From an uncultured Gammaproteobacteria bacterium (GTDB lineage Bacteria > Pseudomonadota > Gammaproteobacteria > Pseudomonadales > Pseudohongiellaceae), in assembly GCA_913060975.1 (NCBI GenBank), contig CAJXVC010000003.1, forward strand, positions 248,001-312,000: a stretch of 64,000 nt of DNA, read 5' to 3'. The position numbers were made by a program, and so were the translations under genes. The notes under the pieces were generated by a model. That model did no database searches and was not told the origin of the DNA. It saw only the letters and a program-made list of their open reading frames with translations. Shown here one piece after another: positions 1 to 64,000 of the stretch (position 1 is its first letter; the number at the start of each line of letters is the position of its first letter).

Positions 1-1851
1 CCGGCCTTTTCTGTAACTGCATTGATCGGTAGCAGTATTGATGCCTTTCATAAAAATCCCGCGCATCAACAAAGCATGATGGCGGAACTGAAACAGACTC
101 ACAAAGCGCAGATTAGTGTGGGTGGCCGTGCCTTCGCATTGACTGCCAATCCAATCTATGACGCATTCAGCACGCGCCTGGGTACGGTTGTGGAGTGGGA
201 AGACTTGACCGATAAGCTGGAGCAAGAACGTTTGCTTGAAGAGAAAAACGCCAAGGAAAAAGTACTTGCCGCGTCCAATTCGCGGATCAAGTCCGCGCTG
301 GATGTGGTTAGTTCCAAGGTTATGATGGCCGATGAAAACAATCAGATTATCTACGCCAATGATGCAGTATTGGATATGTTGCGTGATGCGGAATCAGATC
401 TGCGCGAGCAGCTACCGAATTTTTCAGCTGACAAGATTGTCGGCAGCAACATCGATGTATTCCACAAGAATCCTCATCATCAGGCCAGTTTGCTGGCTTC
501 GTTGCGCGGACGTTTCGAATCCCAAATCAAGATCGGTCGCCGCAGCTATTTGTTGATTGCTAATCCCGTACACGATGAGAACGGAATGCGTCTTGGCACA
601 GTCGTGGAATGGAATGATCGCCTGACTGAAGTAGCCTTCGAAGAAGCGGTTGACGGCGTAATTACTGCCGCAGCTGAAGGTGACCTGAGCGGCCGAATTG
701 AATTGGATAATACAGCTGGTGAATTCATTCACAAGATTTCCAACGGTATCAATCGCCTTCTCGAGACCTTCGAAAACGTCATTGAGGATGCAGAAGAATC
801 ACTTGGAGCGTTGGCTGAAGGTCGATTGACGCGCAAGATTGAATCGAACTATGGAGGTAGCTTTGGCCGCTTAAAGATAGATATCAATACCAGCATTGAA
901 CGACTGTTGACTGTGGTTAATGACATCGCTGAGTCCAGCTCCAGCGTTAAAGAAGCAGCGGTGGAAATCTCCAAAGGCAATACCAACCTGAGTGAGCGCA
1001 CTGAAGAGCAGGCTGCCAGCCTCGAAGAAACTTCATCTGCCATGGATCAGATCACCAGCACTGTTCAACAAAATGCGGAGAACTCGGTCCAGGCTAATAC
1101 GCTGGCTCGGGGTGCTCGCGAGGCCGCCGAAAATGGCGGTTCAGTAGTTGGGCGTGCAATCGATGCCATGGAAGCAATAAGTTCTTCCAGTGCCAAGATC
1201 ACCGACATTATCGGCGTGATTGATGAAATTGCTTTCCAGACCAATTTGTTGGCCTTGAATGCTGCTGTTGAGGCAGCGCGGGCTGGCGATCAGGGGCGTG
1301 GTTTTGCGGTAGTCGCAGACGAGGTGCGTAACCTGGCTGGTCGTAGTGCCAAAGCGGCGAAGGAGATCAAGGAGCTTATCAAAGACAGTAGTGCCAAGGT
1401 AAACGAAGGTGCCGATCTGGTAAATCGCTCTGGCGAGACATTGGAAGAAATAGTCACTGCCGTCAAGAAAGTCAATGACATCGTTGCCGAGATTGCCACG
1501 GCTAGTGATGAGCAATCTACAGGTCTGGATGAAATCAACAAGTCAATTGGCGAGATGGATCAGATGACTCAGCAGAATGCGGCGCTCGTAGAAGAAGCAG
1601 CGGCGGCTAGTGAATCCATGAGTGATCAGGCCGACAATCTGGACCGACTTATCTCTTTCTTTGATACCGGCACGCCACGGCAGCAAGCATTGGCACCCGT
1701 GCAGCAGCAAAGCAAGCCAGTGGTACCAAGCCGTCAAGAGACGCGACCTGCCAAGCCGCTCGTAGCCAGATCAGTCAGTAGTACTTCGTCAGCTGTGCCA
1801 AAGCCAGAGATTATCTCGGAAGATGAAGGTGACGAATGGGAGACTTTTTAG
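1..1851 (+). CDS. PAS-containing methyl-accepting chemotaxis protein, 5' end missing
   Basis: The reading frame is open from base 1, so the N-terminus lies outside the window and any TTG at 22 is only an internal codon. The visible part has the end of one PAS domain and then a second, very similar PAS: both carry a G-S-x-I-D-x-F-H-K-N-P block. A HAMP-like helical stretch follows, then a full MCP signalling domain with the conserved hairpin tip ([20 protein letters not shown]). The tail is a Pro/Gln/Ser-rich linker ending in EWETF at the stop codon, a CheR/CheB-tethering pentapeptide of the NWETF/GWEEF type. No membrane segment is visible, so the receptor may be cytoplasmic or its anchor may be off the edge. 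It heads a cluster with STAS, CheR, CheD and CheB, an order reminiscent of the Pseudomonas che2 (Aer2) system. The ligand is unknown. Confidence 0.95.
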
Positions 1852-1907
1852 TCTCCTGTTAGCCGGACCACTTAAACAACGCGAAACAAACTGAACAGGT
1901 ATTTGAA

Positions 1908-2207
1908 ATGGCCAAGGAATCAACAAGCAAGGAACTCGAAGCGGTGTACGCTCTGCCGAGAGTGATGGAGATTTCAGAGGTAGAGAAGGTTTATCAGGAC
2001 ATTCTGCAATTCACTCAGAAGACCTATGAAAAATTCACTATTGATGCCGGAGAAGTCGCATTGATTGATGCTGCTGGCATGCAATTAATCGTTCAGTTCT
2101 TGATATTTCTGCGTTCAACAGGTTGTCAGGTCAGCTGGATCAATGATTCGGTGCAAATCTTCCAGATCGCCGCTGAACTGGGTTTGGAAGGGCAGCTCGA
2201 GTGCTAG
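1908..2207 (+). CDS. STAS-domain protein of the chemosensory cluster
   Basis: A 99-residue single STAS domain, the fold of anti-sigma-factor antagonists. The core reads hydrophobic strand, then I-D-A-A-G-M-Q-L at about residues 53-60, matching the D-S-S-G-L loop of SpoIIAA/RsbV. The serine that partner kinases phosphorylate in that family is alanine here (A55), so control by Ser phosphorylation at this site is not expected. The start ATG has AGG eight bases upstream. It lies between an MCP and cheR and its 3' end abuts or overlaps the next gene, so a role as a binding partner inside the chemosensory array is likely. That role is inferred from position, since no STAS partner kinase is visible. 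Confidence 0.8.
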   Translation: MAKESTSKELEAVYALPRVMEISEVEKVYQDILQFTQKTYEKFTIDAGEVALIDAAGMQLIVQFLIFLRSTGCQVSWINDSVQIFQIAAELGLEGQLEC

Positions 2208-2239
2208 CGCTCAATACAGTATCCATACAGGACACTTCC

Positions 2240-2710
2240 ATGAAAGAGTCTGAAAATACCAGCATGAGTGACAAGCTCTTTGATCTTTGCGAGCTGCAGT
2301 TGCTGTCGATTATTAAAGATGCGGAAGTTTCTATAGCGAAAATCACTAGTAGTACTACTGACGCGGTCAAGAATAGTGCTGAGTTGCGCGAGCTTATTAA
2401 GTCCGGTAACGGCGATCGAGAGAAAGATGTTGTCGTGAGCGCCGAGCTTGAGGAGCGTGTGAATGAGGTGCTGGTAAATATGCAGTTCTTTGATGAATTC
2501 TCGCAGCGGATACAACATATCATGGAAATTGTTGAGCTGATCAAGCAAGAATCCAATAAAGAAGGATTCCTGAGTGATCCCAAAAACTCTGATGAGCTTT
2601 TCAAGAATATCTATCCAATTTTTTCCATGCGCTCAGAGTTCGAGGTTTTACGAAAAATATTTCCAGACTCTGGAAAAGTCGATAAGAGTGAGCTGATCGA
2701 GCTATTTTGA
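2240..2710 (+). CDS. Small helical protein with CheZ-like DxxxQ motif (candidate CheY phosphatase)
   Basis: A 156-residue, charged, predicted all-helical protein that I do not recognise as a named family. I chose ATG 2240 because AGGA lies eight bases upstream. A GTG at 2201 in the same frame would overlap the stop of the STAS gene and add 13 residues. The segment QFFDEFSQRIQHI (about residues 82-94) resembles the active helix of CheZ, where D and Q in a D-x-x-x-Q spacing attack the phosphoryl group of CheY; here they would be D85 and Q89. The gene sits between STAS and cheR, and no other CheY phosphatase is visible in the cluster. The phosphatase role is inferred from the motif and position. 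A structural adaptor is the alternative. Confidence 0.7.
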   Translation: MKESENTSMSDKLFDLCELQLLSIIKDAEVSIAKITSSTTDAVKNSAELRELIKSGNGDREKDVVVSAELEERVNEVLVNMQFFDEFSQRIQHIMEIVELIKQESNKEGFLSDPKNSDELFKNIYPIFSMRSEFEVLRKIFPDSGKVDKSELIELF

Positions 2711-2756
2711 CAGCTCAGATTCCCCTCAGTTTGTTTGTTCTTACAGGTGTCGTCCA

Positions 2757-3611
2757 ATGAATGCGATTGTGCAATTGGAGCTCAGTGACTCTGAGTTTTC
2801 CGATATAAAAGAACTCGTCTTCTCAACAACTGGCATTACACTTAGTGATGCCAAGCGCGAGCTTGTTAAACGTCGCTTTGCTCCTAGAGTCAGAGAGCTC
2901 GGGCTGCCCAGCTTCAAAGACTATGTCAGATTGGTGCAGACCGATAAAGGCGATGAGGTAAACCATTTCTGCAACGCAATCACTACAAACCTCACCTCGT
3001 TCTTTCGTGAGAATCATCACTTTGATCTTCTCAAGTCAGAAATCCTGCCGGCAATTTATCAGCGCAATCTCGATTCAGAGCGACGCATCCGCATTTGGTC
3101 TGCGGGCTGCTCGACGGGCCAAGAAGCCTATTGTTTGGCCATTATTCTCCGTAGTGCCATTCCAGGGCTGGAAAACTGGGATGCCAGGATTCTTGCAACG
3201 GATCTTGATGAAAAATGCTTAAGCACAGCACGTCAGGGGATTTATAGAGAGGACGCGTTCGAAAAAACTCCCAGCAAGATTGTGAGTGAGAATTTTTCGA
3301 AAGTCGATCAGCTCGTAAAAGGGCAGGCAACGCCTTCATTGCAAGCCAAGTTAGAAATCCGAAAATTGATTACGTTCAACAAACTTAACCTAATGCATTC
3401 GCCGTGGCCAATGAAAGGTAAATTTGACGTCATTTTTTGTCGTAATGTTTTTATCTACTTCAATAAGGCGACACAAGCAGAACTTGTTTCTCGTTATGCA
3501 AGAATGCAAGACCCCGGCAGCTTTCTCTGCCTGGGGCATTCGGAAGTGATTCAGGATCCCGAGAAAGTTGGCTACAAATTGATCGGAAAAACTGCCTATC
3601 AGAGGGTATAA
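2757..3611 (+). CDS. cheR: CheR chemoreceptor glutamate methyltransferase
   Basis: A 284-residue protein of normal CheR length. It transfers methyl groups from S-adenosylmethionine to glutamates on the MCP signalling domain and so drives adaptation. Visible hallmarks are the N-terminal helical domain, the linker motif N-L-T-S-F-F-R-E (about residues 79-86), the SAM-binding loop W-S-A-G-C-S-T-G-Q-E-A-Y, the acidic A-T-D-L-D ribose contact, and the F-D-V-I-F-C-R-N-V-F-I-Y-F block. The start ATG has AGGTG at a suitable distance. The receptor at the head of the cluster ends in EWETF, the type of peptide that tethers pentapeptide-dependent CheR enzymes, so the two proteins probably work as a matched pair. 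Confidence 0.97.
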   Translation: MNAIVQLELSDSEFSDIKELVFSTTGITLSDAKRELVKRRFAPRVRELGLPSFKDYVRLVQTDKGDEVNHFCNAITTNLTSFFRENHHFDLLKSEILPAIYQRNLDSERRIRIWSAGCSTGQEAYCLAIILRSAIPGLENWDARILATDLDEKCLSTARQGIYREDAFEKTPSKIVSENFSKVDQLVKGQATPSLQAKLEIRKLITFNKLNLMHSPWPMKGKFDVIFCRNVFIYFNKATQAELVSRYARMQDPGSFLCLGHSEVIQDPEKVGYKLIGKTAYQRV

Positions 3612-3620
3612 GGCACAGAC

Positions 3621-4229
3621 ATGGATATGACTATCCAACCCTGTCCTGAGATATTCGCACATATTAATCGGTACAGAGACAGAACCAATAACTGCATTGC
3701 CGCCAAATTGATGCCGGGTGAGTTCTACATTTCCAAAAATAGAGAAATGATCACTACTGTATTGGGCTCCTGCGTGTCAGCGTGTATCTACGACCCCACG
3801 ATGAGAATCGGAGGTATGAACCATTTTATGTTGCCGGCCTGCACTAGCGCCAGGAACAATGAGGAATCAGCGCGGTATGGATTGTTTGCCATGGAGAGCC
3901 TGATTAACGAATTGCTAAAGAACGGCTGCCGTAAAAGTAATCTAAGAGTGAAGCTCTTCGGTGGTGGCCAGATTATTCAGAATATGTCGGATATCGGTAA
4001 GAAAAATATTCAATTTGCTCGAACATTTCTACATGCCGAAGGCTTAGTGCTTGAAGCATCGGATTTGGGGCTGATCTATCCGCGCAAAGTAAATTTTTAT
4101 CCACATACGGGTAAAGCTATGGTGAAGCGACTGAAGACTCTTCACAACTCTGTGATTCAGGATCGTGAAAAGCAATACTTCGCTTCACTCAACAAGGAGG
4201 AGCTGGCTGGCGAAATCGAACTCTTCTAG
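3621..4229 (+). CDS. cheD: CheD chemoreceptor glutamine deamidase
   Basis: A 202-residue CheD that deamidates glutamines on receptors and can bind partner adaptation proteins. The catalytic cysteine lies in L-G-S-C-V-S-A-C (C51) and the catalytic histidine in G-G-M-N-H-F-M-L-P (H68). The F-G-G-G motif typical of the family follows at about residues 113-116. It lies 9 bases after cheR and 33 bases before cheB, inside one transcription unit. A second ATG two codons downstream is an equally possible start. The N-terminal 30 residues, before the conserved region, are longer than in compact CheD proteins and have no recognisable motif. Confidence 0.96.
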   Translation: MDMTIQPCPEIFAHINRYRDRTNNCIAAKLMPGEFYISKNREMITTVLGSCVSACIYDPTMRIGGMNHFMLPACTSARNNEESARYGLFAMESLINELLKNGCRKSNLRVKLFGGGQIIQNMSDIGKKNIQFARTFLHAEGLVLEASDLGLIYPRKVNFYPHTGKAMVKRLKTLHNSVIQDREKQYFASLNKEELAGEIELF

Positions 4230-4262
4230 AAAGTTGGTTCGGTCTGCTGGTAGGTCTAGATC

Positions 4263-5333
4263 ATGCATAGTGAAAAAATCAAAGTGCTTATTGTTGATGA
4301 TTCTGCCGTGGTCAGGAAAATGTTGTCGGAAATTCTGAATTCGGACCATGACCTGGAAGTTGTCGGTACGGCAATCGATGCCTATGCAGCACGTGAAAAG
4401 ATCAAACAGCTTCATCCGGATGTCATCACGCTGGACATAGAAATGCCAAAAATGGACGGCATTACTTTTCTTCGTAACCTCATGCGATTAAACCCTTTGC
4501 CGGTGATTATGGTATCCACGCTGACTGAAAAGGGCGCTGAAGTAACACTCGACGCACTTAGTGCAGGAGCGATCGATTTTATCTCCAAACCCAAGATCGA
4601 TCTGTCCAATACTCTGCTGGACTACAGTGAAGAAATTATTGCCAAGGTAAAAGCAGCTGCCAATGTGCGAGTGCAGCGTCTTGAGGCTCGTGGTGGGAGT
4701 TTGAGAGCGCGGGACGGCGATGCGGCCAAGAGCACTGGCAAACCACTGCAATTTCGTACTACCGATAAGCTTCTCGCAATCGGTGCATCGACCGGCGGGA
4801 CAGAAGCTGTCCGGCAAGTACTTGAAGAGTTGCCACTGACTGCGCCAGGTATCGTCGTTACGCAACACATACCGGAGTACTTCTCCAGTGCATTTGCTGA
4901 GCGTCTGAATCAGGTATGTGCCATTACGGTATCCGAAGCGGTTGATGGCGAGATTATTGTACCGGGCCATGCCTATGTTGCGCCGGGTAATCGACATTTG
5001 CTGGTTCAGAAAGATGGTGCTCGCTGGCGCTGTCGGCTCAGTGATGGTGATCCTGTTAATCGCCACAAGCCAAGCGTGGACGTGTTGTTTGAGTCGGTGG
5101 CGGCCAGTGCCGGTCAAAACGCCACTGGCGTAATTCTGACTGGCATGGGGAAAGATGGTGCTCGCGGATTGCTCAAGATGAAAGAGTTTGGTGCCCATAC
5201 CATCGCGCAGGACGAGGCGAGTAGTGTGGTCTGGGGGATGCCCGGCTCGGCAGTCGAGCTGGGAGCCGCCACATCCATATTGCCGCTGAACAAGATCGCT
5301 GCAGAATTGATTTCAAGTTTTGTAGAACATTAG
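4263..5333 (+). CDS. cheB: CheB receptor methylesterase/deamidase response regulator
   Basis: A 356-residue two-domain protein. The N-terminal receiver has the acidic pair in I-V-D-D-S-A-V-V-R, the phosphoacceptor D58 in [11 protein letters not shown], and the conserved lysine in F-I-S-K-P. A variable linker is followed by the methylesterase domain with the catalytic triad S176 (G-A-S-T-G-G-T), H202 (T-Q-H-I-P) and D298 (G-M-G-K-D-G-A). Phosphorylation by CheA, presumably encoded off the left edge, would activate demethylation of the receptors. It is the last recognised adaptation gene. The ribosome site of the next small ORF overlaps its stop codon, so the two are probably coupled. Confidence 0.97.
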
Positions 5334-5341
5334 GAGCTGCC

Positions 5342-5497
5342 ATGAAGTCAGTTATATCCAGTTGTTGTACGCCATTTAACCATCGGGGAGGCATAGTGAC
5401 CCGCCTGGCCGGTTACTCATTTCTGTTTTTTCTGGCCAAGGGGCTGGTATGGCTGGGGCTTTTTGGGCTGGTAGCGCTAGGAGTGACGCCGCTGTGA
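5342..5497 (+). CDS. Small single-span membrane peptide, 51 residues
   Basis: A short frame starting at ATG 5342. Its ribosome site AGGAG (5332-5336) overlaps the stop codon of cheB, with a five-base spacer, a strong sign that it is translated and coupled to cheB. The product begins with a short polar stretch containing C-C, then one long hydrophobic helix (about residues 21-48) rich in Leu, Phe and Gly. It ends after the helix with no cytosolic domain. I do not recognise the family. It could anchor the soluble chemosensory array or be unrelated. Confidence is limited by its size, but the start context is good. Confidence 0.55.
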   Translation: MKSVISSCCTPFNHRGGIVTRLAGYSFLFFLAKGLVWLGLFGLVALGVTPL

Positions 5498-5682
5498 CTC
5501 GAGCTTACCTTTCTGTGATAAAGCGAAAATACAACTCAAGGTTTGCTGGCGTTTTGCCGTAGTGTCCGAATATCCGCGAGAAAAACGCAGCGGCAATTGC
5601 AATGTCGGTAGTACTTTAAAGAACTGGTGGGTCCTAACGGGCGAACTGGTCCTGCAATCAAAGTTTGATGAGAATATAGTTA

Positions 5683-6993
5683 ATGAATCCTGAAGCGCAG
5701 CTAAAAAACAGTGATACATCGCAGTTGACCGCACAACGGTCAATGCCAATTGCTGATTCTCAGTCTAATAGCGCTGGGCACGGCTGTTCGTCTATCCTGA
5801 TCGTGGATGACGACCAATTCTGTCTGGAGCTGACTCGAGAGCTGCTAGCCGCCATGGGCTATAATCGGATCAGCATAGCGTCCGATGGTCACAAGGCTCT
5901 GGAGTTGCTGGACGGGTCAGAAACAGATTTTTATATCATCGTCTGCGATTTGAACATGCCGCGTATGAACGGCGTGGAGTTTATACGGCAGACACGTGAC
6001 AAAGGTTTCTCGGGCGGCATAATTCTGTTGAGCGGTGAGAACCCACGCATGCTGGAAACAGCTTATGGTGTAGCCAATGCTCATGCGGTCAATCTTTTGG
6101 GTGCGCTACCCAAGCCAGTAGATCCACAAAAGCTGAAGAGTCTTATCGAAGGCTTCAAGCCTGCCAGTGAACAGAAAACTGGCTATACACCCCAGGAACC
6201 AATCACTGAAACCCAATTGCGAGAAGGTATCGAGGGCTCAAAGACAGATCAGGTGCTTCTCGTTTTTCAACCCAAGGTTGAAGTCAAAAGTGGCAACATT
6301 ATCGGTGTAGAAACACTGGCGCGTTGGTGGAATAAGGATCGCGGGATACTGGGCCCGGCAGCATTCATCCCTCTGGCCGAAGAGAAAGGCTTGATCGATG
6401 CTTTGACAAACACCATTTTCACAAAGGCGGTTCTGCAAGCCTCTGCCTGGGAGGCGCAGAAAATTGATCTTCGTGCAGCCATCAATTTCTCTGTTAATTC
6501 GTTTTCCAGTCTTAAATTTTGCGATTTTCTGAACGCGACTGTGCGTCAATTCAATGTTGACCCGCAGCGCTTGATTCTGGAGATCACTGAAACACAAGCA
6601 ATGTCGATCCCGGTTGATTGTCTGTCATCAATAATCGGTGTGCGACTGAATGGCTTCGGGCTGTCAATTGATGACTTTGGTACTGGTAATTCTTCGCTCG
6701 CACAATTGAAGAATATTCCCTTTACCGAGCTCAAAGTTGATCGGGCTTTTGTCAATGGCGCCGCTCAGAACGCCAGTTCGCGGGCGATTCTGGAAGCCAG
6801 TATCTCATTGGCTCGAAAACTGGATATGCAAGTTGTCGCAGAGGGTGTTGAAACTCGCGATGACTGGGATTTGGCAGAGGAGCTGGGTGTGGATTATGTG
6901 CAGGGATTTTACTGCGCACGGCCAATGAGCAATGGCGATTTGCTTGATCTGTTGCAGCAATGGCAAGGACCGCATCACGGAGCGGGCGACTAG
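5683..6993 (+). CDS. Receiver-EAL response regulator, cyclic-di-GMP phosphodiesterase
   Basis: A 436-residue protein. After a polar 35-residue leader comes a receiver domain (about 37-150) with acidic pocket I-V-D-D-D, phosphoacceptor in C-D-L-N-M-P and lysine in A-L-P-K-P-V. A short linker leads to an EAL domain (about 175-425). The catalytic signature reads E-T-L-A-R rather than E-A-L, a tolerated variant. The other metal and base residues are present: Asn in F-S-V-N-S-F, Glu in I-T-E-T, D-D in S-I-D-D-F-G-T-G, Lys in E-L-K-V-D, Glu in A-E-G-V-E, and Gln in V-Q-G-F. It should therefore hydrolyse c-di-GMP under phosphorylation control. There is no GGDEF domain. It joins the chemosensory genes to the kinases that follow. 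Confidence 0.93.
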   Translation: MNPEAQLKNSDTSQLTAQRSMPIADSQSNSAGHGCSSILIVDDDQFCLELTRELLAAMGYNRISIASDGHKALELLDGSETDFYIIVCDLNMPRMNGVEFIRQTRDKGFSGGIILLSGENPRMLETAYGVANAHAVNLLGALPKPVDPQKLKSLIEGFKPASEQKTGYTPQEPITETQLREGIEGSKTDQVLLVFQPKVEVKSGNIIGVETLARWWNKDRGILGPAAFIPLAEEKGLIDALTNTIFTKAVLQASAWEAQKIDLRAAINFSVNSFSSLKFCDFLNATVRQFNVDPQRLILEITETQAMSIPVDCLSSIIGVRLNGFGLSIDDFGTGNSSLAQLKNIPFTELKVDRAFVNGAAQNASSRAILEASISLARKLDMQVVAEGVETRDDWDLAEELGVDYVQGFYCARPMSNGDLLDLLQQWQGPHHGAGD

Positions 6994-7069
6994 GACTACG
7001 GTCGGGAAAACTGACCACTACACGGCTACTGCGAGTCTAAGGATTGGCAGGGTATCAGGGAGATCAGGT

Positions 7070-7468
7070 TTGAGTGCAGTACTAGAGAACGACAAATTTC
7101 AAATTCTTTATATCGAAGACAATTCGGCTAACCTGAGCCTGGTTGAAACAGCGCTGCAACATCGTGAAAACGTGGAATTGCTGAAAGCCAAGACAGCCGA
7201 GCTTGGTCTGGAACTGGCGCGTGAATATCAGCCCGGTTTGATACTACTCGATATCAATCTCCCGGGAATGGATGGTTATGAGGCACTCGAACATCTCAAA
7301 GCCAGCTCTCTGACAGAGGACATTCCGGTCATCGCCTTGTCTGCACATTCGATGAGCGCAGACGTAGAACGTGCTCGTGAAGCGGGTGCGCAAGACTACC
7401 TGGTCAAGCCGTACAGCATTGCCGAATTCTTTATGCTAATCGATCGCTGGACGAACGTGACTCACTAA
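7070..7468 (+). CDS. Single-domain response regulator
   Basis: A lone receiver of 132 residues. The frame is open further upstream into the EAL gene, but that stretch is the out-of-frame tail of its neighbour. TTG 7070, preceded by GGGAG with a seven-base spacer, gives a product that begins right before the receiver fold. Hallmarks are I-E-D-N-S-A-N (acidic pocket), L-L-D-I-N-L-P-G-M-D-G (phosphoacceptor), A-L-S-A-H-S-M and Y-L-V-K-P-Y. The sequence is of the type usually found fused to hybrid kinases rather than the CheY type, so it probably takes phosphate from one of the kinases downstream, in a relay, and not from CheA. Confidence 0.88.
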   Translation: MSAVLENDKFQILYIEDNSANLSLVETALQHRENVELLKAKTAELGLELAREYQPGLILLDINLPGMDGYEALEHLKASSLTEDIPVIALSAHSMSADVERAREAGAQDYLVKPYSIAEFFMLIDRWTNVTH

Positions 7469-7522
7469 CTCGAAGCAACCACAATTCGGCTGTAATGCGA
7501 ATCTGAGTAAAGAACTGTAATT

Positions 7523-10414
7523 ATGAGAACGGGCGAATCAATAGAAAAATCTGGTAGCGGAATGCAAGTTCCGGTGCTGGACTTTGCCCTTTTTTCGCAG
7601 GTTGTCAGCATGTCTCCGAATGCGATCATCATCTTTGATCGCGTTACCTATGCAATCAATTTCGCCAACGATCAGGCTGCCAAGCTACTGGATCGGCCCG
7701 TTTCAGAACTACAGTCAAATACTGTTGATACGTTGTTTACTGAAGGCTCTATGGCCGAGATCGGTGCTCGCTTGCCAGACTCCACCGAGGCGGGTGATCA
7801 GATCAATAATCTGCCTGTTCGTATTTATGTCCGCGGTGCTGATGAAGGCGGCCGGCCGTTGGCTGTTGACCTGCGTATAGGTGATGAGCGCTACGTCATT
7901 GCCTACATTTCATTGCGTCAGGGTGATCAGCAACTTCCCGAGCGCACGGCATCGGACATGGATGCAGATTTTGATATCCAGTCTTTGTCCAAGGCGGGTT
8001 ATTGGCATATGCATGTTCCAACTGGGAAGATCAGCTGGTCCCGTGGTGTGTATGCGAATCTGGGGCTGGACCCTAAAACAAGCGAAAGCAGTCTGAAGGA
8101 ATACTTCCGGCATGTGCATCCAGAGGACCTTAAAAAGTTTCGTGATTTCTATGAAAAGGTATTAGCCGGCAAGGGCGGATCCAGTATTCAGTATCGGATT
8201 ATCTCGCAAAGTGGCGAGATCAAGAACTGTCGGGATCGTTGTAAAATTGCCCGAGACGAGAACGGCGATATAGTTCGCATGGTAGGTGTCAGTCAGGACA
8301 TCACGGATTTTCTCAATCAGGAAAATCAACTACTGCAGTTAAATGAAATCGTGGATGCCTTGCCAAGCCCTGTGTTGGTGATGGATCCAAAAACACTGGA
8401 AGTGTGCTTTGCGAATTCGGCGTTCGCACGTAAGTGCGGTTACTCCATCCAGGAAGTCCTGAGTATGGACTACAAGAGCATTGTTGGGCCAAAGCGTTTC
8501 AAACGCATTCGAAAATCAGTCGCCGACTACGTCAAATCTGATGAAAGTATTTTCTCTCTTGAAGTAGATCTCACCGAACCGGGCGGTAAGACTGAATGGG
8601 AGAGATTCACTATCCGCAAATACAACTCGGATGGTCGAACGTTACTCATTTCCATCTCGACTGACATCTCGGCACGCAAGCATTCCGAAATAGAGCTTCG
8701 GAAGGCCTACGCCCAAGTTGAGCAGCTGTGCCAGCAACGAACCCATCAACTGGATCATGAGATCCGTCAAGGCGAAGAGTTTGAAAAGGATCTTAAGCTC
8801 AGTGAGGCGCGGTTCTTTGATATCGCTTCTTCTTTGGCAGATGGAATATGGGAAACTGACGCGGATCTGCAGTTCACTTATCTCGACCAGAGTATCGTTG
8901 AGATCATAGGTTTGGATACCCAGCGTTTCAGTAAACTGATTTGTGATTCCATACGTGAAAATGTCGCGACTTCCATGGAATGGAATAGCTTTAAGGAGAA
9001 CTTGCAGAGCCGCCGCCCGTTCCGGGAGCTTCGGTTCAAATATGAACATCCCGTAGATGGGCAGGGCTATTTCTCCATGAATGGCGTTCCTGTTTTCAGT
9101 GCGTCAGGAGAATTTCGCGGCTATCGAGGAACCGGTATTGATGTTACGACTTCTGTTCAGAATGAACAGCGCGCCTGGAAAATACAGCAGGAAATCTTTC
9201 AGGCCAAAGAAGAGGCTGAGCGCGCCAATCGTGCCAAATCAGAATTTCTATCATCCATGAGCCATGAGTTGCGCACTCCGCTGAATTCAATACTAGGGTT
9301 CGCCCAGCTACTGGAAATGAATCAGGGCGAGATGGACTCAAAACAAACTGAATACGTCAATCATATTCTGTTGGCCGGGCAAGAACTGCTCAATCTGATT
9401 TCTCAGGTACTTGAGCTTAGCACTCTGGAGAAAGGCCGCATTTCCCTGCGATTGGCAAATGTGTCGCCGAACGATGTGATAAACGATTGCCTGAAAGATA
9501 TTCACTTTCTGGCCAAGCAGCGCAATATTCACATTGTTGATCAGCGCGATTCGCGCCATGTGTGGCCAAATATCTGGGCGGATTACAATCGCCTGAAACA
9601 AGTGATTATGAATCTGCTAAGTAATGCCATCAAATATAATTTAGAGGGTGGGTCCGCGTTTATCAACTGCAGTCTGGGGCCGTCAGACAAATTGCGTTTT
9701 ACTATTGAAGATACAGGCATAGGTATTCCTGAAGGGCGAGATTCGGAACTGTTTATACCGTTTGAGAGACTAGGTAGAGAAACTGGCGATATTGCTGGCT
9801 CAGGCGTCGGTTTGAGTATCGCCAAACGTATTGTGGACCTCCTGGATGGTGAGATTGGCTATGAAAGCGAGCCTGGCCAAGGCACTACTTTCTGGGTCGA
9901 TATCCCGTTTTCTGACCAGCGTAAGAATCAAGCTGGGCCGGCTGCCCGGCATGTTGCCAAAGAACGCGCACAGGTTGCCGGTAGCTTAGTGAGTAATAAT
10001 GCGACATCCGCTCTGCATCAGGAGTTGAGTGCTGCGGGTGTGCTTTATATTGAAGACGATCCGAGTAGCCAGGATCTAATGACCCACATAGCCGGCTCTA
10101 TGCAGGATGTGAAGGTGAATATTATTCGCGCTCACAATGCTGAGCTCGGTATTGCACTAGCCGAGGAGTGTTTGCCTGAGCTTATCCTGATGGATATCAA
10201 CTTGCCCGGCATGGATGGCATTGAAGCTGCACGACGATTACGTCGCAAGGAGATCACACGCGACATTCCGTTGATTGCGATTACGGGCGATGCGGATCTT
10301 TTAGACTTTGAAACTGCCAAGCAACATGGTTTTGACGCCTTTATCGCCAAGCCATTACGCGTCCAGCAGGTGCACAGCACGCTGGGTCTGTTTCTGAATC
10401 CCAACAACCACTGA
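7523..10414 (+). CDS. Multi-PAS hybrid sensor histidine kinase
   Basis: A 963-residue soluble kinase. About four PAS domains occupy the first 550 residues: the first begins near M-S-P-N-A-I, the second near G-Y-W-H-M, the third near A-L-P-S-P-V, and the fourth near A-D-G-I-W. A glutamine-rich coiled segment separates the third and fourth. The kinase core has the H-box S-M-S-H-E-L-R-T-P-L-N, the N-box L-L-S-N-A-I-K-Y-N, the G1 box D-T-G-I-G-I-P and the G2 box G-S-G-V-G-L-S-I. A C-terminal receiver has Y-I-E-D-D, M-D-I-N-L-P-G-M-D-G and I-A-K-P-L. No membrane helix is visible, so the signal is cytoplasmic. It lies 54 bases after the lone receiver and 7 before the next kinase, probably in the same operon. 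Confidence 0.94.
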   Translation: MRTGESIEKSGSGMQVPVLDFALFSQVVSMSPNAIIIFDRVTYAINFANDQAAKLLDRPVSELQSNTVDTLFTEGSMAEIGARLPDSTEAGDQINNLPVRIYVRGADEGGRPLAVDLRIGDERYVIAYISLRQGDQQLPERTASDMDADFDIQSLSKAGYWHMHVPTGKISWSRGVYANLGLDPKTSESSLKEYFRHVHPEDLKKFRDFYEKVLAGKGGSSIQYRIISQSGEIKNCRDRCKIARDENGDIVRMVGVSQDITDFLNQENQLLQLNEIVDALPSPVLVMDPKTLEVCFANSAFARKCGYSIQEVLSMDYKSIVGPKRFKRIRKSVADYVKSDESIFSLEVDLTEPGGKTEWERFTIRKYNSDGRTLLISISTDISARKHSEIELRKAYAQVEQLCQQRTHQLDHEIRQGEEFEKDLKLSEARFFDIASSLADGIWETDADLQFTYLDQSIVEIIGLDTQRFSKLICDSIRENVATSMEWNSFKENLQSRRPFRELRFKYEHPVDGQGYFSMNGVPVFSASGEFRGYRGTGIDVTTSVQNEQRAWKIQQEIFQAKEEAERANRAKSEFLSSMSHELRTPLNSILGFAQLLEMNQGEMDSKQTEYVNHILLAGQELLNLISQVLELSTLEKGRISLRLANVSPNDVINDCLKDIHFLAKQRNIHIVDQRDSRHVWPNIWADYNRLKQVIMNLLSNAIKYNLEGGSAFINCSLGPSDKLRFTIEDTGIGIPEGRDSELFIPFERLGRETGDIAGSGVGLSIAKRIVDLLDGEIGYESEPGQGTTFWVDIPFSDQRKNQAGPAARHVAKERAQVAGSLVSNNATSALHQELSAAGVLYIEDDPSSQDLMTHIAGSMQDVKVNIIRAHNAELGIALAEECLPELILMDINLPGMDGIEAARRLRRKEITRDIPLIAITGDADLLDFETAKQHGFDAFIAKPLRVQQVHSTLGLFLNPNNH

Positions 10415-10421
10415 GGTGATT

Positions 10422-11942
10422 ATGGCTGTGGTTGACAAGTCAGTATCAAGCCGCGTGGTTAATCAACATTCCTCCGGTTCTGTTGTAACAAGTAAAGTTG
10501 CCGGAATCATGAATGCGGTCAATCATGGCATGGCAGTAATCGGCGCACAGCAACAGCTGCTGTTCAGGAATGCTGCCTTCGTCGATTTATTGCCTGCTAT
10601 CTCCAGTAACAATCAGTCCGAGACATTGGCACTGCGACAGTATGCAGAATTGACTAGTCACTTGCAGGGCATGCAGTCAGGTGAGTGCCTGCCACACGAA
10701 GCCCGGTTTCATGACACAAATGGGCTCCACTTCAAGTTAACACAATTGCATGACGCCGAGAGCGATTATCCAGATTTTCCAGGTGCCGAAATACTTGTTC
10801 AGGTTTATCCACCTGAAGCTAGTCAGCGGGGCAAGAAAACTATTGCTCAGGCAATCACTATAGGCCAGGAAACAGAGCGTGAAAAGCGGGAACTGCTAGC
10901 AGCTTTCAGTCATGAGTTTCGTACCCCGCTGAACGCAGTATTGGGGTTCGGGCGCCTGTTGGAGACGGAAGAGAATCAGACCCAGGAACAAAAAGAGTAT
11001 ATAGAAGGAATTCTCAATGCAGGCGGACATTTGCTCAAGCTCGTCAATGAGATTCTGACTCTCGCGAAAGCCGACCACGAATGTGCTGAGATAAAACTCA
11101 AAGCTGAGAATGTTGATGTTTCGGCGCTGGCCGCTGAATGCCTGGCGCTTGCCAAACCTCTGGCCGTGTCAGCGGATCTGAAAGTAATCGGGCAGATGCC
11201 GGCCGCAGGTTTGATATGCGATCGCACTCGCCTGAAACAGGTGATTCTGAATCTGTTGTCTAACGCGATAAAGTACAATCGCCCTGGTGGTCGTGTGATT
11301 GTCAACGTGCGCGCCAGTGCTTCTCGTTGTCTGGGCATAGAGGTTCAGGACACTGGCCGCGGTATTGAAGCCGAACTGCAAGATACGATTTTCAAGCCGT
11401 TTGAACGTCTGAGTGCCAATAACCAAAGCGAAGGCAGTGGTATTGGTTTGATGATAACCCGTCGTTTGATCAATATGATGGGGGGGCAAATTCGATTGGT
11501 GAGTGCGCCTGGTCGCGGTAGCGTATTCTCTGTTGATCTGAATCTGGATGAGCAGCTTTCTGGCGCCAGTGTCCAGTCCAGGCAATCGATTCTCTGGGTC
11601 GGTGAGGCGCAAGCGGACTTCAAATTCGCGCGGCAACTTGTTTCTTTGCGAGGCGGGCTTACTTTGCACAGGGCAAATAGTCTACAAGAAGTGAATGCCC
11701 TGATGGCGGAGAACTCCTATCGTCTGATTATATTGGACGAATCACTCCTTGAAACTATGGACTTGCAGCATGGTACGTACGGCAATAGTTCTGCTGAGAG
11801 TGCCGCAAGTGAAAGCGGTTCGAAAATTGGTCTGGTCCATCCCGATTCAAACCGCAAGCAACTATTGCTGGAGTCCCCACAGCTGATTCCGTTTACTGTG
11901 GTCGATTTCTTGCAATCTCTGGATAGTGTACAGAACAAGTAA
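10422..11942 (+). CDS. Sensor histidine kinase with degenerate C-terminal receiver
   Basis: A 506-residue soluble kinase. I prefer ATG 10422, preceded by GAGG five bases upstream. A GTG at 10416 would add two residues. A PAS-like region (about 20-140) precedes the H-box A-F-S-H-E-F-R-T-P-L-N, the N-box L-L-S-N-A-I-K-Y-N, the G1 box D-T-G-R-G-I and the G2 box S-G-I-G-L-M-I. After about residue 380 the sequence keeps a receiver-like layout (I-L-W-V-G-E, then I-I-L-D-E-S) but has lost the paired acids of the pocket. The last part is Ser/Glu-rich. The tail is therefore probably a pseudo-receiver used for binding rather than phosphate transfer. Confidence 0.9.
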   Translation: MAVVDKSVSSRVVNQHSSGSVVTSKVAGIMNAVNHGMAVIGAQQQLLFRNAAFVDLLPAISSNNQSETLALRQYAELTSHLQGMQSGECLPHEARFHDTNGLHFKLTQLHDAESDYPDFPGAEILVQVYPPEASQRGKKTIAQAITIGQETEREKRELLAAFSHEFRTPLNAVLGFGRLLETEENQTQEQKEYIEGILNAGGHLLKLVNEILTLAKADHECAEIKLKAENVDVSALAAECLALAKPLAVSADLKVIGQMPAAGLICDRTRLKQVILNLLSNAIKYNRPGGRVIVNVRASASRCLGIEVQDTGRGIEAELQDTIFKPFERLSANNQSEGSGIGLMITRRLINMMGGQIRLVSAPGRGSVFSVDLNLDEQLSGASVQSRQSILWVGEAQADFKFARQLVSLRGGLTLHRANSLQEVNALMAENSYRLIILDESLLETMDLQHGTYGNSSAESAASESGSKIGLVHPDSNRKQLLLESPQLIPFTVVDFLQSLDSVQNK

Positions 11943-12106
11943 CCAGGCCAGTTAATGGCTACATTATGACAAACATGCGCTTAAGCTCATGTTCGCAACG
12001 GTCGTAATAACCCCAACAAGTCAGCTTTCTGTCACCGACAACTGTGACAGCACAAAAACCTATTGAAACCGGAAACCACTAAATCCGGCCATACAGGATC
12101 ATTGCC

Positions 12107-12763
12107 GTGCAGTTAACACCTTCTGCTATTGCCTTCTTTAGTCTCATTCCACTGTCAGTCTTCGCGTGGGCTATCTGGAAATGGCATGCTCTGAATCATC
12201 AACTACGTCAGGCGCGACAGGCGCTGAGTGCCAATGGCCAAAGCAGCCATGAACCTTCCTATGAGTTTCTGAATCTGTCACCGGATGCGTTAATCGTGAT
12301 AGAGCAGGATGGCGTCATTTTTCGTGCCAATCGGCGAGCAATGGAAGTATTGCAATGGCCCGAGAATGAATTGTGCGGTAATCGTATTGATGCATTGTTC
12401 GGCGGCAATAACAGCTTCAATGCTCAGGATTTGATTACTAATTCTCCTGGTTCAAGTCAGCTACAATTGGCCAATGATGGCTTGAGTGGGCCGTTGAAGG
12501 CACAGCGCTATGACGGGACCGTCTTTGCTGCTGAGATCTCAGTTCAAAATGTTGAGCTTGCTGGTCACAAGGTCTGTATTCTGGGGCTGCGTGATATATC
12601 TGAGCGCATGCAAGTTGCGGTAGAAATTCTTGATTCGACTGTCGACGCGATCTTTGCCTATCACCCGAGACCCAGCGCATTATCTATGCCAACAACGGCG
12701 CAGAATCGCAGCTGGGTTATTCGCGGCAAGAATTATTACAGTTCTCACCGAGACAGTTATTGA
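12107..12763 (+). CDS. N-terminal part of a frameshifted hybrid histidine kinase (membrane anchor and PAS)
   Basis: The frame gives 218 residues: one membrane helix at about residues 6-24, a first PAS domain (about 48-165, [11 protein letters not shown]) and the first dozen residues of a second PAS ([12 protein letters not shown]). The remaining residues, past about 12661, do not look like PAS. The expected continuation ([13 protein letters not shown]) is encoded in the next frame from 12664. Reading CCCC in place of CCC at 12664-12666 would join the two frames into a kinase of about 1006 residues ending at 15126. Either the gene carries a real one-base deletion or the base is a sequencing or assembly error. 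The frame ends by overlapping the TTG of the second part. Confidence 0.85.
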
Positions 12764-15126
12764 GTGAAGACAGCCGGCAAGCATTTGCTGAACAATTCAA
12801 CAAGACTTGCCAGCAAAATTCAGCAAGCGATGCGCAAACATTCATATATGTGTGTCAGGACGGACAACACATTTCAACTGAAGTCACCATGCGTTACGTC
12901 AGTCACAGGGACAACGCCTATCTGGTATCAGTAGGGCGCAATGTTTCGGACCGTATAGCTACGCTAAATGAACTGGAAATAAACTCGATCGAACTGAAAC
13001 AGCTTAATGCGCAACTACAGGCAGAGCGAGAGAATCTCGAAGAAGAGGTAAAAGAACGTACTCGGCTATTGGAAACAGCCTGGCAAAAAGCAGAAGGCGC
13101 CAACCACGCAAAATCTACATTTCTTGCGGCCATGAGCCATGAAATCCGCACCCCGATGAACGGGGTGATTGGCATGGTCGAATTGCTTATGGCAAGCAAA
13201 CTTGATGAATCGCAGCGCAACAAAGCCAAGACAATTCAGGATTCCGCTGAAAGTCTGCTATCGATTGTCGATGCAATTTTGGATTTTTCCAAAATCGAGG
13301 CTGGCAAGATTGAGTTGGCAGAAGACAGTATAGACCTGCATGAGCTGATGGGAAATATTTTCAGCTCGCTAATGGCCATTGCGCAGAATAAAGGAGTCAT
13401 ACTCAAGTATTTTATGGATCCGGCTGTACCCAGAGGCATCATTGCTGATGGCGTCAGACTACGTCAGGTAATTGTGAATCTGGTCGGGAATGCCATCAAA
13501 TTTAGTAGTGAGTTGAACCGTCAAGGTCTTGTCACGCTTAGGATTGAGTCCAATCGCAGTATCGGATTGCGCATCACTGTAGAAGATAACGGTATAGGTA
13601 TCGCGCCAAGTGCTTTCAAGAATATTTTTGAGCCTTTTGAGCAAGAAGATAGTTCTACAGTACAGCGCTTTGGCGGTACCGGTCTTGGCTTACCTATTAC
13701 CAAGGCCTTGGTGGAAAAAATGCAAGGCTGTATCGAAGTAGCAAGTGAGCAAGATTGCTTCACCCGATTCACAGTAAATCTGCCGGTAATTCTCTCAGAA
13801 GATTGCAAATACAAGGAAGCGGAGCAGGCGCTCGAAGGTAAAGTATGCGTGCTCTTTGCTACCCAGGAACAGCTTTACAAGGATTGGGCGCAGTTATTGG
13901 GATGTGCCGGCGCAGAGATACATATGGCTACCAGTCATGCTGAGCTCGTGAGTTCGCTGGATCGAGAGGCTGCTTCCGGGCATGATGTTATTGGCATTGT
14001 CATTGACACAAGCTACAGCAGGGAACATTTTCAGAATCTGCTCGGTGAGCATGTCGCGCGCTTTGGTAGTCAGTGTTTTGTCGTCACGAGTGGTATTGAG
14101 AACACTCTGACCAAGGCAGCTGAATTGTATCTGGTACGAGACTGCGCCAATCAGAATAAAACATGTCAGTATATTATTGACTTTATACTCGGCAATTCGC
14201 TGTTAACCGAGCAGCCACAGACTTCTGAAGTGAGCGAGGCGATTATCAGCGCAGAGGAGACAGCTGCGCCGATCAGGATTCTGGTCGCTGAAGACAATCC
14301 AATTAATCAGGTCGTAATCGGTAACCAGCTTGAATCATTAGGCTATACGCCGACTCTTGCGGGAAATGGCGAAGAAGCCTTGGAAATCTGGAAGCGCAAA
14401 GAGCACGACCTGCTATTGACTGATCTGCACATGCCCAAACTGGACGGTTACAGTCTCACCCGAGAGATTCGCTCTTTGGAAGCCAATGGCGAACACCTGC
14501 CCATTATTGCCTACACGGCGAATGCGCTGAAAGGTGAAAAAGAGCGTTGCCTGGACAACGGTATGGACGACTATATGTCCAAGCCAATTGCCTTGAAAGA
14601 ACTTGAAGAGAAAATCGCCGAATGGACCCGGCAAGCCCTGGCCCTTAAAGCGCAAGCGGAAACCCACGCCGGCAAACTCGCCGAAGGCACTGCAGTCAGC
14701 GCAGAATCTGGATTGCTACACATTCCTGTGGAAGAGCCTGATCTTGAAGACGAATTTTCTACGTTGGCGATTCTCGACGTGGCCGTGCTGCGTAAACTGG
14801 TTGGTGAGAATGTAGTTCTTATCCAACGATTGTTAGGTAGTTACCAGACTTCCCTGGATCAGGCATATGAGCATTTTGGCAAGGCCATGGACAATCAGCA
14901 GTGGGAAGATGTCAAAGCTGTTGCGCATACCTTAAAGTCCTCCTCACGCAGTGTCGGTGCAATGCGCCTCGGGGCGATCTGTGAGCAGCTTGAGAAACTG
15001 GTTGCGGAAAATGATGTTGTAGGTATTTCCATGTTGGCGAGTAAGCTCGACGATGCCGTCGCTGATGTGCGCATTGGCCTTGCTCATCATGTTGATACTT
15101 CCAATAGCGAAAGTATAGCTGTCTGA
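12760..15126 (+). CDS. C-terminal part of a frameshifted hybrid histidine kinase (HisKA, ATPase, two receivers, HPt)
   Basis: The longest start is TTG 12760, overlapping the preceding stop, but PAS-like sequence in this frame begins about 100 bases earlier, so this is really the continuation of the gene starting at 12107. After the end of a PAS and a long coiled coil come the H-box [12 protein letters not shown]-box L-V-G-N-A-I-K-F-S, and G boxes D-N-G-I-G-I and G-G-T-G-L-G-L. A degenerate receiver (about 13818-14200) lacks the acidic pair. A complete receiver follows with V-A-E-D-N-P, L-T-D-L-H-M-P and M-S-K-P-I. The C-terminal HPt domain has A-H-T-L-K-S-S-S. The layout is that of BarA/EvgS-type tripartite kinases, and it carries the only HPt in this block. 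Confidence 0.9.
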
Positions 15127-15131
15127 GCGCA

Positions 15132-16799
15132 ATGGTCATGAGTAAGAATCAGTCTTTTGATATGCAGCGCGCCGACGGAGTTAATACAGCTGCCACCTCA
15201 GATAGTGAAGGAGATTCCACCAAGTCACAGTTTTTGGCGAATATGAGCCATGAGCTGCGCACGCCGCTTAACGGCGTCATGGGGATGCTGGAGCTGTTAC
15301 GCACAACCAAGCTTGATGCCAGGCAGTGTGAATATATAGATACTGCCTACGACTCCGCAGCGTCATTGCTGACGATCATCAGTTCCATTCTCGATTACAC
15401 GAAAATCGATTCTGAAAGGTCGGTGCATCTTCCTGTTACCTACAATATGCGCAATGTCTTTACTGCCTGCGTACAACAAGCGACTAGTGATGCATTGGAG
15501 AAAGGCATCGATTTTCGCTGCCATATCAGTGATCAGTTGCCCTGTTTTGTGCAAGGCGACCCGACTGCGTTCCGCCAGATTCTCGACCATTTAGTTGCCA
15601 ATGCCATTAAATTTACCAATGAAGGTGGAGTTGCTGTCAATCTGGATGTAAGCAAGATTGACAATGACGCTGAGCCTCCCAAAGTAGATTTGGTCTTGCA
15701 AGTAGATGATACAGGGATTGGCTTGCCTGGTGACAATGTTGAAGAGTTGTTCGCCGCTTTTAATCAGCACGACAATTCCACAACGCGTCACTATGGCGGA
15801 TCCGGTATCGGTCTGAGTATCGTCAAGCGCTTGGTGGATTTGTTTCACGGCGAGATCACCGCGGCGAACAACACAGAGGCAGGTGCCAGCTTTACTGTGC
15901 GATTCACACTCGCACTGCCTGCTCAGGAGATCATTGCTGCGTTGCAACTCGCTCCAAATGCATTGGAAATTGTCGTCGTTTCTCAGGATTCAGAGTTACA
16001 AAATCAATTGGCATTCGTGGCTCGTAGTTGGGCCGTACGATTGCATGCTTTTCGCAATGTCCCACATGCCTTGTCTGAATGGCCTGAGCTACGCTCACAA
16101 AATAGCGGTGCAAGGCAGCGACTGTATTTGGTTGATGATTTGCTGTCGGTGGAGGATCGCAATACGTTGAGTGAGCTGTGGCAGCACGATGCAAAATCCG
16201 ATGATGCGCGATATGTTTTGCTGGCCAGCGATTGCATGGCTCCCGTCCAGCCGTCGCAATTGGCTGCTACTGCCATGTGGAATAAAAGTGACTTTGTTGG
16301 CGAGCTCTATGGAGCATTACTCGAGCCTGCCAGGCAACTTGCGGAATGTCGTGACAAACTAATCGAGCAAGAAGCCGAAAAGACAGAATATAAAGAAAGC
16401 ACTGCCAGCTCTATTTTGGTAGTTGACGATGTTGAAACGAATCGAAAAGTGGCCGTAGCCATGTTACGCAAGCTAGGCGTACAGGCGGATGTTGCGAGAG
16501 ATGGTCGCGAAGCACTGCAGAAACTGCAAGAAACTGCCTATGATCTGGTGTTGCTGGATTGCCAAATGCCAGTCATGGATGGCTTTGATACAGCTCGGCA
16601 AATTAGAGCCAATGAGGCCGATCAAGACAGCAGCAATCACCTGCCCATTATTGCTATGACTGCTCATGCGCTGGACAAAGATCGAACTGCTGCAATGGCA
16701 GTTGGCATGGATGGCTTCATCACCAAGCCGTATTCAATGGAAGTATTGCAAGCCGTCATTCAGCGTTGGTTGGTAAACACTGAAAGTTCGGCCGCCTGA
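15132..16799 (+). CDS. Hybrid histidine kinase without sensor domain
   Basis: A 555-residue soluble protein that starts almost directly with the kinase core: H-box N-M-S-H-E-L-R-T-P-L-N at about residue 38, N-box V-A-N-A-I-K-F-T, G1 D-D-T-G-I-G-L-P, and G2 G-G-S-G-I-G-L-S. A pseudo-receiver (about residues 275-400) has V-V-V-S-Q-D and L-V-D-D in unusual positions. A complete receiver follows with V-V-D-D-V-E-T-N, L-L-D-C-Q-M-P-V-M-D-G and I-T-K-P-Y. With no input domain of its own, it must receive its signal from a partner, possibly the PAS kinases upstream. The start lies 5 bases after the preceding stop. A second ATG at 15138 is also possible. Confidence 0.9.
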   Translation: MVMSKNQSFDMQRADGVNTAATSDSEGDSTKSQFLANMSHELRTPLNGVMGMLELLRTTKLDARQCEYIDTAYDSAASLLTIISSILDYTKIDSERSVHLPVTYNMRNVFTACVQQATSDALEKGIDFRCHISDQLPCFVQGDPTAFRQILDHLVANAIKFTNEGGVAVNLDVSKIDNDAEPPKVDLVLQVDDTGIGLPGDNVEELFAAFNQHDNSTTRHYGGSGIGLSIVKRLVDLFHGEITAANNTEAGASFTVRFTLALPAQEIIAALQLAPNALEIVVVSQDSELQNQLAFVARSWAVRLHAFRNVPHALSEWPELRSQNSGARQRLYLVDDLLSVEDRNTLSELWQHDAKSDDARYVLLASDCMAPVQPSQLAATAMWNKSDFVGELYGALLEPARQLAECRDKLIEQEAEKTEYKESTASSILVVDDVETNRKVAVAMLRKLGVQADVARDGREALQKLQETAYDLVLLDCQMPVMDGFDTARQIRANEADQDSSNHLPIIAMTAHALDKDRTAAMAVGMDGFITKPYSMEVLQAVIQRWLVNTESSAA

Positions 16800-16948
16800 C
16801 TCACTTCTGCTGCACTCTACTCCAGTAATAAACCAAAACCACACGAGAACGACCTGGCCAGGCAGCTGCACGCAGACGTGACTATGAGGGGCATCTATTG
16901 GTAGTTCGGCTGGAACCAGTGAAAAACAAGCAAGACGAGTAGACAGGA

Positions 16949-16983
16949 GAGTCAGGTACGCCACTAATCTGGCGCACTGACTC
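16949..16983. other. Hairpin between convergent kinase genes
   Basis: The outer arms GAGTCAG and CTGACTC pair perfectly. The inner arms CGCC and GGCG pair around an eight-base loop. There is no T-run on either strand, so it is not a classical intrinsic terminator. It lies between two kinase genes that face each other, where a transcription-stopping or RNA-stabilising hairpin would be useful. Confidence 0.4.
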
Positions 16984-17003
16984 TGATTGTATCAGTCTGA
17001 TAG

Positions 17004-18200
17004 TTAGCTGAGATGCTCGATAGCGGTAAGCAATTCACTAATCGTGAATGGCTTGTTGATGACCTTGTCAACGCCCCAGCTGGCACACGCCGATTTACTG
17101 ATCTTGTCACTAAAGCCCGTACTCAGGATGATAGGCACATTGGGATTGACCTCGGTAATGGCTGAAGCCAATTCTGACCCGGAATAAGTAGGCATGATCA
17201 GGTCAGTGATGATCAAATCGAATTGATACGGCTGATTCTTGAAATGGCTGAGCGCTTCCTGGCCATCCATAAAGCTGGTGACAGAGTAGCCATGCTTTTC
17301 GAGAATCTGTGTTGCCATCCCGATGATCGAGGCTTCGTCATCAATGAGAAGAATGTGTTTGCTGCGGGTGCCACTGTCTGTATCACCAGAAGTCTTGATG
17401 TCTTCCTGAACCTCTGTGCGCACCAATGGTAAGAACAACTCAAACGTTGTGCCTGCTCCTAGCTCACTGTCGACATAAATCATGCCGCCCTGATTAGTGA
17501 CGATATTGTGTACGGTAGTCAGTCCAAGCCCCGCAAGCTTCTTCGACGACTCGCTTTCTTCTGACGTCGTATAGAAAGGCAGGTACATTTTTTCCACTGT
17601 GTCGATACTCATACCTTCGCCGTCATCTTTGACTGTGATTTTTACATAGTCGCGCTCAGATAATCCGGGATATTTCATCGAGTAATTTGTATCACAACGC
17701 ACGTAATCTACAGAAACGGAAATTTCGCCACCCGTAGCTGGCATCGCCTGAATGCTGTTTCGGCAAAGATTGTTGATCACATTGTAGATTTCGGCATTGT
17801 TGCCCAATACAGTTCGACCTTTACTGCCTTCAATTTTCGAAGTGAGGGTCACGCTGGCCGGCATGCGTGTCTGTAAGTAGGTAAGGGCATCAGCAACTGG
17901 TTTGTCTATACTGATCGCTTGCTGCTTGAGTCGAGTGTTGCTGCTGAAGGTCCGAATACGCGCGACAAGCTCTGTTGCGCGATCGGTAGCCGCGAGAACG
18001 TGTTCAAGGTCAGAGCGTGCGCGTTCGCCTTCCGGAATCTCACTCAAGGCCATTTCAACATAGCCGGAAATCAAAGACAGAATGTTATTAAAATCGTGCG
18101 CGATCTCGCCGACCACGATGCCCAAACTTTCGAGGGCTTTATCATCCTGAGTCTGATCCTTGAGGGTTTTTGACTCGGCAGTTTCATTAACTGACGACAT
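17004..18200 (-). CDS. Hybrid histidine kinase without sensor domain (HisKA-ATPase-receiver)
   Basis: A 398-residue protein from ATG 18200, which has GGAG nine bases upstream. A TTG at 18215 would add five residues. After about 30 polar residues comes the H-box G-E-I-A-H-D-F-N-N-I-L-S, the subtype seen in PAS hybrid kinases of the NtrB-like group. The N-box N-N-L-C-R-N-S-I-Q-A, G1 D-D-G-E-G-M and G2 A-G-L-G-L-T-T-V follow. The C-terminal receiver is complete: L-I-D-D-E, I-T-D-L-I-M-P and I-N-K-P-F. There is no input domain, so it probably responds to a partner protein. It is transcribed towards the plus-strand kinase block. Confidence 0.92.
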   Translation of the reverse strand: MSSVNETAESKTLKDQTQDDKALESLGIVVGEIAHDFNNILSLISGYVEMALSEIPEGERARSDLEHVLAATDRATELVARIRTFSSNTRLKQQAISIDKPVADALTYLQTRMPASVTLTSKIEGSKGRTVLGNNAEIYNVINNLCRNSIQAMPATGGEISVSVDYVRCDTNYSMKYPGLSERDYVKITVKDDGEGMSIDTVEKMYLPFYTTSEESESSKKLAGLGLTTVHNIVTNQGGMIYVDSELGAGTTFELFLPLVRTEVQEDIKTSGDTDSGTRSKHILLIDDEASIIGMATQILEKHGYSVTSFMDGQEALSHFKNQPYQFDLIITDLIMPTYSGSELASAITEVNPNVPIILSTGFSDKISKSACASWGVDKVINKPFTISELLTAIEHLS

Positions 18201-18596
18201 ACGACTGGACTCCAAAATAAACGTTCACCGCAATGATGTTTGCGAAAAGACCGCCAATGTTCTCAATATTGTTCTTCGCTGGCAAGAAAACAGAGCGTCA
18301 GATCTGAATTGATTGCCCCTACCTAAAATAAACGGGGAAGCTGTACTTGGCAATTGTCAGAAAAACGTCAGAATGAACAATAAAGTAGCTGAATTCGGAC
18401 AATCTGTGAATTGTTGCTGGTCAGCTTATTGACGCCTTGTTTGTTCTCAGTGTCAGTTAGCAGAGAATTCTGATAAACGGGCTGCGATTTACCCCGATTT
18501 CAGGACTGCAACGCTGTACATCCTGACAGAAGTTGCGAAGGCACGTACAAAAAGATACAAGCTGCAGAGTGTCAATTGTGTTGCCAGATTGAAAGG
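18201..18596. other. Intergenic region upstream of the minus-strand kinase
   Basis: About 400 bases with no convincing frame. It should hold the promoter of the kinase at 17004-18200. The half next to 18597 follows the decayed symporter remnant and shows no further homology to it that I can see. I found no clear hairpin or repeat. Confidence 0.4.
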
Positions 18597-18942
18597 TTAT
18601 GCGAGCCAGGCGTTCACCGAAACCAATTTCAGTTCACGAAACTGGAGTGTGGCGATCAGGATCAGACCTGTCATGACCAAAGGCACAGCCAATGCATAGT
18701 GTAGCCAAACGAGGCCGCTACCAGTGGTAAACGCGACAAAGGCTGGCGCACCGAGAATACTGTTGGTGGAACATTGAGTGGCCATAGTGGAATTTACCAA
18801 GGCCCACGAGCTCGTGTGACGCCCGCCTTTGCTGCAAGCTTCCCGGCTATTGATGCCGGGAGAGCCGCCAGGCAAAGCCAATAAGCAAGGTCAGATAGAT
18901 GAAAATTACAAGCCAGTCGAGAGCCTGAAGGGAGGTGCTCAT
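18597..18942 (-). pseudogene. Remnant of a sodium/solute symporter (SSS family), frameshifted and truncated
   Basis: From ATG 18942 the frame reads M-S-T-S-L-Q-A-L-D-W, a hydrophobic first helix, and stops at R-H-Q. In the next frame the sequence continues with S-K-G-G-R-H-T-S-S-W, then A-T-Q-C-S-T-N-S-I-L-G-A-P-A-F-V-A-F and L-A-V-P-L-V-M. These match helix 1-3 motifs of sodium/solute symporters (SSS), whose usual length is about 500 residues. Only about 115 residues remain before a stop at 18597-18599. Its ATG overlaps the TGA of the antiporter gene upstream, so the intact ancestor was probably translated from the same mRNA. One frameshift plus loss of most of the gene make it nonfunctional. 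Confidence 0.7.
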
Positions 18943-20624
18943 TCCAGCCCTTTGATTTTCAGGCTGCCGAGATAGTCAGCGACTTGCTGGTCAACCTCGT
19001 CTTCGCGGATGTCGAGTAGTTGCAACATTTGCCGCGTGATTATCAGACTGGACTCGAGCACTTCGGGTATGACGCGGTTTGCACCCAGGGAAATCAACTC
19101 TTCATAGTGGCTGTGTTCCTGGCAACGGACAATAATCGGGATGTCTTTGTGAAAGCTGCGAATACGGTTGATTGCCCGTTTGCCCTCGCTCAGCGATTTG
19201 AAGGTCAGAACGATCAGTCGAGCCTCGGCCAAGTGGCAATGTTGTAGCAGATCCAAATCGTTGTTGTCGCCATAGACGACTGGTTTGCCTTGCTTGCGAG
19301 CAGAGTGGACCAGATCAATATTAAAATCGATGGCGACATAACTAATGCCATTGCTTTCCAAAAATTCTGCCAACAGCGAACCCAGACGACCATAGCCTGC
19401 GATAATAACGTGATTATTCATCTTAGCTGGTAGCCCCGGTACTTCGGTTTCTGACCCATTACCGGGTAGTAAGCGTTGTCCCAATGCAGTGCCGTGGCGA
19501 ATCAGTACCGGGCTGAGCATCATACTGAATATAGCAATGAGCGTAATAAAAGAGGCTTGGTCTGCTGGTACAACGCCATTGCTCAAGGCAAGCGCGAGTA
19601 GCGCCAGGCCAAACTCACCCGCCTGTGCCAGATCAAACCCGACGGTGAGCGCATCGCGCCCGGAATGCCCGAGAATTTTAACGACAGCACTTACCGCCAG
19701 AAATTTCACCAGAATCAGAATTGCCGTGAACATGAGCAGTCGCGGCCAGAATTCCAGCAGCAATTCGAGATTGATGCTCATACCAATGGTGACGAAGAAC
19801 AAGCCGAGAAGGATGTCGCGAAAGGGCCTAATATCACTTTCAATCTGATATTTCATCGGCCCCTCGCCCAGCATCATGCCGATGACAAAGGCCCCCAGTG
19901 TCATGGAGAGATGGAAAGCGTGGGTCAGCCAGGCCGCGAGCATGACTATCACCAGTGTGGTCAACAAGAAGATCTCACTAGATTGACTCTTGGCAACCTC
20001 TTTATAGATGTGTGGCAAGAGCCAGTAGCCGACGGCGAGCAGTATACTGACTACGATGGCAGCGTTGATGCCAGCCTCTGCGAGTGCCGGCCCTATAGCA
20101 GTGTCCTCACCACTGCCCAACACCGGCACCAGCACCAGAAAGACGACCGCAACAAGATCCTGGAACAGCAATACGCCAATCGATAGTTGTCCGTGTACGC
20201 TATGAATCTGGCCATTGTTGCCTAGCTCACGAGTGACGATCGCTGTTGATGACAATGCCAAGGCGCCGGCAATCATTAACGCTTCTGCGGGAGAGGCTCC
20301 CCAGAGCGACACCGACAAGTAGAACAATGCCGTGCAGCTGAGGACCTGAAAGCCGCCGACGTAGAATACCGCGAAGCGCATGCCCAGCATTTTACGAGGA
20401 TTGAATTCCAGACCGAGAGCGAAGAGCAGAAAGACTACGCCGAACTCGGCCAGAAAGCTGAACTGCTCCGGTTCGTTAATCCAGCCTATGGCGCTGGGAC
20501 CAATAATGGCCCCAACAACCATGTAGGCGACAATTGAGGCTGTCCGCAATCGGCGCAGGACTAACACGCCGAGCAATGAGAACGACAGAATGATGACAAA
20601 TTGTTGGAAGAGGGATTCAGACAC
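18939..20624 (-). CDS. CPA2 family cation:proton antiporter with RCK (TrkA-N) domain
   Basis: A 561-residue membrane protein. About twelve hydrophobic helices fill the first 380 residues, with the family motifs G-A-I-I-G-P, F-A-L-G-L-E-F, L-S-S-T-A-I-V and A-Q-A-G-E-F. A linker leads to a cytosolic RCK domain starting at about residue 406, with the nucleotide-binding G-Y-G-R-L-G-S and an acidic residue ending the second strand (V-A-I-D). It resembles KefB/KefC and YbaL antiporters, which exchange potassium or sodium for protons under nucleotide or glutathione control. The exact ion cannot be told from sequence. The start is GTG. The stop overlaps the start of the symporter remnant. Confidence 0.93.
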   Translation of the reverse strand: MSESLFQQFVIILSFSLLGVLVLRRLRTASIVAYMVVGAIIGPSAIGWINEPEQFSFLAEFGVVFLLFALGLEFNPRKMLGMRFAVFYVGGFQVLSCTALFYLSVSLWGASPAEALMIAGALALSSTAIVTRELGNNGQIHSVHGQLSIGVLLFQDLVAVVFLVLVPVLGSGEDTAIGPALAEAGINAAIVVSILLAVGYWLLPHIYKEVAKSQSSEIFLLTTLVIVMLAAWLTHAFHLSMTLGAFVIGMMLGEGPMKYQIESDIRPFRDILLGLFFVTIGMSINLELLLEFWPRLLMFTAILILVKFLAVSAVVKILGHSGRDALTVGFDLAQAGEFGLALLALALSNGVVPADQASFITLIAIFSMMLSPVLIRHGTALGQRLLPGNGSETEVPGLPAKMNNHVIIAGYGRLGSLLAEFLESNGISYVAIDFNIDLVHSARKQGKPVVYGDNNDLDLLQHCHLAEARLIVLTFKSLSEGKRAINRIRSFHKDIPIIVRCQEHSHYEELISLGANRVIPEVLESSLIITRQMLQLLDIREDEVDQQVADYLGSLKIKGLE

Positions 20625-20720
20625 AAACGGGCTGCTGGATTACTGGCTTAGCGGACAAGCATAGGAAGTCGAGCGCAGTATTTCCAGTGCTATTGCTGCA
20701 AATAGTGGCGCTAACGCGGA

Positions 20721-22952
20721 TTAATTGCAGATAGTGGATGATTTTGTTGCGGAGTTTTCGGTGAGAGAGTGCACGGCTTGAATCAGTTCCTGCTGTTTGA
20801 ATGGCTTTTGCAAGCAATGGACATCTGATTTTTTGATAAAATCGTTATTGATGAGTTCGCGGTCATAGCCGGTAACGAACAGTACCGGGATAGTGGGGTT
20901 CATTTCGCGTAGCTTAATGCTCACCTCGCTACCATGCATTTTCGGCATAACGACATCAAGAATGACGAGATCGATAGCAGAATGTTCGGCTTTGAAGATG
21001 TCGATAGCTTCATGACCGCCGCCGGCCATTAGCACTGCATAGCCTGCTAATTCCAGCATGCGCCCAGTGACATTACGGACCATTTCGTCATCATCGACGA
21101 CGAGTACCGTGCCGGTGCCGTTCAGTGCTGGCGCTGGCCTTGGCTTGGTTTCACTATCAGATTCTTGTGTCGTGGCTGGCAAATAGACGGAAAAGACTGT
21201 GCCTTGACCCGGTTTACTGGCTACGGCAACAAAGCCTTGATGCTGTTGCATGATGCCGAAGACCGATGACAATCCCAGACCAGTACCTTTATCGGCATCT
21301 TTGGTAGTGAAAAACGGCTCGAAGATGCGTTCCTGCACTTCCGGTGGCATTCCCGTGCCAGTATCGGTGACGGCCAGCCGGACGAAGTCGCCGGGTTTAG
21401 CCCATGGGTGCTGCAGGCAATACTCACTGGTGATACTCACTTCTTCGATTAGCAGATGAATCTCACCATGTGTTTTGATCGCATCGCGCGCATTGATACA
21501 CAGATTCAATAGTATTTGTTCGATTTGATTACGATCACCAAGAATATTGCTGTTGTTAGCCTTATCTTCCAGTTCTACTCTGATGTGTTCACCAGCAATA
21601 CTGCGCAACAAGTGTAATGATTCGCTCAGCGTCTCGCCAAGATTGAGTGGCTTTATTTGCAAATGTTGGCGACGACTGAAGGCGAGTAATTGGCTGACGA
21701 GAGATTGGGCCCGCTGACCGGATTCGTGAATCTTGTCAAGATCGGTGGCAACCTCTTCATCGTCCAGCTTTAATTTGGCCAGTTCGCTGAAACCGATGAT
21801 GACTTGCAAAGAATTGTTAAAGTCATGGGCAATGCCTCCCGCGAGTTGGCCAATCGCTTCCATCTTCTGGGAGTGATGAATCTGCTGCTCAAGATGTTTG
21901 CGCTTGGTGAGGTCGCGAAAAATAAGGAAGCACATACCGTCACCAATAGTAGTCACTGTCACTTCGGTAGTTCGCTGATTTTTCTCTGCGCCAGTTATCC
22001 TGAATTCTTCAGGGATAGCTGCGGTATCTGGGGAATTAGCTTTATTGAGCAATTGCGTGGCGATTTCAGGTGTCAGTTCAGACAAACTAGTGCGTTGAAT
22101 ATGGCTTTGCGGGAGTCCGAACAGAACTTCGGCGGCCTCGTTGGCGAGCACGATCGCACCAGAATCCTGCTTCATAAACACAACGGCGTCGCGCGAGTCT
22201 TCGAAGAGATGATTGAACTGACTCTCGCTGAGCTTCAAGGCATTTTGAGCAATTTCCCGATGTGATATCTCATGGCGCAGCTCGGCAACCAGTTGTTCTT
22301 TCTCTTGGACATTATCGACCAGATATCGAAACATGATCGAGATAGCAGCTATGGACATTGCAACGCATGCCAGATAACCGATCAATGGTGAAATCCACTC
22401 TGCCAGAGGGGCGATGTAGTTTGGCGTCGGGCCGGAAATGGCTGCCTGACTGGCAGAGTCGAGCCAATAGACCAGAGAAATAATGCAGGCACCAAATACC
22501 AGGGCGATCGAAGCATGACGTATACCGAAGAGAAGGGCGGCAAAGATAGTCAGGGTATATAAGATGGCATAGGACAGACCGGTAATGCCGAAGTAGTAGA
22601 ACTCAGTCAACAGCGTTGTGAATAGTAGTAGCAGCGGCGCCGATGCGCGTAGCCTGAAAGACAATCGTTTGTCGATTGCCACGTACAGCACGCTGCCATA
22701 GAACACGAAATAAAAGAAAGCCAGTAAATAATTGCCTTGCACAATCTGACTCACGCTGCTTGTCATTAGCGCAATGCCAGCGATTATTGCAAATAATTTG
22801 ATAAGGCTATGAAGCAGCCTAATCCTGATCGGGCGGAGAACAGATTGACGAGGTGGAAGCATAGTGTGGTTGGCGCTGACCCGATTTAGTCCGATAGCAA
22901 AATTGCTTGATGAGTTCCATTCAACAATGGCTTTTGGGGATCCAGTTTGCAA
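20721..22952 (-). CDS. Membrane-bound PAS hybrid sensor histidine kinase
   Basis: A protein of up to 743 residues. The longest start is TTG 22952. ATG 22862 would give 713 residues and begins just before the first membrane helix; neither has a good ribosome site. Around six hydrophobic helices (about residues 50-205) form an integral membrane sensor. A coiled segment and one PAS domain (about 240-355) follow. The kinase core has H-box [12 protein letters not shown]-box [11 protein letters not shown]1 D-T-G-T-G-M and G2 G-T-G-L-G-L. The C-terminal receiver is complete (V-V-D-D-D-E, L-D-V-V-M-P, L-Q-K-P-F). The ligand is unknown. Confidence 0.92.
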
Positions 22953-23073
22953 CCACGATACTCGTGACTTCGCTCTGAAAATTCGCAGTGTATCATTCCA
23001 TAACTCGACTTATATGCCAACGGCAGAATTGTCTTAAGTATCGTGATATACCACTGTTCTTGCGGGTCACAAG

Positions 23074-23916
23074 CTAAGACTGTGCATTTCTGTCGTTCTG
23101 CTCGTGTAAGAGTGTGTGTATCTGTTCCATCTGTGCTTGCATGTTGGCAAGTTGTTCGGCCATTTCGTGTCGCTCTTTGTGTGCCTGCTCGGCGGTTTCC
23201 CGGCCTTGTTCTTCTGTCATTACATCGAGAATGGTGCCCACCATCATATTCAGAAAGACAAAAGCTGTAAGGAAAATGAAGGAAAGGTAAAAAATCCAGC
23301 TCAAGGGGTGCTCTGCCATCGTGGCGTACATTACATCAGTCCAGTCTTCAAAAGTGGCTACCCTGAACAGCGTTAACATGGCGACTGAAACATCACCCCA
23401 AAGAGTCTCGTCAATACTGGCAAAGAACAACGAGCCGATAGCGCCATAGATATAAAAAATAATGAACATGAGCAAGCCGATGTAGCCCATGCGCGGGATT
23501 GCTTTAAGTAGTGCGTTGATCAGTGAGCGCAGCTCAGGAACAACGGAAACCAGACGTAATACGCGAAATACCCTCAGTAGTCTGCCGATCAGTACCGCTT
23601 CAGCATTTTGCAGTGGAATCAGGCTGCCGATTACAATAATTGTGTCGAAGAGATTCCAGCCATCGGCGAAAAAGCGTTTTTTGTTTTCACAAGCGGAAAA
23701 GCGCAGCAAGATCTCAGCGAGGAAGAAGTAGGTAACTGTTGTGTCGAGTGCGCTCAGAATGCGTTCAATAAACGGAGCGATGTCATAAGTCTTGGCACCG
23801 ATGGAAATGGCTGACAAGACAATGATAAAAATGACAGCTGACTGAAAGATCCGGCTGCGTTCAATCGTCTGGAGAGTCGCCGCTGCACGCGAGCTTGGAT
23901 TGGTCGGGGATGGCAT
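23074..23916 (-). CDS. Voltage-gated cation channel, single-domain bacterial type
   Basis: A six-helix channel subunit that should form tetramers, about 280 residues from ATG 23916. A TTG at 23979 would add 21 residues. Helices S1-S4 are followed by the voltage sensor, whose S4 has arginines every third residue (G-R-L-L-R-V-F-R-V-L-R). The pore loop reads L-F-R-V-A-T-F-E-D-W-T-D, aligned with the T-L-E-S-W-S filter of NavAb and NaChBac. The extra acids at filter positions 4 and 7 are like those introduced to make the calcium-selective CavAb. After S6 comes a charged coiled coil of about 45 residues, the usual tetramerisation tail. Ion selectivity is an inference. Confidence 0.92.
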   Translation of the reverse strand: MPSPTNPSSRAAATLQTIERSRIFQSAVIFIIVLSAISIGAKTYDIAPFIERILSALDTTVTYFFLAEILLRFSACENKKRFFADGWNLFDTIIVIGSLIPLQNAEAVLIGRLLRVFRVLRLVSVVPELRSLINALLKAIPRMGYIGLLMFIIFYIYGAIGSLFFASIDETLWGDVSVAMLTLFRVATFEDWTDVMYATMAEHPLSWIFYLSFIFLTAFVFLNMMVGTILDVMTEEQGRETAEQAHKERHEMAEQLANMQAQMEQIHTLLHEQNDRNAQS

Positions 23917-24149
23917 TGGCGAGTGTGGCTCCGTCGGTGAGTGAGCGGCGATTATAGCTGCGCCCCTTATGCGCCTCAATGTATCGATCCGGACTGGGCT
24001 TTATAGCGTTACATCTTCTGTAAAGCTCCGAAAATGGTAAAGTAAGAGCCATGATCGACAGACTGGTCCGAAGCTACCCCTTGTATGTGCCGGTAGCTGG
24101 TTGCAAGTATTGATCATCCATTGTGACAAACACTGAACAGGTAACCGTT

Positions 24150-26684
24150 ATGCAAACTCTAATCGTCCTCGCCCTGATATGGCTCTTTGCCTATAACCGG
24201 GCCCATATGTACACGATCCTGTTTAGCCTGGTGGTGGCATTGGCGGTCATGACCTTTTTCTGGGGAATGGCGGTTTTCCCCTGGTTGGCTCTGGCGGTGG
24301 TTTCTTTCTTCTATTTTGCCAGTTCCTTGCGCATCAAGTGGCTGACAACACCTGTTTATGACTTCTTCCAGAAAGTTCTGCCGCCCATGAACCGCACCGA
24401 GATGGAGGCTCTCGAGGCTGGCGATATCTGGTGGGAGGCGGAATTGTTTCAGGGTGATCCTGACTGGCAGGAGTTCTTTGGCTATCCCAAGCCCACACTT
24501 ACTGAGAAAGAGCAAAGTTTCCTCGACAATGAGACCGAACAGCTCTGCGATCTACTCAATGACTGGCAGATCGTCAATCAGGATCGGGATTTAACTCCCG
24601 AGGCCTGGCAATACCTCAAGAAGGCCGGCTTTCTGGGTATGATTATTCCCAAGGAATTCGGCGGCAAGGGCTTCTCGGCGCTGGCCCATTCTGCGGTGGT
24701 CACCAAGCTGGCCAGCAAGAGCTCCAGCGCGGCCGTGACCTGCATGGTTCCCAATTCACTCGGGCCAGCCGAATTGCTGATGAAATACGGCACTGATGAG
24801 CAGCGCCAACGTTATCTGCCGGGTCTGGCCGCGGGAGACGAGATTCCCTGTTTCGGTCTGACTTCGCCAGAAGCCGGTAGCGATGCCGGTGCCATTATCG
24901 ACCAGGGTATCGTATGCAGGGGCGAATACAACGGCGAAGAATGCCTGGGACTATCGCTGACCTGGAACAAGCGTTATATCACTCTGGCACCAGTGGCCAC
25001 CGTGCTGGGTCTGGCCTTCAAGATGTCAGATCCGGATCATCTGCTTGGTGAAGAGGAAGATCTGGGCATAACAGTCGCCTTGATACCAACCAGTCACCCG
25101 GGGGTTGTTCACGGCAACCGCCACAATCCTATGTACATGGCTTTCATGAACGGTCCGACACAAGGTACCGATGTGTTCATTCCGCTGGACTGGATCATCG
25201 GTGGCGTGGAGTATGCCGGCAAGGGGTGGCAGATGCTGGTGGAGTGTCTGTCAGAAGGGCGCGCCATTTCCTTGCCTGCACTGAGTACGGCGATTGGCAA
25301 GACCAGTTATCGACTCACGGGTGCTTATTCGCTACTGCGCGAACAATTCAATCTGCCCATTGGCAAATTTGAGGGCGTGGAGGAATCTCTGTCGCGTATC
25401 GCCGGTTATGGCTATCAGCTGGAAGCAGCACGACTCATGACGGCTGGCGCTGTGGATCAACATATCCGGCCCTCGGTTGTCTCTGCTATCGCCAAGTACC
25501 ACATGACTGAAAACTCCCGCGCTGTGATTCGCGATGCCATGGATATTCACGGCGGTCGTGGACTTATCCTCGGTGACAAGAACTATCTGGCCTTTGCCTA
25601 TATGAGTATGCCGATTGCCATTACTGTGGAAGGTGCCAATATTCTTACTCGCAATCTGATTATTTTTGGCCAGGGCGCGATTCGCTGCCATCCTTTCATC
25701 TTCAGAGAAATGCAGGCCGCCAAGGACGCGGACCGCGAAGCGGGTCTGGAGACTTTCGACAGCCTGTTCTTCCGGCATGCGGGTTACACGATTAGCAATT
25801 TCGTGCGCACTCTGTCACTGAGCCTTAGTGGCGGCTGGTCAACGCGTTCGCCCGAGACTGGCCCGACTGCCAAGTACTATCGTCAGCTCACACGGATGAG
25901 TTCGGCGCTGGCGCTGGTCTCTGATATCTCCATGATGCTGCTGGGTGGTGCGCTCAAACGCAAGGAACGCCTGTCTTCGCGCCTCGGCGATGTGCTCAGC
26001 AATCTCTATCTGGCCTGCGCGGTCCTGAAGTTCTATCGCGATAGCGGCCGCAAGAAGGCGGACCTGCCATCAGTGCACTGGAATCTGCAGTTGGCTTTGT
26101 ACAATTGTCAGGTGGCTTTTAAAGAGTTCTTTGAGAACTTGCCCAATCGACCCATCGCCTGGCTATTGAAGCTGATCGTGTTCCCGTTCGGCAGCGCCTA
26201 TCGCTTGCCTGACGATGATCTCGAGCATGAGCTGGTCCAGGCCATGTTTACCGATAACGAGCTGCGCCAGCGTATTACCAAAGATATGTATATCGGCAAG
26301 GACGATTCCGATCCCGCCTTCATCATCGAAAACGCCTTCATGCAAGCGCTGGCGACAGAAACCACACGTGACGCTATTTTGACTGCGGTCAAAGCCGGTG
26401 ATATCGACGCAGCGCTGGACGTGTCCGCCCGCGCCAAGGCAGCCGTAAAACTCGAGCTGTGCGATAAACAGGAAGCCAGCGCCTATGTCACGGCCGAAGC
26501 GGCGCGTCAGGCAGCGATGCAAGTGGACGATTTTCCGCAGGATTCTGACAATGCCAGTAAAGGCAAGCGCAAGCGTGCGACAAAAAAGCCTGCTGCCAAA
26601 GCCAAGTCCCGAGCGCCAGGCAAGGCAAAAGCTGATGCAGTTGCCGATGACTCTGATGTATCTAATGGTCAGGCCACTGATTAG
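24150..26684 (+). CDS. fadE: Acyl-CoA dehydrogenase FadE
   Basis: An 844-residue FAD enzyme for the first step of fatty-acid beta-oxidation, close to the roughly 814 residues of E. coli FadE. I chose ATG 24150, with AGG eight bases upstream, because it starts immediately before the two hydrophobic N-terminal helices typical of FadE. A GTG at 24123 is in frame. The dehydrogenase region has G-L-T-S-P-E-A-G-S-D-A-G (FAD/substrate binding), E-G-R-A-I-S-L-P and M-D-I-H-G-G-R-G. The long C-terminal DUF1974-like part follows. The last 40 residues are unusually rich in Lys, Arg and Ala, like a histone H1 tail, and are absent from the E. coli protein. Confidence 0.96.
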   Translation: MQTLIVLALIWLFAYNRAHMYTILFSLVVALAVMTFFWGMAVFPWLALAVVSFFYFASSLRIKWLTTPVYDFFQKVLPPMNRTEMEALEAGDIWWEAELFQGDPDWQEFFGYPKPTLTEKEQSFLDNETEQLCDLLNDWQIVNQDRDLTPEAWQYLKKAGFLGMIIPKEFGGKGFSALAHSAVVTKLASKSSSAAVTCMVPNSLGPAELLMKYGTDEQRQRYLPGLAAGDEIPCFGLTSPEAGSDAGAIIDQGIVCRGEYNGEECLGLSLTWNKRYITLAPVATVLGLAFKMSDPDHLLGEEEDLGITVALIPTSHPGVVHGNRHNPMYMAFMNGPTQGTDVFIPLDWIIGGVEYAGKGWQMLVECLSEGRAISLPALSTAIGKTSYRLTGAYSLLREQFNLPIGKFEGVEESLSRIAGYGYQLEAARLMTAGAVDQHIRPSVVSAIAKYHMTENSRAVIRDAMDIHGGRGLILGDKNYLAFAYMSMPIAITVEGANILTRNLIIFGQGAIRCHPFIFREMQAAKDADREAGLETFDSLFFRHAGYTISNFVRTLSLSLSGGWSTRSPETGPTAKYYRQLTRMSSALALVSDISMMLLGGALKRKERLSSRLGDVLSNLYLACAVLKFYRDSGRKKADLPSVHWNLQLALYNCQVAFKEFFENLPNRPIAWLLKLIVFPFGSAYRLPDDDLEHELVQAMFTDNELRQRITKDMYIGKDDSDPAFIIENAFMQALATETTRDAILTAVKAGDIDAALDVSARAKAAVKLELCDKQEASAYVTAEAARQAAMQVDDFPQDSDNASKGKRKRATKKPAAKAKSRAPGKAKADAVADDSDVSNGQATD

Positions 26685-26720
26685 TCGGGCGTGCTGCAAG
26701 AAAGTGCTTCTTGCTGGCCA

Positions 26721-28172
26721 TTAACTCATGAGTTGTCTATCCAGGAGTCGCAAGACGCCTTGCTCTGACAGTACTCGCATACCCAGGCGCTGGCTCGAGA
26801 CTCCCGCATGCACCTGATAGTCGAAGTGCAGCGTGCCTGCGCTTTCGTCGGCTTCAAAGTAGGCCTTTTTGATTTTCATGCCGGTTTCGAACTCATCCTC
26901 CAACTCGATCAGATGCGACGAAAACAGGAACAGGCAATCAGGTTTGCTTACCAGGCGCCGAATGATTGCTGATGATGCTTCCAGTGCGTCTTTGACGTTG
27001 GTGCCTTTGAAGGGCTCGTCCATGACCGCAATCACTTTCTGATGCCCGGCGACCGCTTCCGCGATAGCTTTGATGCGCAGTACTTCGGCCAGGAAATAAC
27101 TGGTGCCTGAATGGAGATTGTCAGTGATGGAAATCGAGCTGAAGAGACTTTCCACAGGCGTGAATGAAAATTCTCTGGCGGGTACTCCCATGCCCAGATG
27201 CGCCAGATAGGTCGCCGTCGCAATAGCTTTCAAGTAGGTTGTCTTGCCGGCCATATTGGGTCCGGTCAAAAACAGCAGCCGTGACTCCTGATCAAGACTG
27301 ATATCGTTGGGAATCGCATTCGGCAACAGTGGGTGGGTCAGGCCGCGCGCGGCTAATTGAGTTTGACCATCGATGATATTTGGAATGACGTACCTGTTCA
27401 CATAGGTGGCATTGGCTAGCGCCAGCAGTGCGTCCAATTCATACGTCACATGCAGAAGCCTCTGAACACTTTCTTTGCTATAGATTCTGAAAGACTGATC
27501 CAGTCGTAATACACGAAAGAAGTTTTTGCCGTGCAATTCTTTCTTTGGCACAACGGTAAATTCGGGGTTATTGAGAATCAAGGAGATCTCTTCGATGAGC
27601 GGCGCTAGTTCTCCAGAAATCTCCAGATCGGCGACTTGTTGCAAAAACTTTCTTAGTGACTGGACGAGCAGGCAAGTTAGCTGGACACCGCGGAAAATTC
27701 GAATGTAGTGGCGATTATCGACCAGCTTCATGGTCAGTGCGCCGATAGCAAAAGACCAGATGCCTCTGGGAACGATGAACATCAATGGATCGCGCTGATA
27801 GCGCTCAACGCGACCGGTGATCCAGAAGCCAATTTTCGCGAAGATATTCTCGTGCGTGGCAATAAACCTAATCGCTTGTTGAGCGGCAAGAATGCTCCGG
27901 GCGTCGGCAAAAGGAAAATCCATGCGCTGCCTGAGGATTTGTCCGCCGCCTTGCGTCCGTGTGCTGTTGTACAGCTCAAACAGGGATTGACTGTCTCCTT
28001 CGGAGGCGAATATTTCCAGATCTTTCTTGGTCTGGGCATCGAGCATCAACGGCCGGGATTGCGGTTTGTGTGCTTTGACTGCCTTGATCGTATAGCGTGA
28101 CGTCGTCTGTCCTTGCCGTATTGAGGATTTCTTGAGAAGGGCAGATATGCTTGGTAAGTAGCCAATTTTCAT
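26721..28172 (-). CDS. MutS-like ATPase without mismatch-recognition domain
   Basis: A 483-residue protein from ATG 28172; a TTG at 28181 is in frame. The C-terminal half is a MutS family V ATPase: Walker A G-P-N-M-A-G-K-T-T-Y, the signature region with T-S-Y-F-L-A-E, Walker B V-I-A-V-M-D-E-P and the H-loop S-S-H-L. The N-terminal half resembles only the lever and clamp region, and the mismatch-binding domain of MutS (usual length over 850) is missing. It is one of the short MutS-like proteins found in many bacteria. Their roles differ, and none can be assigned here. It converges on fadE with 36 bases between stops and diverges from the BlaI gene. Confidence 0.88.
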   Translation of the reverse strand: MKIGYLPSISALLKKSSIRQGQTTSRYTIKAVKAHKPQSRPLMLDAQTKKDLEIFASEGDSQSLFELYNSTRTQGGGQILRQRMDFPFADARSILAAQQAIRFIATHENIFAKIGFWITGRVERYQRDPLMFIVPRGIWSFAIGALTMKLVDNRHYIRIFRGVQLTCLLVQSLRKFLQQVADLEISGELAPLIEEISLILNNPEFTVVPKKELHGKNFFRVLRLDQSFRIYSKESVQRLLHVTYELDALLALANATYVNRYVIPNIIDGQTQLAARGLTHPLLPNAIPNDISLDQESRLLFLTGPNMAGKTTYLKAIATATYLAHLGMGVPAREFSFTPVESLFSSISITDNLHSGTSYFLAEVLRIKAIAEAVAGHQKVIAVMDEPFKGTNVKDALEASSAIIRRLVSKPDCLFLFSSHLIELEDEFETGMKIKKAYFEADESAGTLHFDYQVHAGVSSQRLGMRVLSEQGVLRLLDRQLMS

Positions 28173-28296
28173 CAGTTTCAAGCCTGGTTAACCGAATTTG
28201 AATGGAACAGGTGAAGCTGACTGCGATTCGACCTGCTTTGCAGGGCGAACGAAAGCTATTCACGTAATTCCTGTGGTATGCTATATATATCACATG

Positions 28297-28314
28297 GTGT
28301 TATATATATAACAC
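28297..28314. promoter_or_regulatory. 18-bp perfect palindrome, probable BlaI-type operator
   Basis: GTGTTATATATATAACAC reads the same on both strands and lies 31 bases before the BlaI start codon. A related AT-rich half (CTATATATATCAC) lies just upstream, suggesting two binding positions. BlaI/MecI proteins bind dyads in their own promoters, so autoregulation is the simplest reading. It could also serve the divergent MutS-like gene. Confidence 0.65.
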
Positions 28315-28344
28315 TTAGCTATCCAATTGCAAAGAGTTGTCAAT

Positions 28345-28725
28345 ATGGTCCCTATTAGCCGCAGAGAAAGCGAGATACTCGATTGTGTCTATAAGCTGGG
28401 TAAACCTACCGCGAAGGAAGTGATGCGTGAGTTCAAGGATGACTTGAGTTATTCCACGATCCGCACGCTACTGAAGAATTTGGTCGACAAGGGTTGGCTC
28501 GACAGGGAAGAGAAGGGGCTCAAATACATTTATCTGCCCAAGATCGACAGGGCGACGGCAGCCAAAAAAGATCTCAAACGGGTGATCTCAACCTACTACT
28601 CAAATTCACTCGTTATGGCGGTTAATTCGTTTCTGGATCTGAACAAAGATGATTTTTCCGATGCCGAGTTACAGCAGCTAGAGAAGCTGGTCAAAAACAA
28701 GCGTAAAGAAATAAACAAGAAATAA
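28345..28725 (+). CDS. BlaI/MecI/CopY family transcriptional repressor
   Basis: A 126-residue winged-helix repressor. I chose ATG 28345, preceded by AAAGAG with an eight-base spacer. A TTG at 28327 would add six residues. The N-terminal half has the family layout: I-S-R-R-E-S-E-I-L-D, then the recognition helix region Y-S-T-I-R-T-L-L-K-N-L, and the wing G-L-K-Y-I-Y. The C-terminal helices are the dimerisation part, where BlaR1-activated cleavage usually happens. The next gene is a BlaR1-type M56 protease, the standard partner. No beta-lactamase is in the window, so the controlled genes are unknown. Confidence 0.93.
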   Translation: MVPISRRESEILDCVYKLGKPTAKEVMREFKDDLSYSTIRTLLKNLVDKGWLDREEKGLKYIYLPKIDRATAAKKDLKRVISTYYSNSLVMAVNSFLDLNKDDFSDAELQQLEKLVKNKRKEINKK

Positions 28726-28782
28726 GGAAGAAAAAGGCAACGCAGCAGACAGAGCAAGCCAAAAATAAAAGCAGGCGCGACG

Positions 28783-30123
28783 ATGGACTCTCTTTTTTCT
28801 GGAATCTATACACTGACACTGACTGAGGTGCAGCCACTCGTGCTGCTCTTTGACGTGTTATTTCGCTCGATGCTCGCGGTTCTTGCCTTCCGCTGGTGGG
28901 CAGACAGTAGACGGCCCGCACTTCCAGCAGCGTCGACCTGTCGCGGATTGCTGTTGCTACTGATCTGTGTGGCGGCATTGCCTTTTCTGCCAGCACTTAC
29001 TGAATTGTTTCCAGTGTTAATTCCAGCACAGTTTGCCATGACGTCGCTGGTTACCGTGCTCATACCGGCCAGTCTTGTGGAGCCGATTGTTGCCGAGCAT
29101 GATCAGCCCCAGTTGATGGCGCTACTACTGAGAACCTATGCCATTGGTGTCTTGTTAGGTGTCTGCTTTATTGCACACTCAATCTTGCGCCTGTCGACAT
29201 TGAAGGCGAACGCTTGCCTGGATGTCCAAAACCAGGACAGTGCTCTACTGGATGCAGCCAAAGAATCGCTAGGCTACCGCGGTCAGGTTACTCTGGGTCT
29301 TTCTTCCTCTGTGGGCTCGCCAGTGTCCTTTGGTTGTCGTCAGCCAACAATTCTCGTGCCAGTGGCTTGGTTGGAATGGCAACAGACAATACGTTTCAGC
29401 GTGCTCAAACATGAGCTTGCTCATATTCAAAGGCGTGATTGGCTGACGGCAATATTGGCCAATATTGTCGTCTGCTTCAGTTGGTATAACCCGTTTGTCT
29501 GGCATTTGCGCGGCCGTATCATTATTGAGACTGAATACGCCAGCGATGCAGCTGTGTTGAGCCAGAGCACCTGCAAGTATGCGTATGCTGAGCATCTTCT
29601 ATGGGTTGCGAAAAATATTAAGCAGGCGGCTGGTAAGGGAATACACACAGCCAACCCGATGGTCGCAGTCACCAATCTTACTGAGCGTGTTAACAGGGTG
29701 CTTGCTGATCGGGAGGCAGGTCAGCAAGCAGCAATACCGTTCAGGTTAAATACAGTGCTTATTGCAGCCGCATTGTTGCTATTGACTTGCACCAGAGTGT
29801 TCTCGGCTCAAGACGCCGCGCTGTATCAAAGCCCCAAGTTAATTGTGGCGCCCAGCCCTTTGAATTCAACGTTTTATTTATGGCAGGGCATGAGCGGATA
29901 CGCCCACGTCAGATTTGACGTGGATGAGCGAGGTGCAGTCAACGCAGACAGTATTCGTATTCTCAATCCGACCCGCTCAGAGTTATTCTCAGAAGCCGTG
30001 GTGGAGACTGTAAAACAATTCAAATACCAGCCGCGTTTGGTCAATGGCATTGCCATGCCGAGCAAAGACATGGAATGGATGTTTCGCATCAAGGGCTTTA
30101 TGGCTTCGCTGGAAAGTAAGTGA
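28783..30123 (+). CDS. BlaR1-like M56 metalloprotease with C-terminal TonB-like domain
   Basis: A 446-residue membrane protein. Hydrophobic helices occur at about 15-38, 54-72, 78-100 and 115-135. The zinc motif H-E-L-A-H lies at residues 210-214, with the third ligand region E-T-E-Y-A-S-D-A about 40 residues later, as in BlaR1/MecR1. Another helix at about 320-340 leads to a periplasmic domain. This is not the penicillin-binding sensor of BlaR1. It ends with V-R-F-D-V-D-E-R-G, then F-K-Y-Q-P and a W-M-F-R-I final strand, the pattern of a TonB C-terminal domain. It presumably senses something in the periplasm and cleaves or releases the BlaI repressor encoded 57 bases upstream. Confidence 0.9.
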   Translation: MDSLFSGIYTLTLTEVQPLVLLFDVLFRSMLAVLAFRWWADSRRPALPAASTCRGLLLLLICVAALPFLPALTELFPVLIPAQFAMTSLVTVLIPASLVEPIVAEHDQPQLMALLLRTYAIGVLLGVCFIAHSILRLSTLKANACLDVQNQDSALLDAAKESLGYRGQVTLGLSSSVGSPVSFGCRQPTILVPVAWLEWQQTIRFSVLKHELAHIQRRDWLTAILANIVVCFSWYNPFVWHLRGRIIIETEYASDAAVLSQSTCKYAYAEHLLWVAKNIKQAAGKGIHTANPMVAVTNLTERVNRVLADREAGQQAAIPFRLNTVLIAAALLLLTCTRVFSAQDAALYQSPKLIVAPSPLNSTFYLWQGMSGYAHVRFDVDERGAVNADSIRILNPTRSELFSEAVVETVKQFKYQPRLVNGIAMPSKDMEWMFRIKGFMASLESK

Positions 30124-30214
30124 CTATTTCTGATTAAGCAATAGTTTGGCGAGCGGGCGAATTGCCGTGTTGATTGGACTACAAGTTGACGCTGTGTTGG
30201 TTCGTCAGAAACGA

Positions 30215-30298
30215 CGACGCCCACGGAGAGCGGGCGTCGAGAGTTCGGGGAGGCATGCAAGGAAAGCTGTCACAAGCGCCGATTCTGGATCGGCGCTT
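30215..30298. terminator. Two tandem GC-rich hairpins between convergent genes
   Basis: The first stem is CGACGCCC/GGGCGTCG (30215-30239). The second is AAGCGCCGAT/ATCGGCGCTT (30274-30298). Neither is followed by a T-run. They lie between the M56 protease gene and a TonB receptor gene that run towards each other, so they may slow or end transcription from both sides. Confidence 0.45.
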
Positions 30299-30316
30299 AG
30301 GTGGCTGTGAATACAC

Positions 30317-32458
30317 TTAGAAGGTAGAGCGAACCTTGAAGGCCAACTCCATACCGCCGCCGTTACAGTAATCTTCGATCTCTTCGACCATGCCATTGGC
30401 GGTGGCGCCCACATAGCGGGTGCGAACCCGGCACCATTCCTTGTCGCTCATGTTATTGGATTCCAGTCGGAAGGTTACATTGCCGAAGGCTTTTTTCTCG
30501 ACAAAGGCTTTCATGAAAGGCTGCTCAACACGGGTTTCAGTATCGATAATATCGATTACGGTACGGCCACTACCACCGTTGGATTGAGTGTTGTAATCCA
30601 TGCCATAGGTCAGGCCGAGTCTGGTAATGTCGTGCCGAAAACCGATTGAAGTCTCCCAGCGACCATTGCTGTCCATGCGTCGTTCCTGATTCAGAAACGG
30701 GTCCACAGCTTCTGAATCGCGCAGGCGTAACCCCGTCGTGAGCAGTGCGTTGGGCAGGCCAATCATGCTCAGCTGCGTGCTCAGATCGAGATTCATGCCG
30801 TAGCGAATGCCTTCGCCAATATTACCGCGGGCTGACTGAAGATTATCTTCGTCGGGAGAGACATCGACGCGCCCGATAATATCTTCCAGATCGCGGTACC
30901 AAAACTGCGAATTGACTACACCCAGATCATCAGGCAGGCGCATCTCAAGGTTTAACTCATAACGCCAGTATTGCTCTTGACGAATATCGGGGTTACCGGC
31001 TTGCGTATTCTGGTCGTCGTCGCTGCTATCTACGGTGGCGGCAAAGTCGGAAAAGCTTAATTGATCGACACCCTTGCGCACGTTGGCACGCAGCTGCAGG
31101 CTGTTGGTAATATCAAAACGGTAATCGATCGTTGGTTTTACAAACTGGAAGTCGCGCTTGTTAAGCACATCACCAGTTTGTTCGATGGTCGATTTTTCAA
31201 CAATCACCGAGCTTTCCAGGCTCATGCGATCATTGATGCGCCAGTTGTGTACAGCGAAAGGTTCGAAGCGGATTTCTTCGACCGTCGATGTGGAATTGCT
31301 GACGTTTTGCGGTACCAGTCCGCCATGATCGGCCGAGGGCGTGCCCGCTGTGTTCTCGCCCAAACGCAAATTCGAGTCGCGGATAGTTTGTGCGCCTTCG
31401 ATGCCGACTTCCATGCCCTGGGTGCTGCCCAGATTCCAGATGTATGAAGTACGGCCAATGCGTTCGCGGTTGCGTTCCTGATTCAGCAGATACAGGTTCT
31501 TTTGATAGTCGCCATCAATCACATCAAAGCGACTGCGTGATGATTCCTGATCCTGATCGTTGACGATAAACAGAGCGCGGTACTTGCTGCCATTGTCGAA
31601 GCTGTGTTCAAAGTCGCCACCCACTTCCCAGCTGTCGTCCATGCGATGGTTGTCTTCAAACTCGCGTCTTTGCGAGAAGTCCTCTACCTGATTGATCTCG
31701 CGATTAATCGTAGAAGGCGTGTCACCCTGAGTTTCGTACAGCACATTGAACTGCGCAGCACTGTCGCCGAACAGATAGCTAACGCTGCTGGAAGCCTGAA
31801 TTTTCCTTTCTTCGCGGATCTGCGTTTCGTAACGAGTTTCTTGCAGCTCACGCAAGGCATTGTAAGAGTATTCGCGTCCTTCCATCGCCCGGTAATTCGG
31901 ATCGATTTGCAGAGCTACCAGATAACTGAGATCACCGGCTTGGGCGTTATAGGAAAACTGGCCGCCGTGATCGAGATTGCCGTCTTGCGATTGGTCAGTG
32001 CGGAGTTCGATAGTAGTGCTGGATAGCGAAGGCATATCAAGCAACACCACGTTGACGATCTGGCCACCACCGCGCACGCCCAATTCTTCAGAGGTGCCGC
32101 GAATAATTTCAATGTAGTCAACCTGATCAGCGGAGATGCGACCCAGTTGGCTGCGGCCTTCGTTACTCTTGCCCGGCATGCGCTGGCCATTGATGAGTAC
32201 TTCACCAGCGCCAGACCCCAGGCCGCGGCCACCGCCACCACCACTGCCGCGCAGGGCAAGGCCGATACCGGGGATGCGATCCAGCATGTCATTGGCTGAT
32301 ACGGGGTTGTATTGAGTGAAATAGTCCGCCTCATAGGTGACCGTAGAATCATCACTCTGAGCAATGTCTTGATCGACCGCTATGATCTCTTCAGCGACTG
32401 ATATCGTGGACAAAATGCTAACGCTCAGGCAAAGGGCGCTTGTCTGAAATTTTTTCAA
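30317..32458 (-). CDS. TonB-dependent outer-membrane receptor
   Basis: A 713-residue protein, TTG start. A signal peptide ends near S-V-A-E-E. The plug domain follows with M-L-D-R-I-P-G-I, a glycine-rich loop (R-G-S-G-G-G-G-G-R-G), V-L-I-N-G-Q-R-M-P-G-K and Y-I-E-I-I-R-G. The rest is a beta-barrel of alternating charged and aromatic strands, ending in F like other outer-membrane barrels. It is of the size of siderophore or small-nutrient receptors, but I cannot name a ligand. It faces the M56 protease that carries a TonB-like domain. A functional link is possible, though the two are not co-transcribed. Confidence 0.92.
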   Translation of the reverse strand: MKKFQTSALCLSVSILSTISVAEEIIAVDQDIAQSDDSTVTYEADYFTQYNPVSANDMLDRIPGIGLALRGSGGGGGRGLGSGAGEVLINGQRMPGKSNEGRSQLGRISADQVDYIEIIRGTSEELGVRGGGQIVNVVLLDMPSLSSTTIELRTDQSQDGNLDHGGQFSYNAQAGDLSYLVALQIDPNYRAMEGREYSYNALRELQETRYETQIREERKIQASSSVSYLFGDSAAQFNVLYETQGDTPSTINREINQVEDFSQRREFEDNHRMDDSWEVGGDFEHSFDNGSKYRALFIVNDQDQESSRSRFDVIDGDYQKNLYLLNQERNRERIGRTSYIWNLGSTQGMEVGIEGAQTIRDSNLRLGENTAGTPSADHGGLVPQNVSNSTSTVEEIRFEPFAVHNWRINDRMSLESSVIVEKSTIEQTGDVLNKRDFQFVKPTIDYRFDITNSLQLRANVRKGVDQLSFSDFAATVDSSDDDQNTQAGNPDIRQEQYWRYELNLEMRLPDDLGVVNSQFWYRDLEDIIGRVDVSPDEDNLQSARGNIGEGIRYGMNLDLSTQLSMIGLPNALLTTGLRLRDSEAVDPFLNQERRMDSNGRWETSIGFRHDITRLGLTYGMDYNTQSNGGSGRTVIDIIDTETRVEQPFMKAFVEKKAFGNVTFRLESNNMSDKEWCRVRTRYVGATANGMVEEIEDYCNGGGMELAFKVRSTF

Positions 32459-32646
32459 TGTAGTGTCTCGAGGAATTTAAGGTGCGCAGATTACAAGAAT
32501 TCTGGCAGCAGTTTCGTGAATTAAGTCAAAAGTATAGCTTTTACTCATCGGCCATTCTGTGACATTTTGTAGAGAAATCATGTCCATAGCGCCACAATTG
32601 CCATAATTCTCGTATCTGGAGCCGGCTTGCAATAAACTAGTGCACC

Positions 32647-33708
32647 GTGACTCAAGCAACGGCGCCAGTTCTCCTCTTTCCTACTCATTACTTGGGTAAT
32701 TTCGTGCTTGGCATCCCCTGGATCGCCCAAATAGTGCGGTCGGACCCCAATTCGCTCGTTGTGCTGGATAGTTGTTTTCAGCCGCTGGCAGAGATGATTT
32801 TGCCGCCTGAAACCCAGATTTTGTATTATCCGCGGGCACAATTAGCCAGTTCCCAGCCATTTTTCAGTCGCTTGAAACATTATGTGACTTTTCTGAAAGC
32901 GTTGCGTTCGCGCAAAAAAAGTACCTTGCTTGATCTTGAAGGCGAGCGTTTTACCGGCGTGCTGTCATTGTTAAGTGGCTGTCACCAGCGGGTCGGTCCC
33001 ACAGGCAAGCGTGCCGAACGTTTCTATACCCGGGTGTTGGATCTGGATTACTACCGGCATCGCTATAATGCCTTTGGGGAGGTCTGCGCCGAGTTTACCG
33101 GTGGTGTGACGCCTTCGAGTAATTTGCAGTACGCAGTCGACAAGGCGTTGCGGGAAAGCGTCGCTGACAAAATAGCAATCGACCTCAAGGCGCGACCTTG
33201 TGTGGCAATCCATCCGGGTGCCAGCGTGGAATACAAACTATGGTCACGCGACTATTTCATTCGTCTGCAGGCACTACTTGAAGAAGCCGGTCTGCAGGTA
33301 TTGTGGGTAGGTGCTGGCGCTATGGATACGGCCATTATCGCCGACATTCAGGAACGTAGCCCACACGCTCGCAGTGTCAGTCTGTGTGGGCAATTGAATT
33401 TTGCTGAATTGGTGGCGCTGTTTCATGAGTGCCATTGTTTTATTGGCAGTGATAGTGGTCCAATGCATCTGGCTGCGTCTACAGGCACGCCGGTATTTGC
33501 CTTGTTTGGTCCGAGCAAAGAAGCGATCTGGGCACCATTGGGCGATAATTCCCAGGTGCTGCGCGGCAGCAAACCCTGTGGCGAGCAATGTGACGCATTT
33601 GCTTGTGACTATAATTACCAGTGTCTTGAATCCTTGCTGCCTGAGCAAGTGATACAAGCAATGACGGCGCGATCATTGCTGCCGGCTAGCGATAAGGTGG
33701 TCAGTTGA
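32647..33708 (+). CDS. Glycosyltransferase family 9 (LPS heptosyltransferase-like)
   Basis: A 353-residue GT-B enzyme of the heptosyltransferase family, which adds ADP-heptose to the inner core of lipopolysaccharide. GTG start. Typical features are the N-terminal G-N-F-V-L-G-I-P motif, the I-H-P-G-A-S-V-E-Y-K-L-W block in the middle, and the C-terminal nucleotide-sugar motif G-S-D-S-G-P-M-H-L-A-A followed by F-A-L-F-G-P-S. The C-terminus has five cysteines between about residues 309 and 326. Its stop overlaps the start of the next glycosyltransferase, so the two act in one pathway. The exact acceptor sugar is unknown. Confidence 0.92.
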   Translation: MTQATAPVLLFPTHYLGNFVLGIPWIAQIVRSDPNSLVVLDSCFQPLAEMILPPETQILYYPRAQLASSQPFFSRLKHYVTFLKALRSRKKSTLLDLEGERFTGVLSLLSGCHQRVGPTGKRAERFYTRVLDLDYYRHRYNAFGEVCAEFTGGVTPSSNLQYAVDKALRESVADKIAIDLKARPCVAIHPGASVEYKLWSRDYFIRLQALLEEAGLQVLWVGAGAMDTAIIADIQERSPHARSVSLCGQLNFAELVALFHECHCFIGSDSGPMHLAASTGTPVFALFGPSKEAIWAPLGDNSQVLRGSKPCGEQCDAFACDYNYQCLESLLPEQVIQAMTARSLLPASDKVVS

Positions 33709-34514
33709 GTAAAGCCATTCCAGTCAGTGCCTACATTATTACTCTCAACGAAGAAGAGAATATTGGCTTTTGTCTTGATCGCCTGGTCGAGTTCGATGAG
33801 GTTATTCTGGTCGACAGTGGCAGTACTGATGCCACACTGGCTATAGCCGAAGCCTATCCCAACGTGACCGCCAGTTTTAATGCCTGGCCAGGCTTCAGTG
33901 CGCAAAAGGCGCATGCGCTTGAGCTGTGTCGCAATGAATGGGTATTGAATGTCGATGCTGACGAATTGATTACTGATGAATATCTGGACGAGCTGCGCCG
34001 GGTAGTGAGCGACAATAAGGTTGATGGGCTGGAATCCAATCGAACCCTGTATCGTTGGGGCCGCCGGCCGCGGCACTTTGGACGCGATGATCGCTTGATT
34101 CGATTGTTCCGCAAGTCAGCCGGTCACTATGAAGACCGCCGTGTGCACGAGAGTATTAGTGTGACCGGAGAGATTGCCCAGACCGACGCCACGATTATCC
34201 ACAATGAAAATCTGACCTTCTCGCAGCGCATTGGCAAATCAAACAGCTACAGCGAAGCCAAGGCCAGAGACAAATTTGATAAAGGCCAGAATGCCTCAGT
34301 GCTTACCATTGGCCTGATTTTCCCCCTGACCTTTATACAGATCTATGTCTTCAAGGGGCATTTTCTGGATGGCGTCGATGGCTTCATGACCAGCATGAAT
34401 GCGGCGTTTTACAACTTCATGAAGTACAGCAAGCTGCGGGAGATGAATCGCCTGCGGCGTCAGCGCGCCCAGCAAGCGCATATCAAGCACCCGCCGAACG
34501 CGTCTGATCAATAA
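33705..34514 (+). CDS. Glycosyltransferase family 2 (LPS core type, WaaE/KdtX-like)
   Basis: A 269-residue GT-A enzyme. The start TTG overlaps the TGA of the family 9 gene. Motifs include I-T-L-N-E-E-E-N-I at the N-terminus, V-D-S-G-S-T-D in the nucleotide-binding fold and the metal-binding N-V-D-A-D-E. The layout matches the small LPS-core beta-glucosyltransferases of the WaaE/KdtX group. An amphipathic or hydrophobic helix near residues 198-215 may hold it at the inner membrane. The C-terminus is basic, as common for membrane-surface enzymes. Confidence 0.92.
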   Translation: MSKAIPVSAYIITLNEEENIGFCLDRLVEFDEVILVDSGSTDATLAIAEAYPNVTASFNAWPGFSAQKAHALELCRNEWVLNVDADELITDEYLDELRRVVSDNKVDGLESNRTLYRWGRRPRHFGRDDRLIRLFRKSAGHYEDRRVHESISVTGEIAQTDATIIHNENLTFSQRIGKSNSYSEAKARDKFDKGQNASVLTIGLIFPLTFIQIYVFKGHFLDGVDGFMTSMNAAFYNFMKYSKLREMNRLRRQRAQQAHIKHPPNASDQ

Positions 34515-34526
34515 TCGCAATGCGGC

Positions 34527-35456
34527 TTACAGATTGGCCTCATAATTACTGAATTTATCGGCGTAGTCTGCAGCTGGAGTGCTGAGAAACTCACGCATCG
34601 CTGCCTTGTCATCCAAATGCAGTTTCAAAAAAGCCAGCGCAAAGTGGCCAATCGTGCTCAGGTCTGGCCCACCGTTGGCCACGAACATGTGGTCGCCCTC
34701 GCTAAACTCCATGTACACGTTGTTCGACCCGTCGCCGACAGCATCAAACACCGCGCGAGCATGTCCGGCTGGTGGTGCTACCTCGTCGACGGCGCTGGCA
34801 ATGACTAGCGTCGGCGTGGCGAGGCCGCTGTAGTCCGCAGAGAACGAGCCGCCGAGCTGGCAACAGTAAAGCGCAAGCGGAATGACTGCCTTGATCTGGT
34901 CACCTAATTCCAGCGCTGCGGCCACTGAGGCGCCACCCCCCAGAGAATGCCCCATGATGGCCATACGCTCGCCATCCAGTTTGCCCTGCAGTGGACTGTC
35001 CGCATTGCTGTTCAGGGACTTCAGGAAATCCACACCGGCGACCAGCGCGTTCTTGCGCGCATCGAAACTATCCTCGGGTGAGTTGGTGTCGACGATCATC
35101 ACCGCGTAACCCAGCGAGGCCAGGGCAGGACCCCACCAATCATAGGTGGACTGCGTGCCACGATATCCGGGCATGAATACCACGCCGCCCATGGGAGCAT
35201 CGAAACTGAGGGTAAGCGGATAAAAAATGGTGGCGGCTGCGAATTCATCGACAGTCACCTCGGCCTCATAGGTGCGCACTTCAAATAGACGTTCGCCGAA
35301 TTGCTGGGCAGCGGCGCGGCCAATTTCACGGCCTTCCGGACGGTAGCGGCCTTCGCTATTGTCCTGAGCATGGCTGTTGACGCCAAAGCCAAGGATGAGC
35401 AGCGCTGCCAAAGTGCAGAGCAGGGAATGCATTTTTTGAGCATGGGGCAGGGTCAT
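34527..35456 (-). CDS. Secreted alpha/beta hydrolase related to PETase and cutinases
   Basis: A 309-residue protein with a signal peptide ending near N-S-H-A-Q. ATG 35456 has AGAGG nine bases upstream. The catalytic triad is visible: S171 in M-G-H-S-L-G-G-G, D224 in S-A-V-D-E-V-A-P and H256 in E-G-D-H-M-F. Several blocks line up with Ideonella PETase as I remember it: P-G-Y with the aromatic of the oxyanion side (Y98), W-W-G-P-x-L-A-S, and V-D-T-N-S. The residue before the nucleophile is His, as in cutinases, where PETase has Trp, and the PETase-specific second disulfide is missing. A polyesterase or lipase-like role is inferred. Dienelactone hydrolase is a more distant alternative. Confidence 0.85.
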   Translation of the reverse strand: MTLPHAQKMHSLLCTLAALLILGFGVNSHAQDNSEGRYRPEGREIGRAAAQQFGERLFEVRTYEAEVTVDEFAAATIFYPLTLSFDAPMGGVVFMPGYRGTQSTYDWWGPALASLGYAVMIVDTNSPEDSFDARKNALVAGVDFLKSLNSNADSPLQGKLDGERMAIMGHSLGGGASVAAALELGDQIKAVIPLALYCCQLGGSFSADYSGLATPTLVIASAVDEVAPPAGHARAVFDAVGDGSNNVYMEFSEGDHMFVANGGPDLSTIGHFALAFLKLHLDDKAAMREFLSTPAADYADKFSNYEANL

Positions 35457-35795
35457 TACGGCATACCTCTTTTGTTTTCAGTTTTATAGGCAAACTCGTG
35501 GCGCGAACGCCAATTGACTCCAGCAATATAGCAAAGCGTCATGGAAAGCGAAAATGCCGCCGCAGCAGCAAGCTGCACCGTGCCGGGGCGCTGCTTGAGC
35601 AGTGTGGCACTAGCGCGGCAGCCGGCCTGTTAAATCGGCGATTTGTCTAGGAATTGCTGCTAAAAACTGGATAATCTGGGAGTTGGGTTATCGCTATCCG
35701 GTATTCGGGTAGGCCCGCAAGAACAGTACCGGCGTGTGTCTACGAGCGACCACGAAAGTCCTGACTCTTGCTATCCAAGAAAAGAGGAGAAGTAA
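35457..35795. promoter_or_regulatory. Divergent intergenic region before the PQQ dehydrogenase
   Basis: 339 bases between the secreted hydrolase (minus) and the PQQ dehydrogenase (plus). It must hold both promoters, though I could not place them with confidence. A strong ribosome site AGGAGA (35785-35790) precedes the PQQ gene by five bases. A GC-rich stretch at about 35575-35632 could fold, but there is no clear operator. Confidence 0.45.
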
Positions 35796-37805
35796 ATGCA
35801 ATTTCTTGATTTAAGGAGAGTTATTACAACTGTCCTGGTCAGTTTGATGTCTGTGTCGGCATTTGCCCAAGACGCGACCGAGTGGTACACACTGGGTAAC
35901 GACTATGGCCACACTCGCTACACACCGGCTGACGAAATCGATGCGAACAATTTCACCGATCTGGAAGTCGCCTGGGAATGGGACGGCGCCAGCTTTGGTG
36001 CAGTCAGTGGACGCTCTACGCCGTCTCTGATTGACGGCAAACTGTTCACCGTTGCCGGCTACAATCGCTATGTTGTCGCGATTGACCCCAAGACAGGTGA
36101 AACACTCTGGTCTTACCGTGAACCGCATACACCACGCAGCAATTACTCTATGCGTGCCGATTACGGCAAGGGCGTGGCTTATGACTATATCGATGGCAAA
36201 GGCGTCGTATTCAATGTATCACCAGGCTTTTTCCTGACAGCACTGGATGCTGAAACGGGTATTCCGCTGGAAAACTGGGGTTCTGAAGTGCCAATCGATG
36301 GTTTTCCTGATAGCGGTGTCGTCGACTTGATCGCCGATCTTGGCCATCCCTACGATCCCTATGAAGGCATTCCGCTGGAAACGGGTTACATCACTTCTTC
36401 CTCGCCACCCATTGTTGTCAACGACACCATTGTGGTGGGCAACTCTGCAGAGCAAGGCTACCATCAGGCGCGCATTGAAAACGTGCCAGGTGACATTCTT
36501 GCTTATGACAAGAATACCGGCGCCTTCAAGTGGAAGTTCAATGTCATTCCAAAACCGGGTGAGTACGGTCACGAAACCTGGGAAAACGACGCCTGGCAAT
36601 ATACCGGTGACGTATCTTCCTGGGCACCGCTGACGGCAGACCCGGAAAACAATCTGGTGTTTGTACCGACCAATCCACCGACAATCGATTACTACGGCGG
36701 TTTCCGTCCTGGTGATAATCTGTTCGGCACCAGTTTGATTGCCCTGGATACGCGCACTGGCGATCGTCAGTGGCACTTCCAGATGGTCAAGCATGACGTT
36801 TGGAACTTCGATAACCCGACAGCACCTATCCTCATGGATGTGAATGTGGATGGCCGCGAAATTCCGGCTGTCATGCAGGTTACCAAGCAAGCCTGGGTCT
36901 ACGCCTTCAATCGCCTGACTGGCGAGCCAATCTGGCCGATCGTTGATCGTCCTGTGCCAGCTTCTATTGTGCCAGGCGAAGTGTTGTCGCCAACTCAGCC
37001 ACACGTGACCAGGCCTGCGCCTTACGACATGCAGGGTATTACTGAAGATGATCTGGTTGACTTCACTCCAGAGCTTCGTGCTGAAGCCTTGGAAGTGATG
37101 GAAGACTATGTCATGGGCCCGCTGTTTAATCCCCCCATTCACGACACGAATGCCGCAGGTAAATACGCGGCGATGAACTGTCCTGGTGGTTCCGGTGGGG
37201 CGAACATCAATGCGCCACCCGTTGCCGATCCGGAAACTGGCATGTTGTATGTGTCTTCCCACAAGGCTTGTTTCGCATTGCGTGTCATGCCGGGTGAAGA
37301 AGCTGACCTGTTGTTCCCGAATTCAACTGGTGTAACGACAGCGCAATACGCGAATTCGGCACGTGGCGCTACTTCACGCCCACCGCGTATGAGTTCAGGC
37401 ATCCCCATCTGGAAGCCACCGTATAGCCGCATTACTGCGATCAATATGAACGATGGTGAGCACGAGTGGATGGTGCCAACTGGTGAAACGCCAGACCGCA
37501 TCAAGAACTCGCCAGCGCTGGAAGGCGTGGAAATTGGCAATACCGGTACCGGTGCACTGGTACCAATGGTTGTGACCAAGAACATGCTGGTCTATACCGA
37601 TAACGCCAGCGACGGCACGCCGATGATTTGGGCGCTGGACAAGCAAACTGGTGAAATTCTGGCGGAAATCGAAGCCCCTTCAGCCAGCCGTTACGGCATG
37701 AGCTCCTGGGTTCACGATGGTCATCAGTACATCATGCTGCAGACAGGTCCAACCCTGACTGCATTGGCGCTGCCGGCAGCGCAAGCAGCAGCCGGTGGTC
37801 ACTAA
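35796..37805 (+). CDS. Periplasmic PQQ-dependent dehydrogenase
   Basis: A 669-residue eight-bladed propeller quinoprotein with a signal peptide ending at S-A-F-A-Q. Repeated blade motifs of the type A-x-D-x-x-T-G-x-x-x-W are seen, for example A-I-D-P-K-T-G-E-T-L-W and A-L-D-T-R-T-G-D-R-Q-W. The H-D-V-W-N-F-D-N-P and T-K-Q-A-W-V-Y-A-F-N-R-L-T-G-E-P blocks are typical of the glucose/quinate-type and related alcohol dehydrogenases. There is no C-x-x-C-H, so it lacks a fused heme and must pass electrons to a separate cytochrome or quinone. The substrate is not clear from sequence. No PQQ synthesis genes are in the window. Confidence 0.92.
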   Translation: MQFLDLRRVITTVLVSLMSVSAFAQDATEWYTLGNDYGHTRYTPADEIDANNFTDLEVAWEWDGASFGAVSGRSTPSLIDGKLFTVAGYNRYVVAIDPKTGETLWSYREPHTPRSNYSMRADYGKGVAYDYIDGKGVVFNVSPGFFLTALDAETGIPLENWGSEVPIDGFPDSGVVDLIADLGHPYDPYEGIPLETGYITSSSPPIVVNDTIVVGNSAEQGYHQARIENVPGDILAYDKNTGAFKWKFNVIPKPGEYGHETWENDAWQYTGDVSSWAPLTADPENNLVFVPTNPPTIDYYGGFRPGDNLFGTSLIALDTRTGDRQWHFQMVKHDVWNFDNPTAPILMDVNVDGREIPAVMQVTKQAWVYAFNRLTGEPIWPIVDRPVPASIVPGEVLSPTQPHVTRPAPYDMQGITEDDLVDFTPELRAEALEVMEDYVMGPLFNPPIHDTNAAGKYAAMNCPGGSGGANINAPPVADPETGMLYVSSHKACFALRVMPGEEADLLFPNSTGVTTAQYANSARGATSRPPRMSSGIPIWKPPYSRITAINMNDGEHEWMVPTGETPDRIKNSPALEGVEIGNTGTGALVPMVVTKNMLVYTDNASDGTPMIWALDKQTGEILAEIEAPSASRYGMSSWVHDGHQYIMLQTGPTLTALALPAAQAAAGGH

Positions 37806-37862
37806 GCGTTGATCATCCGGGGTTTGTAGTGCGCGATTGACTGCAAGCCAAAGGCTTTAACA

Positions 37863-37897
37863 AAAAAGGCGAATCCGCGAAGGGTTCGCTTTTTTTG
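37863..37897 (+). terminator. Intrinsic terminator after the PQQ dehydrogenase
   Basis: GCGAATCC and GGGTTCGC pair with one G-T wobble around a short loop. The stem is flanked by A-run on the left and T-run on the right, so it may work for both the plus-strand PQQ gene and the minus-strand glucokinase. Confidence 0.7.
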
Positions 37898-37958
37898 TGC
37901 CTGTCTCTTTTTAATGTCCGGCGCTATTTTGCCCAGATCTCGACAGTTGCCTGAGCGG

Positions 37959-38975
37959 TCAGATTTGATCGGCATCGATGGCAAGTTGCTGCTGAGCGAA
38001 GCAAGCCGCGCCTTGCAATCCGGGTTGTGCGACAGTGACCTGTCGGACAGCAAGCATGGCACAGAAGTCACGGTAGCCCTGTTTATCGTTGAATGCTGTC
38101 AGAAAATCCGCAACCGGAAACACGTCTTGCATGGCGTGCAGCAAGTTACCCGAGAGAGTCACGCCACCGGTGGCTCCCATTCCCAGAGCCAGATCGCCGC
38201 AAACGCTGCCAAACCAACTAGCAAATTCATTGATAGTCTGCTGGCATTGCTGGTCGCCTGCATGGGCATTGCTGATGAGTGTTGCCGGGGCATAGTCATC
38301 AACTGCAAGCAAGTGGCCATCATGCAAGGCGGCATGCACGCGGCTGAGGCCAGGTCCGGAGAGCACGGTTTCGTTGAGAATTCTGGGGTATTCGCAGCGC
38401 AGTATTGCCAGCAGTCTGTCCTGGTTCGGGCTATTGGCCGCCAATGCCATCTGACCAGCTTCTGATTCAATCACGGTTTGCTGGTTGATCAGACCAGCGA
38501 CGCCGAGGCCGGTGCCGGGTCCTATAATTAATTCTGTAGCGGCAGTGGGCATTGCTGTGGTCGGTGGCCCAGCACGCCAGATTCGAACGTCCGAATCTTT
38601 CAGGTGGGGCAGCAAGTGCGCTTGCGCTGAAAAATCATTCAGTGCCCACACTGGAAATTTCAGTTCGCTGCGCAGCGTAGCCAGGGACACGCTAGCCCAG
38701 GGATTGTTAATGAGCGGAACGGGTTCGAGATGCACCGGGCCCGGTAACGCCAGACACAGGCCAGCGCACTGGCCAGTCAACTCATTGCAGTATTCAAGCA
38801 GTGCAGTGGTGAAATCCGGATACTGGCGACACTGCTGTTGTTGGACCTGCTGCACCTGACCGCGAGCCTGGCCGAGTGTCGCGAATCGACAATGTGTGCC
38901 ACCGATGTCGGCAACGATAACAAAATGCGGATCAAGTCTGGTGGACATAATGATGAGACCAGAAGCAGAGCCCAT
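37959..38975 (-). CDS. glk: Glucokinase
   Basis: A 338-residue enzyme of the bacterial Glk family (not ROK), which phosphorylates glucose with ATP. Motifs are V-A-D-I-G-G-T-H-C-R-F-A (phosphate loop; Thr-His where most have Thr-Asn), L-N-D-F-S-A-Q-A, G-P-G-T-G-L-G-V-A, E-A-G-Q-M-A-L and G-G-V-T-L-S-G. Two starts are possible: ATG 38975, or ATG 38948, which removes nine residues and begins closer to the family consensus. It lies 52 bases after the bicupin gene and in the same direction, so they may share a transcript. Confidence 0.9.
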   Translation of the reverse strand: MGSASGLIIMSTRLDPHFVIVADIGGTHCRFATLGQARGQVQQVQQQQCRQYPDFTTALLEYCNELTGQCAGLCLALPGPVHLEPVPLINNPWASVSLATLRSELKFPVWALNDFSAQAHLLPHLKDSDVRIWRAGPPTTAMPTAATELIIGPGTGLGVAGLINQQTVIESEAGQMALAANSPNQDRLLAILRCEYPRILNETVLSGPGLSRVHAALHDGHLLAVDDYAPATLISNAHAGDQQCQQTINEFASWFGSVCGDLALGMGATGGVTLSGNLLHAMQDVFPVADFLTAFNDKQGYRDFCAMLAVRQVTVAQPGLQGAACFAQQQLAIDADQI

Positions 38976-39027
38976 GACGAGTCATACGACCAGGAAAACA
39001 GTGTGATGAGGGGAGCAAGTGAGACGC

Positions 39028-39786
39028 CTAGCGTGCCTGACGTCGGCCTTCACTGATAGCGACCACAACAGTGCTATCACCTGTATTGTGCACTGCAAAG
39101 GCGGAACCGGCATCGCGCCATGCCCAGGCGCCGGCTTTGGCCAACTCGTGAGTGATGCCATCACTGCGGGTGACATGGAGTACACCCGGTGTGCCTTGAA
39201 TAATTACTGTCGGGTTCTTGTGGGTCTGAAGTGCAGTGGATTCTCCCGGGGACAGCTCGATTCGGTAGGCGCGAAACCAGGAGTTTTCCAGAACTGGCTC
39301 TGCAGTCACTCCTTCAGGCGTGTCGTTGGTATCCCGCGTAACCCCATTACTGTCATTGATCAGTAACACATTGTGAATGATGGCCACGCCATCGTTATGC
39401 AAGGTATGAGTAAATGGATCGCGAACATAGCTGGTGTCAGATGTCACATCGCCCCTGAGCGGGCCATTTTCATCACTGATGCGGACACGCAGGATGGCTT
39501 GGTTATGTGTATGAGCATAAGTGGTGTCGCCCGGATTGATCTGTAAATCAATCAAGAACAAGTCATCCTGTTTATACACCGTGCGATGCCGGGGTTCCTG
39601 CAGCAAGTGTAAGACCTTGGCATCATCACGCCCCACGCCTTGCGCCGTTGCCAATGAACTGAAAGTCAGTAAAGACGCGAATGCGGCCATGCCGGGCATC
39701 CTCATACGCTTACGAACCGCAATTGCTGGTCGCAAGCACCGGGAATTTGCAAATCGCATTGGACTTTCCATAACAAAGTTCATCAT
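39028..39786 (-). CDS. Exported bicupin-like protein of unknown function
   Basis: A 252-residue protein. The basic N-terminus leads to a hydrophobic stretch (G-M-A-A-F-A-S-L-L) and a cleavage-like A-T-A-Q-G, so it is likely exported. A later internal ATG may be the true start. Two cupin-like halves follow. The first has P-G-D-T-T-Y-A-H-T-H-N (a metal-binding H-x-H). The second has S-P-G-E-S-T-A-L-Q-T-H, keeping only one of the histidines. I do not know the substrate. Position next to glucokinase gives little clue. Confidence 0.7.
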   Translation of the reverse strand: MMNFVMESPMRFANSRCLRPAIAVRKRMRMPGMAAFASLLTFSSLATAQGVGRDDAKVLHLLQEPRHRTVYKQDDLFLIDLQINPGDTTYAHTHNQAILRVRISDENGPLRGDVTSDTSYVRDPFTHTLHNDGVAIIHNVLLINDSNGVTRDTNDTPEGVTAEPVLENSWFRAYRIELSPGESTALQTHKNPTVIIQGTPGVLHVTRSDGITHELAKAGAWAWRDAGSAFAVHNTGDSTVVVAISEGRRQAR

Positions 39787-40326
39787 AAAAAACTCTTAAA
39801 TAATCAAGCTTTCACTATCCTGGCGATACCGGGTGTGGAAAAAAATCGTTACCCGGCATACGTCATTCAATGCTGTCTTGCGCAGTTGCGCAGACCGGCA
39901 GCAATATTAGTGGCAGGGCTCGTAGTGAATTCAATAGGTTTGCTGATTATCCCGGTAAAGGTTTGTTCATCTTGTTGCTCCCTTATTTTAGATAGCTGCA
40001 GGCGTTATGTTGTCGCTACAGGCGTCTCGTTGTGGTATCCCGAAGCGCTGCAGTAGTCGCTTGTTATTTCTAGGGTATTTCGGGAAAAAGCTGAGCATAT
40101 CACGGTTATTTACCGCTCTGAATCAGGTATAAGACCGGGCAATCCTGATTTTTAGCTACTTTGACACAAGTATCATTGCAAATGCGCATTGAGCAGTCTG
40201 TGACAAGTCGTTACACGCCGTGTTGGCGGGCCCCTATGCGTATACTCAATGCGGCTAATCTGCTTAAATACGCCTCGATTCGTACGACTCCTGAAGATCA
40301 ACAAAAACAAGCAGGTTCCCGGCAGT
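39787..40326. promoter_or_regulatory. Divergent intergenic region before the NosR-like gene
   Basis: About 540 bases between the bicupin gene and the NosR-like gene. Short frames here have no family resemblance. I looked for an FNR-type dyad (TTGAT-N4-ATCAA) because NosR relatives are often controlled that way and found no good match. Promoters for both sides must lie here. Confidence 0.4.
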
Positions 40327-42357
40327 ATGATCGACCTACCCACGAAATATCTCGGCAGCCTCCTGTGTGGCCGAGATTTACTCAAGCAATGGCTGCTGAT
40401 TATCAGCCTGTTAGGCCTGACCTCAGCGCAGGCTCAGATTGGTGATCTAAGTACCGAAAATCCCGAGTTGCTAGCCAAGGTTTTTCCTGACGCGAGTGAA
40501 TTTTCTGCCAAAGAAGGTTCGCCTCCTGTTTACCGCGCCTATCAGAACGATGCGAATGGCGAATCGCAACTGGTCGGTTACTTGTTTGAGACGCCGGATT
40601 TGCCACCAGAAGAAGTCGGCTACAGCGCACCCATTGAAGTGCTCGTGGGTATGGATCTACAGGGCAACCTGACAGGAATTGATTTCCTTTTTTATCGTGA
40701 ATCCTACAAGAGCATTCGCGGTGACTTTTTGAATACCGAACGTTTCCCGAACCAATTCGAGAATAAAAATATTGCAGAGGGCTTTCGTGTTGGCCGCGAT
40801 GTTGATGGCGTATCCCGCGCCACTATAACCAGCTGGGCTGTGTCACGCGGTGTTCGAAATGCATCGCGTCAGGTGGCACGGGCGTATTTGGCCGACTCGG
40901 AGTTTATTGCCGAACGAAATACTGACGCCATCGCTGTCGAAGTCCTGCAGCAGCAATCGTGGGAAGACATGAAAGCCAATGGTCTGGTCAAGGAACTGGA
41001 TGTTACCTACCCAGACGGGACGGCTTTACAGCTTGATCTTGCCTTCATGGCGCACGAAGGTTTGGGTGAAGTCTTGATTGGCACTGATGATTTTTCTACA
41101 GCTGAACGGGAGGCTAGCAACCGGGTCAGTGATGGTTATCTCATGCTGGTGGGAATCGATGGTGATGCCTCACAACCTTTCCGGCAGGAACGCCTGGCAA
41201 TACAACAGGGCGACACCACGCTTGGTATTACGCGTAGCCGGTTTGTGTATGCAGGCAGTGCCGAGACAGGCAAGATAGCAGGTCAGGCACGTTTCGCCGG
41301 TGCCATGGTGCTGGATCCAGCGATTGATCTGCACCAATCATTCACGGTCATGTATGACAATAGCAGTGACATGGGGAGTCTGGATTCTGTAACGGCAGTA
41401 GATTATCAGGTTCCCGCATTGCCGTTGGCGTTGGCACTGGATACTGAATTGCCGGCGGAATATTTGCCAGCCAGCGATGCCGATTACATGGACTATGCAG
41501 ATGAGGGAACGTTTGCGTCGCTAGTCAACAATGCCCCCTGGGGTGGTGTGGCTGCTTTGTTACTGCTGCTGGCCATGGTCATGACTTCATTCCTGCGCAA
41601 GAGCACAACATTGCGCTGGATTACGCTTGCCTACACCCTGATCTATCTGGGTTGGATCGACGGCGGATTTGTCTCCGTATCCCATATCACTAATGCGATC
41701 AAGCAGGGCCCCGGTATGTTCTTGCAAGATTTGCCCATGCTCCTGATTATTGTGTTTACAGTTGTGACGACATTGTTCTGGGGGCGGGTATTTTGCTCTT
41801 CGCTCTGCCCATTTGGTGCATTGCAGGATTTCATCACTCGCTTCGTACCCAGGCGCCTGCAATTGAAAGTTCCCCAGCGCTTGCATGATATCGGTCTCTA
41901 CATCAAGTACGGTATTTTGGCATTTTTGATTGTCATGGCGCTGGCTTATAGCGAATTGAGTTTGTTTCAATATTTCGAACCATTCGGTACAGCATTCTAT
42001 TTCAGTCAATCCCTATGGCTTTGGGTGATACTCATTGCGTTTCTTGTCGCCGCCGCATTGGTGCCGCGCTTTTATTGCCGCTATGCCTGTCCGCTAGGAG
42101 CGGCGCTCGGGCTCACGGCGTTGATTTCACCCTGGCGCATCAAGCGTGTTGAGCAGTGTCAGGTCTGCAAGGTGTGTGAGCATGCGTGTCCAACTGGCGC
42201 TATCCGTGGCCATGAGATTGACTTCAAAGAGTGTGTGCGCTGCGATGCCTGTGAAATTAAACTCATCGACAAGGCAGGTGTGTGTAAACACAGCGTCGAG
42301 GATGTGCGCTCACGCATGAAAAACTGGACACCCATTCCCGTGCAGCAAGTGGGCTAG
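40327..42357 (+). CDS. NosR/NirI-like membrane flavin and iron-sulfur protein
   Basis: A 676-residue protein from ATG 40327, which places a signal peptide (ending L-T-S-A-Q-A) at the start; the frame is open back to 40249. A periplasmic FMN-binding domain has S-R-A-T-I-T (about residues 163-168), where the threonine is the expected covalent flavin site. About five membrane helices follow. Two C-x-x-x-C-P motifs (C-S-S-L-C-P-F-G-A and C-R-Y-A-C-P-L-G-A) flank the membrane part. The C-terminal ferredoxin-like domain has C-Q-V-C-K-V-C-E-H-A-C-P and C-V-R-C-D-A-C. This is the NosR layout, yet no nos genes are nearby, so it may serve another periplasmic electron demand. Confidence 0.88.
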   Translation: MIDLPTKYLGSLLCGRDLLKQWLLIISLLGLTSAQAQIGDLSTENPELLAKVFPDASEFSAKEGSPPVYRAYQNDANGESQLVGYLFETPDLPPEEVGYSAPIEVLVGMDLQGNLTGIDFLFYRESYKSIRGDFLNTERFPNQFENKNIAEGFRVGRDVDGVSRATITSWAVSRGVRNASRQVARAYLADSEFIAERNTDAIAVEVLQQQSWEDMKANGLVKELDVTYPDGTALQLDLAFMAHEGLGEVLIGTDDFSTAEREASNRVSDGYLMLVGIDGDASQPFRQERLAIQQGDTTLGITRSRFVYAGSAETGKIAGQARFAGAMVLDPAIDLHQSFTVMYDNSSDMGSLDSVTAVDYQVPALPLALALDTELPAEYLPASDADYMDYADEGTFASLVNNAPWGGVAALLLLLAMVMTSFLRKSTTLRWITLAYTLIYLGWIDGGFVSVSHITNAIKQGPGMFLQDLPMLLIIVFTVVTTLFWGRVFCSSLCPFGALQDFITRFVPRRLQLKVPQRLHDIGLYIKYGILAFLIVMALAYSELSLFQYFEPFGTAFYFSQSLWLWVILIAFLVAAALVPRFYCRYACPLGAALGLTALISPWRIKRVEQCQVCKVCEHACPTGAIRGHEIDFKECVRCDACEIKLIDKAGVCKHSVEDVRSRMKNWTPIPVQQVG

Positions 42358-42451
42358 CCGACTTTCAGCTAACTGCCGGCTCGCATACGGTCAGTGAATA
42401 CGACAAGCAAATATGACAAAAGAGTTCGGCTAGCTAGAAAGTACGACAAAT

Positions 42452-42487
42452 AAAAAAGCCCCGGGCATCGCTGCTACGGGGCTTTTT
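42452..42487. terminator. Bidirectional intrinsic terminator
   Basis: AAAAAAGCCCCG and CGGGGCTTTTT pair around a 13-base loop. A-run and T-run on opposite sides let it end both the NosR-like transcript and the minus-strand cytochrome/copper gene. Confidence 0.85.
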
Positions 42488-42513
42488 ATTCACAGTTTGT
42501 TACTAGCGGCTGG

Positions 42514-43875
42514 TTATTGCGCTTCTTCACCCAGCCAGCTGAAATCATCCTCAGACAAATCCAGCAGATCGGCGCGCTCGCGGCGCTCCTGTTCTGCCGC
42601 TCTTGCCGATTCCAGCACATCAGCTGGCAAGTCACGCCCGACCACGATGCCGCGTTTGGTTGTTGGAGCGTAATAGATCCGAGCGTTGGCCATTTCGTCG
42701 GTGGTTGCCGGGCCATACTCCACGGCAGCCTGGGGGTCGGGATTGAACCGGTTGCGCTCGGAATTGTCGAACCACCAGCTCATGTGCAGTGTGGAGCCAG
42801 CAGGAATAAATTTCGGTTCCTCGTACTCGTAAAGAAACTGCCAATTGAAGTCATAGTCGGGCACCCAGAGCAGGGTTTCCCTCTCGCCATCAGGATATTC
42901 CAACTCATAGCGCATGGCCTTGCCGCGATAGTGCATGTGCGGACCCATGGAAAGCAGAAAAATATCCTCGGTGATCTCGTGCGTATTGTTCACTTCGTAA
43001 TTAGGATCGCCCGGCGGGATGGTCCAGCCACTGTGGGGCAGTAAATTGGTTTCAACCACATGGTCGATGACATCGCCGTCTTCGTAGAACACAAAGCCGG
43101 CCTGCGTGTTGTCGACTACGCCGGTGCCCGCGCCTGGATCCTTGTGGTAATGCATGTTAACGGTAATGAAAGGGTCTTCCGGCATTAACACGCCCCAACC
43201 CTCGGGGTAGGTGAAGGGGCCGCGTCCGGGCACGCCAACTCCCATATGACTGGAGACAATGTGATGCACCCAGGCACCACCTGGCGCCAGCTCAGCCATA
43301 GAGATCCAGCGTGGCTTGGTGTGGGCGCCCTCAGGAACGGGCATGGCAATGGTAGGCTGCCAGTCTTCAACTTCATCGGCAACCCGGACCGGGCGTTCAA
43401 AACCCACCACCAGGTCAGGCTCGCCAATCCACCAGCCTGATTCCGGCATTTGCGTGCCGACGCTGTTGGAGACAATACCCGCGGCGTCTGCTGCAGCATC
43501 CGGATTGCCTTCCAGTGCGCCGCCATCAACCCAGGCGATTAACAGCGCCTTGTCTTTGTCATCGATATAGCGCTCACCTTTGAACTCCCCGCGGTGCCGT
43601 TCGTGGGCTCCCCATGGCGGCATGTAGCCGGTAACCAAGGCATTCTTGATCAGGGGTGCCCAGATTTTGGCTTGCTCATAATCCAGCAAGGACATGGGTG
43701 CTGTAATACCGCCTACTTTGGGCCCTTCGGGCTGATGGCAGGCAGCGCAGTTGTCTTGAAAAACAGGTAAAGCGTCACCATAAAAGGTAGGAGCCGAGTC
43801 TTGTGCTGTCAGCAGGGTTGAGCAGGCAGTCAAGGCGAGGAAAAGCACGGGGCGCGTGGCGTGTCGGACAAGCAT
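42514..43875 (-). CDS. Exported heme-c plus copper-monooxygenase-like protein
   Basis: A 453-residue protein with a signal peptide ending near L-L-T-A-Q-D. A heme site C-A-A-C-H lies at residues 43-47 in a short cytochrome-like domain. The rest resembles the copper type II, ascorbate-dependent monooxygenase fold (PHM/DBM). It has H-H in W-V-H-H-I-V, H-Y-H in V-N-M-H-Y-H-K and H-M-H in G-P-H-M-H-Y-R-G, candidate ligands for two copper sites. Proteins with this pairing are common in environmental gammaproteobacteria, but no reaction is established that I know of. It converges on the NosR-like gene. Confidence 0.82.
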   Translation of the reverse strand: MLVRHATRPVLFLALTACSTLLTAQDSAPTFYGDALPVFQDNCAACHQPEGPKVGGITAPMSLLDYEQAKIWAPLIKNALVTGYMPPWGAHERHRGEFKGERYIDDKDKALLIAWVDGGALEGNPDAAADAAGIVSNSVGTQMPESGWWIGEPDLVVGFERPVRVADEVEDWQPTIAMPVPEGAHTKPRWISMAELAPGGAWVHHIVSSHMGVGVPGRGPFTYPEGWGVLMPEDPFITVNMHYHKDPGAGTGVVDNTQAGFVFYEDGDVIDHVVETNLLPHSGWTIPPGDPNYEVNNTHEITEDIFLLSMGPHMHYRGKAMRYELEYPDGERETLLWVPDYDFNWQFLYEYEEPKFIPAGSTLHMSWWFDNSERNRFNPDPQAAVEYGPATTDEMANARIYYAPTTKRGIVVGRDLPADVLESARAAEQERRERADLLDLSEDDFSWLGEEAQ

Positions 43876-44099
43876 GAGGACTGATCCTTGTTATTGTTTT
43901 ATTCGATTTAGAGTAGAGACAATTGTCGGCGCTGTCCAGTCCCGAGAGGTGAGCCGCAGGCTTGACAGCTGATCGGTTTAAGCGATCAACCCTATCGAAT
44001 TAAATCGTTTTACCGATTAGAAGACAGTCCGTAACATGTACTCATAGCCTTACATTCACATTCAAATTTAGAAGTTAATTCTTAAAACAGAGGACAACC

Positions 44100-44639
44100 A
44101 TGACTCAGACAGTACCTGACGTAGTATTCAAAACCCGAGTTCGCGATGAATCCATTGGCGGCGACAACCCATTTCGTTGGCAGGATGTGTCAAGTGGCGA
44201 CATCTTCAAGGGTAAGAAAGTCGTCGTGTTCGCATTGCCAGGCGCATTTACGCCAACTTGTAGCAGCACGCACCTGCCGGGTTATGAAGCCAAGTATGAT
44301 GAGCTGAAAGAAGCTGGAGTCGATGAGGTTTACTGCTTGAGTGTTAACGATGCCTTTTCCATGTTTCAGTGGGGCAAGCAGCTGGGCGTGAAAAACGTGA
44401 AGCTGTTACCTGATGGCAACGCAGAGTTTACTCGCGGCATGGACATGCTGGTCAAGAAAGAGAACCTGGGTTTCGGTGACCGCTCATGGCGTTATTCGAT
44501 GCTGGTCGATGATGGCCGCGTCGTCAAGGTCTTCGCTGAAGACGGCAAGGTGGATAACTGCGAATCTGACCCGTTCGAATGTAGCGATTGCGACACTATG
44601 CTGGCTTTCATCAAATCAGATGAGACTCAAGCAGCTTAA
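44100..44639 (+). CDS. Prx5-type peroxiredoxin with extra C-terminal cysteines
   Basis: A 179-residue thiol peroxidase that reduces hydrogen and alkyl peroxides. The peroxidatic cysteine C54 sits in A-F-T-P-T-C-S-S-T-H-L-P, and S-V-N-D-A-F and W-R-Y-S-M-L are family blocks. Near the C-terminus most relatives read D-P-F-E-V-S-D-A-D. Here the segment contains three cysteines (C153, C160, C163) in C-E-S-D-P-F-E-C-S-D-C, which might act as resolving thiols or bind a metal. The ATG is preceded by GAGGA at a good distance. It is a single-gene unit with a strong terminator. Confidence 0.94.
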   Translation: MTQTVPDVVFKTRVRDESIGGDNPFRWQDVSSGDIFKGKKVVVFALPGAFTPTCSSTHLPGYEAKYDELKEAGVDEVYCLSVNDAFSMFQWGKQLGVKNVKLLPDGNAEFTRGMDMLVKKENLGFGDRSWRYSMLVDDGRVVKVFAEDGKVDNCESDPFECSDCDTMLAFIKSDETQAA

Positions 44640-44751
44640 TCGCTATGTAGAAATAGATTGAACTTATACAGAGGCAGGCGAGTTACCACTCGTCTGTCTC
44701 AGTCGGAAGCTCTGAATGCATTGGCATAATCCCAAGCTAGTGCATTATTCT

Positions 44752-44793
44752 GGCGGCGGTAAGCACTTTCCCCTGTGCTCGTCGCCTTTTTTT
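44752..44793 (+). terminator. Intrinsic terminator after the peroxiredoxin gene
   Basis: A long stem, GGCGGCG...AGCAC with GTGCT...CGTCGCC, is followed directly by seven Ts. Orientation fits the peroxiredoxin transcript. Confidence 0.8.
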
Positions 44794-44801
44794 ATTCTGG
44801 T

Positions 44802-45932
44802 TCACTTTGCCCACGGGTCGTCCATCGTTGCAAAAAAAGCACGATGACCATCGATGATGCGCCTTGTTGCCACGGGGTCGGGAGTTAAAGACCACTCGTT
44901 TCTTTCAAAAGTCCCGCCAAGCAAAATGCCATCGCTGCGCGGGAACATATATAGACCCCGGTTACCCAGAATGATGTAGTCGACTTCTCGTTGCGGCAGA
45001 ATAAAACTAAGCTGGCCTTTAATAGGCATCAGTTCACGATCGGCAAATAATTCGCGTGCACCCAAACCGGTACAATTGAAAATAACTGGTTCGTCCATGC
45101 TTAGTAGTTCGTTCTGATGATGGAATTCCCGTACATTAATGGTTCCCCCGGCAGTATAGAAATCTTCCATCATAGCGGGCAGATACACGGCGGGCTCAAT
45201 TAACATGGTGCTGTAGTGACGCACGTACTGCGCATCGAAAGGGTGCTCGTTCGGCTTCAAGTCGCGATGCTGCGGATACATGGCAACATACTCATCCGTG
45301 AATGCCTGGCCATCGGGTGCTTGCGGTTGAATTGTATAGTTGCTGATCCAGCGCACACCATAACGGGGCCCAACCAGATTCTGATAGTAGCGATAAGCGT
45401 GACGCATGGCCGATTCGAATTGTGCCTTGAAGGCCGGTGTCAATTCCTCATCATCGTAGACCGAAGTCGGTGACCATTGCCCGCCAGCAATATTGGAGGT
45501 GGTATTGGGCGGCAAATCTTTGGCGTAAATCGTAACGTCCCAGCCCCGATCTTGCATGAGTCTGGCGGTGGCGAGCCCGACCGCTCCACAGCCCAATACG
45601 GCGCAGCGTTTGTGCCGGCTTTCCATAGCCAATTCCATGGCCAGATGCGCGGTTCCCCAGGACAACGTAATACCACCGCCACCGTGACCGTAGTTATGGA
45701 TAACAAGTTTGTCGCCAAACGGTTGTGCTTTGACTACGAACCCTTTGGGTCTGAATGGGCGTAGTCCGGCTACAGTGCGTATTACGCGTTCATCAGCAAC
45801 CATTACGCGCCGTAAGGGTAGTCCTGATGGCGAGTAGTTGCGTGCCGAAGCAGCGGCACTGGGCATGGTTGCGCAACGCGACAACAAGGGCAGCGCGGCA
45901 GCGGACTGCAAAAAAGCACGGCGGCTAGGCAT
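44802..45932 (-). CDS. Tat-exported D-amino-acid-oxidase-like flavoenzyme, apparently circularly permuted
   Basis: A 376-residue protein. The N-terminus S-R-R-A-F-L followed by a hydrophobic stretch is a twin-arginine signal, so it folds with FAD in the cytoplasm before export. The segment G-L-R-P-F-R-P (57-63) and I-H-N-Y-G-H-G-G-G-G-I-T-L-S-W-G (78-93) matches the C-terminal end of D-amino-acid oxidases. Here it precedes the FAD-binding Rossmann motif L-G-C-G-A-V-G-L (113-120), which is normally at the very N-terminus. The rest follows in the usual order (I-A-G-G-Q-W-S-P, F-N-C-T-G-L-G-A, L-L-G-G-T-F) and ends where the permuted segment would begin. D-amino-acid or imino-acid oxidation in the periplasm is inferred. 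Confidence 0.87.
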   Translation of the reverse strand: MPSRRAFLQSAAALPLLSRCATMPSAAASARNYSPSGLPLRRVMVADERVIRTVAGLRPFRPKGFVVKAQPFGDKLVIHNYGHGGGGITLSWGTAHLAMELAMESRHKRCAVLGCGAVGLATARLMQDRGWDVTIYAKDLPPNTTSNIAGGQWSPTSVYDDEELTPAFKAQFESAMRHAYRYYQNLVGPRYGVRWISNYTIQPQAPDGQAFTDEYVAMYPQHRDLKPNEHPFDAQYVRHYSTMLIEPAVYLPAMMEDFYTAGGTINVREFHHQNELLSMDEPVIFNCTGLGARELFADRELMPIKGQLSFILPQREVDYIILGNRGLYMFPRSDGILLGGTFERNEWSLTPDPVATRRIIDGHRAFFATMDDPWAK

Positions 45933-46156
45933 GAAGAACTCCGGATCAGCTGGTTACAGTCAGGATAGCGCAGCTGCAGGGGCAAGTTAATCAGCAATTA
46001 GTGGTCAGGCTGCCTATTTTGCAAGGCCTTTGTTTTCCTGTGAATTGCTGATCTGAATCTGCCGGCACATTGGCGCTCTTAGCCTGTATTTGAGGGTAAA
46101 TTACGCTATGATCGGCGCTGATTATTGACAATGCTCACGCCCTCAGGAGTCACGAC

Positions 46157-48010
46157 GTGAAGAAACATTTATTGATATTTGCTGGCTTATTGACCTGTTT
46201 ATGTGCGCCTGTCTTGCAGGCTCAGGAAGAAACGGTTCGTTACGAATGGGATCTGACTGACATCTACCCAACTGTTGCCGAATGGGAAGCGGCTATGGCG
46301 GATATTGCCGAGCGCATCGCTGACTTACCGCAGTTACAGGGAACCCTGGGCAACAGTGCCGACTCTTTGCTGGCTGCGCTTCGCGAGATTTCCAACACCA
46401 ATAAAGAAACCGCTCGGGCGTATGTGTATACAAGTCTTGAGCGTGATGCTGATCAGCGTCAGCCCGAGACCCAAGCGCGCTTCGGTCGGGCTCGGCAATT
46501 GTTCAGCGAGTTGGGTGAAGCCACGTCGTGGATAAGTCCGGAGATACTTGAGGTAGGTGCCGATACGATCGAGCAATATCTCGCCGAGGAACCTGGTCTG
46601 GCAGATTTCGAATTCATGCTGGAAGATATTCTGCGCAATGCGCCGCACACTCTGGATCAGCAAACCGAGGCCATTCTGGCTCAGGCCAGCCTGGTGCTGT
46701 CATCGCCTGAGCAAATTTACGAAAACTATGCCAACGCCGACATTCCATGGCCGACTATCACCTTGAGCGAGGGTAATGAAGTTACGTTGAGTCAGGCAGG
46801 TTATTCGCGCTGGCGTGGTGCTCCCAATCGGGATGACCGCAAGGCGGTGTTCGACGCTTTCTGGGGTACCTGGAACCAGTTCGCCGACGGCATGGGGGCA
46901 ACTTTGGCCAGCGAAGTCCAGGCCAATGTTTTTCAGGCCCGTGTTCGCAGTCACGACGGTGTTCTGGATGCTAATTTGTTCAATGACGGTTTGCCGCCGG
47001 GTGTCTACACTCAGCTGGTAACCCAGGTGAACGAGGCATTGCCGGTCTTTCACCGTTATCTGGAATTACGTGGTCGTATGCTTGGCGTTGATGATCTGCG
47101 TTATTACGACATCTACCCGTCACTGGTCGAAGTAGATACCGGAACATTCGATCTCGAACGTTCCAAGCAGATTACGTTTGAGGCACTACAGCCCTTTGGT
47201 GAGCGCTATTTAGAGTTGTTGGATTACGGTCTGTCGCAAGAGTGGATGCATAGCCATCCGCAACCCGGCAAACGTTCTGGTGCTTACATGAATGGCTCGG
47301 TCTATGACGTACATCCCTATGTGCTGCTGAATCACAATGATGACTACGAATCACTATCCACATTTGCACATGAATGGGGGCATGCCGTGCACTCGCTTCT
47401 GGCCAATGAGAATAATCCGTTCGAGAATGCTGGCTACTCGACATTCATTGCGGAAATGGCATCCACGATTAATGAGATTCTGCTTGAGGAATACATGATT
47501 GCGAATGCGCGTACAGACGAAGAGAGATTGTTCTATCTGGGTGGCGCGCTGGAAAGTATACGTGGCACTTTCTTTCGGCAAACCATGTTTGCCGAGTTCG
47601 AACTGGAGATCCACGAGGCCGCTGAAAATGGCGAGCCCTTGACTGGGCCAAGACTCACAGAGATGTACGGCGAATTGCTCAAGCGCTACCACGGTCACGA
47701 TGAAGGCGTGCTGACCATTGATGATGAGTACACTGTCGAGTGGGCCTATATTCCGCACTTCTACTACGACTTTTATGTCTTTCAGTATGCGACATCGATT
47801 AGTGGTGCTGCCTGGTTCGCTGAACAGTTCCTGGCTGGTGATACAGATGTGCGCGATGCGTTCATACGTGTCCTGAGTGCAGGTGGTTCGGACTACCCGC
47901 ACGATATTTTGCTGAATGAAGCCGGGCTGGATATGACGCAAGCTGAAGCATTCGAACCGGTCTTGCGCCGCATGAATTCTTTGATGGACCGTATTGACGC
48001 GCTGCTATAG
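46157..48010 (+). CDS. pepF: Exported M3 family oligoendopeptidase F
   Basis: A 617-residue zinc peptidase that cleaves short peptides. GTG 46157 has AGGAG seven bases upstream. A signal peptide ends near V-L-Q-A-Q, so it acts in the periplasm, unlike the cytoplasmic PepF of Gram-positives. The zinc site F-A-H-E-W-G-H-A-V-H is in the third quarter, and the second ligand region with F-I-A-E-M-A-S-T-I-N-E follows at the usual distance. The length matches the family. It is a single-gene unit closed by a terminator. Confidence 0.93.
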   Translation: MKKHLLIFAGLLTCLCAPVLQAQEETVRYEWDLTDIYPTVAEWEAAMADIAERIADLPQLQGTLGNSADSLLAALREISNTNKETARAYVYTSLERDADQRQPETQARFGRARQLFSELGEATSWISPEILEVGADTIEQYLAEEPGLADFEFMLEDILRNAPHTLDQQTEAILAQASLVLSSPEQIYENYANADIPWPTITLSEGNEVTLSQAGYSRWRGAPNRDDRKAVFDAFWGTWNQFADGMGATLASEVQANVFQARVRSHDGVLDANLFNDGLPPGVYTQLVTQVNEALPVFHRYLELRGRMLGVDDLRYYDIYPSLVEVDTGTFDLERSKQITFEALQPFGERYLELLDYGLSQEWMHSHPQPGKRSGAYMNGSVYDVHPYVLLNHNDDYESLSTFAHEWGHAVHSLLANENNPFENAGYSTFIAEMASTINEILLEEYMIANARTDEERLFYLGGALESIRGTFFRQTMFAEFELEIHEAAENGEPLTGPRLTEMYGELLKRYHGHDEGVLTIDDEYTVEWAYIPHFYYDFYVFQYATSISGAAWFAEQFLAGDTDVRDAFIRVLSAGGSDYPHDILLNEAGLDMTQAEAFEPVLRRMNSLMDRIDALL

Positions 48011-48078
48011 TCGCAGCGCATACAGCGTCGTCTCAATCAGGCGCTCCTGACTCGCCAGCTGCAAAGCCTGATTAAAAT

Positions 48079-48111
48079 ACCAATAAGAAGACCAATAAGA
48101 AGACCAAAAAG
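48079..48111 (+). repeat. 12-bp tandem repeat after pepF
   Basis: ACCAATAAGAAG occurs twice in a row (48079-48102) and a third, partial copy follows (ACCAAAAAG). It lies between the pepF stop and the terminator and encodes nothing visible. Confidence 0.6.
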
Positions 48112-48121
48112 TAAGACAAAC

Positions 48122-48158
48122 AAAAAAGGGTTGCCTTGATATAAGGCAACCCTTTTTA
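48122..48158. terminator. Bidirectional intrinsic terminator
   Basis: AAAAAAGGGTTGCCTT pairs with AAGGCAACCCTTTTT around a five-base loop. It should end pepF transcription and that of the minus-strand esterase. Confidence 0.88.
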
Positions 48159-48183
48159 TTTGCTCATTGTTTGTAGCGATAAA

Positions 48184-49047
48184 CTATTTGCGCTTTGACA
48201 GAAGCCACTCAACTACTTGTTGAGCGAAAGTGTCAGATAATACGGGTACGTGGGCGCCGGCACTGATCGTCCACAGCTCTGCCGAACCGCCTTTATTGCA
48301 GCCCGCACGAAATACCATCGTGCCTGATTCATATCCAGGCAGGCTGGCATCCAGGTCACGCTGTTCACGACCACGACCTGCTGTGCTGCAACCGTTGTAA
48401 CTGGCCCAGCGACTTACGGTCTGTATGGCGCTAGGGTAGCGCGTGCCTTGAATATCGCCACCAGTGTAGCTAATGGTGCCATCGGCCGTGCCATGAATTT
48501 GCAGAACATGAATCGGGCTGGCAGGTGCCGGCCGCTCTTCCATGTGGCTAGCCCCGGCCAGACTGGCGATGGCTGTAAATCTGTCAGAATGTTCATAGGC
48601 CATGCGGTAGGACATAAATCCGCCATTGGAATGGCCGATCAAGTAAACGCGCTCGCTGTCGATTGCATAGTCGGCCATCAGGGCATCGATAATGCTGTTG
48701 ATATACGCCACGTCGTCGACACTGGATTCGTAGAAATTGCAGCAGGCATCGCTGGCATTCCAGAAACGGTTATTGTCACCGGCAGATTCCAACGTGCCGT
48801 CCGGGGCGACGAATATAAAACCGTAATCATCAGCAAGATCACTCACGCCCATGTAAGCATCGTTGCGCATCCCGCTAGAAGTGTAGCCGTGTAACAACAT
48901 GATTAATGGTGCAGGTGAAGCTTCATCATAATTGGCAGGAACAGTGACCGGCAGCTCGCCGCGTCCGAGATTGATGCTCTGCGCGGACAGTGTCGCACTT
49001 AATAGTGAGGTTAACAGCGCCGCTGCGAGAATTACTGCTTTGTTCAT
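48184..49047 (-). CDS. Secreted PHB-depolymerase/feruloyl-esterase-like hydrolase
   Basis: A 287-residue esterase of the LpqC/PHB-depolymerase group. ATG 49047, with AGG eight bases upstream, gives a clean signal peptide (M-N-K-A-V-I-L to S-A-Q-S); the frame is open further upstream to 49122. The nucleophile is in L-I-G-H-S-N-G-G. Other family blocks are L-L-H-G-Y-T-S-S-G, F-W-N-A-S-D-A-C-C and I-H-G-T-A-D-G-T-I, with the acid and histidine near the end (H-V-P). Substrates in this family range from poly-hydroxybutyrate to feruloyl or acetyl esters on polysaccharides, and the sequence alone does not decide. Confidence 0.9.
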   Translation of the reverse strand: MNKAVILAAALLTSLLSATLSAQSINLGRGELPVTVPANYDEASPAPLIMLLHGYTSSGMRNDAYMGVSDLADDYGFIFVAPDGTLESAGDNNRFWNASDACCNFYESSVDDVAYINSIIDALMADYAIDSERVYLIGHSNGGFMSYRMAYEHSDRFTAIASLAGASHMEERPAPASPIHVLQIHGTADGTISYTGGDIQGTRYPSAIQTVSRWASYNGCSTAGRGREQRDLDASLPGYESGTMVFRAGCNKGGSAELWTISAGAHVPVLSDTFAQQVVEWLLSKRK

Positions 49048-49118
49048 AGTGTATACCTGTTTTTGTGCGGCGCCTCGGAATGACACGCAGCGCGTTAGAT
49101 TGATTGTTAGAAAATTGT

Positions 49119-50087
49119 TCACGGCGTCAGAATGACTTTGCCGGTTGTTTTGCGACCTTCCAGAGCTTCATGGGCTTGTTGCGCCTGGGCCAGTGGGAAG
49201 AAGTGTTCCAATCGCAGTTTGATTTTACCTTCGGTAATCCACTGCAGAACTTCACCGCTGCGCCACTCCAGATCTTCGCGCGTAGCCACGTAGTCAAATA
49301 GCGTTGGTCGCGTGAGAAAGAGCGAGCCCTTGGGGCCTAAAGTAGCCGGGTTGAATTCAGTGACAGGACCGCTGGCGTTGCCATAGAGCACCATGTAGCC
49401 AAATTTCGCCAAACAGTCGATGCTCTTTTCAAATGTGGCTTTACCTACTGAATCGTAAGCCACATTGACGCCGGCGCCATCAGTAATACGATCGACTTCG
49501 CTTTGAAAGTCTTGCTCGGTATAGAGAATGACATCATCCGCTCCGGCTTGTCTGGCCAGTTCCGCTTTCTCTTCGGTTGAAACAGTACCAATCACAGTGG
49601 CGCCAAGCATTTTCACCATCTGTATCAAGATCAGGCCGACACCTCCGGCAGCGGCATGAATGAGGCAGCGATCGCCAACATTGACCGGGTAGGTAGAGCG
49701 GCATAAGTAGTGTGCAGTACAGCCTTGCAGCATTGCCGCCGCACCTTCATTGAAGGAGACGCCGTCAGGCAAATTGATCAGCATGTTTGCCGGTACTGCT
49801 GCATATTCAGCATAGGCGCCGGCAACATTGGTATAGGCGACCCGATCACCCACTTTAAACTGACTGACTCCGGCTCCTGTTTCGGCGACTGTCCCAGCGG
49901 CCTCCAATCCCAGAGTCGAAGGCAGGGGAATCTGATAAAGGCCGGAGCGTTGATAGGTATCAATGTAGTTAATGCCAGCCGCTGCCACTTTGACCAGCAC
50001 TTCACCAGCGCCAGGACTGGGCTGCTCGATGTCTTCGCAGCTCAATACTTCAGGTCCACCGTTTTCATTGACGCGTATCGCTTTCAT
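49119..50087 (-). CDS. qorA: NADPH:quinone oxidoreductase (zinc-independent MDR family)
   Basis: A 322-residue medium-chain reductase of the quinone-reductase type. ATG 50087 has AAGG ten bases upstream and starts with the usual M-K-A-I-R-V. An ATG three codons earlier is too close to that site. Motifs are G-I-N-Y-I-D-T-Y-Q-R-S-G-L-Y, A-T-V-I-G-T-V-S (nucleotide-binding strand after A-A-G-G-V-G), and L-A-K-F-G-Y-M-V-L-Y-G-N-A-S-G. The zinc ligands of alcohol dehydrogenases are absent. It reduces quinones or enones with NADPH and is cytoplasmic. It lies 71 bases upstream of the esterase on the same strand. Confidence 0.93.
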   Translation of the reverse strand: MKAIRVNENGGPEVLSCEDIEQPSPGAGEVLVKVAAAGINYIDTYQRSGLYQIPLPSTLGLEAAGTVAETGAGVSQFKVGDRVAYTNVAGAYAEYAAVPANMLINLPDGVSFNEGAAAMLQGCTAHYLCRSTYPVNVGDRCLIHAAAGGVGLILIQMVKMLGATVIGTVSTEEKAELARQAGADDVILYTEQDFQSEVDRITDGAGVNVAYDSVGKATFEKSIDCLAKFGYMVLYGNASGPVTEFNPATLGPKGSLFLTRPTLFDYVATREDLEWRSGEVLQWITEGKIKLRLEHFFPLAQAQQAHEALEGRKTTGKVILTP

Positions 50088-50252
50088 ACTGTGCATACCT
50101 TGTAAGGGTAGTGGCTTGAGCGCTAGTTATCGCAAATATTGCCGTGGCTGACAACGTGTACGGTGAGCCAATCTGATAGGTGTAACTCTGTGGCTCAGGG
50201 CTTCGTTCGTGCCAGTTAGAGTGTTGGACACTGCCAGAGGGATTGTGGTTGT

Positions 50253-50522
50253 TCAGAAACTCCCGCCACGCAACAAGACGTTGGTCCTTGAGACTTCGCG
50301 CAAGCTGTTGTTGCTGCTTCTGAGTTGTTCCGGGGTGTCGCAAACCCGGCGCACTACACGGCTGGCGGGGGTTCTGCGCTCGGAACACACAACCCATTCA
50401 GCCGGTGGTTTGTCCAGATTATAGGTTAACAGCTCTTCTTCACTCATTTGGTGAAAGCGTGGCGTGGTTGGCACGCAAGCAGATAATAGGACGGACACTG
50501 TTAGAAGTAACACTAATTTCAT
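50253..50522 (-). CDS. Small lipoprotein of unknown function
   Basis: An 89-residue protein. ATG 50522 has GAGG seven bases upstream. The frame is open to 50567, but that adds a polar leader. A short basic start and hydrophobic stretch end in the lipobox L-S-A-C, so the mature protein is a lipoprotein of about 72 residues. It has a conserved-looking S-E-E-E-L-L-T-Y-N segment, two further cysteines that may form a disulfide (W-V-V-C and R-V-C) and a basic C-terminal half. I do not recognise a family. Confidence 0.75.
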   Translation of the reverse strand: MKLVLLLTVSVLLSACVPTTPRFHQMSEEELLTYNLDKPPAEWVVCSERRTPASRVVRRVCDTPEQLRSSNNSLREVSRTNVLLRGGSF

Positions 50523-50618
50523 GGGGCATCCTCGCTTCTGGGGCAAGATTATCCTCAAGTTAATCAAGCGCCCATTCGAAAAGCCAGCGATTTTACACTG
50601 CCTAAAAGTCGGGCATAA

Positions 50619-50650
50619 AAAAACGGGGTGACTTGCGTCACCCCGTTTTC
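50619..50650. terminator. Intrinsic terminator after the large TonB receptor
   Basis: AAAACGGGGTGAC and GTCACCCCGTTTT form a perfect stem around TTGC, with A-run on one side and T-run on the other. It lies just after the stop of the minus-strand TonB receptor. Confidence 0.9.
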
Positions 50651-50684
50651 GGTTTCTTGCGACCTGTTAAGGCAGGAGTTGAGC

Positions 50685-53303
50685 TTAGAACTCGGCAGTC
50701 AGACGGCCGAAATAGTAAGCACCTTGCCAGTCAACTGCAGTACCTGAAGAGTAGATGCGGCCACAGCAGTAATCACTGATGGAGTCGACGTTGGGGTATT
50801 CATCAAAGATGTTACGACCGCCGACGGAGATGCGGAACATTTCGTTGATCTGGTACTGAGCTTCCAGATCGGTGAACAGAATGTCATCGAAAGTCTGGAA
50901 ACGCAGCGGATTACCACCTGAGTTGGCATTGGTCGCCTCACCGTACCAGCTCATACGACCAACCAGAGTCAGATCACCGATACCGTGACGGGCTGTGAAT
51001 ACGCCGCGGAAATTCGGATCGAAGTTCTCGAAATCGAATTGCTCTTCGGCGTTGAGTACCGCACTCGGATCAGTAGCGAATTCTTCCTTGTTGTAGTTCA
51101 AAGAAGCTGTGAACGTTGTCGTACCAGCATCACCCCAATCAACCGGCAATGTGGCAACAACGTCTACACCGCTGGTCTCAGTATCGAAAGCGTTGGTGAA
51201 GTAGAACACACCACCGATTGACTCGGCACCGGCAACACCAGCTGCAGCCAGAGCTAAATAGTTAGTGTAGGCATCGCCCGAGGTTGGATCGGTTGACACG
51301 TCACGAGTCGACACAGCACGGGTGCGATCTTCGATATCGATACGGTACATATCCACCGTCAGATCCAGCTCACCCAATGTTGCGGTGAAGCCCAATGTGT
51401 AGTTAGTAGACAGTTCAGGTTTCAGAGCAGTGGCACCCAGTGCCTGGGCCACAGGACCGCCAGCAGGGAACAGGCCAGTGGCTACCGGGAAACCATCAGG
51501 CAGACGCGTGGAGACGTTAATTGTGCCTTGCTGACCCGGGGTCGGTGCTCTGAAACCGGTACCGAAGGAGGCGCGAATACCGAATGTGTCAGTCACATCC
51601 AGCTTACCAGCCAACTTACCGACGATCTCGGAATCAAAGTCATCGTAGTCTTCGTAACGGATGGCGCCTTGCAGGAACAGGTTGTCAGTCACGTCAGCAC
51701 TGGCATCAGCATACAGTGCGAATGAACTGCGCTCGTACAGCTCGGAGAACTGTGGCGAGTATCCAGGAAAACCATTGGAACCAACGCCGACAACCTGAAA
51801 CACGGGGTCACTGGAGTCGGAACAGTCAAGTGTTGAGCCATTGGCAATCGCTGTGGCGCCAGCAGTAGTAGGAGCGCCGGCATCGGTACACAAGTTCCAG
51901 GGATCGGGAGTCGCATAGGGGCCGTCGATATAGGAGGCAGTTTCACCTTCAACGACTTCATAGGACTCGTCCATGTAACTGGCACCAAAGGCGAATAACA
52001 CCGGGCTGGCCAGGCTCGTGTCAACTTCATAAGTGAAGTCAGCCTGAAACTGGGTTTCCGTGTTGATCAGGTCACCAGGGTGGAACGAAGTCGGGCTGTC
52101 CGGACCCATGGATGGGTTCACGGTGTTTTTTAGCTCGTATTTAATTTCGTTCTTACCGGTACGGCCGCTGAAATCATATGACAGGCCGTTCTCCAGCAAG
52201 CCGCGCATGCCGCCAGCCAGTGAGAAGTCATAAATCTCACCAAAGAAGCGAGGCGTAAAGCCGCCCGGGAATTTTTCCAGTGGCCAGTACAGAGAGCCGT
52301 CAGGCTCGCGCAGATATTCGATCGTGCCGTTTTCCGGGTAACGATAGAAGAAGCCGCCGTCTGTGCTGCTCTCGGAATAGCTACCGAAGGCATACGCTTC
52401 TGTGTCAGCGTCGAGATCATAGCCAGAGTTGAAGAACACACGACCGGCTTCCTGATTTGGCGCACCCCATGGGTTAACCACGTCACCAGGCCCGATGTTG
52501 GCCGCAGGTACGCCAGCCTGGAAAGCAGGGTCTTCGGTGTATTGTGTGTATGAAGCTGTTGGGTCGTAACCTGGCAGAGAGGGGTCAACACAGAACCAGG
52601 ATTCACAGTACTGCTCGGCGCGTGTTGTGGCGTCCATCTCTTCAAGCTGACCTGATAAACTAAAGAAGCCGCTGTCGCCCAGTGCGAAGCCGATGTTGCC
52701 TGACACAGTCATCGCTGCGCCGTCGCCTTCAGCGTATTCACCGCCATCAATGCTGATGCTGCCGCCTGAAGTATTCTCTTTCAGAATAAAATTGATAACA
52801 CCTGCAATGGCGTCTGAACCGTATTGTGCCGCGGCGCCATCACGCAGAACTTCGACGTTCTGCAGGGCTGCGGCAGGGATTGTGGCAACGTCTGGGCCCT
52901 GTGTGCCAGAACCACCGATAGAGACCAGTGCGGCGCGGTGACGACGCTTGGAGTTGACCAGAACAAGAGTCTTGTCGGTCGGCAAGCCGCGCAGGGTAGG
53001 TGAACGGACGAAAGTGCCGCCGTCGGAAATAGGAGCCCGGTCGACATTGTATGAAGGAACCAGAGTTTGCAGAATGTTCGCAGTATCAGTGTAGGAAACT
53101 GCTTCAATCGCTGAAGCGTCAAACACATCAACTGGCACCGGTGAATCGGACACCGTGCGAGGGCGACCGCGCGCACCAGTAATAATAATTTCTTCCAGCG
53201 AAGAAGCAGCGGGATCATCCTGTGCCAACGCAGTGCCTGAGAAGCTACCTGCCGCAATGACGGCTGCCGTTATCAGGCTTGTGGGTTTTTTACGGAACTT
53301 CAT
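50685..53303 (-). CDS. Large TonB-dependent outer-membrane receptor
   Basis: An 872-residue receptor. ATG 53303 has AGGAG seven bases upstream. A signal peptide ends at G-T-A-L-A-Q-D. The TonB box region (L-E-E-I-I-I-T-G-A-R-G-R) is followed by the plug (V-P-V-D-V-F, L-R-G-L-P-T-D, V-L-R-D-G-A-A-A-Q-Y-G-S-D-A-I-A-G-V-I-N) and a large barrel ending in phenylalanine. Loops are rich in Asp, Pro and Gly. The closest type I recognise is the broad group of environmental receptors for peptides, amino-acid-like or carbohydrate ligands. It is divergent from the amino-acid dehydrogenase operon, which makes a peptide or amino-acid-derived ligand plausible but unproven. Confidence 0.92.
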   Translation of the reverse strand: MKFRKKPTSLITAAVIAAGSFSGTALAQDDPAASSLEEIIITGARGRPRTVSDSPVPVDVFDASAIEAVSYTDTANILQTLVPSYNVDRAPISDGGTFVRSPTLRGLPTDKTLVLVNSKRRHRAALVSIGGSGTQGPDVATIPAAALQNVEVLRDGAAAQYGSDAIAGVINFILKENTSGGSISIDGGEYAEGDGAAMTVSGNIGFALGDSGFFSLSGQLEEMDATTRAEQYCESWFCVDPSLPGYDPTASYTQYTEDPAFQAGVPAANIGPGDVVNPWGAPNQEAGRVFFNSGYDLDADTEAYAFGSYSESSTDGGFFYRYPENGTIEYLREPDGSLYWPLEKFPGGFTPRFFGEIYDFSLAGGMRGLLENGLSYDFSGRTGKNEIKYELKNTVNPSMGPDSPTSFHPGDLINTETQFQADFTYEVDTSLASPVLFAFGASYMDESYEVVEGETASYIDGPYATPDPWNLCTDAGAPTTAGATAIANGSTLDCSDSSDPVFQVVGVGSNGFPGYSPQFSELYERSSFALYADASADVTDNLFLQGAIRYEDYDDFDSEIVGKLAGKLDVTDTFGIRASFGTGFRAPTPGQQGTINVSTRLPDGFPVATGLFPAGGPVAQALGATALKPELSTNYTLGFTATLGELDLTVDMYRIDIEDRTRAVSTRDVSTDPTSGDAYTNYLALAAAGVAGAESIGGVFYFTNAFDTETSGVDVVATLPVDWGDAGTTTFTASLNYNKEEFATDPSAVLNAEEQFDFENFDPNFRGVFTARHGIGDLTLVGRMSWYGEATNANSGGNPLRFQTFDDILFTDLEAQYQINEMFRISVGGRNIFDEYPNVDSISDYCCGRIYSSGTAVDWQGAYYFGRLTAEF

Positions 53304-53810
53304 AAATTGACTCCTGTGGGTGAAGTTTTTCGTGTCAGAACCGTGGGTGCAATTGCCGTGCCATCAGGTACAAGTGTAAGAATAGGCCGGAAATACTGGG
53401 ACTCGGGGCAACTACGTATTACACTCAGAACCGAACGCGTGCTCTATTTCGGAGATTTTTTCGCACCACGCTGAATCTTGCGCACCGGCAAATTGCATTT
53501 TTAAATGCCTGCAAGTAAAAAAGCGTCAAAATGCAGCAGTGGCTTTGCTGGCGGCTGGGGTTATCCAATGCGGATGTCCCGCGAAATGGGCACAACATTG
53601 AATTTCAAACGCCCCCTTTTGGGCGACATTGGCAGGGCTTGCACCAACATGGGCAATAGATTTGCACTCAGAGCCAGCGTCCAGCGACTCTGGGTGCTGA
53701 ATTTGTCGTTCTGTAACGAAGTGTTATAGATGGCATAAGTCCTGCTTGATAAACTGGCCCAGGTTCCATTTGGGTGCGAACAATTTTCTCGCTGAGCAGG
53801 TATCGAGCAA
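53304..53810. promoter_or_regulatory. Divergent regulatory region of receptor and amino-acid dehydrogenase operon
   Basis: 507 bases with no credible gene. A small frame at 53505-53729 has no RBS or family features. The plus-strand half holds a candidate sigma-54 promoter, listed separately. Otherwise I saw only a GC stem (CGCCC...GGGCG at about 53610-53625) that may be coincidental. Confidence 0.45.
53731..53745 (+). promoter_or_regulatory. Candidate sigma-54 promoter of the amino-acid dehydrogenase operon
   Basis: TGGCATAAGTCCTGC matches the -24/-12 consensus TGGCAC-N5-TTGC with two mismatches and exact spacing, about 66 bases before the start codon at 53811. A sigma-54 promoter would fit nitrogen-responsive control. 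It was read by eye and needs a genome-wide motif comparison. Confidence 0.4.
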
Positions 53811-55409
53811 ATGAATAAACGAGTGACACGACGCGAACTTCTGACATTACTGGCAGCAACCGGTACCAGTGCGACTGTGCTAAACGCCAGTGCAGCGCTG
53901 GGTATGATTCCAGATACGCGCCTTAATTTACCCGAGATTCCCCGGGCAGATCCCGCTAACAGACCTAGTGTGGTAATTCTTGGTGCTGGTATTTCCGGGC
54001 TTACCGCTGCCTATGAACTGGACAAAGCCGGTTATGATTGCGTAGTGCTGGAAGCCAATTCCCGTGCTGGTGGTCGTTGTTACACTGTACGCTCCGGCGA
54101 CGTGATTGATGAAGTGGGTAACCCGCAAGTCTGCGAGTTCGATGACGAACCTCATATGTATTTCAATGCCGGCCCCGCGCGCATTCCCAGCTCACACCGC
54201 AACCTGATGCATTACTGCAAGGAATTGGGTGTCGAGCTTGAGATATTCATTAACGAAAACAAAGAGACTTATTTTCAGGATGACGCCATGTTTGGCGGCA
54301 AACCTGTGAAGAACAATATCCTGACTACCAATGCGCGTGGCTTTATGGCCGAGATCATGGCCAAAAGTTTTACCACTGCCGAATTGGACGAGTCATTTAG
54401 CGAATACGAAGCCGAGGCATTGATGAGCGCGGTGCGGTCGTTCGGTGATCTTAATGACGATGACCTTTATACCGGTAGTTTTCGTGCCGGTTACAAAGCC
54501 GGCGGTTTTATCGATCACGGCGTACAGAAAGAAGTGGTCGCCTTCAAAGAGTTGTTAAAGACGCGTTTTCTGAACATGGCATTGAGCCAGAACGAAGGCG
54601 AAACTGGTCCGGTGTTGTTCCAACCTGTTGGCGGCATGGACATGATCGTCAAGGGTTTTGAGCGCGCGCTACCTGACAAGATTTATTACGACATTCTGGT
54701 CACCAGCGTGCAGTTGAATGGCGATGGCGTGGATGTGCAATACGAACACAACGGCATGAAGTACGCGATCTCTGCGGACTATTGCTTTAATTGTATCCCT
54801 ACCCACTTGATGACCGGTATACCGAACAACTTCCCATCTGAATACGTGCAGGCAATGCAGTACGTCAAACGTGGTGAGGCTTACAAATCAGCGTTCCAGG
54901 CCAAGCGACGTTTTTGGGAAGACGACGACATCTACGGCGGTATCACCTGGACCAATCAGCCGATTCGCCAAATCTGGTATCCACCGCATGGTGTGCATAA
55001 AGCCAAAGGTGTCATTCTCTCTGCTTATGACTTCGGTGGCGGCATGCACTTCACGCGATTATCTCAGGAAGAACGTCTGGAAACTGCGATCAAGCAAGGA
55101 GAAAAAGTGCATCCGGATTACCGTCAGCTGACGGAGAAGGGTATTACCATCGCCTGGCATCGCATGAATCATATGTTAGGTTGTGCGGCGCGTTGGTCGA
55201 GCAGTTTTGGTGGCATGACTGAAGAAGAAGAGCGCATGTACCACACCTTGCAAGCACCGGCTGGTGGTCGTCACTATACGATTGGTGACCAGATTTCCAT
55301 GCACACTGCCTGGCAAGAGAGCGCGATTCTATCCGCATTCTGGGCCATTAATGACATGGTTGAGCGCCGTGGCGGTACGGGCAGGATGCCTGGTCAACAA
55401 GTCGTCTGA
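53811..55409 (+). CDS. Tat-exported flavin amine oxidase, L-amino-acid-oxidase-like
   Basis: A 532-residue FAD enzyme. V-T-R-R-E-L-L-T-L-L is a twin-arginine signal. The dinucleotide motif I-L-G-A-G-I-S-G-L-T-A-A-Y and E-A-N-S-R-A-G-G-R follow. F-N-A-G-P-A-R-I-P is the LAAO block in which the arginine binds the substrate carboxylate. The C-terminal FAD motif is A-I-L-S-A-F-W-A-I. Enzymes of this superfamily such as NicA2 pass electrons to a cytochrome c instead of oxygen. A diheme cytochrome c gene begins 34 bases downstream, so this is probably an L-amino-acid dehydrogenase. Its product would be a 2-imino acid. Confidence 0.88.
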   Translation: MNKRVTRRELLTLLAATGTSATVLNASAALGMIPDTRLNLPEIPRADPANRPSVVILGAGISGLTAAYELDKAGYDCVVLEANSRAGGRCYTVRSGDVIDEVGNPQVCEFDDEPHMYFNAGPARIPSSHRNLMHYCKELGVELEIFINENKETYFQDDAMFGGKPVKNNILTTNARGFMAEIMAKSFTTAELDESFSEYEAEALMSAVRSFGDLNDDDLYTGSFRAGYKAGGFIDHGVQKEVVAFKELLKTRFLNMALSQNEGETGPVLFQPVGGMDMIVKGFERALPDKIYYDILVTSVQLNGDGVDVQYEHNGMKYAISADYCFNCIPTHLMTGIPNNFPSEYVQAMQYVKRGEAYKSAFQAKRRFWEDDDIYGGITWTNQPIRQIWYPPHGVHKAKGVILSAYDFGGGMHFTRLSQEERLETAIKQGEKVHPDYRQLTEKGITIAWHRMNHMLGCAARWSSSFGGMTEEEERMYHTLQAPAGGRHYTIGDQISMHTAWQESAILSAFWAINDMVERRGGTGRMPGQQVV

Positions 55410-55443
55410 ACCGAATCAATCACCTAGTTGAGTAGAGTAGTAA

Positions 55444-56085
55444 ATGAAATCTAGAAATTATTTGGCACTGTTGCTGTTGGCAGGCGCTGCGTTGACGCAA
55501 ACTGTTAGCGCACAACAATATGAAGCTTTTCATCTGGCTGGGCTCAACCTGGCCGAACGCGTCTGTGCTACTTGCCATGGTCCGAACGGCAAAGGCAATC
55601 CGATCGTCGGTGGTCCGCGCTTGGCGGATATTGAACCCTGGTATTTGCGTAATCAATTAATCGGCTTTCGTTCCGAATTTCGCGGCACACAAAAAGACTA
55701 TATTCCTGGCTATGAAATGCAGGATTCCGTAGCCCGTATGTCGGATGCGGAAATTGAAGAAGTCGTTGCCTATATTTCGAGCTGGTCGGCGTCGCCCAAT
55801 GCACCCACCATTACCGGCAATACCAATCGCGGTTCAGAATTGTATGTGAGCTGCGCTGCCTGCCATGGTATCGAAGGTCAGGGTAATGAAGCACTGGCAG
55901 CGCCGGGGCTGACTGAAAAAGATGACTGGTATTTGTTTCGCCAGCTCAACTTGTTCAAGTCGGGTTATCGCGGGAGCCATCCCGAAGACCAATGGGGTCA
56001 GCAGATGCGAGCATCAGTAGGTGTATTGGAAACATCGCAAGACATCAATGATGTGCTTGCCTATATCAACACTCTCGGTAGCTAG
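55444..56085 (+). CDS. Periplasmic diheme cytochrome c
   Basis: A 213-residue protein with signal peptide ending at V-S-A-Q. Two class-I cytochrome c domains have C-A-T-C-H at 41-45 and C-A-A-C-H at 137-141, with distal methionines probably in Y-E-M-Q-D and in Q-Q-M-R-A. The fold and length resemble cytochrome c4, a soluble diheme carrier that feeds terminal oxidases. It lies between the flavin amine oxidase and RidA genes, so it is the likely electron acceptor of the flavoenzyme. Confidence 0.93.
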   Translation: MKSRNYLALLLLAGAALTQTVSAQQYEAFHLAGLNLAERVCATCHGPNGKGNPIVGGPRLADIEPWYLRNQLIGFRSEFRGTQKDYIPGYEMQDSVARMSDAEIEEVVAYISSWSASPNAPTITGNTNRGSELYVSCAACHGIEGQGNEALAAPGLTEKDDWYLFRQLNLFKSGYRGSHPEDQWGQQMRASVGVLETSQDINDVLAYINTLGS

Positions 56086-56153
56086 TGATATCGGGTCGAG
56101 AGAAACTACGCTGGTGACACCAGCATTTGATTAAGCGTGATGAGGAAGTAAAT

Positions 56154-56861
56154 ATGACTAAGCCCAAGAAGACCGAAGAGCCGAACGTAATCGACAATGA
56201 GGCTGAAGAGGTCGAAACTGAGGAAGAAACCGGATCGGATTCTTTTATGCCTCAGGTGAGTAATTTCAGTATGGTGTTAATTACCGGGTTTGGTCTGGCA
56301 CTGCTTGTGATCATTGTCATGTTGGCCAGCGGCACCAGCCCAGATTCAGAAATTGCTGCGCAAAGCGAAAGTACTTCCAGTACTCCAGCTACGGCAGCCC
56401 CACAGCCTGCAGCAACGCCTGCGCCAGTCGCAGCGCCACAAACAGGTGATATCGTCGGCGATGGCGTAATAGAGCGCAAAGGCGAAGGCCGGCATTTCTA
56501 CACCACAATCAAGATACCAGCCGGTGCAGAGACCCTCTACCTGAGTGGTTCGGGTGCGCGTCAGCAGGAAAACGGCACCTGGGGTGACATGGAGCAACAG
56601 ACTGTGGATACCTTTAATCGCTTCAAGGAAAATTTAGAGGCTGAAGGTTGGTCAATGTCAGACATCGTTCAGGTGCGAGCGTTTGCTGTAGCTGGCGAAT
56701 ACGGACTGCTGGATTTTGATGGCTTCAACCGCGGCTATCGCCAGTTCTTCGGTACTGAAGAGAATCCCATGAAGCCCGTGCGCTCGTTCGTGCAGATCGC
56801 TGGTCTGGTGGTGCCAGGCTGGTTGGTTGAGATTGAGATTCGTGCCGCGCGAATGCCCTGA
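56154..56861 (+). CDS. Membrane-anchored RidA family protein
   Basis: A 235-residue protein. ATG 56154 has GAGGAAG upstream; a TTG at 56127 is in frame. The acidic cytosolic N-terminus is followed by one helix (about residues 37-55). An Ala/Pro/Thr-rich linker leads to a RidA domain (about 110-235), which topology rules place in the periplasm. RidA hydrolyses reactive 2-imino acids to 2-oxo acids and ammonia. The carboxylate-binding arginine is kept in K-P-V-R-S-F-V. Most RidA proteins are free cytosolic trimers of about 130 residues, so the anchor is unusual. Position in an operon with an imine-producing flavoenzyme supports the role. Confidence 0.88.
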   Translation: MTKPKKTEEPNVIDNEAEEVETEEETGSDSFMPQVSNFSMVLITGFGLALLVIIVMLASGTSPDSEIAAQSESTSSTPATAAPQPAATPAPVAAPQTGDIVGDGVIERKGEGRHFYTTIKIPAGAETLYLSGSGARQQENGTWGDMEQQTVDTFNRFKENLEAEGWSMSDIVQVRAFAVAGEYGLLDFDGFNRGYRQFFGTEENPMKPVRSFVQIAGLVVPGWLVEIEIRAARMP

Positions 56862-56892
56862 GCGTTCGCTACATGTGAATAGACCTGAACTG

Positions 56893-56920
56893 AAAAGAGA
56901 GGCTTCGGCCTCTCTTTTTT
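56893..56920 (+). terminator. Intrinsic terminator of the amino-acid dehydrogenase operon
   Basis: AAAAGAGAGGC and GCCTCTCTTTTTT pair around TTCG, a very stable tetraloop, followed by a T-run. It closes the three-gene unit and may also act on the minus-strand gene that follows. Confidence 0.9.
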
Positions 56921-56943
56921 GTTCTGAAGTATCCAATAGTGAA

Positions 56944-57819
56944 TTAACTACTGAGCTTTATTGGGCGGGGGATTAACACCGGGGTTTGTTTGACATACTG
57001 TTGATACTCCGCATCATCCCCCCAACGCGCTTGCGCATCTTTTTCAAGCATCGGAATACCGCTAACCCGCGTCAGTAGAAAAATAACGAACACCGGGGAA
57101 ATCAGCGTCATCAATTGCCAGCCGTCAAGCACCGGCAAGGCGATGAGCGCTACACCGATCCAGAGCACTATCTCGCCAAAGTAATTTGGATGCCTCGAAT
57201 ATTTCCATAAACCTGTTGTGATGAATTTGTTGCTGTTATTGGAATCAGTGCGAAATTGCGTCTTCTGGTAATCGGCGATCACCTCGAAAGCAAAACCCGC
57301 ACACCAAAGCGCAATACCAGTCATAGCCAAGCCATCGATAGCCACAACAGAGCCGGCGGTGATGGCGGCTACGGCGGCGGAGAGTGTGATAAACACCCAG
57401 GCTCCTCCGAGCGTCCAGGTAAACAGAAAGCGCCAGAAATAAGGTTTCAGTTTTTCAAAGCGTCGGTCACTGCCTGCCTTGCGTACGCGACGAAACAGGA
57501 AGTAGCCCAGGCGAGCAGCCCAAAGGCAGACGAACATTGCCAGCAGTGTGCTGCGTAGATCCAGATGATCGCTGGCAGCAACCGCTACAGCAATAGTGGC
57601 GAGATAGGATAGTGAGCCGATCAGGTCAAAGTAGTGTTCGGTTTGCCAGATATAGGCGGGTATGAAGGCCAGCCAGTGCATGACAAAGCCTGTGGCTGCG
57701 CAAAACCAGAACAAAGGCGCGCCATTGAATTGTTCCCCAGACTGACCACCTGCCCAGGCTAGTCCGGCACTGATAACAATAACAACAAGAATTCCTGCAA
57801 TAGGTTTGAGTGCTGACAT
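56944..57819 (-). CDS. DUF1295 (steroid 5-alpha-reductase-like) membrane protein
   Basis: A 291-residue protein with seven or more hydrophobic helices. The C-terminal part carries G-L-W-K-Y-S-R-H-P-N-Y-F-G-E, the signature of the DUF1295/isoprenylcysteine methyltransferase-like and steroid reductase superfamily, and later D-A-E-Y-Q-Q-Y. Members are integral membrane enzymes acting on lipids or isoprenoids, but no substrate can be assigned. It is a single gene converging on the dehydrogenase operon. Confidence 0.9.
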   Translation of the reverse strand: MSALKPIAGILVVIVISAGLAWAGGQSGEQFNGAPLFWFCAATGFVMHWLAFIPAYIWQTEHYFDLIGSLSYLATIAVAVAASDHLDLRSTLLAMFVCLWAARLGYFLFRRVRKAGSDRRFEKLKPYFWRFLFTWTLGGAWVFITLSAAVAAITAGSVVAIDGLAMTGIALWCAGFAFEVIADYQKTQFRTDSNNSNKFITTGLWKYSRHPNYFGEIVLWIGVALIALPVLDGWQLMTLISPVFVIFLLTRVSGIPMLEKDAQARWGDDAEYQQYVKQTPVLIPRPIKLSS

Positions 57820-58015
57820 GCCTGGACCGATTCAATGACTATTCTGCAGCTTACGTCAGCATAGCGTGAATTGGTTCAGCATGGTGCTGTAAATCGAGAG
57901 AGCGATATGCTCGCGGCGGAAGGGTTGAGCTATCGGGCTTGCGGGGAAAGCAGGTCGAGGCGGAGAGCAAATTGGCATGGGAGCCTGAGTTGAGCAGACT
58001 CCCGTGCGTAGTCGA

Positions 58016-59611
58016 TTACTGGCGCTGGATCGAATTGGGTTCCAGCTGTGGATACTCGATACCCAGTTGTTCCAGGTAGGAATCGTAACGTGAGGCGTCG
58101 TAGTAGAGCGCTTCAAGCTGTTCCTTGTACAAAGCCATGATTTCGGCATTCTTCTCAATCGCCGGCTCATCATCCGGACCGATGAAAGGAATGTATTCCT
58201 CCTCGGCGGTTTGTACATTGTCGAAATAATCGTGGGCATCGCTGACCAGATTTTCATCCATGAGCAAATCGAGCATGGTGGTTGCCATTACTTTGGCGCC
58301 AGCGACTGCGCCCTTGTGGGCAATTGGTGTGGCCATCGCCATGGCGCTAGACCAATGGTGGCCTTGCAAGCCGCCGACGTTGGATGGAAAACGCAACGTG
58401 ATAGTCGGGACGTTCCAGGACACATCGCCAATATCATCTGAACCACCTGAGCGCGGAGTCTCGGCTGGTTCTCCGATCGGGCGTAAATCAGTTGCCAGAC
58501 CTTCCGGTTCGTCGGCACCCATTAGCGTTTGTAGCGCTTTGGCAAAGCGCTGGTCGTCTTCTGACCAGGTTGGCAGGCCCACAGAGCGAATATTGGCATC
58601 CATAGCCAACGCTATCGGGCGATTGAAGTGACGGGGATAAGCTGCACCGACGATGCGCCGGCTCATTGTGGTGTCGGTCATCATGGCCGCACCTTCGGCG
58701 ATCCGTTGCAAGGTATCAAAATTTTCCCGAATACCGTCGGCAGTAATCTCGCGAATGAAGTACCAGACACTGGCGTAGGAAGGGACAACGTTAGGTTGGT
58801 CACCGCCATTGCTGATGACATAGTGTGAGCGCTGCAGTGGGTGCAAATGCTCGCGGCGGAAGTTCCAGGCCACGTTCATCAGTTCCACGGCGTCCAGCGC
58901 GCTGCGGCCTTCCCAGGGATCGCCGGCGCCATGTGCGGCGATACCATCAAACATATACTCCACAGAGACCAGACCAGTACCGGTCGAGGCGCCCCAGCTG
59001 ACTCCCAAATTACTTGAAACGTGAGTGAACAGGACGGCATCAACACCATCGAACATGCCATCGCGCGCATACCAAGCCTTGGTTGCCAATAGTTCTTCGG
59101 CGATGCCCGGCCACAAGACGATCGTACCGGGCATGTTTTCGCGTTCCATGATTTCTTTGACTGCCAACGCTGCGACAATATTGACCGCCTGGCCGGAGTT
59201 GTGACCCTCACCGTGCCCGGGAGCTCCTTCGATCATGGGCTGGCGATAAGCCACCCCGGGCATCTGTGAAGCGCGGGGGATACCATCCACATCTGAGCCG
59301 AGAGCGATAACTGGCTCACCGCTGCCCCAGCTTGCCCACCACGCAGAAGGAATACCGGATACACCTTGCTCAACAGTAAAGCCATTGGTTTCCAGTAGGT
59401 CGGTAATGTAACGCTGGGTTTCAAATTCCTGAAAACCCAGTTCGGAAAAAGAAAACAGGCTGTCGACAATTTCCTGAGTAAGTTTTTCCATGCCGTCGAC
59501 AGAGCTTATGGCATCGGCTTTTAAACCAGAAAAACCAGCCTGCCCAAAGGCGACAGAGTTGATGAGAAGGGAACTGGCGAGTCCCAGAAGTAGTTTGCGT
59601 AACGCTGGCAT
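58016..59611 (-). CDS. Exported M20 family amidohydrolase (AbgB-like)
   Basis: A 531-residue metal-dependent hydrolase. ATG 59611 has GAGGAA close upstream and gives a signal peptide (M-P-A-L-R-K to A-F-G-Q); the frame is open to 59656. The first metal block is I-A-L-G-S-D-V-D-G-I-P and the next is G-E-G-H-N-S-G-Q. A glutamate pair follows in A-E-E-L-L. The layout fits M20D peptidases such as aminoacylases and AbgB, which cleave p-aminobenzoyl-glutamate. The periplasmic location suggests it releases amino acids from N-acylated compounds outside the cell, which fits the other amino-acid genes nearby. Confidence 0.92.
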   Translation of the reverse strand: MPALRKLLLGLASSLLINSVAFGQAGFSGLKADAISSVDGMEKLTQEIVDSLFSFSELGFQEFETQRYITDLLETNGFTVEQGVSGIPSAWWASWGSGEPVIALGSDVDGIPRASQMPGVAYRQPMIEGAPGHGEGHNSGQAVNIVAALAVKEIMERENMPGTIVLWPGIAEELLATKAWYARDGMFDGVDAVLFTHVSSNLGVSWGASTGTGLVSVEYMFDGIAAHGAGDPWEGRSALDAVELMNVAWNFRREHLHPLQRSHYVISNGGDQPNVVPSYASVWYFIREITADGIRENFDTLQRIAEGAAMMTDTTMSRRIVGAAYPRHFNRPIALAMDANIRSVGLPTWSEDDQRFAKALQTLMGADEPEGLATDLRPIGEPAETPRSGGSDDIGDVSWNVPTITLRFPSNVGGLQGHHWSSAMAMATPIAHKGAVAGAKVMATTMLDLLMDENLVSDAHDYFDNVQTAEEEYIPFIGPDDEPAIEKNAEIMALYKEQLEALYYDASRYDSYLEQLGIEYPQLEPNSIQRQ

Positions 59612-59814
59612 GACATTCCTCGATAAGTAGAGATGCAAAGGGGAATAATGCTGCAAGTGCTATGCCACTGGCTATAGGCGCAGGAACGGTAAGGTCATGG
59701 TTCGATTGCTGCGCTGGAATAGCTCGTAAAGAAACTGCGCGCAGACCTGAGGGCAGATCAGGGCTTCACTACAAGGCGCTAGCAATGGCGCGCCCTGCAG
59801 CGTATTTGGCGAGA

Positions 59815-61179
59815 CTACATGCCGCCCGGTGGACCCATCTGCGAATTACCGCTACCGACAGACTTGTTGAACGACGTATTCGGGGTTCCCTTGAAACAAG
59901 CGAGTACCCAGGGATACTGGTTGACGATGTAGTAGCCATACGCACCGTTTCGCATCATGCCGTTGCACTCATCAAGGTCGCCGCTGCCAGCGACATAGTG
60001 ATAGTCGTCAACAAAAGTCCCGTCATAGGTGCCGCCGGGGTCATTGGCGCTTTGCGGTCGGCTGCCCGTTTTTAATTGGTAGCTACTGGTCACCGCGCGG
60101 ATCGCGCCGTTGTCGTTGATATAACTGCCAAAGATCGGAAAGCCATCGGCGGCGAATCCTATCAATGGCGACTCAGAAGCGCCTTGCTGATCAAACAACG
60201 CCAACGGGTTGCCGTGGTAGTGATAGGTGCCATCGGGTTGTGTGTGGGCGTTGTGACTGTCAGTGCCGAACTGGGTAAGCGGGCTCATGGGGTCAAAGCG
60301 CCAGGGCTGATCCATATCATTGCAACCAATGCGTTCATCACCCACGTTGTAGCAAGCCGCCGCGAGCAAATCGATCTTCACACCGTTTAGCAAGATGCCA
60401 GTATCAGTCGTCAGCGAAATTGCGGTAGGGCTACTTGCGAATGCAGGATTTAACGGGATGCGAAACTCAGCATCCACAGCACTGACATTGGTAGCAAACG
60501 CGGCACTGGCATCATTAAAGTCATGGTTGGGAATACTGTTGGCAGTGATGACGCATTCGCTGCTGTCAGCAGCGACGCTAATCGCTACATTGCCAGTAAA
60601 GGAGAGGCCGCGCTTGAGATCGCTAACTGCCGAAGTCAGATTCTCGGCATAGTAACTACATTCCGGGCGTCGATTGCTGAGCAGAGCATCAGATATGTCG
60701 ACCGCATCGGGCGTGCTACCCATGACTGCGGCGAGTTTGCCGACGTAGATCAGATCGGGTCCGAGTTGTTCGCCCAATGCCCAGACATTGTCGCCCTGCA
60801 CGCCGAGGTGGATTTGTGTCTCGGTATAGTGCCGCACATAGAAACCCTGAAGCACTTGTGTTTCGGGATTGGCCGGCTGCAGCAAGTCGCTAAAATTGGT
60901 TTCAGCGTAGGCAAACAGGGCGTTGGCATTGGCCAATGTGTCAGCTTGCAAAGCGCCAGATAACAGGGTCAGTGAGGTAGTGAGCCAGAGCGCAGTACGC
61001 TGCACGAGACCCCTGCGTAATGGTTTGCCTGGTGTGTCTGGGTAGCCTCGAGGGTTAGGCAGGTTTTGCGGGGTTGGTGGTTCCAGAGTGCGTTCAGTAG
61101 AGAGTTCTGTAGAGAGTTCACTAGAGAGTTCAGTGCGCCACGGATTCAATTGCGCTGGCAGATAGGTCAAATGCTTCAT
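59815..61179 (-). CDS. Exported YHYH-domain protein
   Basis: A 454-residue frame. The C-terminal half is a YHYH domain: D-G-T-Y-H-Y-H-G-N-P, A-D-G-F-P-I-F-G and D-E-C-N-G are the family blocks, of unknown function, probably metal binding. The middle has a second domain of about 80 residues with N-A-L-F-A-Y-A-E. The start is uncertain. The first 58 residues contain an E-L-S-x repeat and no signal, whereas GTG 61005, preceded by AGGGG, would start directly at a signal peptide (V-Q-R-T-A-L-W to L-Q-A-D). The shorter start would give about 396 residues and leave the repeat as untranslated leader. Confidence 0.82.
   Translation of the reverse strand: MKHLTYLPAQLNPWRTELSSELSTELSTERTLEPPTPQNLPNPRGYPDTPGKPLRRGLVQRTALWLTTSLTLLSGALQADTLANANALFAYAETNFSDLLQPANPETQVLQGFYVRHYTETQIHLGVQGDNVWALGEQLGPDLIYVGKLAAVMGSTPDAVDISDALLSNRRPECSYYAENLTSAVSDLKRGLSFTGNVAISVAADSSECVITANSIPNHDFNDASAAFATNVSAVDAEFRIPLNPAFASSPTAISLTTDTGILLNGVKIDLLAAACYNVGDERIGCNDMDQPWRFDPMSPLTQFGTDSHNAHTQPDGTYHYHGNPLALFDQQGASESPLIGFAADGFPIFGSYINDNGAIRAVTSSYQLKTGSRPQSANDPGGTYDGTFVDDYHYVAGSGDLDECNGMMRNGAYGYYIVNQYPWVLACFKGTPNTSFNKSVGSGNSQMGPPGGM
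61096..61131 (-). repeat. 12-bp tandem repeat, three copies
   Basis: On the plus strand the units are AGTAGAGAGTTC, TGTAGAGAGTTC and ACTAGAGAGTTC. If translated they encode the E-L-S-T repeat near the possible N-terminus of the YHYH protein. If the gene starts at GTG 61005 they lie in its leader. Confidence 0.7.
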
Positions 61180-61270
61180 GAATAGCAGGCCCGTGTGTAT
61201 TCAATAGTTAGACACTTATACGGCCAGTATCAGGAAATCCGTCGCTGTTTGCGAGGTTTTTCTCGTCATC

Positions 61271-61310
61271 TCTCGCTACCTCTCGTTACCTCTCGTTATC
61301 TCTGATCATC
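61271..61310. repeat. 10-bp tandem repeat upstream of the YHYH gene
   Basis: TCTCGCTACC, TCTCGTTACC and TCTCGTTATC follow one another, and TCTGATCATC continues with decay. The tract lies between the YHYH gene and the stop codon of the epimerase. Confidence 0.65.
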
Positions 61311-62203
61311 TATAAAAGTACTTGCAGGGCGGATGGTAGCTCTTCGTGTCTCGGCGCAAAGCCTATCTCAGAGTATCGTTTGCTGTGCACTCTTGAACTC
61401 GACAACAACGTCGCTTCGCCCATCTCACCGAACAGTAGCTTGACGGCTGCGGCAGGCAGTGGCGGCACCCGCGGGCGCCCCAAAGCCTTGCTGATCTGAC
61501 TCGTAAATTCCTTATTGGTCAATTCGTGATTGGACACCAGATTGATGGGGCCGCTGAAAGTCTTGTCGCTGAGTAACAGCATGATGGTCTGCAATGCATC
61601 TGGCAGGCTGATCCACGACAGGTACTGTTGGCCGTCACCGATTCTGCCGACCGCTGCCAAACGGCCCGGGAGAATGAAATTCGGTAGTACTCCGCCGTTC
61701 ATACTCAGCACCAGCCCAAAGCGCAGAAAAACCGTGCGAATACCTGCTTGCTGGGCAGTACCGGTAGCTGCTTCCCAGTCGTGGGCAATGCTGGCCAGAA
61801 AATCCGTACCGACCGGGCTGTCCTCATCGACTATTTGCGCGCCGGTTTGCCCGTAATAGCCCATGGCTGAAGCGGAGAGCAGGACGGCAGGGGGGCTGGG
61901 CAAGGCTGCTAACCGGTCACACAGATGCTGGGTTGTGAGAATGCGGCTGTCATAGATCTGCTTTTTGCGCTGAGCATTCCAACGCCCCGAAGCCAAACTG
62001 GCGCCAGCCAGATTAATGACTGCCTCAAGAGGAATGTTCTCGGAGAAAGTCATGATTCCGCGCGTCTGATTGTAATAAAACGGCGCAGTGTGGTCATAGC
62101 GGTCCAGCCCGTAGACTGTGTAACCATGCTCGCTTAAACACTGTCGCAAAGCGCTTCCGACGAGGCCAGATATGCCAGTAATCAAGATGTTCTGACTTGT
62201 CAT
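61310..62203 (-). CDS. TIGR01777 family NAD(P)-dependent epimerase-like protein (YfcH/SulA type)
   Basis: A 297-residue extended short-chain dehydrogenase. ATG 62203 has GGGAG six bases upstream. The nucleotide motif I-T-G-I-S-G-L-V-G-S is at the N-terminus, followed by V-I-N-L-A-G-A-S-L and S-A-S-A-M-G-Y-Y-G, where Y-Y-G replaces the common Y-x-x-x-K. R-F-G-L-V-L-S and the C-terminal DUF1731 part complete the family layout. The reaction of this family is unsettled, so I give no substrate. Confidence 0.9.
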   Translation of the reverse strand: MTSQNILITGISGLVGSALRQCLSEHGYTVYGLDRYDHTAPFYYNQTRGIMTFSENIPLEAVINLAGASLASGRWNAQRKKQIYDSRILTTQHLCDRLAALPSPPAVLLSASAMGYYGQTGAQIVDEDSPVGTDFLASIAHDWEAATGTAQQAGIRTVFLRFGLVLSMNGGVLPNFILPGRLAAVGRIGDGQQYLSWISLPDALQTIMLLLSDKTFSGPINLVSNHELTNKEFTSQISKALGRPRVPPLPAAAVKLLFGEMGEATLLSSSRVHSKRYSEIGFAPRHEELPSALQVLL

Positions 62204-62529
62204 GCGATGCTCCCAGTAGTTTTCTTATTATCCCGGTATTCCCTGCTATGCCTGACACTCCCAGAGTACAGACTGCCACCATCATGCAGCAAAAGCGACG
62301 GGTAAATATCTATTAGTCTATAACGAGAGTTGGCTGGATCTGGATTAGTGAGCGCCAGACAAAAATACCCTGCAGGGCTGAGCAGCCGTGCCAAGTGAAA
62401 ATAATTGCTCTATTGGTGATCCGGAAAAATGACAGCTGCGTATAAACCTGCATAGACCAGCAAGATCGGGTCTACCCAACAATCAGTTTGATGGCACTAA
62501 CCGTCCTGAAGTTGTTGATTGTCCTGCCT
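62204..62529. other. Intergenic region without visible gene
   Basis: About 325 bases between the epimerase (minus) and the hairpin pair at 62530. A TATAAA at 62441-62446 might be a -10 for a short plus-strand transcript, but I see no good -35 for it. No frame here resembles a protein. Confidence 0.4.
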
Positions 62530-62593
62530 GGCTGAATGCGGATTCAGCCAGTTCCCTAGAGGCTTAAGGCTGACTTTGTCAGCCTTTTTTTTT
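62530..62593 (+). ncRNA. Candidate small RNA 3' end: two hairpins and a T-run
   Basis: The first stem is GGCTGAAT/ATTCAGCC around GCGG (62530-62549). The second is AAGGCTGAC/GTCAGCCTT around TTT (62566-62586), followed by nine Ts. The second is a textbook intrinsic terminator for the plus strand, yet the upstream neighbour is on the minus strand. It therefore probably ends an unrecognised plus-strand RNA beginning somewhere in the preceding 150-300 bases. The start is unknown. Confidence 0.45.
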
Positions 62594-62643
62594 GCCTTTT
62601 TTCCGTGCTTGCTTTGCGTCTGGCCCGGATTAGTCAACATTGC

Positions 62644-63063
62644 CTAAAACGCCCCGAGAATCGCACCCATCAATGTCAATGCGACAACGCAGTAGCCGGC
62701 GTTGATGGTGAACGCCTTCATGGAGCGGCCTTCGAACAAATAGAGAATGCCCAGAAACATGGCAACCCAGCCGAAACCGGCAGCAAAGCCGGCCATGGTG
62801 CCGAATGCCAGGGTCCCCTCTGGGCCGATGAACATCTCAAGATTGATAGCTGCTACAAAGGTGAGCAGAAAGGCGATGCCGAAAACCTTGCCCATATTGC
62901 GACCGGCAAGACTCTCATCGGTGAAGCCGAATGCGTCCATCCAGGCTTTGCCGAACAATGGGCCGTACCAGATTCCGCCCACGGCAAATGCCGACACGCT
63001 GGCGCCAAGAATGGCAATCCAGTTGATGACCATTGGTGTTGCTTCAATGACTGATGATTCCAT
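62644..63063 (-). CDS. DUF1761 small membrane protein
   Basis: A 139-residue protein with about four hydrophobic helices. The first third reads I-L-G-A-S-V-S-A-F-A-V-G-G-I-W-Y-G-P-L-F-G, the DUF1761 hallmark (W-Y-G-P-L-F). Function is unknown. The ATG is two bases after the stop of the acyl-CoA synthetase gene, so the two form an operon. Confidence 0.88.
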   Translation of the reverse strand: MESSVIEATPMVINWIAILGASVSAFAVGGIWYGPLFGKAWMDAFGFTDESLAGRNMGKVFGIAFLLTFVAAINLEMFIGPEGTLAFGTMAGFAAGFGWVAMFLGILYLFEGRSMKAFTINAGYCVVALTLMGAILGAF

Positions 63064-63065
63064 AG

Positions 63066-64000
63066 TTAAGTTACCTCGTTCGCAATGCGCTGACGTTCCT
63101 TTTCTACCAAAACCCGGCGCAGGATTTTGCCTGCCGCTGACTTGGGAATCTCATCGACCAATTCCACTTTGCGTATCTTTTTGTGCGGCGCGACGTTCTC
63201 GGCGACAAAAGCCATGATGTCGGCTTCGTTCATGGCATCTTTCAAAACAACGAAAGCCATTGGTATCTCGCCAGCTTCTTCATCCGGTGAGGGAATGACA
63301 GCAGCATCGGCAATGGCAGGGTGGCTGACAAGCAGCGCTTCAAGCTCGGCTGGTGCGACTTGATAACCTTTGTACTTGATCAGCTCCTTGACCCGGTCGA
63401 CGATGAAGAAATAGCCGTCGGCGTCGGCATAACCAATATCACCGGTGTGAAACCAGCCATCGGTTGCTTCGACATTGTTGAGATAACCGCTCATAACGTG
63501 CGGACCACGAATAAGCACTTCGCCGCGTTCATCAGCGCCTAGCAGGGCGCCGGTTTCTGTATCGATGACACAGGATTCGGTGTTAGGCAAGACCTGCCCT
63601 ACAGACCCTATTTTCTCCACGGGCACCGGAGCAGTATTAACATGGGAGGCGCCGGACACCTCGGTGAGTCCATAACCCTGATAGACATCGCAATGCAGGC
63701 GTGCAGCGCAGGCCTTTTCGAGATCGCTGCCGAGTGGTGCGGCTCCGGATCCCACAATGCGGACGCTGGATAGATCGTAGTCGTCAACTAACGGGTGTTT
63801 GGCCAGGGCCAACAATAGCGGTGGCACAAGGTTGAGACTGGTGATTTTATAGGTCTGCACGATTTGCAGGAATTGATCGAGTTCAAAGCGCGGCACAGTG
63901 ACCAGAGGAATGCCGCGATAGATGGCGAGATTCAGAATCAATACCATGCCGTAAATATGGAAAAATGGCAGGACGCCAATCATACGGTCGCCATCTTGCA
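63066..64000 (-). CDS. AMP-dependent acyl-CoA synthetase (4-coumarate:CoA ligase type), 5' end missing
   Basis: The frame runs to the right edge, so the N-terminus is outside the window; ATG 63983 is an internal codon. The visible part begins before L-P-F-F-H-I-Y-G-M. It includes G-S-G-A-A-P-L-G, Y-Q-G-Y-G-L-T-E-V-S-G (motif A5), T-G-D-I-G-Y-A-D (adenylate-binding Asp), D-R-V-K-E-L-I-K-Y-K-G-Y-Q-V and the C-terminal catalytic lysine in P-K-S-A-A-G-K-I-L-R. It activates a carboxylic acid to its CoA ester through an acyl-AMP. The substrate could be an aromatic or a medium-chain acid. Confidence 0.93.
   Translation of the reverse strand, partial: QDGDRMIGVLPFFHIYGMVLILNLAIYRGIPLVTVPRFELDQFLQIVQTYKITSLNLVPPLLLALAKHPLVDDYDLSSVRIVGSGAAPLGSDLEKACAARLHCDVYQGYGLTEVSGASHVNTAPVPVEKIGSVGQVLPNTESCVIDTETGALLGADERGEVLIRGPHVMSGYLNNVEATDGWFHTGDIGYADADGYFFIVDRVKELIKYKGYQVAPAELEALLVSHPAIADAAVIPSPDEEAGEIPMAFVVLKDAMNEADIMAFVAENVAPHKKIRKVELVDEIPKSAAGKILRRVLVEKERQRIANEVT

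Follow-up and report, generated by a model that had tools for sequence, protein, structure and literature searches.

Three adjacent genes in a 64,000-nucleotide stretch of DNA from an uncultured gammaproteobacterium of the Pseudohongiellaceae (hereafter, the window) probably act together in the periplasm. The encoded LAAO-like flavoenzyme, diheme cytochrome c and Rid protein are best read as a system for the respiratory dehydrogenation of amino acids in which a tethered Rid domain would hydrolyse the resulting imine, and we assign this reading a probability of about 0.7. The unit belongs to the lao-cccA-ridA kind, which has been known since 2016; what is new is that its Rid protein has a predicted tether. 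In general, discussion of Rid enzymes centres on their role as intracellular guards against reactive imines.

The original prediction of three genes in one unit is confirmed for all three open reading frames, which lie on the plus strand between 53811 and 56861 with intergenic gaps of 34 and 68 bases (Table 1). The short gaps and the hairpin found 3′ of the Rid gene would fit cotranscription of the trio, and the hairpin itself is likely the terminator of the unit. A pattern scan additionally picked up a weak terminator-like site between the cytochrome and Rid genes. The order of the trio is shared with other genomes, and a second copy is present in the same genome, with 61% identity to the first copy for the LAAO, 45% for the cytochrome and 78% for the Rid domain. 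Since the trio recurs both at this second site and in many other genomes, its grouping goes beyond chance.

Table 1. Features of the three-gene unit and its surroundings, numbered from the first nucleotide of the window
Feature	Coordinates	Strand	Basis
Divergent TonB-dependent receptor	50685..53303	-	Profile match; beside the three-gene unit
LAAO-like FAD enzyme, 532 aa	53811..55409	+	Pfam Amino_oxidase, 120.6 bits
Tat-type motif TRRELL, residues 6-11	53826..53843	+	Read by eye
Dinucleotide-binding motif GAGISG, residues 58-63	53982..53999	+	Sequence
Arg124	54180..54182	+	Aligns with arginine at chain position 90 of snake-venom LAAO; invariant 23/23
Lys359	54885..54887	+	Aligns with lysine at chain position 326 of snake-venom LAAO; invariant 23/23
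Diheme c-type cytochrome, 213 aa, c4-like, Sec-type signal (by eye)	55444..56085	+	Two Cytochrom_C stretches
First haem motif CATCH	55564..55578	+	Sequence
Second haem motif CAACH	55852..55866	+	Sequence
Rid protein, predicted membrane anchor, 235 aa	56154..56861	+	ATG start, GAGGAAG upstream
Predicted transmembrane helix, residues 37-58	56262..56327	+	Structure model, hydropathy, K/R asymmetry
Ala/Pro/Ser-rich linker, residues 59-105, no Lys or Arg	56328..56468	+	Sequence
Rid domain, residues 106-235	56469..56858	+	Profile, sequence relatives, Rid-like fold in model
Arg210, conserved Rid arginine	56781..56783	+	Alignment with solved Rid relatives
Terminator-like hairpin, U-run in 3′ arm	56892..56919	+	-23.7 kcal/mol, z -5.43; absent from pattern-scan list

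The flavoenzyme is LAAO-like, as originally proposed, and sequence and fold both place it with the LAAO of Rhodococcus opacus. A sequence search returned 2JAE as the nearest solved relative (E 3.9e-78), and the top structural match of the model is 2jb1 (TMt 0.80; 33% identity in the fold match). Two residues of the L-amino-acid oxidase family, Arg124 and Lys359, are present; the counterpart of the former in snake-venom LAAO presumably binds the substrate carboxylate, and that of the latter we take to lie near flavin N5. A lysine of this kind is discussed for NicA2 as Lys340 (PMC12224317). The N-terminus of the enzyme, MNKRVTRRELLTLL, is Tat-like, and the RR of its TRRELL motif is invariant in 23 of 23 aligned sequences. 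A strict Tat motif occurs in 134 of 138 distinct relatives, the remaining four carrying RR or KR variants. The first gene likely encodes a periplasmic L-amino-acid dehydrogenase.

The adjoining gene, with its CATCH and CAACH motifs and two Cytochrom_C stretches, bears out the proposed diheme cytochrome partner, and its product has cytochrome c4 (1etp) as nearest solved relative. The pairing of a Tat signal on the enzyme with an adjoining Sec-signal cytochrome, known from NicA2 and Pnao, is present here, with the signal types read by eye. Within the flavoenzyme superfamily, a Tat signal plus an adjacent cytochrome is reported as an experimentally supported predictor of dehydrogenases that use cytochromes, and such use was shown for members by stopped-flow kinetics (Akram et al. 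2025, PMC12224317). NicA2 and Pnao with CycN resemble the window pair in superfamily, Tat signal and neighbouring exported cytochrome, and clade 1 of that study has c4-type diheme cytochromes, a type that the window cytochrome resembles. In contrast to the putative amino acids of the window enzyme, the substrates of NicA2 and Pnao are described as nicotine-pathway amines, and the main text of the study contains no occurrence of Rid, whereas the window has a Rid gene (PMC12224317).

Related loci were gathered by searches with the flavoenzyme of the window, and the shares given here are not population rates. The sample consists of 80 of the 91 relatives from a contig scan (MAGs named Pseudohongiella being among its matches), 24 stretches with all extra-family matches and 56 of the 106 in-family matches from other genomes; neighbours were counted in the 127 loci with at least 3 kb of downstream sequence. 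A c-type cytochrome adjoins the enzyme in 98 of these loci (83 by profile, 15 as candidates by a CxxCH ORF alone) and is not found adjoining it in 29. A Rid gene lies within 3 kb of the enzyme in 74 of the 127 loci, with none at this distance in 53. In 8 of 34 records of named plasmid relatives, a cytochrome c gene stands beside the enzyme in seven and a Rid gene in four, Rid being missing from the other four.

These counts bear on the alternative that the flavoenzyme is a periplasmic L-amino-acid oxidase, using O2 and yielding H2O2 and ammonium for scavenging or antagonism, with the cytochrome otherwise employed, for example in peroxide removal. The nearest solved enzyme, R. opacus LAAO, carries the name oxidase, which also counts against the respiratory reading. 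The O2-linked lysine is retained, the 29 loci with no adjacent cytochrome point the same way, and LAAO chemistry with H2O2 is described by the authors of the Gluconacetobacter diazotrophicus work (PMC5053998). However, the cytochrome adjoins in the other 98 loci, and in a plasmid locus of Dinoroseobacter shibae the run also contains a gene for subunit I of a cytochrome oxidase. In addition, Tat-plus-cytochrome pairs of clades 2 and 3 are reported to react mostly far better with cytochrome than with O2, and the flavin-site lysine to be common to dehydrogenases too (PMC12224317). For the stronger pairs of that study, the rate with cytochrome exceeds that with O2 by a factor of 290-550. According to the same source, enzymes paired with c4-type diheme cytochromes react modestly with them in solution, and oxidases and dehydrogenases are not reliably told apart by sequence (PMC12224317). 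On balance, we consider an O2-using oxidase rather unlikely and retain the respiratory dehydrogenase.

The third gene product matches Ribonuc_L-PSP (PF01042) with 58.4 bits against a cut-off of 27.3, and at 32.9 bits it does not reach the RidA subfamily model TIGR00004 (NCBIfam cut-off 106.25 bits). A start at TTG 56127, taken from a mechanical ORF list, was set aside in favour of ATG 56154 behind GAGGAAG. By sequence and fold, in a best-match comparison only, the nearest solved relatives of the domain are the Rid3 proteins PSPTO_3006 and PFL_1385 (PDB 9bka, 9bkc). Unlike free cytosolic RidA, which lacks an extension, this protein has a predicted helix and linker ahead of the domain. The structure model reaches pLDDT 88-89 at residues 41-60, around the helix, and falls below 50 from residue 66 to 111, in the linker region; its mean is 64, and it is weak outside helix and domain. 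Arg210, the residue whose conservation was at stake in the original prediction, is kept in 40 of 40 aligned Rids, taken from 120 matches listed among 875 homologues, and in 79 of 79 cluster Rid rows that cover the position. From the single helix and the K/R asymmetry, the Rid domain is predicted to lie on the periplasmic side of the inner membrane, in line with the proposed domain behind a helix and an Ala/Pro linker.

Across the loci, export signals were read by eye on 79 of 80 distinct Rids beside these enzymes, 59 being of cleavable type, 10 carrying a lipobox and 10 a signal anchor, the form assigned to the Rid of the window. The second copy in the same genome has a cleavable-type signal (by eye) in place of the anchor. 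For L015 and L016 the 80-row set excludes the second Rid; it likewise omits the Rid on the opposite strand in L095, the Rid in L098, which lies 3.4 kb away, and rows whose domain is identical. In the sister loci L073 and L104, the cytochrome frame enters the Rid frame without a stop, and the signal reading assumes an internal start. An inverted (N-out) Rid protein with a cytoplasmic domain would suit the strongly acidic N-terminal tail (11 D/E vs 3 K/R), which weakens the charge argument for an N-in/C-out topology. Against such an inversion, K/R is more abundant before the helix than after it in 38 of 40 anchored relatives, the Ala/Pro linker follows the helix, and the same domain stands behind cleavable-type signals (second copy included) and lipoboxes in the rows above. 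We regard it as highly improbable, and a periplasmic Rid domain remains our prediction.

The one Rid of the 80 distinct rows on which no export signal was seen by eye is that of L113. Its enzyme keeps TRRE and has a weak h-region of 0.79, against a mean of 1.29 (sd 0.30) for the 128 of 138 enzymes measured; the automatic pick misidentified the RR in some rows and gave no RR for 10. This locus was not used as a matched cytosolic enzyme-Rid pair, equally weak h-regions being present in other enzymes. When all Rid genes found in seven genomes were compared, 7 of 7 cluster Rids were exported as opposed to 5 of 27 others (Fisher p 1.5e-4), with L187 counted as cluster despite lying 4.2 kb from the nearest enzyme (6 of 6 vs 6 of 28 without it) and the exported L188 of genome G402, 6.3 kb from the enzyme, counted as other. 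Exported Rids thus also occur away from the enzyme. One of these genomes encodes 14 Rids, and only the Rid beside the enzyme has a signal. With signals on nearly all distinct rows, export of Rid is usual among the examined loci and not a peculiarity of the window. The original view of an anchored periplasmic Rid as unusual consequently stands for the uncleaved anchor and fails for export itself. Only the predicted anchor sets the Rid of the window apart, and it represents one lineage's version of a wider tendency, as read from the signals, to export Rid with this enzyme.

The idea that the unit forms a compact new system was given up because of the lao-cccA-ridA cluster of G. diazotrophicus PAL5 (GDI2456-2454), published in 2016 (PMC5053998). 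That cluster is described with the same trio in the same order and with an LAAO that carries a Tat signal and shares 34% identity with its R. opacus counterpart; its authors already propose the same mechanism, with a periplasmic LAAO, a cytochrome that takes the electrons and a RidA that hydrolyses the imine. The window differs in that its cytochrome is diheme and its Rid has a predicted uncleaved anchor, whereas the available part of that paper is silent on export or anchoring of RidA (PMC5053998). Similarly, PSPTO_3006 and PFL_1385 are reported as broad imine deaminases that act on LAAO-made imines; unlike the predicted anchored Rid of the window, they were purified from E. coli lysates, and the words 'signal' and 'periplasm' are absent from the main text (PMC5619798). 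A search of the open-access literature gave no report of an exported or anchored bacterial Rid. The LAO1/LAO2 pair of Chlamydomonas, as described, resembles the window pair in joining a periplasmic LAAO to a RidA-like partner, and differs in being eukaryotic, H2O2-producing and without a cytochrome (PMC10805672). Besides the tether, new elements are the three forms of Rid export signal, the second copy with its cleavable-type signal and a symporter gene described below, as well as, in single relatives, the added cytochrome oxidase subunit gene of D. shibae or tatA-tatC, found immediately 3′ of enzyme and Rid in a plasmid locus of Metabacillus.

The surroundings of the unit also bear on its substrate. 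The divergent TonB-dependent receptor has a homologue (37% identity) upstream of the second copy and is a possible outer-membrane door for the substrate. As a constant fourth component it was dropped, with a TBDR-like ORF in 13 of 81 loci (second copy included), two of the 13 being distant at 3.8 and 7.2 kb. The receptors beside both copies and these 13 loci would agree with a substrate that is a derivative requiring such a receptor or a peptidase; examples are opines, modified amino acids and compounds of an arginine pathway, and the chemistry would otherwise be unchanged. Five Rid-less loci have astA-astD-astB upstream of enzyme and cytochrome, two further loci contain partial astB ORFs, and iminoarginine is reported to be accepted by Rid3 proteins (PMC5619798). 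On the other hand, the counterpart of snake LAAO Arg90 is invariant, and lao mutants of G. diazotrophicus are reported to leave most tryptophan unused (PMC5053998, Table 2). A derivative as substrate is possible, if unlikely.

It is also conceivable that the unit yields 2-oxo acids or auxin-like signals such as indole-3-pyruvate for release, not for respiration or nitrogen. The lao::Tn5 mutants of G. diazotrophicus are reported to lose IAA (PMC5053998), and the Chlamydomonas LAO1/RidA pair (PMC10805672) lends itself to the same interpretation. However, 34 of the 127 loci also carry a glutamate/aspartate-type symporter gene, placed in relatives between the cytochrome and Rid genes, which fits uptake of the product. 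We judge release very unlikely.

In the preferred respiratory reading, an L-amino acid or close derivative would enter the periplasm, perhaps via the divergent TonB-dependent receptor, and the flavoenzyme would take a hydride and release a 2-imino acid. The c4-like diheme cytochrome would then accept the two electrons singly and deliver them to a terminal oxidase, not to O2. One N-in/C-out helix with a flexible linker would keep the Rid domain at the membrane, where it would speed hydrolysis of the imine to 2-oxo acid and ammonium, products that would be taken up, in relatives probably by the symporter. A broader hypothesis, which we hold to be about evenly balanced, is that an extracytoplasmic Rid branch became fixed to the respiratory amino-acid dehydrogenase, with repeated membrane tethering, imine hydrolysis in place and dedicated symporter uptake; one main signal-anchor lineage and a lipobox gained or lost at least four times are part of this joint reading. 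With Rid tethered beside the dehydrogenase, imine damage would be handled at its origin.

Identification of imine sources is described as hampered by growth defects that are expected to be subtle (PMC5619798). If one branch of Rid proteins is indeed exported together with a periplasmic dehydrogenase and tethered next to it, imine stress would exist, and be managed, outside the inner membrane, and the specific imine source of a Rid protein would become directly testable. The LAAO-like genes of many gammaproteobacteria would then also serve respiration rather than peroxide production.

The three-gene unit is best read as a respiratory amino-acid dehydrogenase that works in the periplasm and has an imine hydrolase of its own, a reading to which we assign a probability of about 0.7. 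Open reading frames and Pfam domains confirm the three genes of the original prediction, with 34 and 68 bases between them. The unit likely ends after the Rid gene, where a hairpin with a U-run lies. This hairpin is absent from the list of a terminator pattern scan, which returned 7 terminator-like sites in all, compared with 4.7 for shuffled sequence, and placed a weak one between genes 2 and 3.

Features of the three-gene unit in the window
Feature	Position	Strand	Properties
Flavoenzyme	gene 1 of 53811-56861	+	532 aa; TRRELL Tat-type motif; Pfam Amino_oxidase above cut-off
Diheme cytochrome c	gene 2 of unit	+	213 aa; Sec-type signal; Pfam Cytochrom_C above cut-off
Rid protein	gene 3 of unit	+	235 aa; Pfam Ribonuc_L-PSP above cut-off
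Hairpin with U-run, 3' of Rid gene	56892-56919		-23.7 kcal/mol, z -5.43

By sequence, the solved protein closest to the flavoenzyme is the Rhodococcus opacus L-amino acid oxidase (LAAO; E 3.9e-78), whose fold the predicted structure also matches (TMt 0.80; model mean pLDDT 77). R124 and K359, invariant in 23/23 aligned sequences, correspond to positions 90 and 326 of the snake-venom LAAO chain, residues that bind the carboxylate and sit near flavin N5, respectively. Judged from this alignment, the arginine argues for a substrate that would carry a carboxylate.

Of the 91 relatives found by scanning 84,980 species genomes, 80 were kept. At E 1e-60 or better, and with the source genome counted in each total, whole-genome searches found the enzyme in 11/200 phylum, 27/293 order and 76/99 family genomes; a second draw, centred on another genome, recovered among 200 genomes the ten others already found and added nothing. 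We retrieved 24 stretches from outside the family and, from within it, 56 of the 106 matches. Fetched and scan loci together hold 138 distinct enzymes once identical cores are removed. A strict Tat motif is present in 134 of these, and the other four (loci L095, L096, L113, L164) carry RR or KR variants. The source genome has one TatC gene.

Among the 127 enzymes with at least 3 kb downstream, a c-type cytochrome adjoins in 98 (83 detected by profile and 15 through a CxxCH ORF alone), a Rid is encoded no more than 3 kb away on the same strand in 74, a symporter gene occurs in 34 and none of the three in 23, shares to be read as those of a biased sample, since all loci were retrieved with the window enzyme. 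In five loci (L038, L041, L044, L047, L049), neither cytochrome nor Rid adjoins the enzyme; upstream, on the other strand, are a related cytochrome and a TonB-dependent receptor. The L044 enzyme, from a MAG record (CAMCRC010000005.1) that bears the title Klebsiella pneumoniae, shares 59% identity with the query and resembles those of Gammaproteobacteria MAGs in the same scan, so the bin label is probably wrong.

Such a unit is already known in outline, and to call it a compact new system, as in the original prediction, is too strong. The lao-cccA-ridA cluster of Gluconacetobacter diazotrophicus, described in 2016, likewise holds LAAO, cytochrome and Rid genes together (PMC5053998). In that report, lao::Tn5 mutants lose indole-3-acetic acid and have lower transcripts of lao, cccA and ridA alike; its authors suggest a periplasmic LAAO, electron transfer by the cytochrome and imine hydrolysis by RidA.

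As for the electron route, a stopped-flow study (PMC12224317) shows that bacterial members of the superfamily that combine a Tat signal with a cytochrome next door mostly use that cytochrome, and that their reaction with O2 is poor. The window enzyme resembles them in having both genetic features. In the same source, the clade whose partners are c4-type diheme cytochromes reacts only modestly with them in solution, and the authors suggest that the membrane matters; the nearest relative of the window cytochrome is cytochrome c4.

Gene context in named plasmids agrees in part with the cytochrome route. In the 8 of 34 plasmid records sampled, a cytochrome occurs in seven and a Rid in four. The Dinoroseobacter shibae pDSHI02 run (L199:1-5485) comprises cytochrome c oxidase subunit I, a hypothetical protein, an oxidase assembly protein, the enzyme and the cytochrome, with no Rid. 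Sulfitobacter, Paracoccus and Microvirga plasmids show the order enzyme-cytochrome-RidA; the stretches from Rhizobium, Mesorhizobium and Deinococcus plasmids contain the enzyme and a cytochrome but no Rid, the cytochrome coming first in Deinococcus. A plasmid of the Gram-positive Metabacillus has the order enzyme-Rid-tatA-tatC (L206:3321-6584) and no cytochrome within the listed stretch. Here tatA and tatC directly follow the pair, as if it brought its own Tat translocase.

The symporters, of the glutamate/aspartate-dicarboxylate class with scores below the cut-offs of named NCBIfam models, hint at acidic amino or oxo acids as substrates; the source genome encodes a 72% identical symporter elsewhere (contig C9). 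Upstream of enzyme and cytochrome in L059, L060, L067, L069 and L070 lie astA, astD and astB of arginine succinylation, with partial astB ORFs in two further loci, which hints at arginine in that branch. An M20-type hydrolase gene is also upstream in these five loci, and an M20 family gene directly precedes the Microvirga cluster. The window encodes, about 1.2 kb past the cluster, an M20-type amidohydrolase whose N-terminus looks like a signal (58016-59656, -); it also encodes a YHYH-domain protein (59815-61179, -).

The closest solved relatives of the Rid domain are PSPTO_3006 and PFL_1385, which PMC5619798 names Rid3 and shows to deaminate imines from a LAAO and from an arginine dehydrogenase. 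From N to C, the window protein has an acidic tail, a hydrophobic helix (37-58), a 47-residue Ala/Pro/Ser linker with zero Lys or Arg, and the domain. In 40 anchored relatives, the most hydrophobic 19-residue stretch begins near residue 39; K/R average 2.8 before it versus 0.17 in the 30 residues after, and are commoner before it in 38/40. Because the tail is acidic (mean 9.6 D/E), charge is a weaker guide to topology than usual. Agreement with the cleavable and lipobox forms argues more strongly for a periplasmic Rid domain.

Classed by eye, the N-terminal signals of 80 distinct Rids (75 from loci, 4 from plasmids, and the window) are cleavable-type in 59, lipobox in 10 and signal anchor with long acidic tail in 10; only L113 has none. 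In L105 the signal is visible only if translation starts at a GTG that a good ribosome site precedes. In the sister loci L073 (7466-8833) and L104 (4636-6150), the diheme cytochrome frame enters the Rid frame with no stop codon, and a ribosome-site-like stretch precedes an internal ATG; these could be cytochrome-Rid fusions or internally started Rid genes. On a poorly resolved domain tree (124 columns), anchors require 2 changes, with one cleavable-type row (L050) nested among anchored ones, and lipoboxes 5, of which well supported branches force at least 4, indicating that the anchor comes close to marking a single lineage, whereas lipidation was gained or lost repeatedly.

In a control census of 34 Rid loci in 7 genomes, cluster Rids are exported in 7/7 versus 5/27 for others (Fisher p 1.5e-4), and one genome with 14 Rids has a signal only on that beside the enzyme. 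Against a neat rule, two more exported Rids (L002, L005) occur in the source genome, and in another, G402, three lie apart from the enzyme. The L002 Rid (1354-1827) is followed by a polyketide-cyclase-like protein, and a second Rid resembling it, by eye, comes after the cluster in L015 and L016. L005 (G000:C12 near 62399) encodes a Rid-like protein (YjgF_endoribonc; 1315-1911, +) tail to tail with a class I/II PLP aminotransferase (1930-3072, -), both with Tat-type signals; such a pairing of exported PLP enzyme and exported Rid would be unusual.

A second copy on contig C4 of the source genome (enzyme 61%, cytochrome 45%, Rid 78% identical over 130 residues) comes after a TonB-dependent receptor that shares 37% identity with the one divergent from the window cluster. 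Its Rid has a short cleavable-looking signal where the window Rid has the anchor, so one domain appears to be exported by two devices in one cell. The uncleaved anchor is what is new relative to the known cluster; no report of an exported or anchored bacterial Rid was found in the open-access literature searched. The wider point, seemingly unreported there, is that Rids beside these enzymes are exported and have been tethered repeatedly.
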